Shown piece after piece: positions 1 through 64,000 of a stretch of 64,000 nucleotides of DNA. The stretch is from Simplicispira sp. 125 (GTDB taxonomy: Bacteria; Pseudomonadota; Gammaproteobacteria; Burkholderiales; Burkholderiaceae_C), in the NCBI RefSeq assembly GCF_003096555.1, contig NZ_QEKM01000001.1:124001-188000 (forward strand), in the 5' to 3' direction. The translations under genes were made by a program, and so were the position numbers. Under the pieces are notes generated by a model, which was given only the letters and a program-made list of their open reading frames with translations, was not told the origin of the DNA and ran no database searches. Within the stretch, counting starts at the first letter, position 1. Each line of letters opens with the position of its first letter.

Positions 1-12
1 CCTCTGGTGTGA
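1..12 (+). CDS. 3' end of an upstream gene (probably a second ABC permease)
   Basis: The first bases read as a few codons closed by TGA at 10-12, followed 15 bases later by the next gene. In nucleoside ABC operons of the BMP type two permeases normally lie in tandem, so this is likely the tail of the first permease. Only four codons are visible, so the identity rests on context. Confidence 0.3.
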   Translation, partial: PLV

Positions 13-27
13 AGGCAGGAGCCTGAT

Positions 28-948
28 ATGGAATCCTACGCACTCCTTATCGGTGCCACGCTCAGTGCGGGCACGGTTCTGGCCATTGCGGCCCTGGGCC
101 TGCTCATCAACGAAAAGGCCGGCATCGTCAATCTCGGGGCCGAGGGCATGATGCTGTGCGCCGCCATAGCGGGCTTTGCCGCCGTGGTGTACACGGGCAA
201 CACCTGGCTGGGATTTGCCGCTGGCATGGCGGCGGGCGCGGTGCTTGCGGCCATCTTTGGCTGGCTGGTCATCTGGCTGGGGACCAACCAGTACGCCACG
301 GGATTGGCTTTGAGCCTGTTTGGCACGGGGTTTTCAGCGTTTGCCGGGATCAGCTATGTGCAGGCCAAGCTGCCCGAACTGCCCAAATACGAGCTGCCCT
401 GGCTCAGCGACCTGCCCCTGCTGGGGCCGGCCCTGTTCCGCCAGCACCCCATGGTCTATCTCTCCATGGTCTTTGCTGGCGCGCTGGTGTGGTTTTTGTA
501 CCGCACACGCGCCGGGCTGGTGCTGCGTTCGGTGGGCGAGTCGCCGCAGTCGGCGCACGCACTGGGCTACCCGGTGCGGCGCATTCGTCTGGCGGCCGTT
601 GTGGTCGGCGGGGCGCTGTGCGGTTTGTCCGGGGCCTACATTTCGACCGTGTACACGCCGCTGTGGGTCGAAGGCATGGTGGCCGGGCGTGGCTGGATCG
701 CGCTGGCGCTGACCACTTTTGCCACCTGGCGCCCAGCGCGCGTGCTGCTCGGTGCCTACCTGTTTGGCGGTGTGACCATGTTGCAGTTTCACCTGCAGGC
801 CACCGGCGTGCAGGTGGCCAGCCAGTGGCTGAGCATGCTGCCCTATGTCTCCACCATCGTGGTGCTGGCGCTGATCTCGCGCAATCCGCAGTGGATCCGC
901 GTGAACATGCCTGCATCGCTGGGCAAACCTTTCCATCCCGGCTCATAA
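28..948 (+). CDS. ABC transporter permease, nucleoside/simple-sugar (BMP-type) system
   Basis: A 306-residue, very hydrophobic inner-membrane protein with about eight to ten predicted helices, of the BPD_transp_2 permease family. It would form half of the channel of an ABC importer for nucleosides, working with the BMP lipoprotein encoded 44 bp downstream and with an ATPase and second permease expected upstream, outside the window. The segment EGMMLCAAIAGF near residue 39 resembles the conserved coupling region of these permeases. A good ribosome site (AGGAG) lies just before the ATG. Assignment to nucleosides rather than sugars is inferred from the adjacent BMP protein and adenosine deaminase. 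Confidence 0.88.
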   Translation: MESYALLIGATLSAGTVLAIAALGLLINEKAGIVNLGAEGMMLCAAIAGFAAVVYTGNTWLGFAAGMAAGAVLAAIFGWLVIWLGTNQYATGLALSLFGTGFSAFAGISYVQAKLPELPKYELPWLSDLPLLGPALFRQHPMVYLSMVFAGALVWFLYRTRAGLVLRSVGESPQSAHALGYPVRRIRLAAVVVGGALCGLSGAYISTVYTPLWVEGMVAGRGWIALALTTFATWRPARVLLGAYLFGGVTMLQFHLQATGVQVASQWLSMLPYVSTIVVLALISRNPQWIRVNMPASLGKPFHPGS

Positions 949-992
949 TGGCCGTTTTTCCTGTCCCCAACTCTCCCCCAGAAGGAACCGAC

Positions 993-2159
993 ATGACCGA
1001 TTTGCACAAACGCACTCTGCTGAAAGTGGCCGCGATGTCCGCCGTAGCCGCCGCCGCACTCGTGGGCTGTGGCAAGAAGGAAGAGCCCGCTCCGGCCCCT
1101 GCACCCGCGCCTGCGCCGGTCACCGAAGCCCCGGCGCCCAAGCCCGAGCCGCTCAAGATTGCGTTTGCCTATGTCGGCCCGGTGGGCGACGGTGGCTGGT
1201 CGTATGCCCATGACAACGGACGCAAGGCGCTGGAAAAGGAATTTGGCGACAAGATCGTTACCAGTTTCGTGGAAAGCGTGCCCGAATCGGCCGACGCCGA
1301 GCGCGTGCTGCGCGACATGGCGGGCCAGGGCAACAAGCTGATTTTTGGCACCACGTTCGGCTACATGGAATCCATGCTCAAGGTGGCTGCGGACAACCCC
1401 GGCATCAAGTTCGAGCACGCGACCGGCTACAAGACCGCCGAGAACATGCGCACCTATGACAGCCGCACCTATGAAGGCGCGTACATGGCGGGTGTGATTG
1501 CCGGTGCCATGACCAAGACCAACACGTTGGGCGTGGTCGGCTCGGTGCCCATCCCCGAAGTGCTGCGCAACATCAACAGCTTCACGCTGGGCGCGCAAAG
1601 CGTGAACCCCAAGATCAAGACCAAGGTGGTCTGGGTGAACGAATGGTTCAGTCCTCCCAAGGAAACCGAAGCGGCCACGTCGTTGATCAACGGCGGCGCC
1701 GACGTGCTGTTCCAGAACACCGATTCGCCTGCTGTGCTGAAAACCGCACAGGAAAAAGGCAAGCGCGCCTTTGGCTGGGATTCGGACATGACCGCTTATG
1801 GTCCCAAGGCACACTTGGCGTCGGCCGTGATCAACTGGGGTCCTTACTACATCAAAGCTACCAAGGATGCGCTCGATGGCACCTGGGCCACGGGCCAAGC
1901 CTGGTGGGGTGTGAAGGAAGGTGCGATTGACCTCGTGTCCATTGCCGAAGATGTGCCAGCCGAGACCAAAGCCAAGGTTGAGGAAGTCAAGAAGGGCCTG
2001 GCCGACGGTTCCTTCAGCATCTGGAAGGGCCCGATCGTGGGCCAGGATGGCAAGCCCGTGCTGGAAAAGGATGTTGTGGCTGACGACAAGTTCCTCGGAG
2101 GCATCAACTTCTACGTCAAGGGCGTGGAAGGCAAGATTCCTGGCGGCGACAAGAAGTAA
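993..2159 (+). CDS. BMP family ABC transporter substrate-binding lipoprotein
   Basis: A 388-residue periplasmic receptor of the Bmp/Med family (as in PnrA, a purine nucleoside receptor). The N-terminus has a basic start, a hydrophobic stretch and a lipobox ending in Gly25-Cys26, so it is probably a membrane-anchored lipoprotein. Residues about 30-52 are a Pro/Ala-rich tether, followed by the binding domain (IAFAYVGPVGDGGWSYAHDNG, about 55-75). The ATG at 993 follows GAAGGAACCG and gives the complete signal peptide; a longer open frame upstream overlaps the permease and is not credible. It lies 44 bp behind its permease and ends at a strong terminator, then the adenosine deaminase gene follows. 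Confidence 0.9.
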   Translation: MTDLHKRTLLKVAAMSAVAAAALVGCGKKEEPAPAPAPAPAPVTEAPAPKPEPLKIAFAYVGPVGDGGWSYAHDNGRKALEKEFGDKIVTSFVESVPESADAERVLRDMAGQGNKLIFGTTFGYMESMLKVAADNPGIKFEHATGYKTAENMRTYDSRTYEGAYMAGVIAGAMTKTNTLGVVGSVPIPEVLRNINSFTLGAQSVNPKIKTKVVWVNEWFSPPKETEAATSLINGGADVLFQNTDSPAVLKTAQEKGKRAFGWDSDMTAYGPKAHLASAVINWGPYYIKATKDALDGTWATGQAWWGVKEGAIDLVSIAEDVPAETKAKVEEVKKGLADGSFSIWKGPIVGQDGKPVLEKDVVADDKFLGGINFYVKGVEGKIPGGDKK

Positions 2160-3281
<1,122 letters not shown>

Positions 3282-3292
3282 GCCATCACCTC

Positions 3293-3393
3293 ATTCCATT
3301 TCTAAATCATCCGTGTCGTTGTTGCTTCGCCTTGCCGTGCTACAGCACTGTCTGCGGCTTCGCGCCTAGACACGAATGATTTGGAAACAGAAT
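3293..3393. repeat. 101-bp hairpin repeat, copy 1
   Basis: This stretch is identical over 101 bases to 35759-35859. Its ends are imperfect inverted repeats (ATTCCATTTCTAAATCAT at the left; the complement of ATGATTTGGAAACAGAAT at the right), with a GC-rich centre containing GCTTCGCCTTGCCGTGC and CTGTCTGCGGCTTCGC. It fills the gap between the convergent add and HIT genes and abuts the HIT stop codon, so it may also work as a transcription barrier. Confidence 0.9.
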
Positions 3394-3842
3394 CAGGGTG
3401 CGGGAGCGATGGCTGCCGCCAGGCGGTCGGCGTAATCCTGCAGGGTGCCTGCATCAGGGTCTTTGCGGGGCCAGGTCAGCGCTATGCCGTCCTGCGCATG
3501 GCGTGGAACGACGTGCATGTGGAAATGAAACACCGTCTGGTCGCCCTCGCGGCCATTGGCCTGCAGCAAGGTGATGCCTGGCGGGTCGAACGTGGCCTGC
3601 ACGGCGCTGGCCACGCGCTGGGCTGTCTGCATGACGGCAGCGGCCTCTGCGGGGGTGATGTCCAGGAGGGTGGCGGCGTGGCGCTTCGTGGCCACCAGCA
3701 CATGGCCGGGGTTCACCTGGCCCAGATCCATGAAGGCAAGGGTCAATGCATCCTCGTAGACCCGGGCAGAAGGGATTTCGCCCGCCACCAGACGGCAAAA
3801 AATGCATTGACCGGGCGGTGAAGTGTCGACAAACATGGGCAT
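3393..3842 (-). CDS. HIT family nucleotide-binding/hydrolase protein
   Basis: A 149-residue protein of the histidine-triad superfamily, which hydrolyses or transfers nucleotidyl groups from small dinucleotides and aminoacyl-adenylates. The signature HFHMHVVPR lies near residue 107, and CIFCRLVAGEIPSARVY near residue 14 is the usual N-terminal strand with a CxxC pair. The ATG at 3842 is preceded on the minus strand by GGAG at good spacing; upstream in-frame codons are not conserved-looking. It is divergent from the Crp/Fnr gene at 3980 and convergent with add. Substrate is unknown. Confidence 0.88.
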   Translation of the reverse strand: MPMFVDTSPPGQCIFCRLVAGEIPSARVYEDALTLAFMDLGQVNPGHVLVATKRHAATLLDITPAEAAAVMQTAQRVASAVQATFDPPGITLLQANGREGDQTVFHFHMHVVPRHAQDGIALTWPRKDPDAGTLQDYADRLAAAIAPAP

Positions 3843-3979
3843 GGTGGAACTCCTGTGAGATATCAAAATGGCGTAGGATTTGGTGTGTGCGAAAACGTAC
3901 ACAATGCAGCATTCCAGGCGACATGCCGCAAGCATCGTGCGAGACAGGCCCGCAGATTTATCGAGCACCAGCACACCCC

Positions 3980-4708
3980 ATGCATATCATGACCCAGGCC
4001 ACAGACCCCAAGAGCAATCAACTGCTCGCTGCGTTGCAAGAGACCGATTGGCAGCGCCTGCAGCCCTGTCTGGAACCGGTGGAAATGCCCCTGGGGCAGG
4101 TGCTGTATGAGTCCGGTCGGCCCATGAGCCATGTGTACTTTCCCACCACGTCCATTGTTTCGCTGCTCTATGTGATGGAAAACGGGGCCTCGGCCGAAAT
4201 CGCGGTGGTCGGCTACGAGGGAGTGGTGGGCATCACCCTGTTCATGGGTGGGGGCACCACACCGAGTCGGGGCGTGGTGCAAAGCGCGGGAATGGGTGTG
4301 CGGCTCAGTGCACAGAGGATCCAGGATGAATTCAACCGATCGGGGCCTGTCATGCACCTGCTGCTGCGCTATACCCAGGCGCTGATTGCGCAGATGGTGC
4401 AGACCGCCGCGTGCAACCGGCACCATTCGCTCGATCAGCAATTGTGCCGCTGGCTTTTGCTGAGCCTGGATCGCTTGCCGGGCAATGAACTGGTGATGAC
4501 GCAGGAGCTGATTGCCAACATGCTCGGCGTGCGCCGCGAGGGGGTGACAGAGGCAGCCCTCAAACTGCAGGCGGCAGGCCTGATCCGTTATGCCCGGGGC
4601 CGTATCACGGTGCTCGACCGCAAGGGGCTGGAGCTTCGCACCTGTGAATGCTATGGTGTGGTCAAACACGAGTACGACAGGCTCCTTCCTATCGAGCTGG
4701 CCCGCTAG
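3980..4708 (+). CDS. Crp/Fnr family transcriptional regulator (first of two adjacent paralogues)
   Basis: About 242 residues. The N-terminal part is a cNMP-binding-like beta-roll (MPLGQVLYESGRPMSHVYFP, then a glycine-rich stretch), and the C-terminal part is a winged helix (TQELIANMLGVRREGVTEAA then GRITVLDRKGLE). The beta-roll lacks the classical cAMP phosphate-binding sequence and no Fnr-type cysteine cluster is evident, so the effector is unknown. Two starts are possible, ATG 3980 and ATG 3989; neither has a strong ribosome site. The ending GLE-TCECYGVVKHEYDRLLP is typical of a subgroup frequent in betaproteobacteria beside stress genes, as here. Confidence 0.82.
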   Translation: MHIMTQATDPKSNQLLAALQETDWQRLQPCLEPVEMPLGQVLYESGRPMSHVYFPTTSIVSLLYVMENGASAEIAVVGYEGVVGITLFMGGGTTPSRGVVQSAGMGVRLSAQRIQDEFNRSGPVMHLLLRYTQALIAQMVQTAACNRHHSLDQQLCRWLLLSLDRLPGNELVMTQELIANMLGVRREGVTEAALKLQAAGLIRYARGRITVLDRKGLELRTCECYGVVKHEYDRLLPIELAR

Positions 4709-4888
4709 CCAGGGTCGGTCTCCTCGCGTTACCGGGTTTTAGAGGCCCACTATGTGGGCTGGCAGACAGTGGCAAGGGGGCTTGTGGCGCAGACTGTGCC
4801 AACGGGTGAACCGGGTCTTGCGGTAGTGGTGTGGTTTTTGTGCACCTGCTTCTGCACAAGGACGTTGCCCTTCCTCCAGGATCACCCA

Positions 4889-5581
4889 TTGGCCCCTACC
4901 CGCAACCATTTGATCGAGCTTCTGCCGCCCAAGGAGCGCCTGGGTTTCCTGTCGCGGTGCGAGCAGGTACCGCTGGTGGCGTCCCAAGTGCTGGGAAGCC
5001 CGGGCCAACCCACGTGCCATGCCTATTTCCCCATCGAGGGATTCATCTCCCAGGTGGCGCAGGTTGATGGACGCCTGGCCCTGGAGGTGGGCATGGTCGG
5101 GCGTGAAGGTCTGCTGGGCGCGCAGTTGGCACTGGGTGTTGCACAGGAGCCATTGCATGCCATCGTGCAAAGCCCCGGCCACGCATGGCGCATGGGTACC
5201 GATGATTTTTGCGCCCTGCTGAAAGACAGCCAGGCCCTGCTGGCGGGCGTCAATCGGTACCTGTCTGTGCTGATGGCGCAGCGCACGGGCCTGGCGGCCT
5301 GCCATCGTTTTCACACCATTGGTCCCAGGCTGGCGCGTTGGCTGTTGATGACCCAGGATCGGTCGGAAGTCTCGAATTTTCATGTCACCCACCAGTACCT
5401 GGCTTTCCTGCTGGGGGTACGCCGGGTGGGCATCACCACAGCCGCCGGCAGGCTTCAGCGCGAAGGGTTGATCACGTACCACCGCGGCCAGGTCACGGTG
5501 CTCGACCGCCGAGGACTGGCTGCGGTGGCCTGCAGCTGTTATGCCGCCGATCGCAAAGCCTATGCCGCGTTGATGTCCTGA
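4889..5581 (+). CDS. Crp/Fnr family transcriptional regulator (second paralogue, TTG start likely)
   Basis: About 230 residues if translation begins at the TTG at 4889, which follows CCAGGATCACCCA and places the first residues (LAPTRNHLIELLPP) level with the start of the neighbouring paralogue. The only longer in-frame option begins with GTG at 4754 and adds an unlikely 45-residue leader. The beta-roll (CHAYFPIEGFISQ) and helix-turn-helix (HQYLAFLLGVRRVGITTAA, then GQVTVLDRRGL) match the upstream gene in layout. It precedes the cluster of small envelope/stress genes and is a candidate regulator of them, by position only. Confidence 0.75.
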   Translation: MAPTRNHLIELLPPKERLGFLSRCEQVPLVASQVLGSPGQPTCHAYFPIEGFISQVAQVDGRLALEVGMVGREGLLGAQLALGVAQEPLHAIVQSPGHAWRMGTDDFCALLKDSQALLAGVNRYLSVLMAQRTGLAACHRFHTIGPRLARWLLMTQDRSEVSNFHVTHQYLAFLLGVRRVGITTAAGRLQREGLITYHRGQVTVLDRRGLAAVACSCYAADRKAYAALMS

Positions 5582-5787
5582 GAGATCGACCTGGCGTGCG
5601 CCGGGTGCGGCGACCGGTGTGCACAGCGCAGCCGAAAGTGCTGGCTGTGTTCGCTAACGCACCGACGTGCGGCCAATGGATGTTTAGCCTGAGAGGGCGC
5701 CGTTCTTGACGCTACCGGTCAGATCGGTGTGGCCCACGCGGGGCCAATCCCTGCGTGCCACAGTTTGTGCATTTCAAAGGAAATTCC

Positions 5788-6036
5788 ATGAAAACCATAC
5801 ACCTTGCAGCGGTGCTGCTGACCTTGCTGGGCCTTGTTGCCTGCGAAAAACAGCCTGTTGTAGTCAATGTTCCTGTCCCTGTGGCTGTACCTGGACCAGC
5901 GGGGCCGCAGGGCGTAGCCGGAAACGATGGAAGCCAGGGGGCGACGGGTACGACAGGAGCGCCTGGTGTGGCAGGCACATCTGGTGAAGGCACCACCGTC
6001 ATCGTGGTGCCTCCGGCCTCGGCACCGGCCAATTGA
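5788..6036 (+). CDS. Collagen-like lipoprotein (short)
   Basis: An 82-residue predicted lipoprotein. A signal peptide ends in the lipobox LVAC (Cys19), then a short valine/proline segment is followed by about ten Gly-X-Y triplets ([16 protein letters not shown] and onward), and the C-terminus is a hydrophobic TTVIVVPPAS tail. Gly-X-Y repeats form collagen triple helices in bacteria, so this may be a trimeric surface or periplasmic stalk. Its ending (GGTTVIV-like) and layout match the longer protein at 8126, so the two are paralogues. A ribosome site (AAAGGAAATTCC) precedes the ATG. Confidence 0.72.
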   Translation: MKTIHLAAVLLTLLGLVACEKQPVVVNVPVPVAVPGPAGPQGVAGNDGSQGATGTTGAPGVAGTSGEGTTVIVVPPASAPAN

Positions 6037-6069
6037 AGCCCCGCACACACCGATTAAAGGAAGAAATTG

Positions 6070-6228
6070 ATGGGCTTGGGAACCTTGCTTTTGATCGTGC
6101 TGATCCTGCTGCTGATCGGCGCGATTCCCTCTTGGCCGCACAGCCGTAACTGGGGCTATGGTCCCAGTGGATTGCTGGGTCTGGTGGTGGTCGTCATGCT
6201 GGTGCTGCTGGTGATGGGCCGGTTGTGA
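6070..6228 (+). CDS. DUF3309 family small membrane protein
   Basis: A 52-residue protein with two hydrophobic helices (MGLGTLLLIVLILLLIGAIP and LLGLVVVVMLVLLVMG) separated by SWPHSRNWGYGPSG, which is the hallmark of the DUF3309 family. AAAGGAAGAAATTG gives a ribosome site. It starts 33 bp after the collagen-like gene and is probably co-transcribed with it. Function is unknown; family members often sit beside CsbD and BON stress genes, as here. Confidence 0.8.
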   Translation: MGLGTLLLIVLILLLIGAIPSWPHSRNWGYGPSGLLGLVVVVMLVLLVMGRL

Positions 6229-6312
6229 TTTTGTGTCGGCCGCAGTGCTTTTGATTTACATGGATGCCGTACGGGTCAGCCGGGGCAGGCACCCACACTA
6301 TAGGATTGAACA

Positions 6313-8437
<2,125 letters not shown>

Positions 8438-8524
8438 AGGGGCCGCGGGAGGGCTGCGTGGCAGGCAGCCTCTTTGCAGCCTGCATTCGATGAGATGGCC
8501 CGGCCAATAGAGCTCGACGCAAGA

Positions 8525-8545
8525 CCGCTGTGCCAGCGGTTTTTT
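8525..8545 (+). terminator. Rho-independent terminator
   Basis: The stem CCGCTG / CAGCGG with loop TGC is followed by TTTTTT. It lies about 90 bases after the long collagen-like gene. Confidence 0.75.
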
Positions 8546-8571
8546 GCTTTTCTATCCCAGGGACCCTGTAG

Positions 8572-8748
8572 ATGAACACCATGCACAAAATCCTCGCGGC
8601 CGCGCTTGCGGCCACCTGACTTTGGGCGCCCATTTTTTAGCAGACAAACGCGGCGCTCAAGACGCTGAACGCCCAGTGGAGTGATGCCCAGATCCGAGGC
8701 ATGCACTGGCTGGGCAAAGGCGTGCAGGGTCAGCCAAGCGCGCGCTGA
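8572..8748 (+). pseudogene. Broken small exported-protein gene
   Basis: From an ATG at 8572 the frame reads like the start of a signal peptide (MNTMHKILAAALAAT), hits TGA, then TAG seven codons later, and continues as plausible protein (QTNAALKTLNAQWSDAQIRG and so on) to TGA at 8746-8748. The GC-rich third positions look coding. It may be a decayed small gene; it may also be chance. The family is not recognised. Confidence 0.3.
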
Positions 8749-10145
<1,397 letters not shown>

Positions 10146-10148
10146 GCC

Positions 10149-11204
10149 ATGACCGCACTACAAGAGAAAAATCAGGCCCCCCTCACCGACGCTGTGCCCA
10201 TGACCATGATCCAGGCGCTGCGCTCGGCCATGGATGTGATGATGGAGCGCGACGACAACGTCATCGTCTATGGCGAAGACGTAGGCTATTTCGGCGGCGT
10301 GTTTCGCGCCACCGAGGGCCTGCAAGCCAAATACGGCACATCGCGCTGTTTTGATGCGCCGATTTCTGAGTCCGGCATCGTCGGCACCGGCATAGGCATG
10401 GCCGCCTATGGCCTGCGTCCGGTGGTCGAGATCCAGTTTGCCGACTACGTCTACCCGGCCACGGACCAGATCGTCTCCGAGCTGGCGCGTTTGCGCCACC
10501 GATCGGCTGGGGACTTTGCCGCGCCGCTGACCATCCGCATGCCCTGCGGCGGCGGCATCTACGGCGGGCAGACGCACAGCCAGAGCCCCGAGGCCTTCTT
10601 CACCCATGTGTGCGGCTTGCGCACCGTGATGCCCAGCAACCCTTACGACGCCAAGGGCCTGCTGATTGCCTCGATCGAGAGCGACGACCCGGTCATCTTC
10701 CTGGAACCCAAGCGCTTGTACAACGGCCCGTTCGACGGCCAGCACGACAAGCCGGTGGTGCCGTGGTCCAAACATGCCATGGGGCGCGTGCCCGAGGGCT
10801 ACTACAAGGTGCCGCTGACCAGCGCTGCAGTCTTTCGTCCTGGCAAGGCGGTCACGGTGCTGACGTACGGCACCATGGTCTGGGTGAGCGAATGCGCGGC
10901 ACGCGAGACGGGCATCGACGCCGAGATCATTGATTTGCGCTCCATCTGGCCGCTGGACCTGGAAACCATCGTGAACTCGGTCAAGAAGACGGGCCGCTGT
11001 GTTGTGGTGCACGAGGCCACGCGCACCAGCGGCTTTGGTGCCGAGCTCACGGCGCTGGTGCAAGAGCATTGTTTCTACCAGTTGGAAGCCCCCATCGAGC
11101 GTGTGACCGGCTGGGACACGCCTTACCCACACGCCCAGGAATGGGCGTATTTCCCGGGGCCTGCGCGCGTAGGCGCAGCCCTGCAACGCGCAGTGGAGGC
11201 ATGA
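10149..11204 (+). CDS. bkdA2: Branched-chain 2-oxoacid dehydrogenase E1 component, beta subunit
   Basis: 351 residues, a transketolase-type pyrimidine-binding domain plus C-terminal domain. Together with the alpha subunit it makes the alpha2beta2 E1 heterotetramer. Typical landmarks are VIVYGEDVGYFGGVFRATEG near residue 38 and IRMPCGGGIYGGQTHSQSPE near 128, the latter in the active-site wall. It starts 3 bp after bkdA1 and ends in an ATGA overlap with the E2 region, so the operon is translationally tight. Confidence 0.93.
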   Translation: MTALQEKNQAPLTDAVPMTMIQALRSAMDVMMERDDNVIVYGEDVGYFGGVFRATEGLQAKYGTSRCFDAPISESGIVGTGIGMAAYGLRPVVEIQFADYVYPATDQIVSELARLRHRSAGDFAAPLTIRMPCGGGIYGGQTHSQSPEAFFTHVCGLRTVMPSNPYDAKGLLIASIESDDPVIFLEPKRLYNGPFDGQHDKPVVPWSKHAMGRVPEGYYKVPLTSAAVFRPGKAVTVLTYGTMVWVSECAARETGIDAEIIDLRSIWPLDLETIVNSVKKTGRCVVVHEATRTSGFGAELTALVQEHCFYQLEAPIERVTGWDTPYPHAQEWAYFPGPARVGAALQRAVEA

Positions 11205-11206
11205 CC

Positions 11207-12520
11207 ATGGGAATTTACGCAATCCGCGTGCCCGACATTGGCGAGGGCATTGCCGAAGTGGAGCTGGTCGTCTGGCACGTGCAGCCGGGCGACATGGTGG
11301 CTGAAGACCAGTCCATTGCCGATGTGATGACCGACAAGGCCACGGTGGAAATCCCGTCGCCCGTGTCCGGCAAGGTGCTGGCGCTGGGGAGCAGCGTGGG
11401 CGACACCATTGCCGTGGGTTCCGAACTGGTGCGGCTGGAAGTGGAAGGTGCGGGAAATTTAAAGGAAAATACGGCTCTAGCGCCCGTCCAACAAGCGCAA
11501 GTAGCTCCTGTTTCGATAGCGAAAAACAGCCCGCCCGCAGCCGCACCGACCCAGCCCGTGGCTCTGGCGGAACGTGCAGTTGCGCCCGCGCCCTTGCGCC
11601 CGTCCGCGACGCCGCGCAGCGCGCCTGCCGTGGCGCGCACGGCAGGTGAGCGCCCACTCGCATCCCCCGCCGTGCGCCAGCGTGCGCTCGACATGGGCGT
11701 GGAACTGCGCTTCGTGCACGGCAGTGGCCCGGCCGGGCGCATCCTGCACGGCGACCTTGACGCCCACGTCGCCAGCGGCGGCCAGGCGCCTGCCCAAGGC
11801 CCTGCGGGTTACGCCGAGCGCCATGGCGAAGAGGCGATTCCCGTCATCGGCCTGCGCCGCAAGATAGCGCAGAAGATGCAGGAGTCCAAGCGCCGCATTC
11901 CGCATTTCAGCTACGTCGAGGAAATCGACGTGACCGAGCTCGAAGCCCTGCGCGCCAAGCTCAACAGCCTGCACGGCGCCACGCGCGGCAAGCTCACGGT
12001 GCTGCCCTTCCTGGCCCGCGCCATGGTGCTGGCGCTGCGCGAGTTTCCGCAGATCAACGCCCGCTACGACGACGAGGCGGGCGTGGTCACGCGCTACGCC
12101 GGTGTGCACCTGGGCGTGGCCACGCAGACCGAGGGCGGGCTCATGGTGCCGGTGCTGCGCCACGCCGAAAGCCTGGACCTGTGGGCCTGCGCTGCCGGTA
12201 TTGCCAGCGTGGCCGAAGGCGCGCGCAGTGGCAAGGCGGCGCGCGATGCCCTGTCGGGTTCCACCATTACGCTTACCAGTCTGGGCGCGCTGGGCGGCAT
12301 CGCCAGCACGCCGGTCATCAACCACCCCGAGGTGGCCATCGTCGGCGTCAACCGCATCGCCCTGCGGCCCATGCTGCGCGGTGGGCAGGTGGTGGGCAGG
12401 CTGCTGATGAATCTCTCCTCCTCGTTCGACCACCGTGTGGTCGATGGCATGCACGCCGCGCAATTCATCCAGGCCATGCGCGCGCTGCTGGAAACCCCGG
12501 CCCTGCTGTTCGTGGAGTAA
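11207..12520 (+). CDS. bkdB: Branched-chain 2-oxoacid dehydrogenase E2 (dihydrolipoamide acyltransferase)
   Basis: A 437-residue core protein that transfers the acyl group from E1 to CoA. Lipoyl domain 1-80 with the lipoylated Lys44 in [14 protein letters not shown]; a peripheral-subunit-binding domain near residues 145-185 ([14 protein letters not shown] then [10 protein letters not shown]); catalytic domain to the end with the active-site SFDHRVVDG (His about 409). ATG 11207 is preferred because GGAGG sits 8 bases upstream; ATG 11201 overlaps the bkdA2 stop. Residues about 85-107, in the flexible linker, are encoded by a copy of the dispersed palindromic element (11461-11527), kept in frame. 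Confidence 0.92.
11461..11527. repeat. Palindromic element inside bkdB (in frame)
   Basis: The core GGCTCTAGCGC, a short loop, then AAGCGCAAGTAGCTCCTG and TTTCGATAGCGAAAAA matches the elements at 15414, 52332 and 54609. It encodes linker residues between the lipoyl and subunit-binding domains. Confidence 0.7.
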
Positions 12521-12524
12521 GGCG

Positions 12525-13919
12525 ATGAAGGATATTTCTACAAAGTTACTCGTCATCGGCGGCGGCCCCGGCGGTTATGTGGCGGCCATCCGCGCTGGGC
12601 AACTGGGCATTCCTACGGTGCTGGTCGAGGGCGAGCGCCTGGGTGGCACCTGTTTGACCATTGGCTGCATTCCGTCCAAGGCGCTGATTCATGCGGCGCA
12701 CGAGTTCGAGCGCGCGCAGCACCAGGCTGGTGGCTCGCAGTTAGGCATCCGGGTGCAGTCGCCGAGCCTCGACATCGCGCAGACGGTGCGCTGGAAGGAT
12801 GGCATCGTCAACCGCCTCTCCGGCGGCGTGGGCGCGCTGCTGCGCAAAGCCGGGGTGCAGGTCATCCAAGGCTGGGCACACATCGAAGACGGCAAGACGG
12901 TGCGCGTGGAACCCGCCGGCGGCGAGGCGGTGCGCGTGCGCTGCGAGCATTTGCTGCTGGCGACCGGCTCCGAGCCGGTGGAGTTGCCCACGCTGCCCTT
13001 TGGCGGGCCCGTGGTGTCGTCTACCGGCGCGCTCTCGCCCGAGAGCCTGCCGCGCCGCCTGGTCGTGGTGGGCGCTGGCTACATCGGGCTGGAGTTGGGC
13101 ATGGCCTACCGCAAATTGGGCGCCGAGGTGGCGGTGGTGGAGGCGGCCGAGCGTGTGCTGCCGGGCTACGACGAGGAGCTGACCCAACCGGTGCTCGATG
13201 CCCTGGAAAAGAGTGGCGTAGTGCTGCACCTGGGCTGCAGCGTGCAGGGCTTTGATGCGCAGCACGGTGTGCGTGTGCGCAGCGCCCGCGCCGACGAGTT
13301 TGCATTGCCTGCGGACCGTGTGCTGGTGGCAGTGGGCCGCAAGCCCCGCGCCACGGGCTATGGCATGGAGTCTCTGCAGCTCGACATGGCCGGGCGCTTT
13401 GTGGCGGTGGATGCGCAGTGCCGCACTTCCATGCGCAACGTCTGGGCCATTGGCGACCTGACGGGTGATCCCATGCTGGCGCACCGCGCCATGGCCCAGG
13501 GGGAGGTGGTGGCCGAGGTGATTGCGGGCAAGGCACGCCGTTTTGAGCCCAGGGCGATTCCTGCCATCTGCTTCACCGACCCCGAAGTGGTGGTGGTGGG
13601 CCGCACGCCGGGCGAGGCGCGCGCTGCGGGGCTTGACTGCATTGACGCCGCCTTTCCGTTTTCCGCCAATGGCCGTGCCATGACGCTCGAAACCACCAAG
13701 GGTTTTGTGCGCGTGGTCGCACGGCGCGACAACCACCTCATCCTGGGCTGGCAGGCCGTGGGCCAGGGCGTGGCAGAACTGGCGGCGGCGTTCACGCTAT
13801 CGCTGGAGATGGGCGCGCGGTTGGAAGACGTTGCCGGCACTATCCACGCCCACCCGACGCTGGGTGAGGCCGTGCAGGAGGCGGCGTTGCGGGCGTTGGG
13901 GCATGCGGTGCATATTTGA
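12525..13919 (+). CDS. lpdV: Dihydrolipoyl dehydrogenase, E3 of the branched-chain complex
   Basis: A 464-residue FAD flavoprotein that reoxidises dihydrolipoamide with NAD. The FAD site is [12 protein letters not shown] (10-21), the redox-active disulfide is Cys43-x4-Cys48 in [13 protein letters not shown], the NAD motif is [12 protein letters not shown] near residue 180, and the catalytic His-Glu is in [13 protein letters not shown] near 445. It starts 4 bp after the E2 stop, completing a four-gene complex operon. Naming it as the valine-specific enzyme follows from the operon, not from any residue. Confidence 0.92.
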
Positions 13920-13921
13920 GG

Positions 13922-14044
13922 CACCCCCCTGAGTCGCCTTTGGCGCCTTCCCCCCGCTCTCGCATCGCTGCGCGATGCGGGCAGGGGGACGCCCCCAGCG
14001 CGGCGGGGCGGCCCTTGCGCGGGGGCGCTGGTCTGGGCCGCGCC
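13922..14044. repeat. GC-rich intergenic repeat-like block
   Basis: The stretch following the E3 gene is made of short dyads (GTCGCCTTTGGCGCC, GCATCGCTGCGCGATGC, GGCGGGGCGGCCC) with no reading frame of coding character. Its architecture resembles intergenic repeat sequences I associate with Comamonadaceae genomes, but only one copy is present in this window. It separates the bkd operon from guaD and may cause termination. Confidence 0.45.
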
Positions 14045-14126
14045 AGTTTCGTGGGACGCGTGCATCTGCAAAACTGAGGAACTCCACCGGAGAAAAAAAG
14101 GGGTTGGCTCCGGTAAGCTTGCAGCC

Positions 14127-15422
14127 ATGCACCTCTACCGCTCTGCGCTGCTGCGCTTTACCGACGACGGCCAGGCTGTCTATGACGAGGATGGTCTGCT
14201 GGCCATCGGCCCCGATGCCCATGGCCGCCAGCGCGTGCAGGCGGCCGGTGCCTGGCAGCAGCTGTCGCCGCAGTTCGCGGGGCAGCCGGTCACGCACTTG
14301 CCAGGGCGCATCATTGCGCCCGGTTTTGTGGACATGCATGTCCACTACCCCCAGACGGATGTGATTGGCTCGCCCGCCGAGGGCTTGTTGCCCTGGCTAG
14401 AGAGCTACACCTTCCCCCAGGAAAAGCGCTTTGCCGCCCATGGCTACGCCACCCAGGTGGCGCAGTTCTTTTGCGATGAACTGCTGCGCAACGGCGTGAC
14501 GACGGCGCTGGCTTTTGCCACGTCGCACCCGGCGTCGGTCGATGCGTTGTTCACCGAGGCCCGCCAGCGGCAGTTGCGCCTGATCACGGGCAAGGTGCTG
14601 CAGGATCGCCACTCGCCCGATGGCGTGCGCGACGAAACCGAACAAAGCCTGCTCGATACCGAAGCCCTCATCCAGCGCTGGCATGGTGTGGACCGGCTGG
14701 GCTATGCCATTACGCCGCGCTTTGCCCCCACCAGCACTCCGGCGCAGTTGCGTGGTGCAGGTGAACTGGCGGCGCGCTATCCGGATGTGTGGATCCAGTC
14801 GCATGTGTCAGAAAATCTGGACGAAGTGCGCTGGGTGCGCGAGTTGTTCCCGCGTTCGCGCAGCTACTTGGCGGTGTACGACGACTTTGGCCTGATGCGC
14901 GAGCGCGCCGTGTATGCCCACTGCATCCACCTGGACGAGGCTGACCGCGCCCTGATGCGCGAGCGCCGCAGTGCTGCGGCCGTCAGCCCCACCAGCAATC
15001 TGTTCCTGGGAAGCGGTTTTTTTGACTACGCCGGGGCAGACTGCGCCGGTTTTGCCTATGGCCTGGCCAGCGATGTGGGCGGTGGCACCAGTTTTTCGCC
15101 GTTCCACACCATGCTGGCTGCCTACTATGTAGGCCGCACCGCGGTCGAGGGGCTGCAGACCAAGCAGGGTTTGAGCCTGTCGCCCCAACAACTGTGGTGG
15201 CAACATACGGCGGGCGCTGCCCGCGCGCTGGGCTTGCAGGGCGTGGTGGGTAACCTGCAGCCGGGGTGCGAGGGTGATTTCATCGTGCTCAACCCCCAGG
15301 CCACGCCGCTGCTGGCGCGGCGCACGGCCCAGGCGGGCAGTCTGAGCGAGTTGTTGTTTGCCATGATCGTGCTGGGCGATGATCGCCTGGTGGAACAAAC
15401 GGTCATTTCTCAAGCAAAATAG
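14127..15422 (+). CDS. guaD: Guanine deaminase
   Basis: A 431-residue amidohydrolase that converts guanine to xanthine. Metal ligands appear in PGFVDMHVHYPQTD (His71, His73), the conserved HVSENLDEV lies near residue 232, HCIHLDEADR near 269, and the catalytic SDVGGGTSFSPFHTM near 316. Length matches bacterial GuaD. It supports purine catabolism together with the nucleoside importer and add. Its last residues and stop codon (TAG at 15420-15422) are supplied by an adjoining palindromic element. Confidence 0.93.
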   Translation: MHLYRSALLRFTDDGQAVYDEDGLLAIGPDAHGRQRVQAAGAWQQLSPQFAGQPVTHLPGRIIAPGFVDMHVHYPQTDVIGSPAEGLLPWLESYTFPQEKRFAAHGYATQVAQFFCDELLRNGVTTALAFATSHPASVDALFTEARQRQLRLITGKVLQDRHSPDGVRDETEQSLLDTEALIQRWHGVDRLGYAITPRFAPTSTPAQLRGAGELAARYPDVWIQSHVSENLDEVRWVRELFPRSRSYLAVYDDFGLMRERAVYAHCIHLDEADRALMRERRSAAAVSPTSNLFLGSGFFDYAGADCAGFAYGLASDVGGGTSFSPFHTMLAAYYVGRTAVEGLQTKQGLSLSPQQLWWQHTAGAARALGLQGVVGNLQPGCEGDFIVLNPQATPLLARRTAQAGSLSELLFAMIVLGDDRLVEQTVISQAK

Positions 15423-15470
15423 GCTCCTAGCACTTGATCATCAAGCGCTGCTAGCTATCAAATAAGTAGT
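15414..15470. repeat. Palindromic element at the 3' end of guaD
   Basis: GGCTCCTAGCACTT, loop GATCAT, then CAAGCGCTGCTAGCTATCAA forms a hairpin matching the dispersed family. The TAG inside its left arm is the guaD stop codon, and the gene dcd begins 20 bases beyond. Confidence 0.8.
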
Positions 15471-15490
15471 ATTGTTGAGGAGCCTCCCGC

Positions 15491-16063
15491 ATGAGCATCA
15501 AGAGCGATAAATGGATCCGCCGCATGGCGTCCGAGCACGGCATGATTGAACCCTTCGAGCCCGGCCAGGTGCGCGAAGTCGATGGCAAGAAAATCATCAG
15601 TTACGGCACCAGCAGCTATGGCTATGACATCCGCTGTGCGCCCGAATTCAAGGTGTTCACCAACATCCACAGCACGGTGGTCGATCCAAAGAATTTCGAC
15701 GAAAAGAGTTTTGTCGATTTCCATGGCGAGAGCTGCATCATTCCGCCCAACAGCTTCGCGTTGGCGCGCACCATGGAGTATTTCCGCATCCCACGCAATG
15801 TGCTGACCATTTGCCTGGGCAAGAGCACCTACGCGCGTTGCGGCATCATCGTCAACGTCACGCCGTTCGAGCCCGAGTGGGAGGGTTATGTGACGCTGGA
15901 GTTTTCCAACACCACGCCGCTGCCGGCCAAGATTTACGCGGGCGAAGGCTGCGCCCAGGTGCTGTTCTTCGAGAGCGACAAGGACGATGTCTGCGAAGTC
16001 TCGTACAAGGACCGCGGTGGCAAATACCAGGGCCAGCATGGCGTGACCCTGCCCCGTGCTTAA
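15491..16063 (+). CDS. dcd: dCTP deaminase
   Basis: A 190-residue trimeric enzyme that converts dCTP to dUTP for thymidylate synthesis. Conserved parts are [13 protein letters not shown] at the start, [12 protein letters not shown] near residue 37, [12 protein letters not shown] near 113 with the arginine lid, [33 protein letters not shown] near 127-158 holding the catalytic glutamate, and the C-terminal [24 protein letters not shown] precedes the ATG. A different hairpin repeat follows the stop. Confidence 0.95.
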
Positions 16064-16065
16064 AG

Positions 16066-16170
16066 CGCCCACAAAACTCTGCTGGCGTCGTTGCCGCGTC
16101 TTGTCGTGCGACTCGTACTGCCTGCGACACAGCGCCTCGCCAGAACCGCTTCGCTGAGTTTTGTGATCCG
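16066..16170. repeat. Hairpin repeat related to the 101-bp repeat
   Basis: Outer arms ACAAAACTC (16071-16079) and GAGTTTTGT (16156-16164) are perfect complements, flanked by GCGCCC and CGCTCTTAA. The centre (GTCGTTGCCGCGTCTTGTCGTGCG, CTGCCTGCG) resembles the centre of the repeats at 3293 and 35759, while the arms differ. It fills the gap between dcd and the metallopeptidase gene. Confidence 0.65.
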
Positions 16171-16216
16171 CTCTTAAAAAATCCACCCGTCCAACAAGAA
16201 GCACCAGGAGAACGCC

Positions 16217-17086
16217 ATGAAATGGGAAGGTAACCGCCAGTCGGACAACGTGGAAGACCGGCGTGGCTCGGGCGGCGGCGGCATGCCTGTGTTTGGCGGA
16301 CGCAGCATCGGCATTGGCACCATCGTCGTTGCGCTCCTGGGTGGCTGGGTGCTGGGGATCAACCCCATGACCCTCCTGGGGCTGCTCAGCGGCGGCAACC
16401 CTGCGCAGGTGCAACAGGCACCGGCCCAGCGCCCGCCTGCGGACGACACCATGGCGCGGTTTGTGTCCACGGTGCTGGCCGATACCGAGGATGTGTGGAC
16501 CGATGTGTTTCGCCAGCAGGGCAGCAACTACCAGCAGCCGCGGCTGGTGCTGTTTCGCGGCGCCACGCCCACGGCCTGTGGCACGGGTCAGGCGGCGATG
16601 GGGCCGTTTTATTGTCCTGGCGATCGCAAGGTGTATATCGACCTGGGTTTTTATCAAACGCTCAAAGACCGCCTGGGCGCCCCGGGTGACTTTGCCCAGG
16701 CCTACGTGATTGCCCATGAGGTGGGCCACCATGTGCAGAACCTGCTGGGCATCAGCGCCAAGGTGGACCAGATGCGCGGGCGTGTCAGCCAGGCCGACTA
16801 CAACCGCCTCTCCGTCAAGCTGGAGTTGCAGGCCGACTGTTTTGCCGGAGTCTGGGCAAACCACGCCCAGCAAGCGCGCCAGATTCTGGAGCAGGGCGAT
16901 GTCGAAGAAGCCATGAACGCGGCAGCCAAAATTGGCGATGATGCTTTGCAGCGCGCGGGCGGCGGAGCCGTGGTGCCCGACAGCTTTACCCACGGCACCA
17001 GCGCGCAACGCCAGCGCTGGTTCAACACCGGGCTGCAGCAGGGCCACCTGAAGTCCTGCGACACCTTCGCGGCCCGCACGCTTTGA
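16217..17086 (+). CDS. Neutral zinc metallopeptidase, YpfJ/KPN_02809 family
   Basis: A 289-residue membrane-anchored protein. Residues 1-30 are a glycine-rich cytosolic segment, one helix follows (IGIGTIVVALLGGWVLGI, about 31-48), and the remainder is a periplasmic metallopeptidase domain with the zinc motif HEVGHHVQN near residue 166 and the downstream LELQADCFAG near 198 (third ligand region). AGGAGAACGCC gives a ribosome site. Physiological substrate is unknown for the family. Confidence 0.88.
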   Translation: MKWEGNRQSDNVEDRRGSGGGGMPVFGGRSIGIGTIVVALLGGWVLGINPMTLLGLLSGGNPAQVQQAPAQRPPADDTMARFVSTVLADTEDVWTDVFRQQGSNYQQPRLVLFRGATPTACGTGQAAMGPFYCPGDRKVYIDLGFYQTLKDRLGAPGDFAQAYVIAHEVGHHVQNLLGISAKVDQMRGRVSQADYNRLSVKLELQADCFAGVWANHAQQARQILEQGDVEEAMNAAAKIGDDALQRAGGGAVVPDSFTHGTSAQRQRWFNTGLQQGHLKSCDTFAARTL

Positions 17087-17132
17087 GCACCTGTTCGATG
17101 CGGGACAGGCTCTGACGCAGCGCAGCCGACCC

Positions 17133-19319
17133 ATGCCCAGTGCCATCGCCCGCCACCTGCGCCGCCGCCGTGCTGGCCAGGGGCCAGTCGAAGCCGCGGT
17201 GCCGCAAGGGCCCGCCCCGCCGCCCTCGGGCATGGCGGCTGCCTGGTCGGCGGCGGCAGTCACCGTGCCCCATGCTGTGGGTTTGGGGCTGCTGGCGTTT
17301 GCACCCCTGGCGGGTGACTATTCTTTGGCTGCGCTCGCTTTGTGGTCGGCCGCACTGCCCGGGTTGCTGCTGACCTTGGCGGCACCGCGCCCAGGCGTGG
17401 TGTATGCGCCCACCACCGTGGTGGCGCTGCTGTTTGCCGCCGTACTGGCCACGGCCCACGGCGCGGCACCGTCTCTGGGGCTGAGCGCACGGCAGGTGCT
17501 GGCGGTCAGTGGGGCTACGGTGGCGCTGGCCTTCGTTTTTCAGTGGTTGCTGGGCGTGCTGCGCATGGCCTCGGTGGCACGCTTTCTACCCATTTCGGTC
17601 ACGCACGGCTTTGCCGCCGGGGTGGGGCTGTCGATGGTCGTGGGCCAGGTGGCCAATGGTTTTGGCAGCGGGTCATTCAGCGAAGCGCGCATGGGCTGGC
17701 ATGCCGTGGCGGCGCTGGCGGTGGTGGGCCTGGCTTGGTGGCTGCGCGGGCGCTGGCCCCGTGCGCCGGGTCTGCTGACGGCGGTGGCCGTGGTGGCGCT
17801 TGCCGTCACACTGGCCGGGTTGTGGGGTGTGGGCCTGGACGCGGTGTTTGTTCCGGCGGCCCAGCCCAGCGCCTTTGCCGGGCCACTCTGGCCCGACTGG
17901 ACCGGGATTGCGTGGATTGCCGTGGCGCAGCAACACGGCCAGGCGCTGGTGGTGCTGGCGCTGCTGATGGCCTTGGTCAACAGCCTGGAAATCCTCATCT
18001 TCAACCAGGAGCTGGAGCTTGAGCACGGCCTGCGGGGCAATGCCAATGCGGCCTTGCGCCGTGAGAGCCTGCTGGGCATGGTGTGTGCGCTCGCCGGCAT
18101 GATTCCGGCGTCCACCAGCGCTTCGCGCTCACGCATCGTGCTGACCGAATCTGGCTCTGGGCGCAATGCCCCGCGCATGCATGCCGCCATCATGCTGGGC
18201 GTAGCGCTGACCGGGCCTTGGTGGCTGCACTGGGTGCCCATGGCTTGCTTGTCGGGCGGGTTGGTACTGGCGGGCTTGATGCAGGTGCCGCGTTTGATGT
18301 GGTCGGCGCAGTACGCCCGCAACTCGCGTCCCACCTGGGCGCAAAGCTGGCTGGTGGCGCTGGTGTTTGCCGTGATGGGCGGGGTGGTGGCGTTGGTCAC
18401 GGGCCTGGTGGTGGCCACTTTTGTGTTGCTGCGCGATTCGGCTACCAAGGTGCTGCGCCACGTGCGGCTTGATGGCGAACTGCGCTCGCGGCGTCTGCGC
18501 CGCGCGGCTTCGGACGGTTGGGTGACCCCGCGCATGAACCAGGTGGCGGTGTTTGAATTGCAGGGCGTCATGTCGTTTGGTGTGGCTGCGCACATGTCCG
18601 AGCAGGTGCGTCTGCGCCTGCTGCCGCGCCACCGATGGGTGATTCTGGATGCGGGCCGGGTGCCTGCCTGGGATAGCACCGCCCTGGCACAGCTGCGAGC
18701 GCTGTTGCGAGACCTTGATCAACAGGGCATCGCTGCCGCCATCGCCGCGCTCGATCCTCTGGCGGCGGTGCACGCGGGCGAAGGTGTGCGCGCTTTTGCG
18801 GACCTGGACCGCGCCCTCGAATGGGCTGAGGTGGCGATCCTCGCCCAGCGCCCGCTGGACCAACGGACACCGCGCGGCGGTAGCGACCCCTTGGGTGAAA
18901 TTGGTGAAGGCATGCAGCGCGACGCCCGTCTGGCCCTGGAAGCATTGCTGCTGCCCCATGTGGTGCCCGCGCAGGGCGTGGTGTTCAATGCGGGAGACCG
19001 GGATCGCGACCTGCTGGTGGTGGTGTCGGGCCACATCACTCTGTGCACGCACTGGCCGCCCGAACGCGGCTTGCGCCTGGCCACCGTGGGGCCGGGCATG
19101 GTGTTTGGCGAGATGGCGTTTCTCAATGGCGCCGAGCGCAGCGCCAGTGCCGGTGCCGAGCGTGGTGCCGCACGGTTGATGCGGCTGCCGCGCGAACGCT
19201 TTGACGGCTGGGCGCGCCAGTATCCCGAAGCGGGACTGATCCTCATGGAAAACCTGGCCCAAATGGGTGCACGGCGCCTGGCCGTGACCACACGGCAGCT
19301 GCGCTCTGTGTTGGAGTGA
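17133..19319 (+). CDS. SulP family anion transporter with STAS and cyclic-nucleotide-binding domains
   Basis: A 728-residue fusion. Residues about 45-430 are the multi-helix SulP transport domain (start VPHAVGLGLLAFAPLAG), about 465-570 a STAS domain (QVAVFELQGVMSFG, WVILDAGRVPAWDSTALAQL), and about 610-720 a Crp-like cNMP-binding domain (GVVFNAGDRDRDLLVVVSG, GPGMVFGEMAFLNGAERSAS). SulP proteins move sulfate, bicarbonate or dicarboxylates; the added cNMP domain suggests control by a nucleotide or a degenerate switch. It begins 46 bp after the peptidase gene and is probably co-transcribed. Substrate cannot be read from sequence. Confidence 0.85.
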   Translation: MPSAIARHLRRRRAGQGPVEAAVPQGPAPPPSGMAAAWSAAAVTVPHAVGLGLLAFAPLAGDYSLAALALWSAALPGLLLTLAAPRPGVVYAPTTVVALLFAAVLATAHGAAPSLGLSARQVLAVSGATVALAFVFQWLLGVLRMASVARFLPISVTHGFAAGVGLSMVVGQVANGFGSGSFSEARMGWHAVAALAVVGLAWWLRGRWPRAPGLLTAVAVVALAVTLAGLWGVGLDAVFVPAAQPSAFAGPLWPDWTGIAWIAVAQQHGQALVVLALLMALVNSLEILIFNQELELEHGLRGNANAALRRESLLGMVCALAGMIPASTSASRSRIVLTESGSGRNAPRMHAAIMLGVALTGPWWLHWVPMACLSGGLVLAGLMQVPRLMWSAQYARNSRPTWAQSWLVALVFAVMGGVVALVTGLVVATFVLLRDSATKVLRHVRLDGELRSRRLRRAASDGWVTPRMNQVAVFELQGVMSFGVAAHMSEQVRLRLLPRHRWVILDAGRVPAWDSTALAQLRALLRDLDQQGIAAAIAALDPLAAVHAGEGVRAFADLDRALEWAEVAILAQRPLDQRTPRGGSDPLGEIGEGMQRDARLALEALLLPHVVPAQGVVFNAGDRDRDLLVVVSGHITLCTHWPPERGLRLATVGPGMVFGEMAFLNGAERSASAGAERGAARLMRLPRERFDGWARQYPEAGLILMENLAQMGARRLAVTTRQLRSVLE

Positions 19320-19350
19320 CAGGGGAAAAGAGCCTGAAATGCCCTAAAAT

Positions 19351-19420
19351 AAAGCGTAACAAGCTATTGAAATTATAGCTAACCCTGGCGCAAAGTATTG
19401 CTGAGAGTCAGCGCCTGGGC
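19351..19420. repeat. Degenerate palindromic element upstream of rhlE
   Basis: AAGCTATTGAAATTATAGCT followed by CCTGGCGC and CAGCGCCTGG carries parts of the dispersed palindromic element, but in a scrambled form. It lies in the promoter region of rhlE. Confidence 0.35.
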
Positions 19421-19466
19421 GTAAAAAACCCCATTTCCGCCTCGCAGTGCGACAATAGCAGGCTAA

Positions 19467-20930
<1,464 letters not shown>

Positions 20931-20933
<3 letters not shown>

Positions 20934-20980
20934 AACGTCTCCAGCGCTTACCTATCAAGCGCTTCAAGCTATTAAAAACA
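20931..20980. repeat. Palindromic element after rhlE
   Basis: AAAACGTCTCCAGCGCTTA, loop, TCAAGCGCTTCAAGCTATTA and AAAACAG form a hairpin of the dispersed family. It begins at the rhlE stop codon and lies between convergent rhlE and apaH. Confidence 0.78.
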
Positions 20981-21012
20981 GAGTGTTTCAGGTGCCCGGC
21001 TTCTGCAGGGCA

Positions 21013-21852
21013 TCAGGGCACCTGTGCCTGCGGGCAGGGCACCTGCAGCAGTTCGCGGTCGGCCAGTGTGGCGCCAAAGCGCACGGCGCTCAAACTGCCG
21101 CCCCATACGCAGCCCGTGTCCATGCCCAGCAGGTCGCTGCGGTTGAGCCACCCCAATGTGGACCAATGGCCAAACGCCAGCAGCGTGCCCGCCGTGCGGC
21201 GGCCCGGGGCATCGAACCAGGGCACCAGTCCCGGCGGCGGGCTGGAGGCGCTCTCTGCACTCTCGAAATCCATGACCCCTTGCGGGGAACAAAAGCGCAA
21301 TCGCGTCAACGCATTGACGATCACGCGCAGGCGGTCGGTGCCGGTCAGCGCGTCGTCCCAGTGGTCGGGCTGGTTGCCATACATCTGTCGCAAAAAGGCG
21401 GGCAGGTCGGGCCCGCGCAGCACCGTGTGCACTTCGTCGGCCAATGCCAGGGTGTCGGCGGCGCTCCAGCTGGGCAGTACCCCCGCATGCACCATCAGCA
21501 AGGATTCGGCCCCATGCTGGTGATGGCGCGCCAGGGGCTGCTGGCGCAGCCAGCCCAGCAGCCGGTCGCTATCGTCGGCCTGCAGGATATTGGCCAGCGT
21601 GTCGCGGCGCGAGGGTGTGCGCACGCCATGGGCCGTGGCCAGCAGGTGCAGGTCGTGGTTGCCCAGCAGGCTGCGCAGTGCGCCATCGGCCGCAATGCAG
21701 CGGCGCAGCACCGCGGCCGACTGCGGCCCCCGGTTGACCAAATCGCCGAGCAGGTAAACGGTGTCGCGGCTGGGCGAGAAATCCATGCCATCGAGCAGGC
21801 GCTGCAGCGCAAGGTCGCAGCCCTGGATGTCCCCAATACAGTAAAGTGCCAT
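21013..21852 (-). CDS. apaH: Symmetrical bis(5'-nucleosyl)-tetraphosphatase
   Basis: A 279-residue metallophosphoesterase that splits Ap4A to two ADP. Metal-binding motifs are GDIQGC (7-12), GDLVNRGP near 36 and GNHDLH near 65. The start is the ATG at 21852, in the usual position for MALYCIGDIQGCD; a longer reading frame upstream overlaps the divergent gene and is not used. It is divergent from the CorC-like gene with a 24-bp gap. Confidence 0.93.
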   Translation of the reverse strand: MALYCIGDIQGCDLALQRLLDGMDFSPSRDTVYLLGDLVNRGPQSAAVLRRCIAADGALRSLLGNHDLHLLATAHGVRTPSRRDTLANILQADDSDRLLGWLRQQPLARHHQHGAESLLMVHAGVLPSWSAADTLALADEVHTVLRGPDLPAFLRQMYGNQPDHWDDALTGTDRLRVIVNALTRLRFCSPQGVMDFESAESASSPPPGLVPWFDAPGRRTAGTLLAFGHWSTLGWLNRSDLLGMDTGCVWGGSLSAVRFGATLADRELLQVPCPQAQVP

Positions 21853-21876
21853 GGTGTACTTTGTAACTTCTGATCC

Positions 21877-23175
21877 ATGGATTTTCTGCTGATTGCGCTG
21901 CTGACCCTTTTGAACGGTGTCTTTGCCATGTCGGAGCTTGCCCTGGCGTCGAGCCGCAAGGCCCGCCTGGCCGCCATGGCGCAGAGCGGCGACAAGGGGG
22001 CGCAGGCAGCGCTGGACTTGCTGGACAACCCCACGCAGTTCCTGTCGTCGGTCCAGGTGGGTATCACCTCCATCGGCATGATCAACGGCATCATTGGCGA
22101 GGCGGCGTTCAGCAGCAAGCTGGCGGCCTGGCTGCAGGGCCTGGGCGCAGCCGAGGGGGCTGCCAGTATTGCCGCCACGGCCCTTGTGGTGACCATCATC
22201 ACGTTCATCACCATCGTATTTGGCGAGCTCGTGCCCAAGCGCATCGGTCAGCTGTACCCCGAAACCGTTGCGCGTCTGGTGGCCCGTCCCATGACCTGGG
22301 TGGCCCGGATCGCCAAGCCTTTTGTGCGATTGCTGTCGCTGTCCACCCAGGGCGTGCTGGCCGTGCTGCGGGTGGACAACGCCGCCGCGCGCGCAGTGAC
22401 CGAGGAGGAAATCGTCGCCAGCCTGGCCGAAGGGCGCGATGCGGGCGTGATCGAGCACCACGAGCACCAGATGGTGCAGAACGTGTTCCATCTCGACGAC
22501 CGCCCGCTCACTTCCATCATGGTGCCGCGCAGCGATGTGCAGTGGCTCGATGCCAGCCACACCGTGGCGCAGGCCTTGCAACTGGCCAGTGCGGCCGGTG
22601 ACAAGGGGTCGCACTCGTGGTACCCCGTGTGTCGCAGTTCGCTGGACGATGTGGTGGGCGTGATCAGCGTTGCACGGCTGTTGGAGCTGGGCCTGCAATC
22701 CGAGGGGCAGATTGGCGACTATGCGCAGCCTGCCATATTCCTGCCTGAAACCCTCAGCGGCATGGAGTTGCTGGAGCAGTTTCGCGCCCGCTTGGGTCGC
22801 ATGGTGTTTGTGGTGGATGAATACGGCGTTCTGCAGGGGATCATGACACCGCGCGATCTGCTTGAAGCCATCACCGGCGAATTACAGCCCGGTGCCGCCA
22901 TCGATGCCTGGGCCGTGCAGCGCGAGGATGGCTCATGGTTGCTGGAAGGGCTGGTGCCCGTGGCTGAATTGAAAGCCCGGCTCGATATCCGCGACCTTCC
23001 CGAAGAAGACCGGGGTCGCTATAACACCTTGGCGGGATTATTGATGGCTGAATCGGGACGTTTGCCTGAAGTGGGCGAGCGCATTGCGTGTGCGGGCTGG
23101 ATATTCGAGGTGCTGGACCTTGATGGCAAGCGCATCGACAAGGTGCTTGCCATCAAGGAATCTGCATCGGCATAG
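21877..23175 (+). CDS. CorC/HlyC-type membrane protein (DUF21-CBS)
   Basis: A 432-residue inner-membrane protein: DUF21 transmembrane domain with about four helices (1-190), a pair of CBS domains (about 205-330; SIMVPRSDVQWLDA, GRMVFVVDEYGVLQGIMTPRDLL) and a C-terminal transporter-associated CorC/HlyC domain (about 345-425). The family is linked to magnesium or cobalt homeostasis; older annotations call it hemolysin, with little support. No ribosome site stands out before the ATG, which is close to divergent apaH. Confidence 0.86.
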   Translation: MDFLLIALLTLLNGVFAMSELALASSRKARLAAMAQSGDKGAQAALDLLDNPTQFLSSVQVGITSIGMINGIIGEAAFSSKLAAWLQGLGAAEGAASIAATALVVTIITFITIVFGELVPKRIGQLYPETVARLVARPMTWVARIAKPFVRLLSLSTQGVLAVLRVDNAAARAVTEEEIVASLAEGRDAGVIEHHEHQMVQNVFHLDDRPLTSIMVPRSDVQWLDASHTVAQALQLASAAGDKGSHSWYPVCRSSLDDVVGVISVARLLELGLQSEGQIGDYAQPAIFLPETLSGMELLEQFRARLGRMVFVVDEYGVLQGIMTPRDLLEAITGELQPGAAIDAWAVQREDGSWLLEGLVPVAELKARLDIRDLPEEDRGRYNTLAGLLMAESGRLPEVGERIACAGWIFEVLDLDGKRIDKVLAIKESASA

Positions 23176-23246
23176 GTGTTTTCAATATCCAGGGGTTTCT
23201 TTCTGACGCTTTACTTTCGGCGCCAGCAGATTATAAATATGCTGTA

Positions 23247-23252
23247 TATAAT
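23247..23252 (+). promoter_or_regulatory. AT-rich promoter of the H-NS-like gene
   Basis: The stretch around 23231-23256 is exceptionally AT-rich for this genome and contains TATAAT at 23247-23252. No clear -35 was found. Such AT-rich tracts are targets of H-NS itself, so autoregulation is possible. Confidence 0.4.
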
Positions 23253-23282
23253 GAATCGCGTTACCCCTCCACCTACCCATTG

Positions 23283-23579
23283 ATGAACACCATGAGCAAG
23301 TACAAAGAACTCCTAAAGCAGCGCGAAGCCCTTGAAAATGAAATCAATGAAGCCCGACGCCAGGAGTTGTCGGGTGCCATTGCGCAGGTGCGCGCATTGG
23401 TCGCCGAGTTTGATCTGACGCCCCAGGATGTCTTCCCCGCTGGACGGGCGCGCAGCGCTTCCAGTGGTACCAAGGTAGCCCCCAAGTACCGCGATCCGTC
23501 CACTGGGCAAACCTGGACAGGGCGTGGCAAGGCCCCTAAATGGATTCAAAACCAGGACCGGGCGCAATTCGCCATTTAA
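23283..23579 (+). CDS. H-NS-like nucleoid protein
   Basis: A 98-residue protein of the H-NS/BpH3 type common in Burkholderiales. Residues 1-45 form a helical, charged oligomerisation region (KYKELLKQREALENEINEA), and the C-terminus has the DNA-binding hook KYRDPSTGQTWTGRGKAPKW. It would silence AT-rich or foreign DNA. Start could be ATG 23283 or ATG 23292 (MSKYKELL); neither has a strong ribosome site. A perfect terminator follows. Confidence 0.86.
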   Translation: MNTMSKYKELLKQREALENEINEARRQELSGAIAQVRALVAEFDLTPQDVFPAGRARSASSGTKVAPKYRDPSTGQTWTGRGKAPKWIQNQDRAQFAI

Positions 23580-23580
23580 T

Positions 23581-23607
23581 AAAAACCCGCTTCGGCGGGT
23601 TTTTATT
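23581..23607 (+). terminator. Rho-independent terminator after the H-NS-like gene
   Basis: Stem AACCCGC / GCGGGTT with a stable TTCG tetraloop and a following T run, directly after the stop codon. Confidence 0.9.
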
Positions 23608-24047
23608 TGGCCGCAAGACATTCATTGCAGGAAATGGTATTGCGTTGTTGGATATCAGCGCCACCCCCACGGCATGCATTGAGGGGACGAATGCATTGTG
23701 CCAAGTCTCTCACTGCGTTCTATTTTTGACTTGCGATCACTGATGCGGTTCTTTAAGAGCTGATGCTTTGACTTCGCAAGTAAAGCGGAGGCACTGTATG
23801 CGTCAACGCACGCCAGATGAATCCCGCATGTATTGGTAAACGGGGTGGCGTCTGCAGGGCGGCAATCGATTCGTTTTTGAAGGGCCCGTCTTTTTGTGCT
23901 TCTGAGGGCAAGGCTTTGCGTGGTGTCCATGCGGGCGAAATGGCAGGTGCAGCGGATCAAAAATAAGCCCTGAAAATGGCTGGGCCATTGCACTCGGGCA
24001 CGGGAATGCCAGAATGGCCCCACCACTGCATTTCAGGAGTCAGCGCC
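23608..24047. promoter_or_regulatory. Intergenic region upstream of acnA
   Basis: About 440 bases with no gene recognised. Shortly before acnA there is a perfect 8-bp inverted repeat, GGGCCATT at 23982-23989 and AATGGCCC at 24013-24020, a candidate operator or leader hairpin. The remainder shows no coding pattern, tRNA or recognisable riboswitch. Confidence 0.4.
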
Positions 24048-26975
24048 ATGGCCTTTGCAACCCCACGCCCGGCACGCCACGCCTTTGCTTCCACGCTCAA
24101 GAGTTTCACGACCGATTCGGGCAAAGTGGGGCAGTTGTATTCATTGCCCGCACTGGCGCGCAAGTACCCGGGTATCAAGCGGCTGCCGGTATCGATCCGC
24201 ATCGTGCTCGAATCGGTGCTGCGCAACTGCGATGGTCGCAAGGTCACGGCCGAGCATGTGCAGCAGCTGGCCACTTGGCAGCCCGTGGCCGAACGCAAGG
24301 ACGAGATTCCCTTCGTCGTTTCGCGTGTGGTGCTGCAGGACTTCACCGGTGTGCCGCTGCTCGCCGACCTGGCTGCCATGCGCAGCGTGGCCGTGCGTCT
24401 GGGTAAGAACCCCAAGAAGATCGAACCCCTGGTGCCCGTGGATCTGGTGGTGGACCACTCCATCATGGTGGACCACTATGGCAAGAAGAACTCGCTCGAC
24501 CTGAACATGAAGCTCGAATTCCAGCGCAACCGCGAGCGCTATGAATTCATGAAATGGGGCATGCAGGCCTTCGATACCTTTGGCGTGGTGCCCCCGGGCT
24601 TTGGCATCGTGCACCAGGTCAACCTGGAGTACCTGGCACGCGGCGTGCACAAACGCAAAGATGGGGTGTACTACCCCGACACCCTGGTGGGCACTGACAG
24701 CCATACCACCATGATCAACGGCATTGGCGTGGTGGGCTGGGGCGTGGGCGGCATCGAGGCCGAGGCGGCCATGCTGGGCCAGCCGGTGTACTTTCTGACC
24801 CCTGATGTCGTGGGCATGGAGCTGACCGGCCAGCTGCGTGAAGGCGTGACCGCCACCGACCTGGTGCTCACCGTGACGGAGCTGCTGCGCCAGCACAAGG
24901 TGGTGGGCAAGTTTGTTGAATTTTTTGGATCGGGTACGCGCACCCTCTCGCTGCCCGATCGCGCCACCATTGGCAACATGGCTCCCGAATATGGAGCCAC
25001 CATGGGTTTCTTTCCGGTGGATGAGAAAACCATGGACTACTTCCGTGGCACGGGCCGTACCAAGGGCGAGATCGAGGCTTTCGAGGCCTATTTCAAGGCG
25101 CAAGGCTTGTTTGGCGTGCCGTTGGCGGGCGAGGTGGATTACTCGCAGGTCGTGCGGCTGGATCTGGGCGCCGTAACGCCCAGTCTGGCTGGCCCCAAGC
25201 GCCCGCAAGACCGCATCGAGCTGGGCAAGGTCAGCACACAGTTTGTCGATCTGTTCAGCAAGCCCAATGCGCAAAACGGCTTCAACCGTCCGGCTGCGTT
25301 GCTGCACACACGCTGGCACCTTCAGCGGGGTGACGCGATCGAGGCCGGGGAAGCCCCCGATAGCAAACCCACGCCGGCAGGCGCTCCCCGCTCGGTGGTG
25401 GAGATGGAGGGCAACAAGCCCACGTTGGCTACGGCCCATACCGCTGTGCGGGCTGCAGTTTTGACCAATGGAGGCGGCCCCTCTGTGGGCAATGGTGACG
25501 TGCTGATTGCCGCCATCACCAGTTGCACCAACACCTCCAACCCTAGTGTGTTGCTGGCAGCCGGTTTGCTGGCCAAGAAAGCGGTGGAGGCCGGGCTCAG
25601 GGTGCAGCCGCACATCAAGACCTCGCTGGCGCCGGGTTCGCGCATCGTGACCGAGTACCTCACCGAAACCGGCCTTTTGCCCTATCTTGAAAAGCTGGGT
25701 TTCGCGCTGGCCGGTTATGGCTGCACGACCTGCATCGGCAATTCTGGCGACCTCACGCCCGAGCTCAATGAGGCGATTGCGCGCAACGACCTGGTGTGCG
25801 CCGCTGTGCTCTCAGGCAACCGCAATTTCGAGGCGCGCATCCACCCCAACATCAAGGCCAATTTTCTGGCCAGCCCTCCGCTGGTGGTGGCCTACGCCAT
25901 TGCGGGCACCGTATTGAAAGACCTGATGACCGAGCCCGTGGGCAAAGGCAAGGGTGGGCGTGATGTGTACCTGGGCGACATCTGGCCCACCAGCGATGAA
26001 ATCCAGGCCCTGATGAAGTACGCCATGAAGGGCAAGGCCTTCCGCGCAAACTACGCCAAAGTGGCCACTGAACCCGGCAAGCTGTGGGGCAAGATCAAGG
26101 GCGTGAGTGGCACGGCCTACACCTGGCCTTCCAGCACCTACATCGCAGAACCCCCGTTTTTTGCTGATTTTGCTATGGAAAACGGAGCTTCTTCCGCAGA
26201 TCAGGCGAGCGTTTCAGGCCAGAAAGATGTGGATTTTTCAGTGCGAAGCGCACGCACCATGGCACTGTTTGGTGACTCCATCACCACCGACCACATCTCG
26301 CCTGCAGGCTCCATCAAGGAAAGCTCGCCTGCGGGCCAGTGGTTGCTGCAGCATGGCGTGCACAAGCAGGACTTCAACAGCTACGGCTCGCGCCGTGGCA
26401 ACCACGATGTGATGATGCGCGGCACGTTTGCCAATGTGCGCATCAAGAACCTGATGATCCCGCCGACTGTGGACGGCTCGCGCGAGGAGGGTGGCGTCAC
26501 CGTGTTCCAGAGTGAGGGCGCCTTGCAGGGCGAGAAGATGTCTATTTTTGACGCCGCCATGCAGTACATGGCGCAGGGCACGCCCACCGTCGTGTTTGCC
26601 GGCGAAGAATATGGAACGGGGTCGAGCCGCGACTGGGCCGCCAAGGGTACGCAGCTGTTGGGTATCAAGGCCGTGGTGGCGCGCAGTTTTGAGCGCATTC
26701 ACCGCTCCAACCTGGTGGGCATGGGCGTACTGCCGCTGCAGTTCAAAGGGAAGGACACCTGGGAGTCGCTGGGCCTCACGGGCAACGAACTGATCGATAT
26801 CGTGCCTGACGCAGCCCTTACACCGCAAAGCGATGCCACGCTGCTCATCCGCCGCGCCGACGGCCAGCGCCAGACGGTGACTGTCACGCTGCGTATCGAC
26901 ACCCCCATTGAGGTGGACTACTACCGGGCGGGTGGCATCCTGCCCTATGTGCTGCGCCAGTTGCTGGCTGCCTGA
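24048..26975 (+). CDS. acnA: Aconitate hydratase A
   Basis: A 975-residue monomeric [4Fe-4S] enzyme converting citrate to isocitrate in the TCA cycle. Iron-sulfur ligands are in [10 protein letters not shown] (near residue 491) and CTTCIGNSG (near 560); the swivel domain begins at [17 protein letters not shown] near 744 and contains [15 protein letters not shown] near 855. GGAGTCAGCGCC precedes the ATG chosen; an in-frame extension to 23976 looks non-coding. Residues about 707-726, just before the swivel domain, are encoded by a degenerate palindromic element (26168-26226) and should form an extra surface loop in the interdomain linker. Confidence 0.94.
26168..26226. repeat. Degenerate palindromic element inside acnA (in frame)
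   Basis: TTTGCTATGGAAAACGGAGC, TTCTTCCGC, a short loop, CAGGCGAGCG and TTTCAGGCCAGAAA align with the element in bkdB read on the other strand. It encodes the [20 protein letters not shown] linker. Confidence 0.55.
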
Positions 26976-26989
26976 GCCATTGCAACCCC

Positions 26990-29536
26990 ATGGCCGACTA
27001 CGCCCCCACGCCGGAACATGCGCTGGAGTTGCAGCTGCTGCGCGAGCGCCTGCATGAGTCCGAGCGGCGCCTGCAGGCCCTGGGGCGCAATCTGCCGGGT
27101 AGCGTCATTTTTCAGTTGGTGCGCGATGCTGAAGGTCGGCGCTATTTCGCCTACATGGGCGAGGCGATCGAAGCCATTGTGGGCGTCAAGGCAGAGGATG
27201 TGCTGCGCGATGCCGCCACGTTGTACCAGTGCATCCTGCCCGAAGACTTTCCTGCCTTCGTCGCCCTGGGAGAACGGTCCTATCAAGAGCTGTGCGCCTT
27301 TGAGACCCAGGCGCGTTTTCGCCGGATAGACGGCGAGGTGTGCTGGGTGCGTATGGCTTGTACGCCGCGCGCCTGGGGTCAGGGCGGTGTGATCTGGGAT
27401 GGGCTGCTCACCGACATCACCGAACAAATCCGCGCCGAGGCGGTCACCCGCGCCTACGAAAACCAGCTGGCCGGTGTGCTGCGCCACCTGCCGGGCGCCG
27501 TGGCCCGCATCGGGCTTGACCTGGAGATTCTGTACGCCAACGATACGCAGGCCCACTGGGTCGACACCACGGTGGAGCAGATGATTGGGCGGCGCATGCC
27601 CGAGTTCATCACACCGGGCCTGATGGAACGCATGCTGCCGTTTATGCAGCGCGCCTTGAACGGCGAGACTGTGGTGTTCGAGAACCGCATCGACCGCCTC
27701 GATGGCGAAGTGCGTTTTCGCCACACCACCTTGGTGCCCGAGCGCACCGCCCAGGGGGCCGTGGCCGCCATCGTGCTGTTTGCCTATGACCTGACTGAAC
27801 TCAAGCGGACACAGCAAGCGCTTTCGCAGCAAAGAATGCTGTTGACCAGCCTGATCCAGGCCATGCCCGATGTGGTGTTCCTCAAGGACGCACAAGGTGT
27901 TTACCTGGCCTGCAACCCGGTGTTTGAGCGGTTCATTGGACGCCCCGCCCAGGAGATCCTGGGCCGCACGGATGCCGAGCTGATGCCCCCGGCCCTGGCG
28001 GAAACCGTGATTCAAAACGACCTGCGCGCCCTGCAGGCCTGGCAACCCCTGGTGTTCGAGGAAACGGTCACCTTTGCCGCCGACGGGTATGTGGGGCAGT
28101 TCGAAACCATCAAGACGCCCATTCGGGACCTTGCGGGCCGCGCCACCGGGGTCCTGGGGGTCTCGCGCGATATCACCGACCGCAAGCGTGCTGCCCAGGA
28201 AATCGAACGCCTGGCCTTCTACGACGCCCTCACCCAGCTGCCCAACCGCCGCCTGCTGCTCGACCGCCTGCACCGCCTGGTGCTCAGCAGCCAGCGCACC
28301 CACCATCACGGCGCCCTGCTGTTCATCGACCTGGACAACTTCAAAGACCTCAACGACACCCTGGGCCACGACATGGGCGACCAGCTCCTCACGCAAGTGG
28401 CCGCCCGCCTCTCGGCCAGCGTGCGCGAATGCGACACCGTGGCGCGCTTTGGCGGCGACGAATTCGTCATCCTGCTCGAAGGCCTGGACACCGACACCGA
28501 CCACGCCGCCCGCCAGGCCGAAGCCGTGGCACGCAAACTGCTTTTGGCCCTGAACAACCCCTTTGAGCTGGCAGGCCAGCAGCACTACAGCACCCCCAGC
28601 ATCGGCCTGACCCTCTTTGGCCAGGAACGCCAGAGCGTGGACGAACTGCTCAAGCGCGCCGACCTGGCCATGTACGAAGCCAAGGCCGCCGGGCGCAACA
28701 CCCACCGCTTCTTCGACCCTGGCATGCAGCAAGCCCTGCACGAGCGCTCCAGCCTGGAAGCCGACCTGCGCCAGGGCCTGCAGCGCGGCGAACTCTTCGT
28801 GCACTACCAGGCCGTGGTCGACCACCACGGCCACGTCAAAGGCGCCGAAGCCCTGGCGCGCTGGAACCACCCCGAGCGCGGCGCCATCGCACCGATGGAA
28901 TTCATCCCCCTGGCCGAGCAGACCGGCCTCATCCTGCCGCTGGGCCAGCACATCCTGCACACCGCCTGCCAGCAACTCGTGCGCTGGGCCGCCCAGCAGG
29001 CAACCGCCCACCTGAGCATTGCCGTCAACGTCAGCGCCCGGCAATTTCGCCAGCCCGACTTTGCCGCGCAAGTCTTGCACACCCTGCGCGAGACCGGCGC
29101 CAACCCCAAGCGCCTGAAACTCGAACTGACCGAAAGCCTGTTGCTGGGCGACATGGACGACACCATCGAGCGCATGGTGCAACTCAAGCGCGAAGGCGTG
29201 GGCTTTGCGCTGGACGACTTTGGCACCGGGTATTCGAGCCTGGGCTACCTCAAGCGCCTGCCGCTGGACCAGGTCAAGATCGACCGGGGCTTCGTGCGCG
29301 ACGTGCTGACCGACCCGAACGACGCGGCCATCGTGCGCACCATCCTGGCGCTGGCGCAAAGCCTGGACCTGGACGTGGTGGCCGAAGGGGTGGAGACGGC
29401 GGGGCAGCTAGGGTTCTTGCGGCTGCATGGCTGCGAGCAGTTCCAGGGGTTTTTGTTTGGGCGGCCTGTGCCGGTGGAGGTGTTCGAGCTGGAGCACTGC
29501 CGCCATCCGTCGCCGCATTTCGAGCCCGGGTTTTGA
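26990..29536 (+). CDS. PAS-GGDEF-EAL protein (cyclic-di-GMP turnover)
   Basis: An 848-residue cytosolic signalling protein with no membrane segment. Three PAS-like sensor modules occupy about 20-150, 155-275 and 280-400, followed by a GGDEF domain (RFGGDEFVILLEG near 486-498) and an EAL domain (GAEALARWNHPE near 617, DDFGTGYSSLGYLKRLP near 742). Both catalytic signatures are intact, so it may make, degrade or do both with c-di-GMP depending on its PAS input. It starts 15 bp after acnA; co-transcription is possible. Ligand is unknown. The second half is strikingly GC-rich at third positions compared with the first. Confidence 0.9.
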   Translation: MADYAPTPEHALELQLLRERLHESERRLQALGRNLPGSVIFQLVRDAEGRRYFAYMGEAIEAIVGVKAEDVLRDAATLYQCILPEDFPAFVALGERSYQELCAFETQARFRRIDGEVCWVRMACTPRAWGQGGVIWDGLLTDITEQIRAEAVTRAYENQLAGVLRHLPGAVARIGLDLEILYANDTQAHWVDTTVEQMIGRRMPEFITPGLMERMLPFMQRALNGETVVFENRIDRLDGEVRFRHTTLVPERTAQGAVAAIVLFAYDLTELKRTQQALSQQRMLLTSLIQAMPDVVFLKDAQGVYLACNPVFERFIGRPAQEILGRTDAELMPPALAETVIQNDLRALQAWQPLVFEETVTFAADGYVGQFETIKTPIRDLAGRATGVLGVSRDITDRKRAAQEIERLAFYDALTQLPNRRLLLDRLHRLVLSSQRTHHHGALLFIDLDNFKDLNDTLGHDMGDQLLTQVAARLSASVRECDTVARFGGDEFVILLEGLDTDTDHAARQAEAVARKLLLALNNPFELAGQQHYSTPSIGLTLFGQERQSVDELLKRADLAMYEAKAAGRNTHRFFDPGMQQALHERSSLEADLRQGLQRGELFVHYQAVVDHHGHVKGAEALARWNHPERGAIAPMEFIPLAEQTGLILPLGQHILHTACQQLVRWAAQQATAHLSIAVNVSARQFRQPDFAAQVLHTLRETGANPKRLKLELTESLLLGDMDDTIERMVQLKREGVGFALDDFGTGYSSLGYLKRLPLDQVKIDRGFVRDVLTDPNDAAIVRTILALAQSLDLDVVAEGVETAGQLGFLRLHGCEQFQGFLFGRPVPVEVFELEHCRHPSPHFEPGF

Positions 29537-29571
29537 GCGGACTTGGGCATGGCCTTGGGCACAATTCCGGC

Positions 29572-30780
29572 ATGAACAAACAGGTATTGATCGCCGGTGG
29601 TGGCATCGGCGGGCTGGCCGCTGCACTGGGTGCCTCGCGGGCGGGTTGGGAGGTGCGTTTGTACGAGCGCGCGGCCGCGTTTGCGGAGGTGGGCGCGGGC
29701 GTGCAACTGGGCCCCAACGCCGTGCGGCGCCTGCAGGCCTGGGGTCTGCAAGCACCACTGCAGGCGGTGGCCGCTTTTCCCGATCAACTGCAAGTGCGCA
29801 GCGCCCTGGATGGGGGCACGCTGGCGACCTTGCCGCTGGGCGCCGAGATGATTGCGCGCTACGGCGCTGCCTACGCCACCATCCACCGCGCCGACCTGCA
29901 GGGCCTGCTGCATGAGGCCGTGCACGACCGTGCGAATGTGCAACTCAACCTCGGCTGTGCCATTGCGCAGTACGGCGAATCAGGGGGGGCCATCCAGGTG
30001 CGCCTGGGCCAAGGCAAGGAGATCGAAGGCGATGCCCTGGTAGGCGCCGATGGCTTGTGGAGCCGCATCCGCACCCAGATGCTGGACGACGGGGCGCCGC
30101 GTCCCACGGGCCATCTGGCCTACCGCGCCCTGGTACCGCAAGCGGCGTTGCCGCAGCAACTGCGCAGCACACAGGTCACCGCCTGGCTGGGGCCGCGCCT
30201 GCATGCCGTGCATTACCCTGTGCGCCGGGGCGAGTTGCTGAACCTGGTGGTGATCGTGCACGGCCCTGCGCCCCACGATCTGGAAAGCTGGGACCACGCC
30301 GCCAATGCCACCGACCTCGAAGCCGCTCTGGCCGGCACCTGCGGTGCATTGCAGGACATGGTGCGCGGTGTGGCCGCAACTGGCCACGGCTGGCGCCTGT
30401 GGCCCTTGTGCGACCGCGCGCGCCTGGACAGCGCTGCGCAGATGGCGCAAGGCCTGGTGGCACTGCTCGGCGATGCGGCCCACCCCATGCCGCCCTACCT
30501 GGCCCAGGGCGCCGGCATGGCGATTGAAGACGCCGCACAGCTACAGCGCGCCTTGGCCATGCACGACATGGACGTACCGCTGCGCCTGCGCCGCTACGCC
30601 CTCAACCGCTGGGAGCGCGCAGGGCGCGTGCAGGCGCGATCGCAACGCAACGGGCGCATCTTCCATGCCACCGGCCCCGTGCGCTGGGCACGCGACCTGT
30701 CGCTGCGGCTGATGGGCGAACGCCTGCTGGATGTGCCCTGGCTCTACCGGGGCGACGGGTCTAACGCCAGTGCGCTGTAG
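29572..30780 (+). CDS. FAD-dependent aromatic-ring monooxygenase
   Basis: A 402-residue flavoprotein of the salicylate / 3-hydroxybenzoate hydroxylase type. The FAD-binding GxGxxG is LIAGGGIGGLAAALGASRAG near residue 6, the second FAD contact is LLGDAAHPMPPYLAQGAGMAIEDA near 300, and a DG motif (LVGADGLWSRIR) lies near 155. It would hydroxylate an aromatic acid with NAD(P)H and oxygen. It is convergent with the MFS transporter gene, which could carry the substrate, but the pair may be unrelated. Exact substrate unknown. Confidence 0.85.
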   Translation: MNKQVLIAGGGIGGLAAALGASRAGWEVRLYERAAAFAEVGAGVQLGPNAVRRLQAWGLQAPLQAVAAFPDQLQVRSALDGGTLATLPLGAEMIARYGAAYATIHRADLQGLLHEAVHDRANVQLNLGCAIAQYGESGGAIQVRLGQGKEIEGDALVGADGLWSRIRTQMLDDGAPRPTGHLAYRALVPQAALPQQLRSTQVTAWLGPRLHAVHYPVRRGELLNLVVIVHGPAPHDLESWDHAANATDLEAALAGTCGALQDMVRGVAATGHGWRLWPLCDRARLDSAAQMAQGLVALLGDAAHPMPPYLAQGAGMAIEDAAQLQRALAMHDMDVPLRLRRYALNRWERAGRVQARSQRNGRIFHATGPVRWARDLSLRLMGERLLDVPWLYRGDGSNASAL

Positions 30781-30790
30781 ATTGCTTCAT

Positions 30791-30845
30791 TATTGATAGC
30801 TGCTTACGCTTGCTGTGTAAGCGTTTGAGGCTGTTTTTGCTTAAA
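30791..30845. repeat. Palindromic element between monooxygenase and MFS genes
   Basis: ATTGATAGCTGCTTACGCTT, loop GCTGTG, TAAGCGTTTGAGGCTG and TTTTTGCTTAAAA match the dispersed family. It lies between convergent gene ends and has terminator character in both directions. Confidence 0.8.
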
Positions 30846-30853
30846 AATATCTT

Positions 30854-32089
30854 TCAATGCCGGGGAGCGGGGAGCACCCGGAACGCCACGACCCCTGTCG
30901 CCAGCAGGCCCGCAATGGTCAGCATGACGGCCACATACGGGTCGGCGCCGCGCTCTGTGGCCATCGAGGCCGCCACCCCCGTCACCCACTGCATCAAGGC
31001 CACGCCCATGAACAAGGCCATGGTGAACACCGCCATCGCCCGCCCCGTCATGGCGGCAGGGTAGGCGCTGCGCACGTCGGCGTATTGCAACACCATGTAG
31101 CCCGAGAGCATGCCGACGGCGATGGCGCCGCCCACATCCACCCAGGGCAGGCCCAGCAGCGCCAGTGCCAGAAACAGGCCCGCCAGCACCAGGGTGTAGC
31201 CCACCAGCCAGCGGCGGCGGCGCGTGGGGCCGGGGTCCAGTCGGCCAAACAGCGCGGGGGTGAACAGCGACACCAGCGACACCACCAGTGCCACATTGCC
31301 GCTTTGCACCAGCGAGAAGCCGTGCCGCTCGATCAGCAGAGGCCCCAGCCACAGCCCGCGCAGCGTGAGGAAGGAGGCATAGGTCACCAGCGCCAGCAGC
31401 ATGATGCCCGCGGTGTGCGGCAATAAAAACAGCGCGCCAAAGCCCCGTACCGCAGCACCCAGTGATTCGCGCGGAGCGGCGTGCGGTGGTTGTGGGGGTT
31501 CGTGCACTTTCCAGAAAAACAGCAGCCAAGCCAGCAGCGCCAGCCCCGCCAGCAGGCCAAAGCCCGTGCGCCACGACCACTGCTGTACCACCCAGGCCAG
31601 CGGCGTGCCCGTGAACAGCATGCCCAGCCCGCCCAGTCCCATGGCCATGCCCGAAACGGCAGCAAAGGCATGCGCAGGAAAGTAGCGCGCAATGAACACG
31701 GTGCACACCAGAAAGGCGGGTGCGCAGCCCACCCCGATCAGCATCTGGCCCAGCAGCACTGTGCCGTAGCCGGGCGCCAGCGCCGACAGCAGCGAACCCA
31801 CCACGGTGAGCGGAAACGCCGTCAGCAGCGTGCGCCGCAGGCCATACAGGTCGATCCCGACCCCCATGAAGAGCTGCATGCTGCCGAACGAAAATGCAAA
31901 AACCCCTGCAAACAGCCCCAGCGCCTGGGCCGACAGCCCGAACTCCGCCCGCAGCCCCGTGGCAATGATGGCGGTGATGGTGCGAAACGCCTGGCTCAGC
32001 GCAAAACCCGTGATCAGCACCAGCAGCACCCCCCAGGCGGCGCGGGACGTGAGGGCAGGCGGGGGTGACAAGGGCGGGGTAGGGGGCAC
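30854..32089 (-). CDS. MFS transporter
   Basis: A 411-residue inner-membrane protein with about twelve hydrophobic helices. The first helix segment FALSQAFRTITAIIATGL and the loop GIDLYGLRRTLLTAFPL between helices 2 and 3 resemble the nitrate/oxalate-formate-like MFS pattern. No substrate can be assigned. A short, divergent look-alike of the helix-1 segment occurs near 36000-36060. Ribosome site ambiguous; the ATG at 32089 gives the shortest complete protein with a proline-rich N-terminus. Confidence 0.8.
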   Translation of the reverse strand: MPPTPPLSPPPALTSRAAWGVLLVLITGFALSQAFRTITAIIATGLRAEFGLSAQALGLFAGVFAFSFGSMQLFMGVGIDLYGLRRTLLTAFPLTVVGSLLSALAPGYGTVLLGQMLIGVGCAPAFLVCTVFIARYFPAHAFAAVSGMAMGLGGLGMLFTGTPLAWVVQQWSWRTGFGLLAGLALLAWLLFFWKVHEPPQPPHAAPRESLGAAVRGFGALFLLPHTAGIMLLALVTYASFLTLRGLWLGPLLIERHGFSLVQSGNVALVVSLVSLFTPALFGRLDPGPTRRRRWLVGYTLVLAGLFLALALLGLPWVDVGGAIAVGMLSGYMVLQYADVRSAYPAAMTGRAMAVFTMALFMGVALMQWVTGVAASMATERGADPYVAVMLTIAGLLATGVVAFRVLPAPRH

Positions 32090-32193
32090 GGGGGTCTCCG
32101 TTAGGGTGTGGGGGAGATGCGCTCCTCAGCCCAAGGGTAGCTGCTGCGCCCTGTCCGGGGGTGTCGCCCATGTGGCGCTGTCGCGGCGCATCG

Positions 32194-33135
32194 TCAGGCG
32201 GGCAGGCCAGGTGCGCGGTAAACCAGCACCTTCAGCGCGCGCTCTGCCGACACATCGGCAAACACAGGCGGATTGGCCACGCGCTCTACAAACACCAGGT
32301 CGGGCGCCAGTTCCTGCATCTGGTCTTGCAGAAAAGCGCAGTCCAGTTCCGGTGCATTGAGGCACAGCAGGGCGTGACCGCCGGGGGCCAGCAGGTCGGG
32401 CAAGCGGCGCAGCAGGCGGGCATAGTCTTTGGTGGCGACAAAGCTGCCCTTCTGGTAACTGGGCGGGTCCATGATGACCAGGTCGTAGGGGCCGCTGCGC
32501 GTGATCTTGCCCCAGGTGCTGAAAATGTCATGGGCCAGAAAGCTGGCACCACCGGCCAGGTCGTTGAGCTGGTGGTTCTGCTGCCCGGTGGCGATGGCGC
32601 CGCGTCCCATGTCCACGTTCACCACCTGCCGGGCACCCGCCAGCAGCGCGACCACCGAGAAGGCACAGGTGTAGGCAAACAGGTTGAGCACTTTGGGCCC
32701 GCGCCGCGCCCCCTGCTGCTGCGCCACATGCTGGTGCACCCAGCGCCGCCCTTCGGCCATGTCGAGAAACAGGCCGTGGTTCTGGCCCCGCAGCACATGC
32801 ACCCGAAAATGTGCGCCGCGTTCTGTCACCACATGCGGATCGGGCACGCTGCCTGCCATCAGTTGGGTGTCGGTCTGGCCTTCGTGGCGGCACTGGTGCA
32901 CCCAGTTCAGCGGTTCGCCGGGTGCAAGCTCCTGCCAGCGTGCCGCCAGGGCGGCCCCCGCTGCCGACAGGGCCTCCTCGGTGGCGGGCTGGAAGCTGGT
33001 CAGCACCCACACAGGCGGAAATACATCCAGCGTCCAGTGCTCACAGCCGGGGTACAGGCCGCCCCGGCCATGAAAAATGCGCTGGGCATCGGTGGGCATC
33101 TCTATCGTGGCGATGGCGTTGAGCAAAGCGTGCAT
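32194..33135 (-). CDS. Class I SAM-dependent RNA methyltransferase (RlmI-like)
   Basis: A 313-residue protein. N-terminal region (1-140) precedes a Rossmann methyltransferase with motif I LNLFAYTCAFSVVALLAGA near residue 152, NVDMGRGAIATGQQN near 175, and the catalytic-type IMDPPSYQKGSF near 227. This is the SAM_MT pattern of the RlmK/RlmI and related 23S rRNA cytosine methylases, though the PUA domain is absent. ATG 33135 begins the conserved part; upstream in-frame codons are not convincing. Confidence 0.82.
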   Translation of the reverse strand: MHALLNAIATIEMPTDAQRIFHGRGGLYPGCEHWTLDVFPPVWVLTSFQPATEEALSAAGAALAARWQELAPGEPLNWVHQCRHEGQTDTQLMAGSVPDPHVVTERGAHFRVHVLRGQNHGLFLDMAEGRRWVHQHVAQQQGARRGPKVLNLFAYTCAFSVVALLAGARQVVNVDMGRGAIATGQQNHQLNDLAGGASFLAHDIFSTWGKITRSGPYDLVIMDPPSYQKGSFVATKDYARLLRRLPDLLAPGGHALLCLNAPELDCAFLQDQMQELAPDLVFVERVANPPVFADVSAERALKVLVYRAPGLPA

Positions 33136-33294
33136 GGGGTGTTGGGAAGAGGCGGGGCAAAGGGAGAAGTGTATGCAGTGGTGCCCAGGGGCGCGGTCTT
33201 GATCCAGCGCAAGAACTGATGGCCCGGCCCGATTCCGGGCGGGGAGATCGCTCCGCAAAGGCTGGGCAGCGGTAAACAGGCGGCGTACAATTAA

Positions 33295-33313
33295 TTAATG
33301 AGAATTGTTTATA
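33295..33313 (+). promoter_or_regulatory. Fur box upstream of feoA
   Basis: TTAATGAGAATTGTTTATA matches the Fur consensus GATAATGATAATCATTATC in most positions (the AATGAGAATTGTTT part). It sits 11 bases before the feoA start, so iron-replete Fur would block the operon. Confidence 0.75.
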
Positions 33314-33324
33314 TTTAGGAAATC

Positions 33325-33639
33325 ATGGAAGCATTGATGGCGATGGATGCACCGTGCACGGTGGACGAAGTGGGCTGCGAACTGGCCCATTTGCCCCTGC
33401 GCACTGACGCCTGGGTTGTCGGCCTGCACATGGAAGCGGCTGCGCAGGATGGCGACCTGTTGCTGCGCCTGCTGGAAATCGGCTTCCTGCCCGGCGAGCG
33501 CGTGCGCGTGATGGCGCGTTCCTTTCCCGCGGGTGACCCGCTCGCCGTGCGCGTGGGCCGCAGCACTTTTGCGCTGCGCCGCCGCGAGGCCGCCTTGATC
33601 CGCATCAGCACCACGCCCCCGGCCGCCGGAGCTGCATGA
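33325..33639 (+). CDS. feoA: Ferrous iron transport protein A
   Basis: A 104-residue SH3-like cytosolic protein that associates with FeoB. Core features are LLLRLLEIGFLPGERVRVMARSF (near residue 50) and DPLAVRVGRSTFALRRREA, the standard FeoA barrel. It overlaps feoB by the ATGA at 33636. An N-terminal extension of about 25 residues is present before the conserved core. Confidence 0.9.
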   Translation: MEALMAMDAPCTVDEVGCELAHLPLRTDAWVVGLHMEAAAQDGDLLLRLLEIGFLPGERVRVMARSFPAGDPLAVRVGRSTFALRRREAALIRISTTPPAAGAA

Positions 33640-35507
33640 TGACCGCCACCGCGCCCTTGCGCCTGGCCTTGCTGGGCCATCCCAACAGCGGCAAGACGGC
33701 GCTGTTCAACCTGCTGACCGGCAGTCGCCAGAAGGTCGCCAACTACGCCGGCGTGACGGTCGAGCGCAAGGAGGGGCAGCTCACCACGCCCTCGGGGCAC
33801 CAGGTTCGGGTGCTGGATTTGCCCGGTGCCTACAGTCTCAACGCCCTGAGCGCCGACGAGGCTGTGACGCGCGACGTCATCACCGGCCAGCGCGCCGGTG
33901 AGGCGGCTCCCGACCTGCTGGTGTGCGTGGTCGATGCCACCAACTTGCAGCTGGGCCTGCGCATGGTGCTGGAGACCCGCGCCATGGGCCTGCCCATGGT
34001 GATGGCGCTGAACATGAGCGATGCGGCGCGCCGCGCCGGTATCGCCATTGACCGTGCCTTGTTGTCGAGCGAGCTGGGCATGCCGGTGGTGGAAACCGTG
34101 GGCATCCACCAGGGCGGGGCCAAAGAGCTGCTGCAATGGCTGGATGGCTGGCGCCCCGAGGGCCCCGTGCAGGCGCTGCCCTGGGAGGCGCAAGGCCCCA
34201 CACAGGTGCTGCGCACCCAACAGGAGGCACGCCGCATCCTGCGCCTTGCGGTGAGCGAGCCTGAGGGCCTGCTGCGCGTGGACGACGCCATTGACCGCGT
34301 GGTGCTGCACCCGTTGTGGGGCATGCTCATCTTGGCGGGGACCATGTTTTTGATGTTCCAGGCCGTGTTCAGCTGGGCGGCTGTGCCCATGGACGCCATC
34401 ACCGGCGCGATGGACGCTCTGGGCCAATGGCTGCAGGCCCACCTGCCCGGCGGCGTGCTGCGCAGCCTGCTGGTGGACGGCATCGTCGCCGGTGTGGGGG
34501 GCGTGCTGGTGTTTCTGCCGCAAATTCTGATTTTGTTCTTCTTCATCCTGGCGCTCGAAGACTCGGGCTACCTGCCGCGTGCGGCTTTTCTGCTGGACCG
34601 CGTCATGGGCACGGTGGGGCTGTCGGGGCGCTCGTTCATTCCGTTGCTGTCGAGTTTTGCCTGCGCCATCCCGGGCATCATGGCTGCGCGCACCATCACG
34701 CATTGGCGTGAGCGGCTGGTCACCATCATGATCGCGCCGCTCATGACCTGCTCGGCGCGCCTGCCGGTGTATGCGCTGCTGATCGCGGCCTTCATCCCCG
34801 ATCGCACCGTGGGCGGCTTCTTCAACCTGCAGGGGCTGGTGATGTTTGCGCTCTACATGGGCGGCATTCTGGGTGCCATGGTTGTGGCCGCGGTGCTCAA
34901 AATCTGGCGCGGCAAGGTGCGGCCTTCGCCGCTGCTGATGGAGCTGCCGCCCTACCGTCTGCCCAGTCCGCGCAGCCTGGCACGGGGGCTGTACGAACGG
35001 GCGGCCATCTTCCTCAAGCGTGTGGGCGGCATCATCTTGGCGCTCACGGTGTTGCTGTGGTTCCTGTCCACCTATCCGGCGCCCCCGGACGGTGCCACCG
35101 GCCCCGCCATCCAGTACAGCACGGCCGGTCAGATGGGCCGCGCGCTGGAGCATGTTTTTGCACCGCTGGGCTTCAACTGGCAGATTTCCATCGCCCTGGT
35201 GCCCGGCATGGCCGCACGCGAGGTGGTGGTGGGTGCGCTGGGCACGGTGTATGCGTTGTCGGCCACAGGCGACGATGTGGCGGGCCAGCTGGGTCCCCTG
35301 ATCGCACAGCAGTGGTCGCTGGCGACGGCCTTGTCGTTGCTGGTGTGGTTTGTGTTTGCACCGCAATGCCTTTCCACCCTGGCCACCGTGCGCCGCGAGA
35401 CGAATTCATGGCGCATGGCGTTGCTGATGGCGACCTACCTGTTTGCGCTGGCCTACGCGGCCAGCTGGATCACTTACCGCGTGGCGCTGGCCATGGGAGG
35501 AGGCTGA
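33636..35507 (+). CDS. feoB: Ferrous iron transporter FeoB
   Basis: A 623-residue inner-membrane Fe2+ importer. The N-terminal G-protein domain has G1 GHPNSGKT near residue 12, G3 DLPGAYSL near 61 and G4 NMSD near 126; the Gate/helical part follows with FIPLLSSFACAIPGI near 333 and GMAAREVVVGALGTVYALS near 530. Shorter than E. coli FeoB because the second-half loops are compact. Overlaps feoA, so the two are translationally coupled. Confidence 0.94.
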   Translation: MMTATAPLRLALLGHPNSGKTALFNLLTGSRQKVANYAGVTVERKEGQLTTPSGHQVRVLDLPGAYSLNALSADEAVTRDVITGQRAGEAAPDLLVCVVDATNLQLGLRMVLETRAMGLPMVMALNMSDAARRAGIAIDRALLSSELGMPVVETVGIHQGGAKELLQWLDGWRPEGPVQALPWEAQGPTQVLRTQQEARRILRLAVSEPEGLLRVDDAIDRVVLHPLWGMLILAGTMFLMFQAVFSWAAVPMDAITGAMDALGQWLQAHLPGGVLRSLLVDGIVAGVGGVLVFLPQILILFFFILALEDSGYLPRAAFLLDRVMGTVGLSGRSFIPLLSSFACAIPGIMAARTITHWRERLVTIMIAPLMTCSARLPVYALLIAAFIPDRTVGGFFNLQGLVMFALYMGGILGAMVVAAVLKIWRGKVRPSPLLMELPPYRLPSPRSLARGLYERAAIFLKRVGGIILALTVLLWFLSTYPAPPDGATGPAIQYSTAGQMGRALEHVFAPLGFNWQISIALVPGMAAREVVVGALGTVYALSATGDDVAGQLGPLIAQQWSLATALSLLVWFVFAPQCLSTLATVRRETNSWRMALLMATYLFALAYAASWITYRVALAMGGG

Positions 35508-35509
35508 AC

Positions 35510-35737
35510 ATGTGGCAGAACCTGGCGGTGGGTGCCATCGTGGCCCTGGCGGGCCTGTATGCGCTGTGGTACTGGATGCCCTCAGCCCTGCGCAAGCGCC
35601 TGGGCTCCCTGCGCCCTGCGCTGGGCAAGGCGCCTTCGTGCGGCGCGTGCAGCGACTGCGGAGGTTGCGCTACCCCCGTGTCGCAGGGCGTACCGGGCAA
35701 GGGTGGCAAGACGGTCTGGATGGCGTCCAGGCATTGA
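35510..35737 (+). CDS. FeoB-associated Cys-rich small protein (FeoP/FeoC-like)
   Basis: A 75-residue protein with one hydrophobic helix (LAVGAIVALAGLYALWYW) and a Cys-rich motif CGACSDCGGCATP near residue 45. It starts 3 bp after feoB. Such cysteine motifs occur in small proteins encoded after feoB in many betaproteobacteria; the role may be iron handling at the channel mouth. Function is inferred from position. Confidence 0.78.
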   Translation: MWQNLAVGAIVALAGLYALWYWMPSALRKRLGSLRPALGKAPSCGACSDCGGCATPVSQGVPGKGGKTVWMASRH

Positions 35738-35758
35738 GGGCTCGTGATTTGCCCTCTG

Positions 35759-35859
35759 ATTCCATTTCTAAATCATCCGTGTCGTTGTTGCTTCGCCTTG
35801 CCGTGCTACAGCACTGTCTGCGGCTTCGCGCCTAGACACGAATGATTTGGAAACAGAAT
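35759..35859. repeat. 101-bp hairpin repeat, copy 2
   Basis: Identical over 101 bases to 3293-3393. Here it lies 21 bases after the small Cys-rich gene of the feo operon, again directly beyond a gene end. Confidence 0.9.
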
Positions 35860-35883
35860 GAGGTTGCATGCAATAGCTATGTG

Positions 35884-35932
35884 TTTTATAGCTGCTCGCG
35901 CTTTGCTGTAAAGCGTTAGAGCAGAATTTCAC
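35884..35932. repeat. Palindromic element beside the 101-bp repeat
   Basis: TTTTATAGCTGCTCGCGCTT, loop TGCTG, TAAAGCGTTAGAGCAG and AATTTCACCAAA match the dispersed family; it follows the 101-bp repeat by 24 bases. Confidence 0.75.
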
Positions 35933-36287
35933 CAAATTTTTGCCTGGCCAGCGTCCTGTGATCGTGCTGGCGCAGCAGGGGCGAGAACAACGTCCGGCCA
36001 AAGTCGTGCTGCAGGCCGGTGGCCAAGATAGCGGTGATCGTCCGGTCGGTCTGGTTCAGTAGCGAATGTCGAGATTAGACGCAACAGCATCAACCAGCGG
36101 CACAGGCGGTGCCAGGACGCGGCGCGGACGGGGATAGGACGTACGCCTCGCCGCAGTGCCGTCGCCCAAGCACGCTTGCGCTCTACCGCTCCGCGCGCAA
36201 CGCACAGATGCCGGTCAAAACGCCATGTCGAGCATGTGGCGCAAATCGTTCACGCCGCTGGTGCCGACCAGGCGCAGCAGCGCAAAT

Positions 36288-37571
36288 TCATTTGCTACGC
36301 AAGAGCTTGAGTTCAGTCTCGGCGCGATCCAGGCGAACGGCGCCTTCGGCCACCAGTACCTTGGCGATGCGGTCGATTTCATCGCCTGTGGCGCCCGCCA
36401 TCATCGCGATGTTGTGTGCGTGCAGAGCCATGTGTCCTTTTTGCACACCGAAAGTCGCCAGCGCCTTCAGGGCTGAGAAGTTCTGTGCCAGGCCCACTGC
36501 CGCAATGATCTGCGCCAGTTCGCTGGCCGAGCCCACGTCCAGAATTTTGAGTGCGGCCTTGGCCGTAGGGTGCAACTTGGTCGCGCCACCAATCAAGCCC
36601 ACTGCCATGGGAATTTCGATGGAGCCGGCCAGGTCGCCATCGTTGGTGATTTCCCAGTTGGTGAGGCTGCCGTAGTGGCCGTTGCGTGACGCATAGGCGT
36701 GGGCGCCGGCTTCTACCGCCCGGGTATCGTTACCGGTGACCAGGACCACGGCACTGATGCCGTTCATGATGCCCTTGTTGTGTGTGGCGGCGCGGTACGG
36801 GTCGGCCTCGGCGAACTGGTAGGCCGCGAGCATGGCGTCGCGCACCTCGTCGCCGCCGATGTCGGCGGTGCGCCAGACGCAGCGCGCCCGTGCCAAACGC
36901 CGGTCGGCCAGGTTCGAGAGAATGCGCAGATTGGTGCGTCCGCCGGTCCAGGCGGCGATTTCCGGGGCGATCTTCTCGGCCATGGTGTTCACCGCGTTGG
37001 CGCCCATGGCGTCGCGTGTGTCGACGATCAGGTGGGTGATGACCATGGGGCCGCCGCGCGTTTCGAGCACCCGCACTTCCAGGTCCCGGAAGCCGCCGCC
37101 GAATTTGACCAGCACCGGATCGCAGGCGTCGCACAGGGCGCGAATCGCTTCTTTGCGCTCCAGGATGCTGATGCGTGCGTTCTGCGGGTCGCGCACGTGG
37201 GTCAGCTGGATCTGGGCGATCATCTCAGTGCCCGACATCGAGGTGATGAAACCACCTTGGTCGTAGCACTGGCGTGCGGCGTTGCACACAGCGGCCACCA
37301 CGGAAGACTCTTCCGTGGCCATGGGGATCAGCCGGTCGCGGCCGTTGATCTTCATGTTGGTGGCGATGCCGATCGGGATGTTCATCGTGCCGATGACGTT
37401 TTCGATCAGGTGGCTTGCCAGTTCGAGCGGCAGGTTGCCGGTGTTGAGCAGGTGCGCCTTGTCGGCCTCGTCGAGGCCGGCGAAATGGGCGACAGCGTCG
37501 ATGCGGGCGGGTACATCGAGCTTGTGAAATCCGCTGATGCGGCTGCTGGGAGGAGTCGTGTGGGTGGTCAT
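36288..37571 (-). CDS. mvaA: Hydroxymethylglutaryl-CoA reductase, degradative (class II)
   Basis: A 427-residue soluble enzyme interconverting mevalonate and HMG-CoA, in the catabolic direction in bacteria. Catalytic residues match class II enzymes: Glu87/88 in ATEESSVVAA, Lys266 in HNKGIMNG, Asp282 in TGND, and His380 in QKGHMALHAHN; the NAD-type DAMGANAVNT segment is at 188. It follows the TRAP permease gene by 61 bp on the same strand, so imported mevalonate is the likely substrate. No HMG-CoA lyase (mvaB) is present in the window; that step must be encoded elsewhere. Confidence 0.93.
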   Translation of the reverse strand: MTTHTTPPSSRISGFHKLDVPARIDAVAHFAGLDEADKAHLLNTGNLPLELASHLIENVIGTMNIPIGIATNMKINGRDRLIPMATEESSVVAAVCNAARQCYDQGGFITSMSGTEMIAQIQLTHVRDPQNARISILERKEAIRALCDACDPVLVKFGGGFRDLEVRVLETRGGPMVITHLIVDTRDAMGANAVNTMAEKIAPEIAAWTGGRTNLRILSNLADRRLARARCVWRTADIGGDEVRDAMLAAYQFAEADPYRAATHNKGIMNGISAVVLVTGNDTRAVEAGAHAYASRNGHYGSLTNWEITNDGDLAGSIEIPMAVGLIGGATKLHPTAKAALKILDVGSASELAQIIAAVGLAQNFSALKALATFGVQKGHMALHAHNIAMMAGATGDEIDRIAKVLVAEGAVRLDRAETELKLLRSK

Positions 37572-37632
37572 GGTGATTTCTGACGGAGGTTCAATAAGAA
37601 AAAATGGTGCCGGGCAGGCCGCTTGGGTGCGC

Positions 37633-38949
37633 TCAGCGCGCAGCCATCAGCCTGGGCAGATAGGTCACGAGGTCGGGGAAGGCGGCGCAAATCAGCAGGC
37701 CGACGACCTGCAGTCCGACAAAGGGCAGGATGCCGCGGTAGACCGCACTCATGCCGATGTTTTTGGGCAGCGTGCCTTTGATGTAGAACAGCGTGTAGCC
37801 GAACGGTGGGCTGATGTAGCCCATCTGGATGGTGATGGCGTAGAGCACGCCGAACCACAGCTCGTCAAAGCCCAGCAGACGGACAATGGGGAGGAACACC
37901 GGCACTGTCAGCAGGATGATGCCCAACTCGTCGAGCACTGTGCCCAGGAAGATGAGCAGCAGCATCATGGCCCCCAAAATCAGCCAGCGGTTCACCTCCA
38001 GCCCCTGGATGAACTGCAGCAGCGTGTCGGCGCCGCCCAGCCCGGTGAAGATCGCCACATAGGCTTTGGCGCCCAGTGTGATCCACAGAATCATGGCGCT
38101 TGCCTTGAGTGTCTCTGCGCCGACAGCGCGCAGCATGGCCAAGCTAATGCTGCGCTTGAACAGCACCGGCAGCAAGGCGCCGCCCACGCCCACTGCGGCC
38201 GATTCGGTGGGCGTGGCGATGCCAAAGAAGATCGAGCCAAGGATCAGCACGATCAGAAAAATCGGGAACACCAGCGTCCTCAGCGAGAGCAGCTTTTCGC
38301 GCCATGGCGCGCTGCGCATCGAGCGATCGATCGGTACCCACTCTGGCTTGAGCCACCCCACGACGACGATATAGCCGATGTACAGGCTTGCGAGCAGGAG
38401 GCCCGGCACGATGCCGGCGATCAGCATTTGGCCGATGGAGATCTGCGCGGTCACCGCGTAGACGATGGTCAGCACCGAGGGTGGAATCAGAATGCCCAGG
38501 GTCCCGGAGGCACAGATCGTGCCCAGCGCCAGCTCGGGTTTGTATCCTCGGCGCAGCATCTCCGGCAGCGCCAGAATGCCCATCGCGGTGACGGCCGCAC
38601 CGACCACGCCGGTCATGGCGGCCATCATCACGCAGATGATCACGGTGCCGATAGCCAAGCCGCCGCGCAGTCGCCCGAACCACAGTTCCATGGCCTTGTA
38701 GAGGTCTTCGATCACGCCCGAGCGCTGCAGGATGCAGGCCATCAGGATGAACAGCGGGATGGCCAGCAGCGCCTCTGACTTCATGGTGTCGTAGATCTGC
38801 AGCACGATCACGATGACAGCGTTGGGCTCCCACAGCGTGACGGTGAAAAGCAGCGACAGTCCACCCAGCACGAAGGCAATCGGCAGACCGGTCAGCATGA
38901 ATACGGTGAGGCCGCCGAACATCAGCAGCAGGATCATGTTGGGGCTCAT
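37633..38949 (-). CDS. TRAP transporter large permease (DctM family)
   Basis: A 438-residue inner-membrane protein with about twelve helices; the family hallmark GLPIAFVLGGLSLLF opens it and SGTLGILIPPSVLTIVYAVTAQ lies near residue 150. With the small subunit it moves an organic acid coupled to sodium flux. It overlaps the small-permease gene by ATGA (38946-38949). Substrate is likely mevalonate or a related C6 hydroxy acid by operon logic. Confidence 0.92.
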   Translation of the reverse strand: MSPNMILLLMFGGLTVFMLTGLPIAFVLGGLSLLFTVTLWEPNAVIVIVLQIYDTMKSEALLAIPLFILMACILQRSGVIEDLYKAMELWFGRLRGGLAIGTVIICVMMAAMTGVVGAAVTAMGILALPEMLRRGYKPELALGTICASGTLGILIPPSVLTIVYAVTAQISIGQMLIAGIVPGLLLASLYIGYIVVVGWLKPEWVPIDRSMRSAPWREKLLSLRTLVFPIFLIVLILGSIFFGIATPTESAAVGVGGALLPVLFKRSISLAMLRAVGAETLKASAMILWITLGAKAYVAIFTGLGGADTLLQFIQGLEVNRWLILGAMMLLLIFLGTVLDELGIILLTVPVFLPIVRLLGFDELWFGVLYAITIQMGYISPPFGYTLFYIKGTLPKNIGMSAVYRGILPFVGLQVVGLLICAAFPDLVTYLPRLMAAR

Positions 38950-39491
38950 GGGTGTCCCTCTATAGGCAAGCTGCCAGTGCTGCCGTAGGTGACATCCGCA
39001 GGCGTGAACAGCGTATTGAGAAATTCGACCACCGCCTGCAGCAGCATGAGCACCAAGGCCAGTGGCACGGTGGCCTTGAAGGGCCAGATGGGCGGATTCC
39101 AGGCCGAGAAACTCGTCTCGCGGTAGTTGAACGCACTGAGCGCCGAGGGCAGGCTGAAGTACAGCAGGATGATGCAGAACACCACGATGACGGGATAGTT
39201 CAGCAAGTCAAACCGGCGCTGCCACGAGGGGCTCATGCGTTCGCGCGCGACATCCAACGCCACGTGGCCCTTGAGGTGAAGAAGGTAAGGGCCGCCGAGC
39301 AGAAAGTAGGGGCCGAACAGAAGCACGGCCAGCTCCATGCCCCATACCGTGGGGGCATTGAACAGGTAGCGCGCCACGACCTCGTAGAGCATGACGGGAA
39401 CCACGATGGCCATCAACCACACCGTCGCCTGGAAGATCCAGCGGTTGAGGGTGGTGATCGCAGATGTGGAGAAGATAAGCCATTGAGGCAT
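38946..39491 (-). CDS. TRAP transporter small permease (DctQ family)
   Basis: A 181-residue inner-membrane protein with four helices, including WMAIVVPVMLYEVVARYLFNAPTVWG-type first-helix pattern near residue 25 and LLGGPYLLHLKGHVALDV near 59 that is typical of DctQ. The ATG at 39491 has GGAG 7 bases upstream on the minus strand. It stabilises the large permease. Confidence 0.86.
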   Translation of the reverse strand: MPQWLIFSTSAITTLNRWIFQATVWLMAIVVPVMLYEVVARYLFNAPTVWGMELAVLLFGPYFLLGGPYLLHLKGHVALDVARERMSPSWQRRFDLLNYPVIVVFCIILLYFSLPSALSAFNYRETSFSAWNPPIWPFKATVPLALVLMLLQAVVEFLNTLFTPADVTYGSTGSLPIEGHP

Positions 39492-39602
39492 GCGTGACTC
39501 CTGGTGAGCAAGGGGGGCCGCCGATACAGGGGCCGCGCGCAATTACAAGGCGCGCCGACCGGGCGGTGCGCGCGGGCCAGGCGCCTGGCCCGCGCTTGAA
39601 GA

Positions 39603-40649
39603 TCAGGCCAGCAAGCCCAGTTCCTTCATGAACGCCACCTGGCTGTCCAGAATCTTGGAGGCCAGTGCGTCGCCCTTGGTGGCGGCGCGCCAGGACGCCA
39701 TCGCCTTGGGGCGGGCGGCGGCAATATCGGCCGCGTTGAAATGGATGATCTCGCAACCCTTGGCCTGGTACTTGGCCAGCACCGTGGCGTCATTCACCAG
39801 GATGTGTTGGCGCAGCGATGCCGAGACTTCACGTGCAGACACCGCCAAGGCTGCCTTGAATTCAGCGGGCAGTTTGTCGTATGCGCCCCGGTTGGCAACG
39901 TAGCTGGCGGCGGTGGTGGGCTGGTGAAAGCCTGGCACGATGACGTATTTCGCCACTTCGGCCAGACCCGCTTCGAAGTTGGCCGTCAGATCGCCGCGGT
40001 CGGCCATGTCGATCACGCCCTTATCGAGCGCCGTGTACACCTCGCCCGTGGGCAGCGGCGTGACCGCAACGCCCATGGCGCCCATCACCGCCGAGGCCAG
40101 GCCCACGAAGCGGCCCTTCTTGCCAGCCAGGTCGGCCATTTTGCGAATTGGCACTTTCGAGTGCAGTGGCTCTTGGCCATACACCGTGGGTGCAATGTAG
40201 TGAAGGCCGGCCGGTGCATAGGCCTGACGTGCCATATCCAGCCCGCCGCGCTCGTAGAACCAAGCCTCGTACTGATCGCTCTCTGGGAAACCGAACGGGA
40301 TGGTGCTGGTGAAAGCAAACGACGGAATCTTCCCTGCCTCGTAGCCGTCGAAAGTTTTCATCAGCTCGAACGCGCCACCCCGCACGGCGTCAAAGGCCTG
40401 TGCAGCGGGCACGATCTGCCCGGCAGCGAACAGGTTGATCTTGAACCGGCCACCGGTAAGCTCGGCGACGCGGGCCACAAAGCGTTCTTCAAACTTTTGT
40501 GGTGTCGTGCCGCCGTCCCACAGGGCTTGCATGCGCCACGTTACGGTCGCTTGGGCGTGGCTGACCAGCGGTACTGCAGCGCCCACGGCAGTGGCTGCGG
40601 CCAGGGAGGATTTGAGGATGTTGCGTCGATTGATGGATTGATCTGCCAT
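39603..40649 (-). CDS. TRAP transporter substrate-binding protein (DctP family)
   Basis: A 348-residue periplasmic receptor. The signal peptide contains INRRNILKSS, a probable twin-arginine motif, and ends near VSHAQA (residue 33), so export may be via Tat. The mature part has the TRAP pattern KINLFAAGQIVPAAQAFDAV near 75 and LAGKKGRFVGLASAVMGAMG near 170. First gene of the operon, divergent from the MocR-type regulator. Ligand not identifiable from sequence. Confidence 0.9.
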   Translation of the reverse strand: MADQSINRRNILKSSLAAATAVGAAVPLVSHAQATVTWRMQALWDGGTTPQKFEERFVARVAELTGGRFKINLFAAGQIVPAAQAFDAVRGGAFELMKTFDGYEAGKIPSFAFTSTIPFGFPESDQYEAWFYERGGLDMARQAYAPAGLHYIAPTVYGQEPLHSKVPIRKMADLAGKKGRFVGLASAVMGAMGVAVTPLPTGEVYTALDKGVIDMADRGDLTANFEAGLAEVAKYVIVPGFHQPTTAASYVANRGAYDKLPAEFKAALAVSAREVSASLRQHILVNDATVLAKYQAKGCEIIHFNAADIAAARPKAMASWRAATKGDALASKILDSQVAFMKELGLLA

Positions 40650-40773
40650 GTGTGTCTCCTGTCGGTTGATATGTCCGCCGTGTATTGGCGTGCTGTTCTT
40701 GTGTCGCACCGCCCTTCGTTGGCCCCTGTGGAAAGGGCGCAAAAAAGTATAGGATGCCTGCCGGTGCATTGAT

Positions 40774-40827
40774 GGGTACAGTTTGGGTGCAGGAACAAAA
40801 ACTGTATCCATCAAAAACAGATACACC
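40774..40827 (+). promoter_or_regulatory. Candidate MocR operator (three related half-sites)
   Basis: GGGTACAGTTT at 40774-40784 and AAACTGTATCC at 40799-40809 are inverted copies, and a third variant ACAGATACACC follows at 40817-40827, ending 11 bases before the regulator start. MocR proteins commonly bind two direct or inverted sites in the divergent promoter, so this probably controls both the regulator and the TRAP-mvaA operon. Confidence 0.6.
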
Positions 40828-40838
40828 AAAGGAAGTAC

Positions 40839-42257
40839 ATGACGCGGGAAAAGGATGTGGCGGTTTCCCACAGCAAGGTAATGGCCTTGGCACAGCGCAT
40901 TGCGCAGTCGATTGAGCAGGGCGGAATCGCGGTGGGCTCTCGCCTGCGCTCGATCCGTGATGCCGCTGCGAAGGAGGGGGTCGGCCGTAACACGGTGGTG
41001 GAGGCCTATGCGCGCTTGGCCGCACGTGGCTATGTGGAGGCGCGTGCCGGTTCGGGCTACTACGTGCGCAAGCAGCCCCCTGGCCTGCGGGCCCAGTTGC
41101 CACCGCTGCACGTGACCGAGGCGGTAGACGTGGTGTCGCTGCTGCGCGAGCAGCTCGAGCGGCACTACGAGGTGCGCGTGGGGGAGGGGCGGCCACCCGC
41201 CTCATGGATAGAAGGCTCAGAACTGCGCCAGCACCTGCGTCGCGCGCGATCCCATGGAATGACCGAAATTGAGCATGGCTACAGGACGTCCTGGGGTTAT
41301 TTGCCACTGCGCGAGACCATCGCCCACATGTTGTGTGAGCGCAGCATTCATGTGAATGAGCGGCAGGTGCTGCTCACCCAAGGCGCCAACCATGCGCTCG
41401 ACCTGATCGTGCGTCAGCTGCTGGAGGCGGGGGACGAGGTCCTGGTGGACGCGCCGGGCTACTACCCCTTGTTTGGCAAGCTCCGGCTGGCCAAGGTCCA
41501 GATGTTGGGGGTCCCGCGTCAGGCTGATGGGCCGGACCTTGATGCGCTGGAAGCGATCCTGCAGACGCGCCGCCCCAAGGTGTTCTTCACGCAGTCGCTG
41601 GCGCACAACCCCACGGGCGGCTCGATCAGCCTGCCCAAGGCGCACCGGCTGATGCAGATGGCTGCGACCCACGGCTTTCTGGTCGTGGAAAACGATCCGT
41701 TTGCCGATCTGCTGCCTGCCACGGTGCCGCGCCTGGCGGCGTTGGACCAGTTGGAACGGGTGATCTACGTGTCCAGCTTTTCCAAGACCTTGTCTGCCGA
41801 CCTGCGCGTGGGCTACATCGCTGGTGCGACGGACCGCATCCATGCTCTGTGCGACCTCAAGATGTTGACATTGGTGTCCACATCCGAATTTGTCGAACGG
41901 ATCGTGCACCAGCTTCTCTCGAGCGGACAGTACTGGCGCCATCTGAGCCGCCTGAGAGAGCGAATCAGCGCGGCTCTCGGGCCCGGGCAGAAGGCGCTGG
42001 AGCGCCTAGGCCTTGCCGTGCATCACAGCCAGTCGGGCGGCTACTACCTGTGGGTGGAGCTGCCGCAGGGGATGACAGAGTCGGCTTTGGTGCGCAGCGC
42101 TGCGGAGCGAAGCATTTTCTTGGCACCAGGTTCCGTGTTTTATCCAGATCGCCATGGGGCGCAGCAGGCGTTGCGGCTGAACGTTGGCTATGTCAACGAC
42201 GCACGGTTCCTGCACTTTATGGAAGGTGCCTTGGACGCTTGGCGCGCCGGGTCGTGA
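40839..42257 (+). CDS. MocR-type regulator (GntR HTH fused to aminotransferase domain)
   Basis: A 472-residue transcription factor. Residues about 8-80 are a GntR winged helix (SRLRSIRDAAAKEGVGRNTV, RAGSGYYVRKQ), and about 110-470 form a fold-type I aminotransferase-like domain with the PLP lysine in SSFSKTLSADLRVGYIAG near residue 311 and NPTGGSIS near 251. Such proteins sense PLP and amines. It is divergent from dctP and the operator dyads lie between them, so local regulation is probable. Confidence 0.9.
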   Translation: MTREKDVAVSHSKVMALAQRIAQSIEQGGIAVGSRLRSIRDAAAKEGVGRNTVVEAYARLAARGYVEARAGSGYYVRKQPPGLRAQLPPLHVTEAVDVVSLLREQLERHYEVRVGEGRPPASWIEGSELRQHLRRARSHGMTEIEHGYRTSWGYLPLRETIAHMLCERSIHVNERQVLLTQGANHALDLIVRQLLEAGDEVLVDAPGYYPLFGKLRLAKVQMLGVPRQADGPDLDALEAILQTRRPKVFFTQSLAHNPTGGSISLPKAHRLMQMAATHGFLVVENDPFADLLPATVPRLAALDQLERVIYVSSFSKTLSADLRVGYIAGATDRIHALCDLKMLTLVSTSEFVERIVHQLLSSGQYWRHLSRLRERISAALGPGQKALERLGLAVHHSQSGGYYLWVELPQGMTESALVRSAAERSIFLAPGSVFYPDRHGAQQALRLNVGYVNDARFLHFMEGALDAWRAGS

Positions 42258-42531
42258 ACCGCAGCCAGTGGGGATGGGCGCAAGGCGCGGACGAAGCTGC
42301 GGCGACTGCGGGAGCTCACATGCGTGCGCATCCGGATGGCCACGTCATCCTGTCGCGGCTGTGGGCGTGACGCCCAGCGAGCTGCAATTCAGGTCAAGGA
42401 CGCCGCCTCGCAGCGTGAAATGCGCGCGCAGGGCATGCACCGGGTCTTTCGCATCCAGCGCACGGCAGTCTTGCAAGGTAGCCTTGTTTAAAACGTTTGT
42501 TTTAATGGTTTTGAAAGCTGATGGTGAAGCG

Positions 42532-42861
42532 CTATAGGCCCAATAAAACACCCGCAGGGTAGGGCGGCAGGCCATGCCGCAACCGGGCCCGCTCACAGGC
42601 CTCACTGCCCGCGGCGAATTCGCGGCAAGGCGAGGGGCGCCATTCGTAGATGCCGCAGGCGGCCTGGCTGCCCACCTTGCCCGTGAGTGCTGCGCAGCGC
42701 GGCGGACTGTGGTCGGTGCCGCGCATGCGGCGCAGAGTGTCGGTTACTTCCACCACCAGCCCGTCGGGCACGTCGCCGCCCATCTCCTGGGTTTCGTACA
42801 CCGAGAAGTCCACGCGAAAACTGGCGCAGCAGGCGCCACAGGTGAGGCAGGGGTGGGTCAC
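42532..42861 (-). CDS. YkgJ-family CxxCxxCC zinc/iron-binding protein
   Basis: A 109-residue protein starting from the GTG at 42859-42861, giving (M)THPCLTCGACCASFRVDFSVYE. Cys residues CLTCGACC near residue 5, and C-terminal AACGIYEWRPSPCREF near 75, are the YkgJ pattern (DUF of zinc or iron chelation). The GTG overlaps the TGA of the nearest argF-tail copy (GTGA), which suggests the gene was once coupled directly to argF. Function unknown. Confidence 0.85.
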   Translation of the reverse strand: MTHPCLTCGACCASFRVDFSVYETQEMGGDVPDGLVVEVTDTLRRMRGTDHSPPRCAALTGKVGSQAACGIYEWRPSPCREFAAGSEACERARLRHGLPPYPAGVLLGL

Positions 42862-43022
42862 GCCACCTGGCCTAGCAAAAGGTACTCCATGAGCGCCTTT
42901 TGCACGTGCATGCGGTTTTGGCTTCGGCCCGCAGCCTGCGGCTGCTTCACGTCCGCGTTGCGGCCATGAGCCTGCGCCGAAACAGGATGCTGGCGCTGGC
43001 GCGCCACCGCGTTGCACTTCAT
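42858..43022 (-). CDS. Small ORF in the argF-tail repeat (copy near ykgJ)
   Basis: A 54-residue frame, identical to its neighbour except for the last residues (ending LLLGQVA). It starts by ATGA overlap with the upstream small ORF and its stop overlaps the GTG of the YkgJ-type gene. It may simply be a by-product of the repeat; expression is unproven. Confidence 0.3.
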   Translation of the reverse strand: MKCNAVARQRQHPVSAQAHGRNADVKQPQAAGRSQNRMHVQKALMEYLLLGQVA

Positions 43023-43183
43023 GCTACGCGGCCGTGCAAAAGGTACTCCATGAGTGCCTTTTGCACGTGCATGCGGTTTTGGCTTCGGCCCGCAGCCTGC
43101 GGCTGCTTCACGTCCGCGTTGCGGCCATGAGCCTGCGCCGAAACAGGATGCTGGCGCTGGCGCGCCACCGCGTTGCACTTCAT
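43019..43183 (-). CDS. Small ORF in the argF-tail repeat (copy next to argF)
   Basis: A 54-residue frame (MKCNAVARQRQHPVSAQAHG to LLHGRVA) whose ATG overlaps the argF stop in an ATGA junction and whose stop overlaps the next copy. The C-terminal 17 residues are those of ornithine carbamoyltransferase. Probably a by-product of the duplication. Confidence 0.3.
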   Translation of the reverse strand: MKCNAVARQRQHPVSAQAHGRNADVKQPQAAGRSQNRMHVQKALMEYLLHGRVA

Positions 43184-44100
43184 GCTACGCGGCCGAGCAA
43201 AAGGTACTCCATGAGTGCCTTTTGCACGTGCATCCTGTTTTCTGCCTCGTCCCACACCACGGACTGAGGGCCGTCGATCACGTCGGCATCGACTTCTTCG
43301 CCGCGGTGGGCGGGCAGGCAGTGCATGAACAGGGCGTCGGGGCGGGCCGTGGCCATCATGTCTTCATCCACGCACCAGTCGGCAAAGGCTTTTCTGCGCG
43401 CTTCGTTCTCTGCTTCGTAGCCCATGCTGGTCCACACGTCGGTGGTAACCAGGTCTGCGCTGCGGCAGGCGTCTTTGGGGTTGCTGAAAAATTGATAGCT
43501 GGCAGCGCTTGCTCCGCCTGCGCCAACGGCCAATTTCTCATCAACTTCGTAGCCGCGCGGAGTGCTCACATGGACCTTGAAGTCCAGTAACTCGGCGGCC
43601 TGCAGCCAGGTGTTGGCCATGTTGTTGCCGTCGCCCACCCAGGCCACCGTCTTGCCGGCGATGGAGCCCCGGTGCTCGATGAAGGTGAAGATGTCGGCCA
43701 GGATCTGGCAGGGGTGAAATTCGTTGGTCAGGCCGTTGATGACGGGCACGCGCGAATGGGCTGCAAAGCGCTCTATCTTGGTCTGTTCGAAGGTGCGGAT
43801 CATCACCAGATCGACCATGCGGCTGATGACGCGTGCGCTGTCCTCGATGGGTTCAGCGCGGCCCAGTTGGCTGTCGCCCGTGGTCAGGTGCACCACGCTG
43901 CCGCCGAGCTGGTACATGCCGGCCTCGAAGCTCACGCGCGTGCGGGTACTGGCTTTCTCGAAAATCATGGCCAGCGTGCGATCCACCAGAGGGTGGTGCT
44001 TTTCGTAGGCTTTGAATTTCTTCTTGATGACAGCGGCGCGTTCGAACAGATAGGCGTATTCGTCGGCGGTGAAATCTTTGAATTGCAGATAGTGTTTCAT
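43180..44100 (-). CDS. argF: Ornithine carbamoyltransferase
   Basis: A 306-residue enzyme of arginine synthesis that makes citrulline from ornithine and carbamoyl phosphate. Carbamoyl-phosphate site STRTR is at residues 51-55, HPCQ at 129-132, and ornithine-binding HCLP at 260-263. The start ATG 44100 begins MKHYLQFKDF as in relatives; a further upstream ATG overlaps argD. Residues about 189-207 (KLAVGAGGASAASYQFF) are encoded by an in-frame palindromic element. The 3' end has been duplicated downstream. It follows argD with a 20-bp gap. Confidence 0.95.
   Translation of the reverse strand: MKHYLQFKDFTADEYAYLFERAAVIKKKFKAYEKHHPLVDRTLAMIFEKASTRTRVSFEAGMYQLGGSVVHLTTGDSQLGRAEPIEDSARVISRMVDLVMIRTFEQTKIERFAAHSRVPVINGLTNEFHPCQILADIFTFIEHRGSIAGKTVAWVGDGNNMANTWLQAAELLDFKVHVSTPRGYEVDEKLAVGAGGASAASYQFFSNPKDACRSADLVTTDVWTSMGYEAENEARRKAFADWCVDEDMMATARPDALFMHCLPAHRGEEVDADVIDGPQSVVWDEAENRMHVQKALMEYLLLGRVA
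43486..43535. repeat. Palindromic element inside argF (in frame)
   Basis: AAAAATTGATAGCTGGCAGC, GCTTGCTCCGCCTGCGCCAA and CGGCCAATTTC match the dispersed family and encode argF residues about 189-205 on the minus strand. Confidence 0.7.
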
Positions 44101-44120
44101 GCGTGTCTCGTGCGGCGGTG

Positions 44121-45317
44121 TCATTCCGCCAGGAAGGCTGTGACCAGGGGGGCCAGCCGGGCAACGATTTCGTCGGCTTCAACGGTGGTGAGGATGAGCG
44201 GCGGGACGATGCGGATCACGCTCTCGGCTGTCACGCTGATAAGCAGCCCCGCTTCTGCCGCACGGCCGACCAGCACACCGCAGGGTTTGGCCAGTTCCAC
44301 GCCCAGCATCAGGCCCTGACCGCGCACTTCCTTCACGCCCGGTAGGCTGCCCAAAGCGCCTTGCAGCGCGGTTTTGAGGTGCGCGCCCACGGTGGCGGCA
44401 TTTTGCAGCAGGCCGTCTTCTTCCATGATGCGGATGGTTTCCACCCCGGCGCGCATGGCCAGCGGGTTGCCGCCGAAGGTGGTGCCATGGTTGCCCGGCT
44501 GCAGCACTGTGGCGGCCTTGGGGCCCGCCACCACCGCGCCAATAGGCACGCCCGAACCCAGGCCCTTGGCCAGCGGCATCACGTCGGGCAGGATGTCCGC
44601 CCACTGGTGGGCAAACCACTTGCCGGTGCGGCCCATGCCGCACTGCACTTCGTCGATCATCATCAGCCAGCCGCGTTCGTCACACAGTTTGCGCAATTGC
44701 TGCAGGTATTCGACGCGCATGGGGTTCACGCCGCCTTCGCCCTGGATGGTTTCAAAGAACACCGCCACCACGTTGGGGTTGCCCTCGGTGGCCGCCTTGA
44801 TGGCGGCAATGTCATTGAGCGGCACGCGGATGAAGCCCTCGACCAGCGGGCCGAAACCGTTGTGGATCTTCGGGTTGCCGGTGGCCGACATGGTGGCGAT
44901 GGATCGGCCATGAAAGGCTTTTTCGTACACCACAATTTCGGGCTTGGCGATGCCCTTGTCCACGCCGTATTTGCGTGCGATCTTGAGCGCCGCCTCGTTC
45001 GCCTCCAGCCCCGAATTGCAGAAGAACACGTTGCTCATGCCCGAGAGTTCCACCAGCTTGGCGGCGAGCGTCTCTTGCAGAGGCACGTGGTAGTAGTTCG
45101 AGGTGTGGATGAGCTGTGTGAGCTGCTGCTGCAGCGCAGGCACCAGCCGACCATGGTTGTGGCCCAGCGTGTTGACCGCAATGCCGCCCAGTGCATCGAG
45201 GTACTCCTTGCCGTTGACGTCCCAGACGCGGCAGCCCTGCCCACGGGCCAGCGCGATGGGCACGCGGCCATAGGTGTTCATCACATGGGGCGAGGCGGCT
45301 TCAATGAAGGCGGTCAT
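44121..45317 (-). CDS. argD: Acetylornithine aminotransferase
   Basis: A 398-residue class III PLP enzyme that makes N-acetylornithine. The N-terminus GRVPIALARGQGCRVWDVNGKEYLD, the cofactor segment DEVQCGMGRTGKWFAHQ near residue 220, and the PLP lysine region LAKGLGSGVPIGAV near 250 all match the family. It lies immediately upstream of argF in the same direction, giving a partial arginine cluster. Confidence 0.94.
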   Translation of the reverse strand: MTAFIEAASPHVMNTYGRVPIALARGQGCRVWDVNGKEYLDALGGIAVNTLGHNHGRLVPALQQQLTQLIHTSNYYHVPLQETLAAKLVELSGMSNVFFCNSGLEANEAALKIARKYGVDKGIAKPEIVVYEKAFHGRSIATMSATGNPKIHNGFGPLVEGFIRVPLNDIAAIKAATEGNPNVVAVFFETIQGEGGVNPMRVEYLQQLRKLCDERGWLMMIDEVQCGMGRTGKWFAHQWADILPDVMPLAKGLGSGVPIGAVVAGPKAATVLQPGNHGTTFGGNPLAMRAGVETIRIMEEDGLLQNAATVGAHLKTALQGALGSLPGVKEVRGQGLMLGVELAKPCGVLVGRAAEAGLLISVTAESVIRIVPPLILTTVEADEIVARLAPLVTAFLAE

Positions 45318-45553
45318 GCACAGTACTCCAGACGGGGCGGGTGACGGGCTGCGACAGATGCAGCCCTGGAAAAATCGAGAACCGATTCTAGGGCGTGTGC
45401 CGCCACGCTGCGGTGACGAATACGCATCACTGCAATGCGTGCGCCAGTGTCGTCAGCGGGGTGTCGGCAAAGTCTTATATAAGAGTTAGAATGCTGTGTT
45501 GCGGCGCAACAAGCAGCGATCCTGCCTATCCGTCCTTAACCCACCACTACCCG

Positions 45554-45880
45554 ATGGTTTCTCCTTCCAGTAAAGAAGTCTTCATTCAAGGCATCACGCT
45601 CTGCGGAAAAACCTTCCGCCCGAGTGACTGGGCCGAACGCCTGGCCGGGGTGATGAGCAGCTTCAGGCCCGGAGGCGCCCGTCCCGGCAGCCACCTCAGC
45701 TATTCCCCCTGGTGCATTCCGACCACGCTCAATGGTGTCAAGTGCGTGGTGGTCAACCGGGCGCTGCAGGGCCATGAGCCCATGGCCTGGGACTTTGTGA
45801 TGAACTTCGCCCGCGACAACGATCTGCAACTCGTCGAAGCCTGCCTGTTGCCTGACCCGCCGCCGGCCGATAAGGTCTGA
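45554..45880 (+). CDS. DUF3579 family protein
   Basis: A 108-residue protein of unknown function restricted to betaproteobacteria-like lineages. Features GITLCGKTFRPSDWAERLAG and SPWCIPTTLNGVKCVVVN are typical. Upstream, TAGAAT at 45487-45492 is a possible -10. The ATG at 45554 gives the conserved start; a longer in-frame reading is not supported. It precedes rsmB by 38 bp. Confidence 0.82.
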   Translation: MVSPSSKEVFIQGITLCGKTFRPSDWAERLAGVMSSFRPGGARPGSHLSYSPWCIPTTLNGVKCVVVNRALQGHEPMAWDFVMNFARDNDLQLVEACLLPDPPPADKV

Positions 45881-45918
45881 GCCAGATTTCAATGCCCTGT
45901 CGGGGCAAGGATGGGACA

Positions 45919-47247
45919 ATGGCGCCCATGCATCCCAACGCCCTTCTGGACGCCTGCGCGGAACTCGTCAGGCTGACCCTTACTTTTGAACACCCGGCCG
46001 ATGCCGTGGTGTCCCGTTTCTTTCGCGACCACCGGGGCCTTGGCCAGCGTGAACGCGCCGCCCTGGCCGAGACGGTGTACACCGTGCTGCGCAAGAAACT
46101 GCTGTTTGACCACATGTCACCGTCCGGCTCGGGTCCCAAGGAGCGGCGCATGGCCATCCTGGGCTTTGCCCACTGGCAGGACGAGGAGGCGCGGCGTGCC
46201 AACCCCCAGGCCGTGCATGGCCAGCGCGACTTTTTGCGCGCGGCCTTGAACGACCGCGAGCAGCAGTGGCTGGCGCAGTGCGATGCCGTGCAGGAAGATG
46301 AACTCTTGGAGCGCCACCGCCACAACCTGCCCGAATGGCTGGCACAGCCGCTCAAGGAACAGTTGGGCAGCGAATTTTGGCCTCTGGTGGCATCGCTGGC
46401 GCGCAGTGCGCCGCTGGATCTGCGTGTCAACGTTTTGAAGGAAAAACGGGCTGATGTGCAAAAGGAGCTTGCGCAAGCAGCTATCAAAACAGAAGCAACA
46501 CCCTATTCGCCCTGGGGCTTGCGCGCCAGCGGAAAGCCGCCACTGGCGAAGCTGCCCGCCTTTGTGCGCGGTGCGATCGAGGTGCAGGACGAAGGCTCGC
46601 AACTGCTGGCGCTGCTGCTCGACGCCAAGCGCGGTGAGATGGTGGTCGATTTCTGCGCTGGCGCGGGCGGCAAAACCCTGGCCATTGGCGCCACCATGCG
46701 CAGCACGGGGCGGCTCTATGCCTTTGATGTGGCGGCCCACCGGCTCGACGCCCTCAAGCCCCGGATGGCGCGCAGCGGCCTGTCCAACGTGCACCCTGCT
46801 GCCATTGCGCACGAGCGTGACGACCGGGTCAAGCGCCTGGCGGGCAAGATCGACCGGGTGCTTGTTGACGCCCCTTGCTCTGGCTTGGGCACGTTGCGCC
46901 GCAACCCCGACCTGAAGTGGCGCCAGACCCCGCAGGCCCTGGAGGAGCTGGTGGTCAAGCAGGCGGCCATTCTGGACAGCAGCGCACGCCTGTTGAAATC
47001 GGGCGGCCGTCTGGTGTACGCCACCTGCAGCGTGCTGCCGCAGGAAAACGAAGCCATTGCCGAAGCCTTTGCGCTCCAGCACCCCGAATTCGTGCCACTC
47101 GATGCCGGCGAATTGCTGGCACAACTCAAGGTGCCGGACGCCGCCACGCTGTGCAGCGGCGGTGAAACCGGCAGCCGCTACCTGCGCCTGTGGCCGCACC
47201 GCCACCAGACCGATGGTTTCTTTGCTGCGGTGTGGCAACGGAGCTGA
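45919..47247 (+). CDS. rsmB: RsmB/NOP family 16S rRNA cytosine methyltransferase
   Basis: A 442-residue SAM-dependent enzyme making m5C in rRNA. The catalytic domain has motif I VVDFCAGAGGKTLAIG near residue 240, the nucleophile motif DAPCSGLGTLRRNPDLKW near 316 and the second cysteine region YATCSVLPQENE near 367. The RsmB-specific N-terminal NusB-like domain is shortened and divergent, so RsmB is the best family match rather than certain. Residues 182-193 (ELAQAAIKT) come from half a palindromic element. ATG 45919 is favoured over 45928 by AAGGA upstream. Confidence 0.86.
   Translation: MAPMHPNALLDACAELVRLTLTFEHPADAVVSRFFRDHRGLGQRERAALAETVYTVLRKKLLFDHMSPSGSGPKERRMAILGFAHWQDEEARRANPQAVHGQRDFLRAALNDREQQWLAQCDAVQEDELLERHRHNLPEWLAQPLKEQLGSEFWPLVASLARSAPLDLRVNVLKEKRADVQKELAQAAIKTEATPYSPWGLRASGKPPLAKLPAFVRGAIEVQDEGSQLLALLLDAKRGEMVVDFCAGAGGKTLAIGATMRSTGRLYAFDVAAHRLDALKPRMARSGLSNVHPAAIAHERDDRVKRLAGKIDRVLVDAPCSGLGTLRRNPDLKWRQTPQALEELVVKQAAILDSSARLLKSGGRLVYATCSVLPQENEAIAEAFALQHPEFVPLDAGELLAQLKVPDAATLCSGGETGSRYLRLWPHRHQTDGFFAAVWQRS
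46464..46497. repeat. Half palindromic element inside rsmB (in frame)
   Basis: GGAGCTTGCGCAAGCAGC followed by TATCAAAACAGAAGC is one arm and adjoining segment of the dispersed family, without a complete loop. Confidence 0.45.
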
Positions 47248-47300
47248 GCAGCGTGAGGGGCATCCCAAGTTTTTGATGCCATTTGCTTCCAAGTTGAAAA

Positions 47301-47332
47301 CCCGCTGACGTATCGAACCAGCGGGTTTTTTT
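47301..47332 (+). terminator. Rho-independent terminator after rsmB
   Basis: CCCGCTG / CAGCGGG stem with an 11-base loop and seven T residues, 54 bases beyond the rsmB stop. Confidence 0.8.
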
Positions 47333-47358
47333 GATCCGTTTTTGCTCTGCGCAGACGC

Positions 47359-47391
47359 AAAAAAACCGCCAGGCTTGCGCCGGGCGGTTTT
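47359..47391 (-). terminator. Rho-independent terminator after rpmG
   Basis: On the minus strand the stem ACCGCC / GGCGGT is followed by a long T run (the A run at 47359-47365). It ends the rpmB-rpmG transcript. Confidence 0.78.
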
Positions 47392-47412
47392 TGGCAAGGA
47401 GCCTGGGCTGAA

Positions 47413-47583
47413 TTACTTCAGCTTCATTTCCTTGTATTCGACGTGCTTGCGTGCCTTGGGATCAAATTTCATGATCAGCATCTTTTCGGGCATCGTCTTC
47501 TTGTTCTTGGTCGTGGTGTAGAAATGACCGGTACCCGCAGTGGATTCCAGCTTGATCTTGTCGCGTCCGCCTTTGCTTGCCAT
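47413..47583 (-). CDS. rpmG: 50S ribosomal protein L33
   Basis: A 56-residue ribosomal protein beginning [20 protein letters not shown] and ending [10 protein letters not shown], the usual L33 pattern (zinc-ribbon cysteines are absent, as in many Gram-negatives). It starts 11 bp downstream of rpmB on the same strand. Confidence 0.95.
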
Positions 47584-47594
47584 GGTGTTTCTCC

Positions 47595-47828
47595 TTAAGC
47601 TTGGCCACGTGCGCGCAGGTCTGCGAGCACAGAATCAATACCGTTCTTGTCGATCAGACGCAGACCAGCGTTGGAGATGCGCAGACGCACCCAGCGGTTT
47701 TCGGTTTCGACCCAGAAGCGGCGGTATTGCAGGTTCGGCAGGAACCGGCGCTTGGTTCGGTTGTTGGCGTGGGAAACGTTGTTCCCGACCATGGGCTTCT
47801 TGCCCGTTACTTCGCAGACGCGTGCCAT
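47595..47828 (-). CDS. rpmB: 50S ribosomal protein L28
   Basis: A 77-residue ribosomal protein: [33 protein letters not shown], the standard bL28 N-terminus. First gene of the rpmB-rpmG operon. Confidence 0.96.
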
Positions 47829-48014
47829 GAGGACACTCCGATATATATAACGGCTGCCAGCAAGGGCCTGCGGTTGTTAAAAACCCGGCATGCTTGCAGC
47901 CTCACCTCGCCAGAAAGGGTGGCGGTAACCCGATTGCCGGTGGCCCATCAGGGCCCCAGCCGCACACCGCAATGCGCAGCCAGTTTTAGCAAAGCCACGG
48001 ATTATAGCGCGTTC

Positions 48015-49094
<1,080 letters not shown>

Positions 49095-49157
49095 TCACGG
49101 AGATTGAAAAAACCAATGGCCGTGCGTGCCGTCGGTTTATTGCAAGGAGATGTTGCT

Positions 49158-49832
49158 ATGGCGATGTTGTCGAACCTGGATCTGCTGCGCCGTGTTCCCC
49201 TGTTTTCCCGTTTGACGGTGGCACAGGCCGAAGCCATTGGCAGCGCGGTGGTCAAGCGTCGCTTCAAGCGCGGTGAAGCCCTGGTGGAACAGGGCCAGAA
49301 GTCCGATGCGCTGTACCTGCTGCTGACAGGGCGCGCCCGCGTCACGGCCGCCGACAGCCGCGGGCGCGAGGTGATTTTGGCCACCTTGGGCCAGGGCGAC
49401 TACCTGGGCGAGATGAGCATCATCGACAACGAACCCCATAGCGCCACCGTGCGGGCCGAGGTGCAGACGGACGTGCTGCAGTTGGAGCGTGCAGAATTCA
49501 CCCGCTGCCTGAGCGAGAACACCGCGATGTCTCTGGTCGTGATGCGCGGACTGGTCAAGCGCCTGCGCCAGGCCGACCGCAAGATAGAGTCACTGGCCTT
49601 GCTGGATGTGTATGGCCGTGTGGCGCATGCCTTGCTGGAAGAGGCGGAGACCGACGCGAACGGGCAGCAGATGATCATGGGCAAGGTGTCGCGACAGGAT
49701 CTGGCGAAAACCATCGGTGCCTCGCGGGAAATGGTCAGCCGTGTGATGAAAGACCTGGAAACGCGGGGCTTCATCGAAACCCTGCCGTCGGGCGCAATGA
49801 TTCTGAAAAATCGCTTGTCCACGCTGAGTTGA
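49158..49832 (+). CDS. Crp/Fnr family transcriptional regulator
   Basis: A 224-residue regulator of the CRP class. The effector domain (about 10-120) contains KRGEALVEQGQKSDALYLLL and YLGEMSIIDNEPHSATVRA, close to the cAMP phosphate-binding cassette; the HTH is VSRQDLAKTIGASREMVSRV near residue 177. GCAAGGAGATGTTGCT fixes the ATG at 49158. It lies between trxB and ftsK, its usual position in Comamonadaceae-type genomes as far as I can judge. Unlike the two regulators near 4-5.6 kb, it keeps the cNMP cassette. Confidence 0.88.
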   Translation: MAMLSNLDLLRRVPLFSRLTVAQAEAIGSAVVKRRFKRGEALVEQGQKSDALYLLLTGRARVTAADSRGREVILATLGQGDYLGEMSIIDNEPHSATVRAEVQTDVLQLERAEFTRCLSENTAMSLVVMRGLVKRLRQADRKIESLALLDVYGRVAHALLEEAETDANGQQMIMGKVSRQDLAKTIGASREMVSRVMKDLETRGFIETLPSGAMILKNRLSTLS

Positions 49833-49892
49833 CGCTCGCCCAGGCGCCCTGCGCAGGCAGGGAGCCATGGGGTAAGCTTCGCCCGCACGCTT

Positions 49893-52229
49893 ATGACCTA
49901 TTCCCTGAACACACTGAACGCATCCTCGGGCGACAAGTCCGCCCCACGCACTGCAGGTGCCCGTTTTGGCCATGAAATGGGGCTGGTCGTGGGCCTGCTG
50001 GCCCTGGTTTTCTGGCTGCTGGCCTTGCTGAGTTATTCGCCCATGGACCCGGCGTGGTCCACCTCCGGCGTGGGCGGGGCCGTACTGGTGCGTAACTGGG
50101 TAGGCCGCCTGGGGGCCTGGCTGGCCGATGGCAGTTATTTTGTTCTGGGGTTTTCCGTCTGGTGGTGCGTGGCGGCCGGCGTGCGTGCCTGGCTGTCTTC
50201 GCTGGCGCACTGGATGCGCGGGGGCGAGGTGCCGCACGCTACCGCAGTCAGCCACCCGCTGGTCTGGCGCAGTCTTTTCTGGGGCGGCCTGGTGTTGCTG
50301 CTGTGTGCCAGCACGGCGCTGGAGTGGTCGCGGTTGTACCGTTTCGAAGCCGCCCTGCCAGGCCATGCCGGTGGCGTGCTGGGGTATCTGGTGGGGCCGG
50401 CCAGCATGCGCTGGCTGGGCTTCACCGGCTCGGGCTTGGCCTGCATCGTGCTGGCGGTGTTGGGCGCAGCGCTGGTATTTCGTTTCTCATGGGGGCATGT
50501 GGCTGAAGGATTGGGCTCCCGCATCGATGCGTTGGTGCAGTTGGGCCGCACCAAGCGCGAGGTGGCCAAGGATTTGGCCGAAGGCAAGCGCGCTGCGCGC
50601 GAGCGCGCGGAAGTGGTGTTTGAAGAGCGCGCCGAAACCGAGGTGCACCACCCGCACCCTGTCCAGATCATCGAGCCTGTTCTGGTCGAAGTTCCCCAGA
50701 GCACGCGCGTCGTGAAAGAGCGCCAGAAACCCCTGTTCACCGATATGCCCGACAGCCGTCTGCCTTTGGTGGAGTTGCTCGACGGCGCCCAGCAGCGCCA
50801 GGAAACGGTGTCGCCCGAAACGCTGGAGATGACCAGCCGTTTGATCGAGAAGAAACTCAAGGACTTTGGCGTGGAGGTGCGCGTGGTGGCCGCCATGCCG
50901 GGCCCGGTGATCACGCGCTACGAGATCGAACCGGCCACCGGCGTGAAGGGCTCGCAGGTGGTGGGCCTGGCCAAGGATCTGGCGCGCTCCTTGAGCCTGG
51001 TGTCGATCCGCGTGGTGGAGACGATTCCCGGCAAGAACTATATGGCGCTGGAGTTGCCCAATGCCAAGCGCCAGACCATCAAGCTCTCGGAAATTCTGGG
51101 CTCGCAGGTTTACCACGAGGCCAAGTCCATGTTGACCATGGGTCTGGGCAAGGACATCGTGGGCAACCCGGTGGTGGCCGATCTGGCCAAGATGCCGCAC
51201 GTGCTGGTGGCCGGTACCACGGGCTCGGGCAAGTCGGTGGGTATCAACGCCATGATCCTCTCGCTGCTCTACAAGGCCGAGGCCAAGGACGTGCGCCTCT
51301 TGATGATCGACCCCAAGATGCTGGAAATGTCGGTCTACGAGGGCATTCCGCACCTGCTGGCGCCTGTGGTGACCGACATGAAGCAGGCCGCGCACGGCCT
51401 GAACTGGTGCGTGGGCGAGATGGAGCGGCGCTACAAGCTGATGAGCAAGCTGGGCGTACGCAATCTGGCCGGCTACAACGTGAAGATTGACGAAGCCGCA
51501 GCACGTGAAGAGTTCATCAGCAACCCCTTCAGCCTGACCCCCGAGGCGCCCGAGCCGCTGCAGCGCCTGCCGCATGTGGTCGTCGTTATCGACGAACTGG
51601 CCGATCTGATGATGGTGGTCGGCAAGAAGATTGAAGAGCTGATCGCCCGTTTGGCGCAAAAGGCGCGCGCCGCTGGTATCCACTTGATTTTGGCCACGCA
51701 GCGCCCCAGTGTGGACGTGATCACGGGCTTGATCAAGGCCAACATTCCTACCCGCATTGCTTTCTCCGTAGGCTCCAAGATCGACAGCCGCACCATCCTC
51801 GACCAGATGGGCGCCGAGGCCTTGCTGGGCATGGGCGACATGCTCTACATGGCCAGCGGCACCGGCCTGCCGATCCGCGTGCACGGCGCCTTCGTGTCAG
51901 ACGAAGAAGTGCACCGTGTCGTCAATTACCTCAAGCAACAGGGGGAGCCGGACTACATAGAGGGTGTGCTTGAAGGCGGAACCATGGACGGCGACGGTGA
52001 TCTCAATGGTGAAGGCGGGAGTGATGGCGGCGAAAAAGACCCCATGTATGACCAGGCGGTCGAAGTGGTGCTCAAGGATCGCAAGGCCAGCATCTCGTAC
52101 GTGCAGCGCAAGCTGCGTATTGGCTACAACCGCTCGGCGCGCCTGCTCGAAGACATGGAAAAAGCCGGTTTGGTCAGCGCGCTGACCACCAGCGGCCAGC
52201 GCGAGGTGCTGGTGCCAGCACGAGAGTGA
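49893..52229 (+). CDS. ftsK: DNA translocase FtsK
   Basis: A 778-residue division and chromosome-dimer resolution motor. Residues 20-200 hold four to five N-terminal membrane helices, a charged linker follows, and the RecA-type motor has Walker A GTTGSGKS at about 441-448 and Walker B-like [12 protein letters not shown] near 565. The C-terminal gamma domain ([29 protein letters not shown]) reads KOPS DNA. Complete. Confidence 0.95.
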
Positions 52230-52311
52230 GGGCCATCCCCCTGCGCCGCTGGGGTGGGCCACGGCCATTGCGTGCGCTGCGGGTTGAGTACGGTGCGTTG
52301 AAGGAACTGCC

Positions 52312-52944
52312 ATGAAGAAAACAATCATTACTTTTTTGATAGCTGCTAGCGCCCAGTGGGCAAGCGCTGATGGCCTAAAAAGCCTTGAGTCCTTCATGCA
52401 GGGCACGCAGGCCGCACGGGCCGACTTTTCCCAGGTGGTGACCACCCCGGGCAAGGATGGGCAGGCCGCACGCCAGAAAACCTCCAGTGGATATTTTGAG
52501 TTCCAGCGCCCGGGGCGGTTTCGTTTTGAGTACAAAAAACCGTTCGAGCAAACCATCGTGGCCGATGGCCAGACGCTGTGGTTCTACGACGTGGACCTGA
52601 ACCAGGTGACCCAGCGGCCCCAGGCGCAGGCGCTGGGCAGCACGCCGGCAGCTTTGCTGGCTTCAGCCCCTGATCTGCGGGCCTTGCGTGCTGACTTTGC
52701 GCTCGAATCCGCGCCTGAACACGATGGCCTGCAGTGGGTGCAGGCCACGCCCAAGGCCCGGGATGGGCAGTTGCAGAGCGTGCGCGTGGGGTTGCGTGGC
52801 GATCAACTGGAGGTGCTGGAGATTCTCGATAGCTTTGGTCAGCGCTCGGTCATCCGCTTTGCCCGGCTGCAGGCCAATCCTTCGCTGTCTGCTGCCACCT
52901 TCCAGTTCAAACCACCGGCAGGGGTGGACGTGCTCAAGCAATAG
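52312..52944 (+). CDS. lolA: Outer-membrane lipoprotein carrier protein LolA
   Basis: A 210-residue periplasmic chaperone that carries lipoproteins to LolB. Mature domain has the LolA pattern (RADFSQVVTTPGKDGQ, RPGRFRFEYKKPFEQTIVADGQTLWFYD). The signal peptide is MKKTIITFLIAASAQWASA with cleavage after Ala19. Residues 7-23, the hydrophobic core end, cleavage site and first mature residues, are encoded by a palindromic element (52332-52381), which is unusual. Ribosome site GAAGGAACTGCC. Confidence 0.94.
   Translation: MKKTIITFLIAASAQWASADGLKSLESFMQGTQAARADFSQVVTTPGKDGQAARQKTSSGYFEFQRPGRFRFEYKKPFEQTIVADGQTLWFYDVDLNQVTQRPQAQALGSTPAALLASAPDLRALRADFALESAPEHDGLQWVQATPKARDGQLQSVRVGLRGDQLEVLEILDSFGQRSVIRFARLQANPSLSAATFQFKPPAGVDVLKQ
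52332..52381. repeat. Palindromic element forming the lolA signal peptide
   Basis: TTTTTTGATAGCTGCTAGCG, loop CCCAGTGGG, CAAGCGCTGATGGCCTAAAA is a very good match to the dispersed family. It encodes FLIAASAQWASADGLK, including the signal peptidase site. Confidence 0.85.
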
Positions 52945-52956
52945 CCGGGCGCCTGT

Positions 52957-53313
52957 TCAGGCCAGCCCCAGCAATGCCAGGCCGATGGTCGCTGGTATTG
53001 CCTGAATGAACAAAATCTTGCGGCTGGCCGTGGCTGCGCCAAAAACACCGGCCGCCAGCACGCACAGCAGAAAGAAGACTTTGACCTGCAGGCCGGCGTC
53101 GCCCAGCCACAGACCCCAGAACAGCCCTGCAGCCAGGAAGCCGTTGTACAGCCCCTGGTTGGCTCCGAGCACCCGCGTGGCTGTGGCCAGATCCTGTTTC
53201 ATGCCAAAGGCGCGCAGGCCGACGGGCTTGTCCCATAAAAACATCTCCAAAACCAGAATGTAGACGTGGAGCAACGCAATCAATGCAACGACGGTGTTGG
53301 CGGCAAGCAGCAT
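52957..53313 (-). CDS. DUF1304 family membrane protein
   Basis: A 118-residue protein with four predicted helices, containing the DUF1304 pattern (LHVYILVLEMFLWDKPVGLRAFG, NQGLYNGFLAAGLFWG). Function unknown. It is convergent with lolA, ending 12 bp from its stop. Confidence 0.85.
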   Translation of the reverse strand: MLLAANTVVALIALLHVYILVLEMFLWDKPVGLRAFGMKQDLATATRVLGANQGLYNGFLAAGLFWGLWLGDAGLQVKVFFLLCVLAAGVFGAATASRKILFIQAIPATIGLALLGLA

Positions 53314-53386
53314 GGCGGGGTATGGGGTGCAGGGATGGGTCCGTCAGCATAGCTGGAATGGGTAGAACGCGCAGGGAGGCCCGTTG

Positions 53387-53974
53387 TCAGGCCAGCGCGC
53401 GGGCCACCCGTTCGCGCAGAACGGGCAACAGTTCGTCCTCAAACCACGGGTTGTGCCGCAGCCAGCCGTTGTTGCGCGGGCTGGGGTGGGGCAGCGCCAG
53501 CAGCACAGGGCTGCGGCTGCGCCATTGCCGCACTGTTTCGGTCAGCGTGCCGCGCTGCAGGGGTAGATGCCAAGCCAGCGCGTACTGGCCCAGAACCAGG
53601 GTGAGCCGCACATCAGGCAGGTGGTCGAGCAAGGGCTTGCGCCAGGCTGGGGCGCATTCGGGGCGCGGGGGAAGGTCGCCCGAGCGGCCCGTGCCGGGAA
53701 AGCAAAACCCCATGGGCAAAATAGCCACCTGGTGGGGGTCGTAAAACGTGGCGCTTGTGATGCCCATCCAGGCGCGCAGGCGCTCGCCGCTGGCGTCGTC
53801 AAACGGAATGCCCGAGGCATGCACCTTGCGCCCCGGCGCCTGGCTGGCGATGAGGATGCGTGCACCGGTGGCCGCCTGCAGCACCGGGCGGGGGCCCAGC
53901 GGCAGGTGCGCCGCGCAGAGTTGGCAGGCGCGTACACGCACCAACAAGGCGTCGAGGGATTCTGCGGCGGGCAT
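53387..53974 (-). CDS. Uracil-DNA glycosylase superfamily protein
   Basis: A 195-residue protein with the UdgX/Family-4-like pattern: CQLCAAHLPLGPRPVLQ, ILIASQAPGRKVHASGIPFDD near residue 39 (GQAPGxxE-like motif A), LVLGQYALAWHL near 129, and LPHPSPRNNGW near 161 (HPSP motif). It lacks the full iron-sulfur cysteine set of Family 4. Enzyme activity is not certain; some members are not active glycosylases. Confidence 0.78.
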   Translation of the reverse strand: MPAAESLDALLVRVRACQLCAAHLPLGPRPVLQAATGARILIASQAPGRKVHASGIPFDDASGERLRAWMGITSATFYDPHQVAILPMGFCFPGTGRSGDLPPRPECAPAWRKPLLDHLPDVRLTLVLGQYALAWHLPLQRGTLTETVRQWRSRSPVLLALPHPSPRNNGWLRHNPWFEDELLPVLRERVARALA

Positions 53975-54089
53975 TCAGGCGATGCAGGCGTTTTCGCCGC
54001 AGGGGTGGGAACTGCTGATTGGCGCCATATGAGCGGCCATGGAATACCTCCGTGGGTGTTTATTGTGGTCCTATTGCCCGCTACCATCC

Positions 54090-55400
54090 ATGGCAACCGT
54101 GAAACACCCTGCCGCACCCCACCAACCCCTGGCCGAGCGCCTGCGCCCGCGCCAGCTCTCTGAAGTCATTGGCCAGCAGCATGTGCTGGGGCCGGGTATG
54201 CCACTGCGTCTCGCGTTTGAGTCGGGTCGGCCGCACAGTTGCATTTTTTGGGGGCCGCCTGGCGTGGGCAAGACCACCATTGCGCGCCTCATGGCCGATG
54301 CCTTTGATGCGCAGTTCATCAGCATCAGCGCCGTGCTGGGTGGGGTGAAGGATATCCGCGAGGCCGTGCAACTGGCCGAAACCGCGCGTGATGGGCTGGT
54401 GCAGCAGCGCACCCTGGTGTTTGTGGACGAGGTGCACCGCTTCAACAAGAGCCAGCAGGATGCCTTTTTGCCGCATGTGGAGAGCGGGCTGTTTACTTTT
54501 ATCGGCGCCACGACCGAGAACCCGTCGTTCGAGGTCAACTCGGCGCTGCTCTCGCGCGCAGCGGTGTACGTGCTGCAACCGCTCTCTACCGAGGATTTGA
54601 AGCAAATTGTGGCTCTAGCGCAGGCGCAGCAAGCGCTGCCAGCTATCGAAAATGATGCGATTGAGCGCCTGGTGGCCTATGCCGATGGCGATGCCAGGCG
54701 CCTGCTCAACACCCTGGAAACCTTGGGCATGGCGGCCCAGCAGGAGCAACTGGCGGAGATCACCGATGCCTGGGTGCTCAAGGTGCTGGGCGAGCGCATG
54801 CGACGCTATGACAAGGGCGGCGAGCAGTTCTACGACACGATCAGCGCGCTGCACAAGTCGGTGCGCGGTTCTGACCCTGATGCGGCGCTGTACTGGCTGG
54901 TACGCATGCTCGATGGTGGAGCCGATCCACGCTACATGGCGCGCCGCTTGGTGCGCATGGCCTCTGAAGATGTGGGCCTGGCCGACCCGCGCGCGCTGCG
55001 CCTGGCGCTCGATTGCGCCGAGGTGTACGAGCGCCTGGGCAGCCCCGAGGGTGAACTGGCGTTGGCCGAATGCGTGGTTTATCTTGCAGTCGCACCTAAA
55101 TCCAATGCGGTCTACAAGGCCTACAACGCGGCGCGTGCTTTTGTAAAGCAAGACGGTACGCGCCCTGTGCCTCTGCACCTGCGCAACGCGCCGACCAAGC
55201 TCATGAAAGAGCTGGACTACGGCAAAGGCTACCGGTATGCGCATGATGAACCCGGTGGGTTTGCTGCGGGCGAAAGTTATTGGCCCGAAGGCATGCAAAA
55301 CCCCGGCTTTTACCTGCCCGTGCCGCGCGGCCTGGAAATCCGTATCGGTGAAAAGTTGCAGGAACTGCGCGCGCGCAACAGGGCAGCGCCGCCTGATTGA
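54090..55400 (+). CDS. rarA: Replication-associated recombination protein A
   Basis: A 436-residue AAA+ ATPase (MgsA/RarA) that acts at stalled forks. N-terminal LAERLRPRQLSEVIGQQHVLG, Walker A WGPPGVGKTTIARL near residue 52, Walker B LVFVDEVHRFNKSQQDAFLPHVE near 109, then GATTENPSFEVNSALLSRA near 140. Residues 174-188 come from an in-frame palindromic element. Start ATG 54090 begins the conserved part; a longer in-frame reading is unlikely. Confidence 0.93.
   Translation: MATVKHPAAPHQPLAERLRPRQLSEVIGQQHVLGPGMPLRLAFESGRPHSCIFWGPPGVGKTTIARLMADAFDAQFISISAVLGGVKDIREAVQLAETARDGLVQQRTLVFVDEVHRFNKSQQDAFLPHVESGLFTFIGATTENPSFEVNSALLSRAAVYVLQPLSTEDLKQIVALAQAQQALPAIENDAIERLVAYADGDARRLLNTLETLGMAAQQEQLAEITDAWVLKVLGERMRRYDKGGEQFYDTISALHKSVRGSDPDAALYWLVRMLDGGADPRYMARRLVRMASEDVGLADPRALRLALDCAEVYERLGSPEGELALAECVVYLAVAPKSNAVYKAYNAARAFVKQDGTRPVPLHLRNAPTKLMKELDYGKGYRYAHDEPGGFAAGESYWPEGMQNPGFYLPVPRGLEIRIGEKLQELRARNRAAPPD
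54609..54653. repeat. Palindromic element inside rarA (in frame)
   Basis: GTGGCTCTAGCGCAGGCGCAG, then CAAGCGCTGCCAGCTATCGA and AAATGA match the family closely. It encodes VALAQAQQALPAIEND in the helical region after the sensor-1 strand. Confidence 0.75.
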
Positions 55401-55525
55401 TAAGTCCGCACATCAATAAGACTGTCTCCATAATCAATTCTTATGCACCGGGAACCTGCCTGATGGGGCAAAAACCCAAGGGAAAACCCCCCCGAACGTG
55501 CAATGGTGAACGGTATGCAAGTGGC

Positions 55526-55574
55526 TACAATTCCGTCCTCAAACCCGCATGGCTGCTTTACCGGCGGGTTTTTT
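55526..55574 (+). promoter_or_regulatory. Possible promoter and leader terminator of livH
   Basis: TACAAT at 55526-55531 is a good -10 box (no clear -35). About 10 bases further a strong hairpin ACCCGC / GCGGGT with T6 at 55542-55574 would end transcription unless antiterminated. It may be a terminator of rarA read-through, or an attenuator of the livHMGF operon beginning at 55657. Confidence 0.5.
55542..55574 (+). terminator. Rho-independent terminator between rarA and livH
   Basis: CCCGC stem with GCGGG and a TTTTTT tract at 55569-55574; the loop is about 15 bases, and an inner CGG/CCG-type pairing may shorten it. Confidence 0.7.
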
Positions 55575-55656
55575 GCTAGATGGCAGGCGGGCTCAAAAGG
55601 CTGTACCGATCCAGGTGCCTCCAGTGTGGACCCGTCACAAACGAAGGACTTTTCTT

Positions 55657-56586
55657 ATGGAAATCTTGCTGCAGCAGATCATCAACGGTCTGGTTCTCGG
55701 CAGCATGTACGCCTTGATAGCCTTGGGCTATACGATGGTGTACGGCATTATTCAACTGATCAATTTCGCACATGGCGAAGTGCTCATGATCGGTGCATTG
55801 ACCAGTTGGAGCTGCATCGGAATGATGCAGGCAGCCATGCCTAGTGCGCCGGGCTGGGTCATTCTGCTGTTGGCGACCCTCATCGCCTGTGTGGTGGCGG
55901 CAACGCTCAATTTTGTGATTGAGAAGGTGGCTTACCGGCCGCTGCGCAACAGTCCTCGCCTGGCGCCCCTGATCACGGCCATCGGTATGTCGATACTGCT
56001 GCAGACGCTGGCCATGATCATCTGGAAGCCCAACTACAAGCCCTATCCCACGCTGCTGCCGAGTTCGCCCTTCGAGATTGGTGGCGCTTACATCACGCCC
56101 ACGCAGATCCTGATTCTGGGTGTGACGGCCGTGTCCCTGGCCCTGCTGATGTACCTGGTGAACCACACCAACCTGGGCCGCGCCATGCGTGCCACGGCAG
56201 AGAACCCGCGTGTGGCCTCGCTCATGGGCGTCAAGCCCGATATGGTTATTTCGGCCACCTTCATCATTGGCGCCATCCTGGCGGCCATTGCCGGCATCAT
56301 GTATGCGTCCAACTACGGCACGGCGCAGCACACCATGGGCTTCCTGCCGGGTCTCAAGGCATTTACCGCAGCCGTGTTTGGCGGCATTGGCAACCTGGCA
56401 GGCGCTGTGGTGGGAGGCATCCTGCTCGGGCTGATCGAGGCGATCGGTTCGGGCTATATCGGCACGCTGACAGGCGGATTGCTGGGCAGCCACTACACCG
56501 ACATCTTTGCATTCATCGTGCTCATCATCATCCTCACGCTGCGCCCCTCGGGCCTGCTGGGTGAACGAGTGGCCGACCGTGCCTGA
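55657..56586 (+). CDS. livH: Branched-chain amino acid ABC transporter permease LivH
   Basis: A 309-residue inner-membrane permease with about eight helices, opening MEILLQQIINGLVLGSMYALIALGYTMVYGI, the LivH signature. With LivM it forms the channel for leucine, isoleucine and valine. ATG 55657 follows CGAAGGACT. First gene of livHMGF. Confidence 0.92.
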   Translation: MEILLQQIINGLVLGSMYALIALGYTMVYGIIQLINFAHGEVLMIGALTSWSCIGMMQAAMPSAPGWVILLLATLIACVVAATLNFVIEKVAYRPLRNSPRLAPLITAIGMSILLQTLAMIIWKPNYKPYPTLLPSSPFEIGGAYITPTQILILGVTAVSLALLMYLVNHTNLGRAMRATAENPRVASLMGVKPDMVISATFIIGAILAAIAGIMYASNYGTAQHTMGFLPGLKAFTAAVFGGIGNLAGAVVGGILLGLIEAIGSGYIGTLTGGLLGSHYTDIFAFIVLIIILTLRPSGLLGERVADRA

Positions 56587-56598
56587 GGACCGATTGCC

Positions 56599-57678
56599 AT
56601 GACAAACAAAAAAACCATCAACTGGGTCTTGGGCGGCATTGCCCTGCTGGTCCTCCCGCTCATTCTTCAGTCCTTCGGCAACGCCTGGGTGCGTATTGCC
56701 GACCTGGCCCTGTTGTATGTGCTGTTGGCCCTGGGCCTCAATATTGTGGTGGGCTACGCTGGCCTGCTCGACCTGGGCTACGTGGCCTTCTATGCGGTGG
56801 GCGCCTATATGTTCGCCCTGCTGGCGTCGCCCCACCTGGCAGAAAATTTTGCGTATGTTGCTGCAATGTTTCCCGATGGGCTGCATATCTCGCTGTGGCT
56901 GGTGATACCGCTGGCGCTGATCATCGCGGCGTGCACCGGGGTGCTGCTGGGTATTCCTGTGCTCAAGTTGCGCGGCGACTACCTGGCCATCGTGACGCTG
57001 GGTTTCGGTGAAATCATCCGCATCTTCCTGAACAACCTCGACCACCCCGTTAACCTGACCAACGGTCCCAAGGGCATTGGGCAGATCGATTCGGTCAAGC
57101 TGTTTGGTATCAATTTCGGCAAAACACTCGAAGTATTCGGTTATGACCTCAACTCGGTCACGCTGTACTACTACCTGTTCCTGGCTCTGGTGCTGATCAC
57201 CATTGTGATTTGCTACCGCCTGCAGGATTCGCGCATTGGCCGCGCCTGGATGGCCATCCGTGAAGACGAAATTGCCGCCAAGGCCATGGGTATCAATACG
57301 CGCAACATGAAGCTGCTTGCCTTTGGTATGGGCGCCTCGTTCGGTGGCGTCTCGGGTGCCATGTTCGGCGCCTTCCAGGGCTTTGTGTCTCCTGAGTCGT
57401 TCAGCCTGATGGAGTCTGTGATGATTGTCTCCATGGTGGTGCTCGGTGGTATCGGCCACATTCCTGGCGTGATTCTGGGTGCCGTGCTGCTGTCTGCGCT
57501 GCCTGAGGTGCTGCGCTATGTGGCCGGCCCGCTGCAGGCCATGACCGATGGACGTCTGGACGCAGCTATCCTGCGCCAGTTGCTCATCGCCCTGGCCATG
57601 ATCATCGTCATGCTGCTGCGCCCCCGTGGCCTGTGGCCCGCGCCTGACCACGGCAAGAGCCTGACGCAGAAGACCTGA
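56599..57678 (+). CDS. livM: Branched-chain amino acid ABC transporter permease LivM
   Basis: A 359-residue permease. The family motif GLNIVVGYAGLLDLGYVAFYAVGAY near residue 47 and GDYLAIVTLGFGEIIRI near 125 match LivM. It starts 12 bp after livH. Confidence 0.93.
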   Translation: MTNKKTINWVLGGIALLVLPLILQSFGNAWVRIADLALLYVLLALGLNIVVGYAGLLDLGYVAFYAVGAYMFALLASPHLAENFAYVAAMFPDGLHISLWLVIPLALIIAACTGVLLGIPVLKLRGDYLAIVTLGFGEIIRIFLNNLDHPVNLTNGPKGIGQIDSVKLFGINFGKTLEVFGYDLNSVTLYYYLFLALVLITIVICYRLQDSRIGRAWMAIREDEIAAKAMGINTRNMKLLAFGMGASFGGVSGAMFGAFQGFVSPESFSLMESVMIVSMVVLGGIGHIPGVILGAVLLSALPEVLRYVAGPLQAMTDGRLDAAILRQLLIALAMIIVMLLRPRGLWPAPDHGKSLTQKT

Positions 57679-57700
57679 ACACACCGCAGAAAGACAGAAC

Positions 57701-58483
57701 ATGGCAGAGAAATCCAAAGATGTGGTGCTGAAGGTTGCAGGCATTTCCAAACGCTTCGGCGGCTTGCAGGCCCTCTCCGATGTGGGCATCACCATTGAAC
57801 GCGGTCAGGTCTATGGCCTGATCGGGCCCAACGGCGCTGGCAAGACCACGTTTTTCAACGTGATCACCGGCCTCTACACCCCCGATAGCGGCACTTTTGA
57901 ACTGGCCGGCAAGCCCTACGAACCCACGGCTGTGCACGAGGTGGCCAAGGCCGGCATTGCACGCACCTTCCAGAATATTCGACTGTTCGCTGAAATGACG
58001 GCGCTGGAGAATGTGATGGTAGGAAGGCACATCCGCACCAAGTCCGGCCTGCTGGGCGCCATACTGCGCACCAAGGGCTTTAAGGCGGAGGAAGCCGCCA
58101 TTGCCAAGCGTGCGCAAGAGTTGCTCGATTACGTGGGCATTGGCGGTTTTGCCGACTACAAGGCGCGCACCCTGAGCTACGGTGACCAGCGTCGCCTGGA
58201 AATCGCCCGTGCCCTGGCCACCGACCCGCAACTCATTGCTCTGGACGAGCCGGCTGCCGGCATGAACGCCACCGAAAAGGTGATGCTGCGCGAATTGATC
58301 GACCGTATTCGCAACGACAACCGCACCATCTTGCTCATCGAGCACGACGTGAAGCTGGTGATGGGCCTGTGCGACCGCGTCACGGTGCTCGACTACGGCA
58401 AACAGATCGCCGAGGGCACGCCGGCGACGGTGCAGAAGAACGAAAAAGTGATTGAGGCCTATTTGGGCACCGGAGGACATTGA
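57701..58483 (+). CDS. livG: Branched-chain amino acid ABC transporter ATPase LivG
   Basis: A 260-residue ATPase: Walker A GPNGAGKTTFFN near residue 43, signature LSYGDQRRLEIARAL near 160, Walker B LIALDEPAAGMN near 178. The C-terminal extension AEGTPATVQKNEKVIEAYLG is LivG-like. It overlaps the livF region tightly. Confidence 0.94.
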   Translation: MAEKSKDVVLKVAGISKRFGGLQALSDVGITIERGQVYGLIGPNGAGKTTFFNVITGLYTPDSGTFELAGKPYEPTAVHEVAKAGIARTFQNIRLFAEMTALENVMVGRHIRTKSGLLGAILRTKGFKAEEAAIAKRAQELLDYVGIGGFADYKARTLSYGDQRRLEIARALATDPQLIALDEPAAGMNATEKVMLRELIDRIRNDNRTILLIEHDVKLVMGLCDRVTVLDYGKQIAEGTPATVQKNEKVIEAYLGTGGH

Positions 58484-58485
58484 GC

Positions 58486-59211
58486 ATGGCCGAAAAATCG
58501 AATGTATTGCTGAAGGTCAAGGGGCTGAAGGTGTCCTATGGCGGCATCCAGGCCGTCAAGGGCGTGGATTTTGAGGTACGCGAAGGCGAACTGGTATCCC
58601 TCATCGGCTCCAACGGTGCCGGCAAGACCACCACCATGAAGGCCATTACAGGCACGCAGCCCATGGGCGATGGCAGCATCGAGTACCTGGGCGAGAGCAT
58701 CAAGGGCAAGGGCGCCTGGGATCTGGTGAAAAAAGGCCTGGTGATGGTGCCCGAGGGCCGTGGCGTGTTCGCCCGCATGACCATCACCGAAAACCTGCAG
58801 ATGGGCGCCTACATCCGCAAGGACAAGGCGGGCATCCTGGCCGACATCGAGAAGATGTTCACCATCTTCCCGCGCCTGCGCGAGCGCAAGGACCAGCTCG
58901 CGGGCACCATGTCGGGCGGCGAACAGCAGATGCTGGCCATGGGCCGTGCGCTGATGAGCCAGCCCAAGCTGCTGCTGCTGGACGAGCCCTCCATGGGCCT
59001 CTCGCCCATCATGGTGGACAAGATCTTCGAGGTGGTGCGCGATGTCTACGCCCTGGGCGTGACCATTCTCCTTGTCGAGCAAAACGCCAGCCGGGCCTTG
59101 GCCATTGCCGACCGTGGCTACGTGATGGAGTCTGGCATCATCACGATGACCGGCCCCGGCCAGGAACTGCTGAGCGACCCGAAGGTGCGTGCTGCCTACC
59201 TGGGCGAATAA
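58486..59211 (+). CDS. livF: Branched-chain amino acid ABC transporter ATPase LivF
   Basis: A 241-residue ATPase: Walker A GSNGAGKTTTMK near residue 39, signature MSGGEQQMLAMGRAL near 138, Walker B LLLLDEPSMGLS near 160. ATG 58486 is chosen because GGAGG is 9 bases upstream; an alternative TTG at 58480 overlaps livG. No periplasmic binding protein gene (livK/livJ) is in this cluster. Confidence 0.94.
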   Translation: MAEKSNVLLKVKGLKVSYGGIQAVKGVDFEVREGELVSLIGSNGAGKTTTMKAITGTQPMGDGSIEYLGESIKGKGAWDLVKKGLVMVPEGRGVFARMTITENLQMGAYIRKDKAGILADIEKMFTIFPRLRERKDQLAGTMSGGEQQMLAMGRALMSQPKLLLLDEPSMGLSPIMVDKIFEVVRDVYALGVTILLVEQNASRALAIADRGYVMESGIITMTGPGQELLSDPKVRAAYLGE

Positions 59212-59247
59212 GCACTGCAATGCCTGCGGAGGTCTCCGCAGGGCCCC

Positions 59248-59282
59248 AAAGACACCGGCCTCACAAGGCGGTGTCTTTTTTG
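59248..59282 (+). terminator. Rho-independent terminator after livF
   Basis: AAAGACACCGGCCT and its near complement AGGCGGTGTCTTTTTT form a long stem with a CACA loop, 36 bases after the livF stop. Confidence 0.85.
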
Positions 59283-59331
59283 CACTGGGCCGTCTGGTTT
59301 TTTGATGAATACGTAGTGAGGTAGCGATGCG

Positions 59332-59694
59332 ATGAATACCCTGCTATCCCTGTCCGTGCCCGTACAAACGGTGCTGTTGCTGGTCGCCAGTAATGTCTTC
59401 ATGACCTTTGCATGGTACGGGCACCTGAAAAATCTGGCGACATCGCCCTGGTACGTGGCGGCACTGGCCAGTTGGGGGATTGCGCTGTTTGAGTATCTTT
59501 TGCAGGTCCCGGCGAACCGCATTGGTTTTACGCAGTTTGATGTGGGGCAGCTCAAGATCATTCAGGAAGTCATCACGCTGTCCGTCTTCGTGCCTTTTGC
59601 CGTTTTCTACCTGGGACAACCGCTCAAGTGGGACTACCTTTGGGCGGGGTTGTGCATGGTCGGCGCGGTGTATTTCATTTTCAGGGGCGCCTGA
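59332..59694 (+). CDS. DMT superfamily protein, DUF486
   Basis: A 120-residue inner-membrane protein with four helices, with the DUF486 landmarks NVFMTFAWYGHLK (near residue 20) and LFEYLLQVPANRIGF (near 52). A small multidrug-resistance-like transporter by fold, but no substrate is known for the family. Confidence 0.88.
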   Translation: MNTLLSLSVPVQTVLLLVASNVFMTFAWYGHLKNLATSPWYVAALASWGIALFEYLLQVPANRIGFTQFDVGQLKIIQEVITLSVFVPFAVFYLGQPLKWDYLWAGLCMVGAVYFIFRGA

Positions 59695-59772
59695 TACCGG
59701 CAAGCTTTCAACGTCAGCCTTGTGGCGGGTACCGCTGAAAACGTGCGGTTAAACTTCCGCTATCTACGAAAC

Positions 59773-59792
59773 GGTCACAGTTTCGTTACATC
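59773..59792. promoter_or_regulatory. Possible Pho box
   Basis: On the minus strand the sequence reads TGTAACGAAACTGTGAC: two TGT-AC half-sites 11 bases apart, the spacing of PhoB sites. It lies 36 bases before the DUF47-PiT operon. Orientation is opposite to the usual one, so this is a candidate only. Confidence 0.45.
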
Positions 59793-59827
59793 TTTATCCA
59801 TTTTCGATTCCACCCCCGGGAGCCCCT

Positions 59828-60475
59828 ATGCTGTTTGGCAAGCTTTTGCCGCGCGAAGGCAATTTTTTCGAGATGTTCAACCAGCATGCGGACCGCATCG
59901 TTGAAGCTGCACATGCTTTTTCGCAACTGGTGGCCAACTACAACGATCCCCATCTGCGCGAGAAGTATGCCCAGGACGTGGACAACGCCGAACGTTCTGC
60001 AGACCGCGTGACGCACGACATCAACAAGGCGGTGCACAAGACCTTCATCACGCCGATCGACCGGGAGCAAATCCATTCGCTCATCAACACCATGGACGAT
60101 GTGGCCGACCTGATCCAGGATTCGGCCGAGACCATGAGTCTGTACGACATCCGCCACATGACGGACGAGATCTCGCGGCTGACGGATCTGAGCGTCAAGT
60201 GCTGCGAGCGTGTACGCGATGCCGTCAAGCTGCTCAACAAGCTGGCCGACCCGGCCACGGCGGAGGCCGCCCTCAAGACCTGCGAAGAGATCGACAGGCT
60301 TGAAAGCGATGCCGACCGGGTGCTGCGCAGTGCCATGAGCAAGTTGTTCCGTGAAGAGCCGGATGTGCGGGAGCTGATCAAGCTCAAGGCGATCTACGAG
60401 CTGCTGGAAACCATCACAGACAAGTGTGAGGATGTGGCCAATCTGATCGAGGGCATCGTCCTCGAGAACTCCTGA
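59828..60475 (+). CDS. DUF47 family phosphate transport regulator (PhoU-like)
   Basis: A 215-residue all-helical cytosolic protein of the TIGR00153/YkaA group, related to PhoU in fold (NQHADRIVEAAHAFSQLVANY, DDVADLIQDSAETMSLYD). It lies 22 bp before the phosphate permease gene, the usual pairing, and probably modulates its activity. Confidence 0.9.
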   Translation: MLFGKLLPREGNFFEMFNQHADRIVEAAHAFSQLVANYNDPHLREKYAQDVDNAERSADRVTHDINKAVHKTFITPIDREQIHSLINTMDDVADLIQDSAETMSLYDIRHMTDEISRLTDLSVKCCERVRDAVKLLNKLADPATAEAALKTCEEIDRLESDADRVLRSAMSKLFREEPDVRELIKLKAIYELLETITDKCEDVANLIEGIVLENS

Positions 60476-60497
60476 CCTGTCCGGAAGCGATCCTTCC

Positions 60498-61508
60498 ATG
60501 GAAACCGTACAAATCGGCCTGTGGGTCGTGGTGATGCTGGTAGTGCTGGCGGTCCTGTTCGACTTCATGAACGGGTTTCATGATGCTGCCAACTCGATTG
60601 CCACGGTGGTCTCCACCGGCGTGCTGCGCCCCGGGCAGGCAGTGGTGTTTGCCGCCTTCTTCAATTTCGTCGCCATTTTCATTTTTCACCTCAGCGTGGC
60701 TGCCACCATTGGCAAGGGCATCGTGCAGCCCAGTGTGGTGGACACCCACGTCGTGTTTGGTGCGCTGGTCGGCGCCATCTGCTGGAACCTGATCACCTGG
60801 TACTACGGCATCCCCAGCAGCTCGTCGCACGCGCTGATTGGTGGCATCGTGGGGGCCGTGATCGCCAAGGCAGGAGCGGGTGCTCTGGTGTCCGCGGGTA
60901 TTTTGAAAACGGTGGCTTTCATCTTTATCTCGCCGTTGCTGGGTTTCCTGCTGGGCTCGCTCATGATGGTGGCTGTCGCGTGGATTTTTCGCCGGGCACG
61001 CCCCAGTGGGGTTGATAAGTGGTTCCGGCGCTTGCAGCTGATATCAGCCGGGGCGTACAGCCTGGGGCATGGCGGGAATGACGCGCAAAAGACCATCGGT
61101 ATCATCTGGCTGCTGCTGATTGCCACGGGTTACGCTTCGGCCTCCGACGCGTCACCGCCGCTGTGGAGCATCGTGATCTGCTATGCAGCGATTGGCCTGG
61201 GCACGATGTTTGGCGGCTGGCGCATCGTCAAGACCATGGGCCAGAAAATCACCAAGCTCAAACCTGTCGGCGGTTTTTGCGCAGAGACGGGTGGCGCCAT
61301 GACCTTGTTTCTGGCCACCATGCTGGGCATTCCGGTATCCACCACACACACCATTACCGGGGCCATCGTCGGCGTGGGTTCTACGCAGCGCGCTAGTGCT
61401 GTGCGCTGGGGTGTGGCAGGCAATATTGTCTGGGCCTGGATTTTGACGATTCCGGCCAGCGCGTTCGTGGCCGCTATCGCCTACTGGATCAGTCTGCAGA
61501 TGTTCTGA
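60498..61508 (+). CDS. Low-affinity inorganic phosphate transporter (PiT family)
   Basis: A 336-residue symporter with about ten helices. The duplicated family motif occurs as FDFMNGFHDAANSIATVVSTG (near residue 19) and SLGHGGNDAQKTIGI (near 190). Moves phosphate (as metal phosphate) with protons. Its gene is followed by a palindromic element forming a strong hairpin. Confidence 0.93.
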   Translation: METVQIGLWVVVMLVVLAVLFDFMNGFHDAANSIATVVSTGVLRPGQAVVFAAFFNFVAIFIFHLSVAATIGKGIVQPSVVDTHVVFGALVGAICWNLITWYYGIPSSSSHALIGGIVGAVIAKAGAGALVSAGILKTVAFIFISPLLGFLLGSLMMVAVAWIFRRARPSGVDKWFRRLQLISAGAYSLGHGGNDAQKTIGIIWLLLIATGYASASDASPPLWSIVICYAAIGLGTMFGGWRIVKTMGQKITKLKPVGGFCAETGGAMTLFLATMLGIPVSTTHTITGAIVGVGSTQRASAVRWGVAGNIVWAWILTIPASAFVAAIAYWISLQMF

Positions 61509-61525
61509 TTTTTATGCTATCGAAT

Positions 61526-61570
61526 AAATAGCTGCTGACGCTTGTTATACAAGCCTCAGCAGCTATTTTG
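61526..61570. repeat. Palindromic element between pit and TM2 gene
   Basis: AATAGCTGCTGA and TCAGCAGCTATT are perfect 12-bp complements around a 17-base loop (CGCTTGTTATACAAGCC, itself pairing). Lies between convergent genes and likely acts as a bidirectional terminator. Confidence 0.85.
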
Positions 61571-61574
61571 CTTA

Positions 61575-62021
61575 TTACTGGGAGATCTTGCGCGCTTCCT
61601 CGATCTGGTATTCAAAGTAGCGCTGAAAGCTGAAGGCCAGGCTGGCCATGAGCACGGCGGTGCCAATCATCAGGGACACCACGATGGCGCCAATGGTGAG
61701 CCAGTGGGTTTGGCCCGGCGCGGCGTCGGCGGGTGCCGTGGGGTTAAAGCGCGCGTTCCATCGCTCCGGGGTGGTCAATCCATACAGAATCGCGCGCAGC
61801 GCACACCCGGCGATGGTAAAACCCAGCAACGGGATAAGTACCCAACTCCAGTGATCGTCCAGCCCCATTTGCTGCACGCGCTCAATGCCATACAGCCCCA
61901 GCGCCGTGGGAATCGGCAGCATCCAGCCCAGCAAATCGCCCATGCCGTACAGGTAGAAGCGGTGCAGGCCCAGTGGCCCGCCAAAAAAGGTGAGCCAAGC
62001 AGCGATGGTCTTGTTTTTCAT
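61575..62021 (-). CDS. TM2 domain protein
   Basis: A 148-residue membrane protein. The TM2 motif is MKNKTIAAWLTFFGGPLGLHRFYLYGMGDLLGW at the N-terminus, followed by two more helices near 60-85 and 107-135. Function unknown. ATG 62021 is used; the upstream frame overlaps the acetyltransferase gene. Confidence 0.82.
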   Translation of the reverse strand: MKNKTIAAWLTFFGGPLGLHRFYLYGMGDLLGWMLPIPTALGLYGIERVQQMGLDDHWSWVLIPLLGFTIAGCALRAILYGLTTPERWNARFNPTAPADAAPGQTHWLTIGAIVVSLMIGTAVLMASLAFSFQRYFEYQIEEARKISQ

Positions 62022-62028
62022 CCCTGCA

Positions 62029-62550
62029 TTATTCGGGGGAAGTGGCGTTGCCGGAGCCCAGGGGTCTTTGCATGAGCACGATGTCGCGCCAAGCGCCATG
62101 TTTCCAGCCCACGGCGCGCATCACCCCCACCTCGGAAAAACCCAATGCACGGTGCAGGGCGATGGAGCCTTCATTGGCGGAATCGCCGATGACCGCCATG
62201 AGCTGGCGTACGCCGGCCGCCTCGGCATGGGCTGCCAGTGCGGTGAGCAGGGCGCGGCCCATGCCCATGCCCCGTGCGCTGTCGGCCACATAGACCGAGT
62301 CTTCGGCTGAAAAACGGTAGGCGGGCCGGGGTTTGAACCAGTTGGCGTAGGCAAAGCCCAGAACCTGCCCGTCCTGCTCGGCTACCAGCCAGGGCAGGCC
62401 GCGGGCCAGTACCTCGGCACGGCGGGCCGCCATGTCGGCGGCGCTGGGCGGATCGATCTCGAAAGTGCCCGTACCATGCAATACATGGTGGGCGTAGATG
62501 GCGGTGATGGCAGCGAGATCGCCGTCATGGCTGGGTCGAATCAGTGGCAT
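62029..62550 (-). CDS. GNAT family N-acetyltransferase (phosphinothricin acetyltransferase-like)
   Basis: A 173-residue enzyme with the family layout IRPSHDGDLAAITAIYAHHVL at the start and the acetyl-CoA loop VADSARGMGMGRALLTALAAHA near residue 88, and KHGAWRDIVLMQRPL at the end. Members acetylate phosphinothricin, methionine sulfoximine or related amines; the true substrate is unknown. Confidence 0.86.
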   Translation of the reverse strand: MPLIRPSHDGDLAAITAIYAHHVLHGTGTFEIDPPSAADMAARRAEVLARGLPWLVAEQDGQVLGFAYANWFKPRPAYRFSAEDSVYVADSARGMGMGRALLTALAAHAEAAGVRQLMAVIGDSANEGSIALHRALGFSEVGVMRAVGWKHGAWRDIVLMQRPLGSGNATSPE

Positions 62551-62585
62551 AAATTCAAGAACCGTTTCTCAGGAGCAAACAAAGA

Positions 62586-62591
62586 TATAAT
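62586..62591 (+). promoter_or_regulatory. -10 box of the rpsP operon
   Basis: A consensus TATAAT hexamer 112 bases before rpsP, in the gap after the divergent acetyltransferase gene. No strong -35 was recognised. Confidence 0.5.
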
Positions 62592-62702
62592 CGGCGGCTT
62601 TGCAGCGTGTCGCTGACCGGGTGGTCATGTCGCGTGTCTCAAACGTTGCGAATTTCTGTGGCCTGTGCGCTGTGCGCCGGCCCACCACCCGAAGGATAAA
62701 TC

Positions 62703-62954
62703 ATGGTCGTCATTCGACTCTCTCGCGGCGGCTCCAAGGGCCGTCCTTTCTTCAACATCGTCGTTGCTGACAAGCGCGTACGCCGTGATGGCCGCTTTAT
62801 CGAGCGCCTGGGTTTCTACAACCCCACGGCCAAGGAAACCGAAGAAGGCCTGCGCATTGCGCAAGACCGTCTGGCCTACTGGGTGGGCGTGGGTGCACAG
62901 TCGTCCCCTACGGTGGATCGTCTGATCAAGCAAGCGGCCAAGAAGGCTGCCTGA
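62703..62954 (+). CDS. rpsP: 30S ribosomal protein S16
   Basis: An 83-residue ribosomal protein: [34 protein letters not shown] is the bS16 pattern. First gene of the conserved rpsP-rimM-trmD-rplS operon. Confidence 0.97.
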
Positions 62955-62976
62955 GGCTCTTGTAGCTTCCACAAGG

Positions 62977-63019
62977 GCGGGTTGCGTCGGTCCATGGCTG
63001 GCGGAACCCGCCTTTTTTC
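62977..63019 (+). terminator. Terminator-like hairpin between rpsP and rimM
   Basis: GGGCGGGTT and AACCCGCC arms with a 22-base loop are followed by TTTTTT. In an operon such a structure usually lowers, rather than ends, expression of the downstream genes. Confidence 0.6.
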
Positions 63020-63040
63020 ATTTCTTCGCAGGCCTATGCC

Positions 63041-63610
63041 ATGACTCTCGCACTGAATCTGGAGCCCGCCGAGCTGCCCCTGGATGCCGTCGAGGTCGGG
63101 CGAATCGCCGATGCCTGGGGTGTCAAGGGCTGGTTCAAGGTGCTGTCGCACAACACTGATCCGCAAGCCTTGCTGGCGGCCCGTAGCTGGTTTTTGCAGC
63201 CCAGCGAGCGGGGCGCTCGCACGTTCAGCGGAACGGCCCGGCTGGCCATCCGGCAGTCGCGCACGCATTCTGATTCCGTCGTGGCCTGGGCGCAGGGCGT
63301 GGACGACCGCAATACCGCTGAACTGTTGCGCGGCGCACGCATTTTTGTGCCCCGTGCAGATTTTCCCCAGACCCAGAGCGATGAGTATTACTGGGTCGAT
63401 CTGATCGGCCTGGATGTGGTCAACCGTGAAGGTGTTGCCCTGGGGCAGGTGCGTGAGCTGCTGTCTACCGGCCCCCAGACAGTGCTGGTGATCGTCTATG
63501 AACAGGACGGCAAGCCGCAAGAGCGCATGGTACCGTTCGTGTCGGCCTATGTCGACAAGGTCGAACTGCCGGAGCGCCGCATCACGGTGGACTGGCAACC
63601 CGACTACTAA
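63041..63610 (+). CDS. rimM: Ribosome maturation factor RimM
   Basis: A 189-residue factor for 30S subunit maturation. N-terminal barrel VEVGRIADAWGVKGWFKV near residue 18 and PRC-barrel YYWVDLIGLDVVNREGVALG near 130, both typical. Follows rpsP. Confidence 0.93.
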   Translation: MTLALNLEPAELPLDAVEVGRIADAWGVKGWFKVLSHNTDPQALLAARSWFLQPSERGARTFSGTARLAIRQSRTHSDSVVAWAQGVDDRNTAELLRGARIFVPRADFPQTQSDEYYWVDLIGLDVVNREGVALGQVRELLSTGPQTVLVIVYEQDGKPQERMVPFVSAYVDKVELPERRITVDWQPDY

Positions 63611-63629
63611 GCCGCCAGGCCTGCGCAGC

Positions 63630-64000
63630 ATGCGCTTTGACGTCATTACCCTTTTCCCCGAGCTGTTTGGCCCGTTCCTGGCCAGCGGCGTGACGCGCCG
63701 CGCGTATGGCACGGGCCTGGTCGATGTGCGGCTGTGGAACCCGCGTGATTACGCGCAGGGCAACTACCGCCGCGTGGACGACCGCCCGTTCGGTGGCGGC
63801 CCGGGCATGGTGATGATGGCGCCGCCCTTGTTGCGCTGTCTGGACGCCGTGCGTGCAGACCGCCGGGACGCAGCGGGCCACGAGGCGCCCGTGGTTCTTT
63901 TTTCTCCGATGGGCAAGTCTCTGAACCATGGTGCCGTAGAGCGCTGGTCGGCCAGCCAGGGCGCTGTGCTGCTGTGCGGCCGCTATGAGGGTATTGACCA
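63630..64000 (+). CDS. trmD: tRNA (guanine-37-N1)-methyltransferase, 5' part
   Basis: The first 123 codons, cut by the window edge. MRFDVITLFPELFGPFLASGV, RRVDDRPFGGGPGMVMM near residue 48, and the SPOUT knot start LLCGRYEGID at the very end are diagnostic. It begins 19 bp after rimM. Confidence 0.95.
   Translation, partial: MRFDVITLFPELFGPFLASGVTRRAYGTGLVDVRLWNPRDYAQGNYRRVDDRPFGGGPGMVMMAPPLLRCLDAVRADRRDAAGHEAPVVLFSPMGKSLNHGAVERWSASQGAVLLCGRYEGID

Follow-up and report, generated by a model that had tools for sequence, protein, structure and literature searches.

The argF locus and its tandem array

The window, by which we mean the whole stretch of 64,000 nucleotides of Simplicispira sp. 125 analysed here, contains argF on its minus strand, followed by a tandem array and a downstream gene. 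TRF detected this array with a period of 161 (score 711), and the locus was resolved into the following features:

43180..44124, minus strand: argF, ornithine carbamoyltransferase, 314 aa (Pfam OTCace and OTCace_N)
43081..43241, minus strand: unit 1, 161 bp, consisting of hairpin P1 with a substitute argF tail, then the core, with GCC at its end
43180..43233, minus strand: tail X1, codons for MHVQKALMEYLLLGRVA and stop
43140..43151, minus strand: P1-closing segment of unit 1, GCATCCTGTTTC
43076..43143, minus strand: core 1, three-way junction (P2, P3), 84.4 bits with model R1
42920..43080, minus strand: unit 2, 161 bp, with the same spacer as unit 1
43019..43072, minus strand: tail X2, between the two cores, one base different from X1
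42979..42990, minus strand: P1-closing segment of unit 2, the same as that of unit 1
42915..42982, minus strand: core 2, 84.4 bits with model R1
42858..42911, minus strand: R, the displaced native end of argF, six bases different from X1
42532..42861, minus strand: downstream gene with a GTG start overlapping the native argF stop (YkgJ-type is the label of an earlier reader)

The first-pass annotation had described a 161-bp array in which the last 54 bases of argF (the final 17 codons and the stop) occur three times (43180-43233, 43019-43072 and 42858-42911), separated by two identical 107-bp spacers. The array, the three tails and the identity of the spacers were confirmed, but the tails themselves are not identical, with one base difference between X1 and X2, six between X1 and R, and seven between X2 and R. 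From the sequence, the 161-bp unit is best read as starting eight bases before the 54-bp tail. In unit 1, the opening bases (AAACAGGATGC) recur as their reverse complement within GCATCCTGTTTC, the segment that closes P1, whereas the first bases of unit 2 (AAAACCGC) pair more poorly with their own closing segment, leaving P1 of this unit imperfect. Within tail X1, GCAAAAGG pairs with CCTTTTGC. The GTG start of the next gene overlaps the TGA of the outermost tail, which, together with the argF genes with and without units described below, supports the earlier reading of the outermost copy as the native end and of argF as ending on a newer one.

The source genome is a single contig of 3.97 Mb, in which a search with the array found no second array. 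It contains three copies of the core, two behind argF and one behind metK (G000:C1:2226833). Elsewhere in the window, positions 8275-8408 hold tandem repeats of 18, 27 and 45 bp, which by eye look like collagen-type Gly-X-Y codons.

argF junctions in related genomes

Among 26 genomes of the genus, units are present behind argF in ten, corresponding to ten of the 24 judgeable argF loci; an argF match is absent in the other two genomes (G012 and G024). Two units were found in the source genome (G000), G007, G008 and G011 (with an N gap in G011), and one unit in G003, G006, G010, G017, G018 and G025. In the remaining 14 genomes, argF or its end is visible with no unit behind it, the downstream DNA being limited to 103 bases in G015 and 168 bases in G013. 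G029, which belongs to another genus, has three argF units of 160 bp. Thus, arrays of one, two or three units homologous to that of the window stand behind argF of relatives, which makes an assembly artefact very unlikely as the source of the array. In G017, argF ends with LLGRV next to the core, and the outer copy with LLGKL; comparison of the relatives indicates that the inner argF tail is element-type and the outer one host-type. In G007, the P1-closing segments differ between the two units, and each is similar to the beginning of the tail in its own unit.

Structure of the conserved core

The element is composed of a covarying three-way-junction core of ~60 nt with a variable hairpin (P1) before it and the host site ANAAN after it. 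Its order is an A, P1 (variable in sequence and length), a C, the conserved core ending in GCC, and then ANAAN. An alignment of 39 cores comprised 69 columns with a mean identity of 81%, and RNAalifold predicted a three-way junction with compensatory changes in six of 16 pairs. In 99 model matches (89 distinct rows), 96.7% of the cells were paired and 170 double-change cells were observed, compared with 47 ± 5 after shuffling (reached in 0 of 500 shuffles), with no slid register close, in an alignment that derives from 100 hand-chosen loci and was fitted to the model, and is therefore biased toward structure. Wobble cells included 24 G-U and 7 A-C, not counting one U-G pair conserved in 75 rows, and these counts point to the strand that is sense to the host gene.

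C(GNA)G triloops are present in 48 of 65 P2 hairpins and 28 of 65 P3 hairpins, counted in sequences that are kin and not independent of each other, as are those behind the covariation, flank, tail-pairing and codon counts of this work. GNA loops are described as giving unusually stable DNA mini-hairpins (PMC4686876), which hints at folding of the element as single-stranded DNA. The minus strand of one tail plus spacer (43073-43233) folded better than all 200 shuffles (z -4.6 as DNA, z -3.2 as RNA), and the plus strand as DNA also beat all shuffles (z -4.0), so that folding energy alone cannot pick the strand. The inverted repeat noted in the spacer by the first-pass annotation is real and contributes to the closing helix of the core in predicted folds. 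In Rfam 15, no family matched the window element above its gathering score; below this threshold, MH_s15 (Mesorhizobial RNA 15) matched 43016-43190 on the plus strand with 22.5 bits against 123. Twelve element loci compared with Rfam yielded one tRNA and nothing else.

Distribution of the element

Searches with the covariance model R1 detected the core in 15 of the 26 genus genomes, in 137 of 399 genomes of the family (59 of 141 genera), in 69 of 399 of the order and in two of 369 of the class (both from the family of the source genome), where the family, order and class scans used strict filters with ~12 candidates scored per genome, making their copy numbers minima. A full-depth search of 12 genomes revealed 46 copies in G631, 36 in G844, 28 in G055, 17 in G670 and 11 in G736, and one copy in each of four named-record genomes. 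The exact spacer-core pattern matched at 18 places, spread over 12 of the 26 genus genomes, and in 21 of the 200 family genomes, where at least two matches (L091 and L092, which show no element) are due to chance; the reversed control pattern gave no matches in either the genus or the family search. One further count of loci also includes chance matches (for example, L124, L134, L197 and L218). The named-genome scan produced at least 120 loci; real copies from Betaproteobacteria are mixed among them with chance matches, and many of the loci (Streptomyces, Olsenella, Prevotella and others) look like chance. With a loose pattern, viral contigs also gave at least 120 loci; of the 100 scored with R1, one proved real, a good core at L359:682-746 (69 bits). 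A blastn search of plasmids and phages with positions 43015-43240 of the window gave no match at E 0.01.

Thus, the array is not a private oddity of argF; it is one member of a widespread element family. The first-pass annotation had suggested that the spacer might be a dispersed element, as opposed to a gene-specific sequence occurring nowhere else, and the searches bear this out, with the core present in many genomes and at many other genes, including genes with a second copy of their end. The identical spacers of the two window units would fit a tandem duplication that only copied the argF end locally, the spacer hairpin being there by chance. This reading, to which we give next to no credence, is refuted by the dispersal of the same core over unrelated genes and genomes, and the outer and inner tails are different coding lineages.

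We also observed a second, shorter core type (GCGNAGCTCAT-hairpin-GTGAGCGNAGACC; L046, L047, L139 and L184, as well as L097-L100) with an A-rich site and a gene tail after it, which stands together with the main type behind metK. By exact pattern, this type was found in four of 200 family genomes.

Ends and insertion site

The segment preceding the C of the core tends to reverse-complement the first bases of the unit, forming P1. Among 149 distinct instances, a P1 stem of at least eight perfect pairs was found in 62 (against one expected) and was absent in 87. Flanking direct repeats at or above the 99th percentile of shuffles, which preserve base composition only, were detected in 96 of these related instances, 88 of which exceed the shuffle maximum, and the other 53 showed no flanking repeat above the threshold. 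An A follows GCC directly in 146 of 149 instances, a preference that is partly built into the model, AAAAC being the commonest site (33 instances); a G ahead of ANAAN is frequent by eye. The shortest P1 is AAAAC-GNA-GTTTC; examples in G631 lie within a gene for a PAS-domain protein and close to the lysS start. At G631:142328, P1 is not host-like past AAAAC.

The units are ~75-170 bp in size with no gene inside. Tandem periods are 86-91 bp in G1038, G1130 and G1069, and 128-173 bp when P1 contains a gene end. At several places in G631 (L321, L485, L488 and L490), a 22-bp mini unit, AAAACGCAGTTTCGGCGAAGCC or a near variant, directly precedes full units; it corresponds to P1 together with a collapsed core lacking both P2 and P3.

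Host genes and insertion places

The element was found at the 3' ends of argF, metK, cysH, glmS, recA, groES, proB, ccmE, acs, cheY and ftsW, and on the opposite strand at the starts of ruvC, a CobW-type gene and an rlmB-type gene. In-frame copies are present in genes for RND pumps, CobN, a Mur ligase, ThiD and a PAS-domain protein and in a BioB-like gene. Other copies lie between genes, within elements that have terminal inverted repeats, or beside tRNA-Ser copies, and elsewhere in the same genomes the core is located inside a gene or adjoins a second copy of the local gene end. The proposal that the element captures gene 3' ends is therefore only partly correct: it does stand at gene ends, but also in all these other positions. 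At least one sense frame is open from -200 to +100 in 37 of 149 instances, not all of which are real reading frames.

Eight host fragments were typed with Pfam. The ACR_tran, CobN and Phos_pyr_kin matches span the element, and the PAS and Mur_ligase matches lie across or beside it; metK was assigned by S-AdoMet_synt_C and proB by AA_kinase plus PUA, and the BioB-like gene matched Radical_SAM below the cut-off. The fragment that we take to be cysH gave no Pfam match, and glmS, recA, groES, ruvC, ftsW, ccmE, acs, cheY, lysS and the CobW-type and rlmB-type genes were named by reading translations or DNA. Two elements beside tRNA-Ser genes (L211 and L498) have part of the tRNA gene duplicated on their other side. 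At L252 (G025:C1:1085500-1089000), L253 and L262, the gene end KKSATTRRVVLGFAE occurs up to four times with a variant core, and its copy number varies among three related genomes.

Ten copies of G631 (L481, L482, L483, L488, L495 and others) lie inside an element of ~215 bp or longer with the ends CAGGCCGTTGAAAAAC / GTTTTTCAACGGCCTG, and copies of G736 are inside an element with other terminal ends. These carriers could mean that the core rides in classical DDE-type miniature transposons, whose ends are terminal inverted repeats, a possibility we consider quite improbable: such ends are lacking around the window copies and the other gene-end copies examined, and since two different carriers share the core, it may itself have entered both.

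The element might instead be a cis-acting 3' UTR RNA element acting in stability, termination or attenuation, kept for host function and dispersed only secondarily. Such a role would agree with the strong covariation, the sense-strand G-U pairs and the frequent sense position behind housekeeping genes, and an 80-nt transcript has been described from a Bordetella pertussis locus of the Betaproteobacterial Repeat Element (BRE; PMC3110155), a repeat compared with ours below. However, only ten of the 24 judgeable argF loci of the genus carry a unit, and copies stand in-frame in enzymes and pumps, antisense at gene starts and inside other repeats. We therefore regard an RNA element kept for the host as improbable.

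Substitute gene ends

At gene ends, the P1 loop contains a complete gene end including the stop codon, with the native end pushed outward, whereas in antisense copies at gene starts it contains the start codon. The coding sequence of the inner argF tail is itself a hairpin in one of two covarying forms, GCAAAAGG/CCTTTTGC or GCAGAAGG/CCTTCTGC. Among the tails that fit the search expression, all eight of eight positions pair in 20 of 23 inner tails, four of seven between-core tails, eight of 14 outer tails and four of 18 empty argF genes.

Tails inside units (X) were compared with native ends (R) in 25 pairs, including 19 from argF (13 codons) and six others picked by hand. These related sequences showed 86 synonymous against 16 non-synonymous codon changes, and 84 of 122 base changes were at third positions; in G007 and probably G008, the second tail compared lies between two cores, the outermost one not fitting the expression. 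Of the 13 changed codons in metK of a Gallionellales MAG, 12 are synonymous, as are all 12 in ccmE of G631. X and R often cease to be identical exactly at the stop or start codon or close to it. No change was seen over the 39 bases compared in two of the 19 argF pairs (G190 and SZAS CTRL-42), which fit plain duplication, and several tandem or recent-looking copies are identical along most of their length.

Judged from these comparisons, tails inside units do not usually represent fresh copies of the native end. The earlier model of a simple duplication of gene tail plus element finds no support in that form, since in most pairs compared the tail adjacent to the core is recoded synonymously into a hairpin. 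The hairpin-recoded inner tails, the synonymous changes between X and R and the identity ending near the stop or start codon suggest that the element travelled with a working gene end. Recoded in this way, and differing from R mainly at synonymous sites, the inner tail on which argF now ends is presumably an imported one. A gene interrupted by the element is probably still functional, and insertions in conserved genes seem to do no harm, thanks to the recoded gene end that the element brings along.

Duplication of a gene end with restoration of the interrupted gene is a hallmark of tyrosine-recombinase integration into gene 3' ends, and the argF tail contains a near-palindrome, GCAAAAGGCACT/AGTACCTTTTGC. 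We therefore considered attachment-site remnants of an element of this kind, a very improbable reading that we have dropped: by eye, other targets share only ANAAN with argF and no common crossover sequence, the units are only ~75-170 bp, and the palindrome corresponds to the recoded hairpin.

The strongest rival invokes no current transposition. The element would be an old repeat, whose filled alleles of argF, metK, cysH and other genes have spread between species by homologous recombination of transformed DNA, with tandems generated by unequal crossing-over. The same genes are indeed filled in several genera, X and R are partly identical in their first part and diverge toward the gene end, as crossovers inside the tail would produce, and their differences are mainly synonymous, like those between orthologues. 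Recombination does not sit well with the many unrelated sites in one genome (~40 read in G631, ten of them in one repeated carrier), and it leaves unexplained the ANAAN junction and the pairing of P1 with local sequence. Ordinary recombination between homologous genes accounts for part of the spread, but as an account without current transposition it appears rather unlikely.

The best explanation of the whole, which we consider reasonably probable, is that two copies of a non-autonomous miniature element stand ahead of the native argF end in the array. The dispersal, structure, site, recoded tails and tandem arrays of this element are demonstrated at the sequence level. A unit with its own recoded tail would have inserted at ANAAN in argF, a step suggested by the tail next to the core being mostly a synonymously recoded hairpin. 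The recoded argF unit may have arrived by homing or recombination from the argF of another lineage, and the second, identical unit could have arisen by tandem duplication. On this explanation, the array shows a transposable element living in conserved genes, where the protein code and nucleic-acid folding constrain the same bases. It also calls for caution in annotation, as the C-termini of argF, metK, cysH, glmS, recA and other genes in Burkholderiales may be element-borne.

Possible mode of movement

No enzyme linked to the element was found. Y1 transposases, which would act in trans on a folded single strand if the element derived from the IS200/IS605 type, are present in 22 of 26 genus genomes, both with and without the element, and G010 contains the element with no Y1 match. 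At 11 loci around Y1 genes, there was no significant R1 match. The only Y1 (RAYT-like) gene found in the source genome (L280, G000:C1:2197500-2202500) is flanked by inverted repeats of the AATTGGGGTCAGA / TCTGACCCC type. A RAYT/Y1 transposase was rejected as the partner, given its occurrence with and without the element and its different repeats, although it may be a distant one. A AATTGGAATCTGACCCC string, which resembles the repeats at the Y1 gene of the source genome, was observed directly after the argF unit in G003 and G025.

Tentatively, the element may move as a folded sense single strand mobilised in trans by some enzyme, with P1 made or selected to pair with the target; we would not call this proposal likely. 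The orientation of BRE, described as independent of the replication fork (PMC3110155), speaks against a strict lagging-strand mechanism. Somewhat more doubtful is the existence of a class of miniature elements that combine folded single-strand movement, target choice or copying through P1 pairing at ANAAN, and survival in essential genes through codons recoded into element hairpins. If true, this would be a selfish element with its structure written in the protein code of the host. All comparisons in this work are between species, and no excision or insertion event was observed in them.

Comparison with known systems

Integrative elements at tRNA genes or gene 3' ends carry integrases and are kilobases long. 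The present element resembles them in displacing the native end and supplying a replacement, but its units have a size of 75-170 bp and no gene. It is also similar to REP/RAYT systems in being non-autonomous and built of small hairpins, but the Y1 gene of the source genome is flanked by other repeats, not by copies of the element. REPs are described as 20-40 bp sequences with a GTAG or CGTC foot (PMC3733652), and our core alignment (A1) contains no invariant columns for such a foot. The Rickettsia palindromic element (RPE), of ~150 bp, inserts in-frame in unrelated genes according to a MITE review (PMC10969869). Our element works like the RPE in this respect; it occurs in other taxa, and gene-end substitution is absent from the description of the RPE consulted in that review.

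The closest known repeat is BRE, a tandem repeat of ~90 bp in variable number and sometimes inside genes, known from Bordetella, Polaromonas, Acidovorax, Delftia and others (Hot et al. 2011, PMC3110155). It is described as small (75-91 bp in Bordetella), with ~69% GC (range 63.7-78.9%) and few bases between tandem units, mostly intergenic with some copies in coding sequences, and its function was left open, with mobility as a possibility (PMC3110155). Our element has tandem units of 86-91 bp (G1038, G1130 and G1069) in Comamonadaceae, and is present in Acidovorax, Polaromonas and other Betaproteobacteria, both between and within genes. The GC content of the window cores is 0.68, and that of other matches, 0.46-0.78, is a wider range than given for BRE. 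No Bordetella genome was identified among those searched, and PMC3110155 was the only paper found under the name BRE. Based on size, tandem arrays and taxa, as compared with the published description, the element is probably the BRE of Hot et al. 2011. The substitute gene end, P1 pairing, ANAAN site and three-way junction of the present element do not feature in the description of BRE consulted, and we found no description of gene-end substitution by BRE in the open papers searched. If the two are identical, a previously unexplained repeat becomes a testable system with defined ends, a defined site, a covarying structure and genomes that contain dozens of copies.
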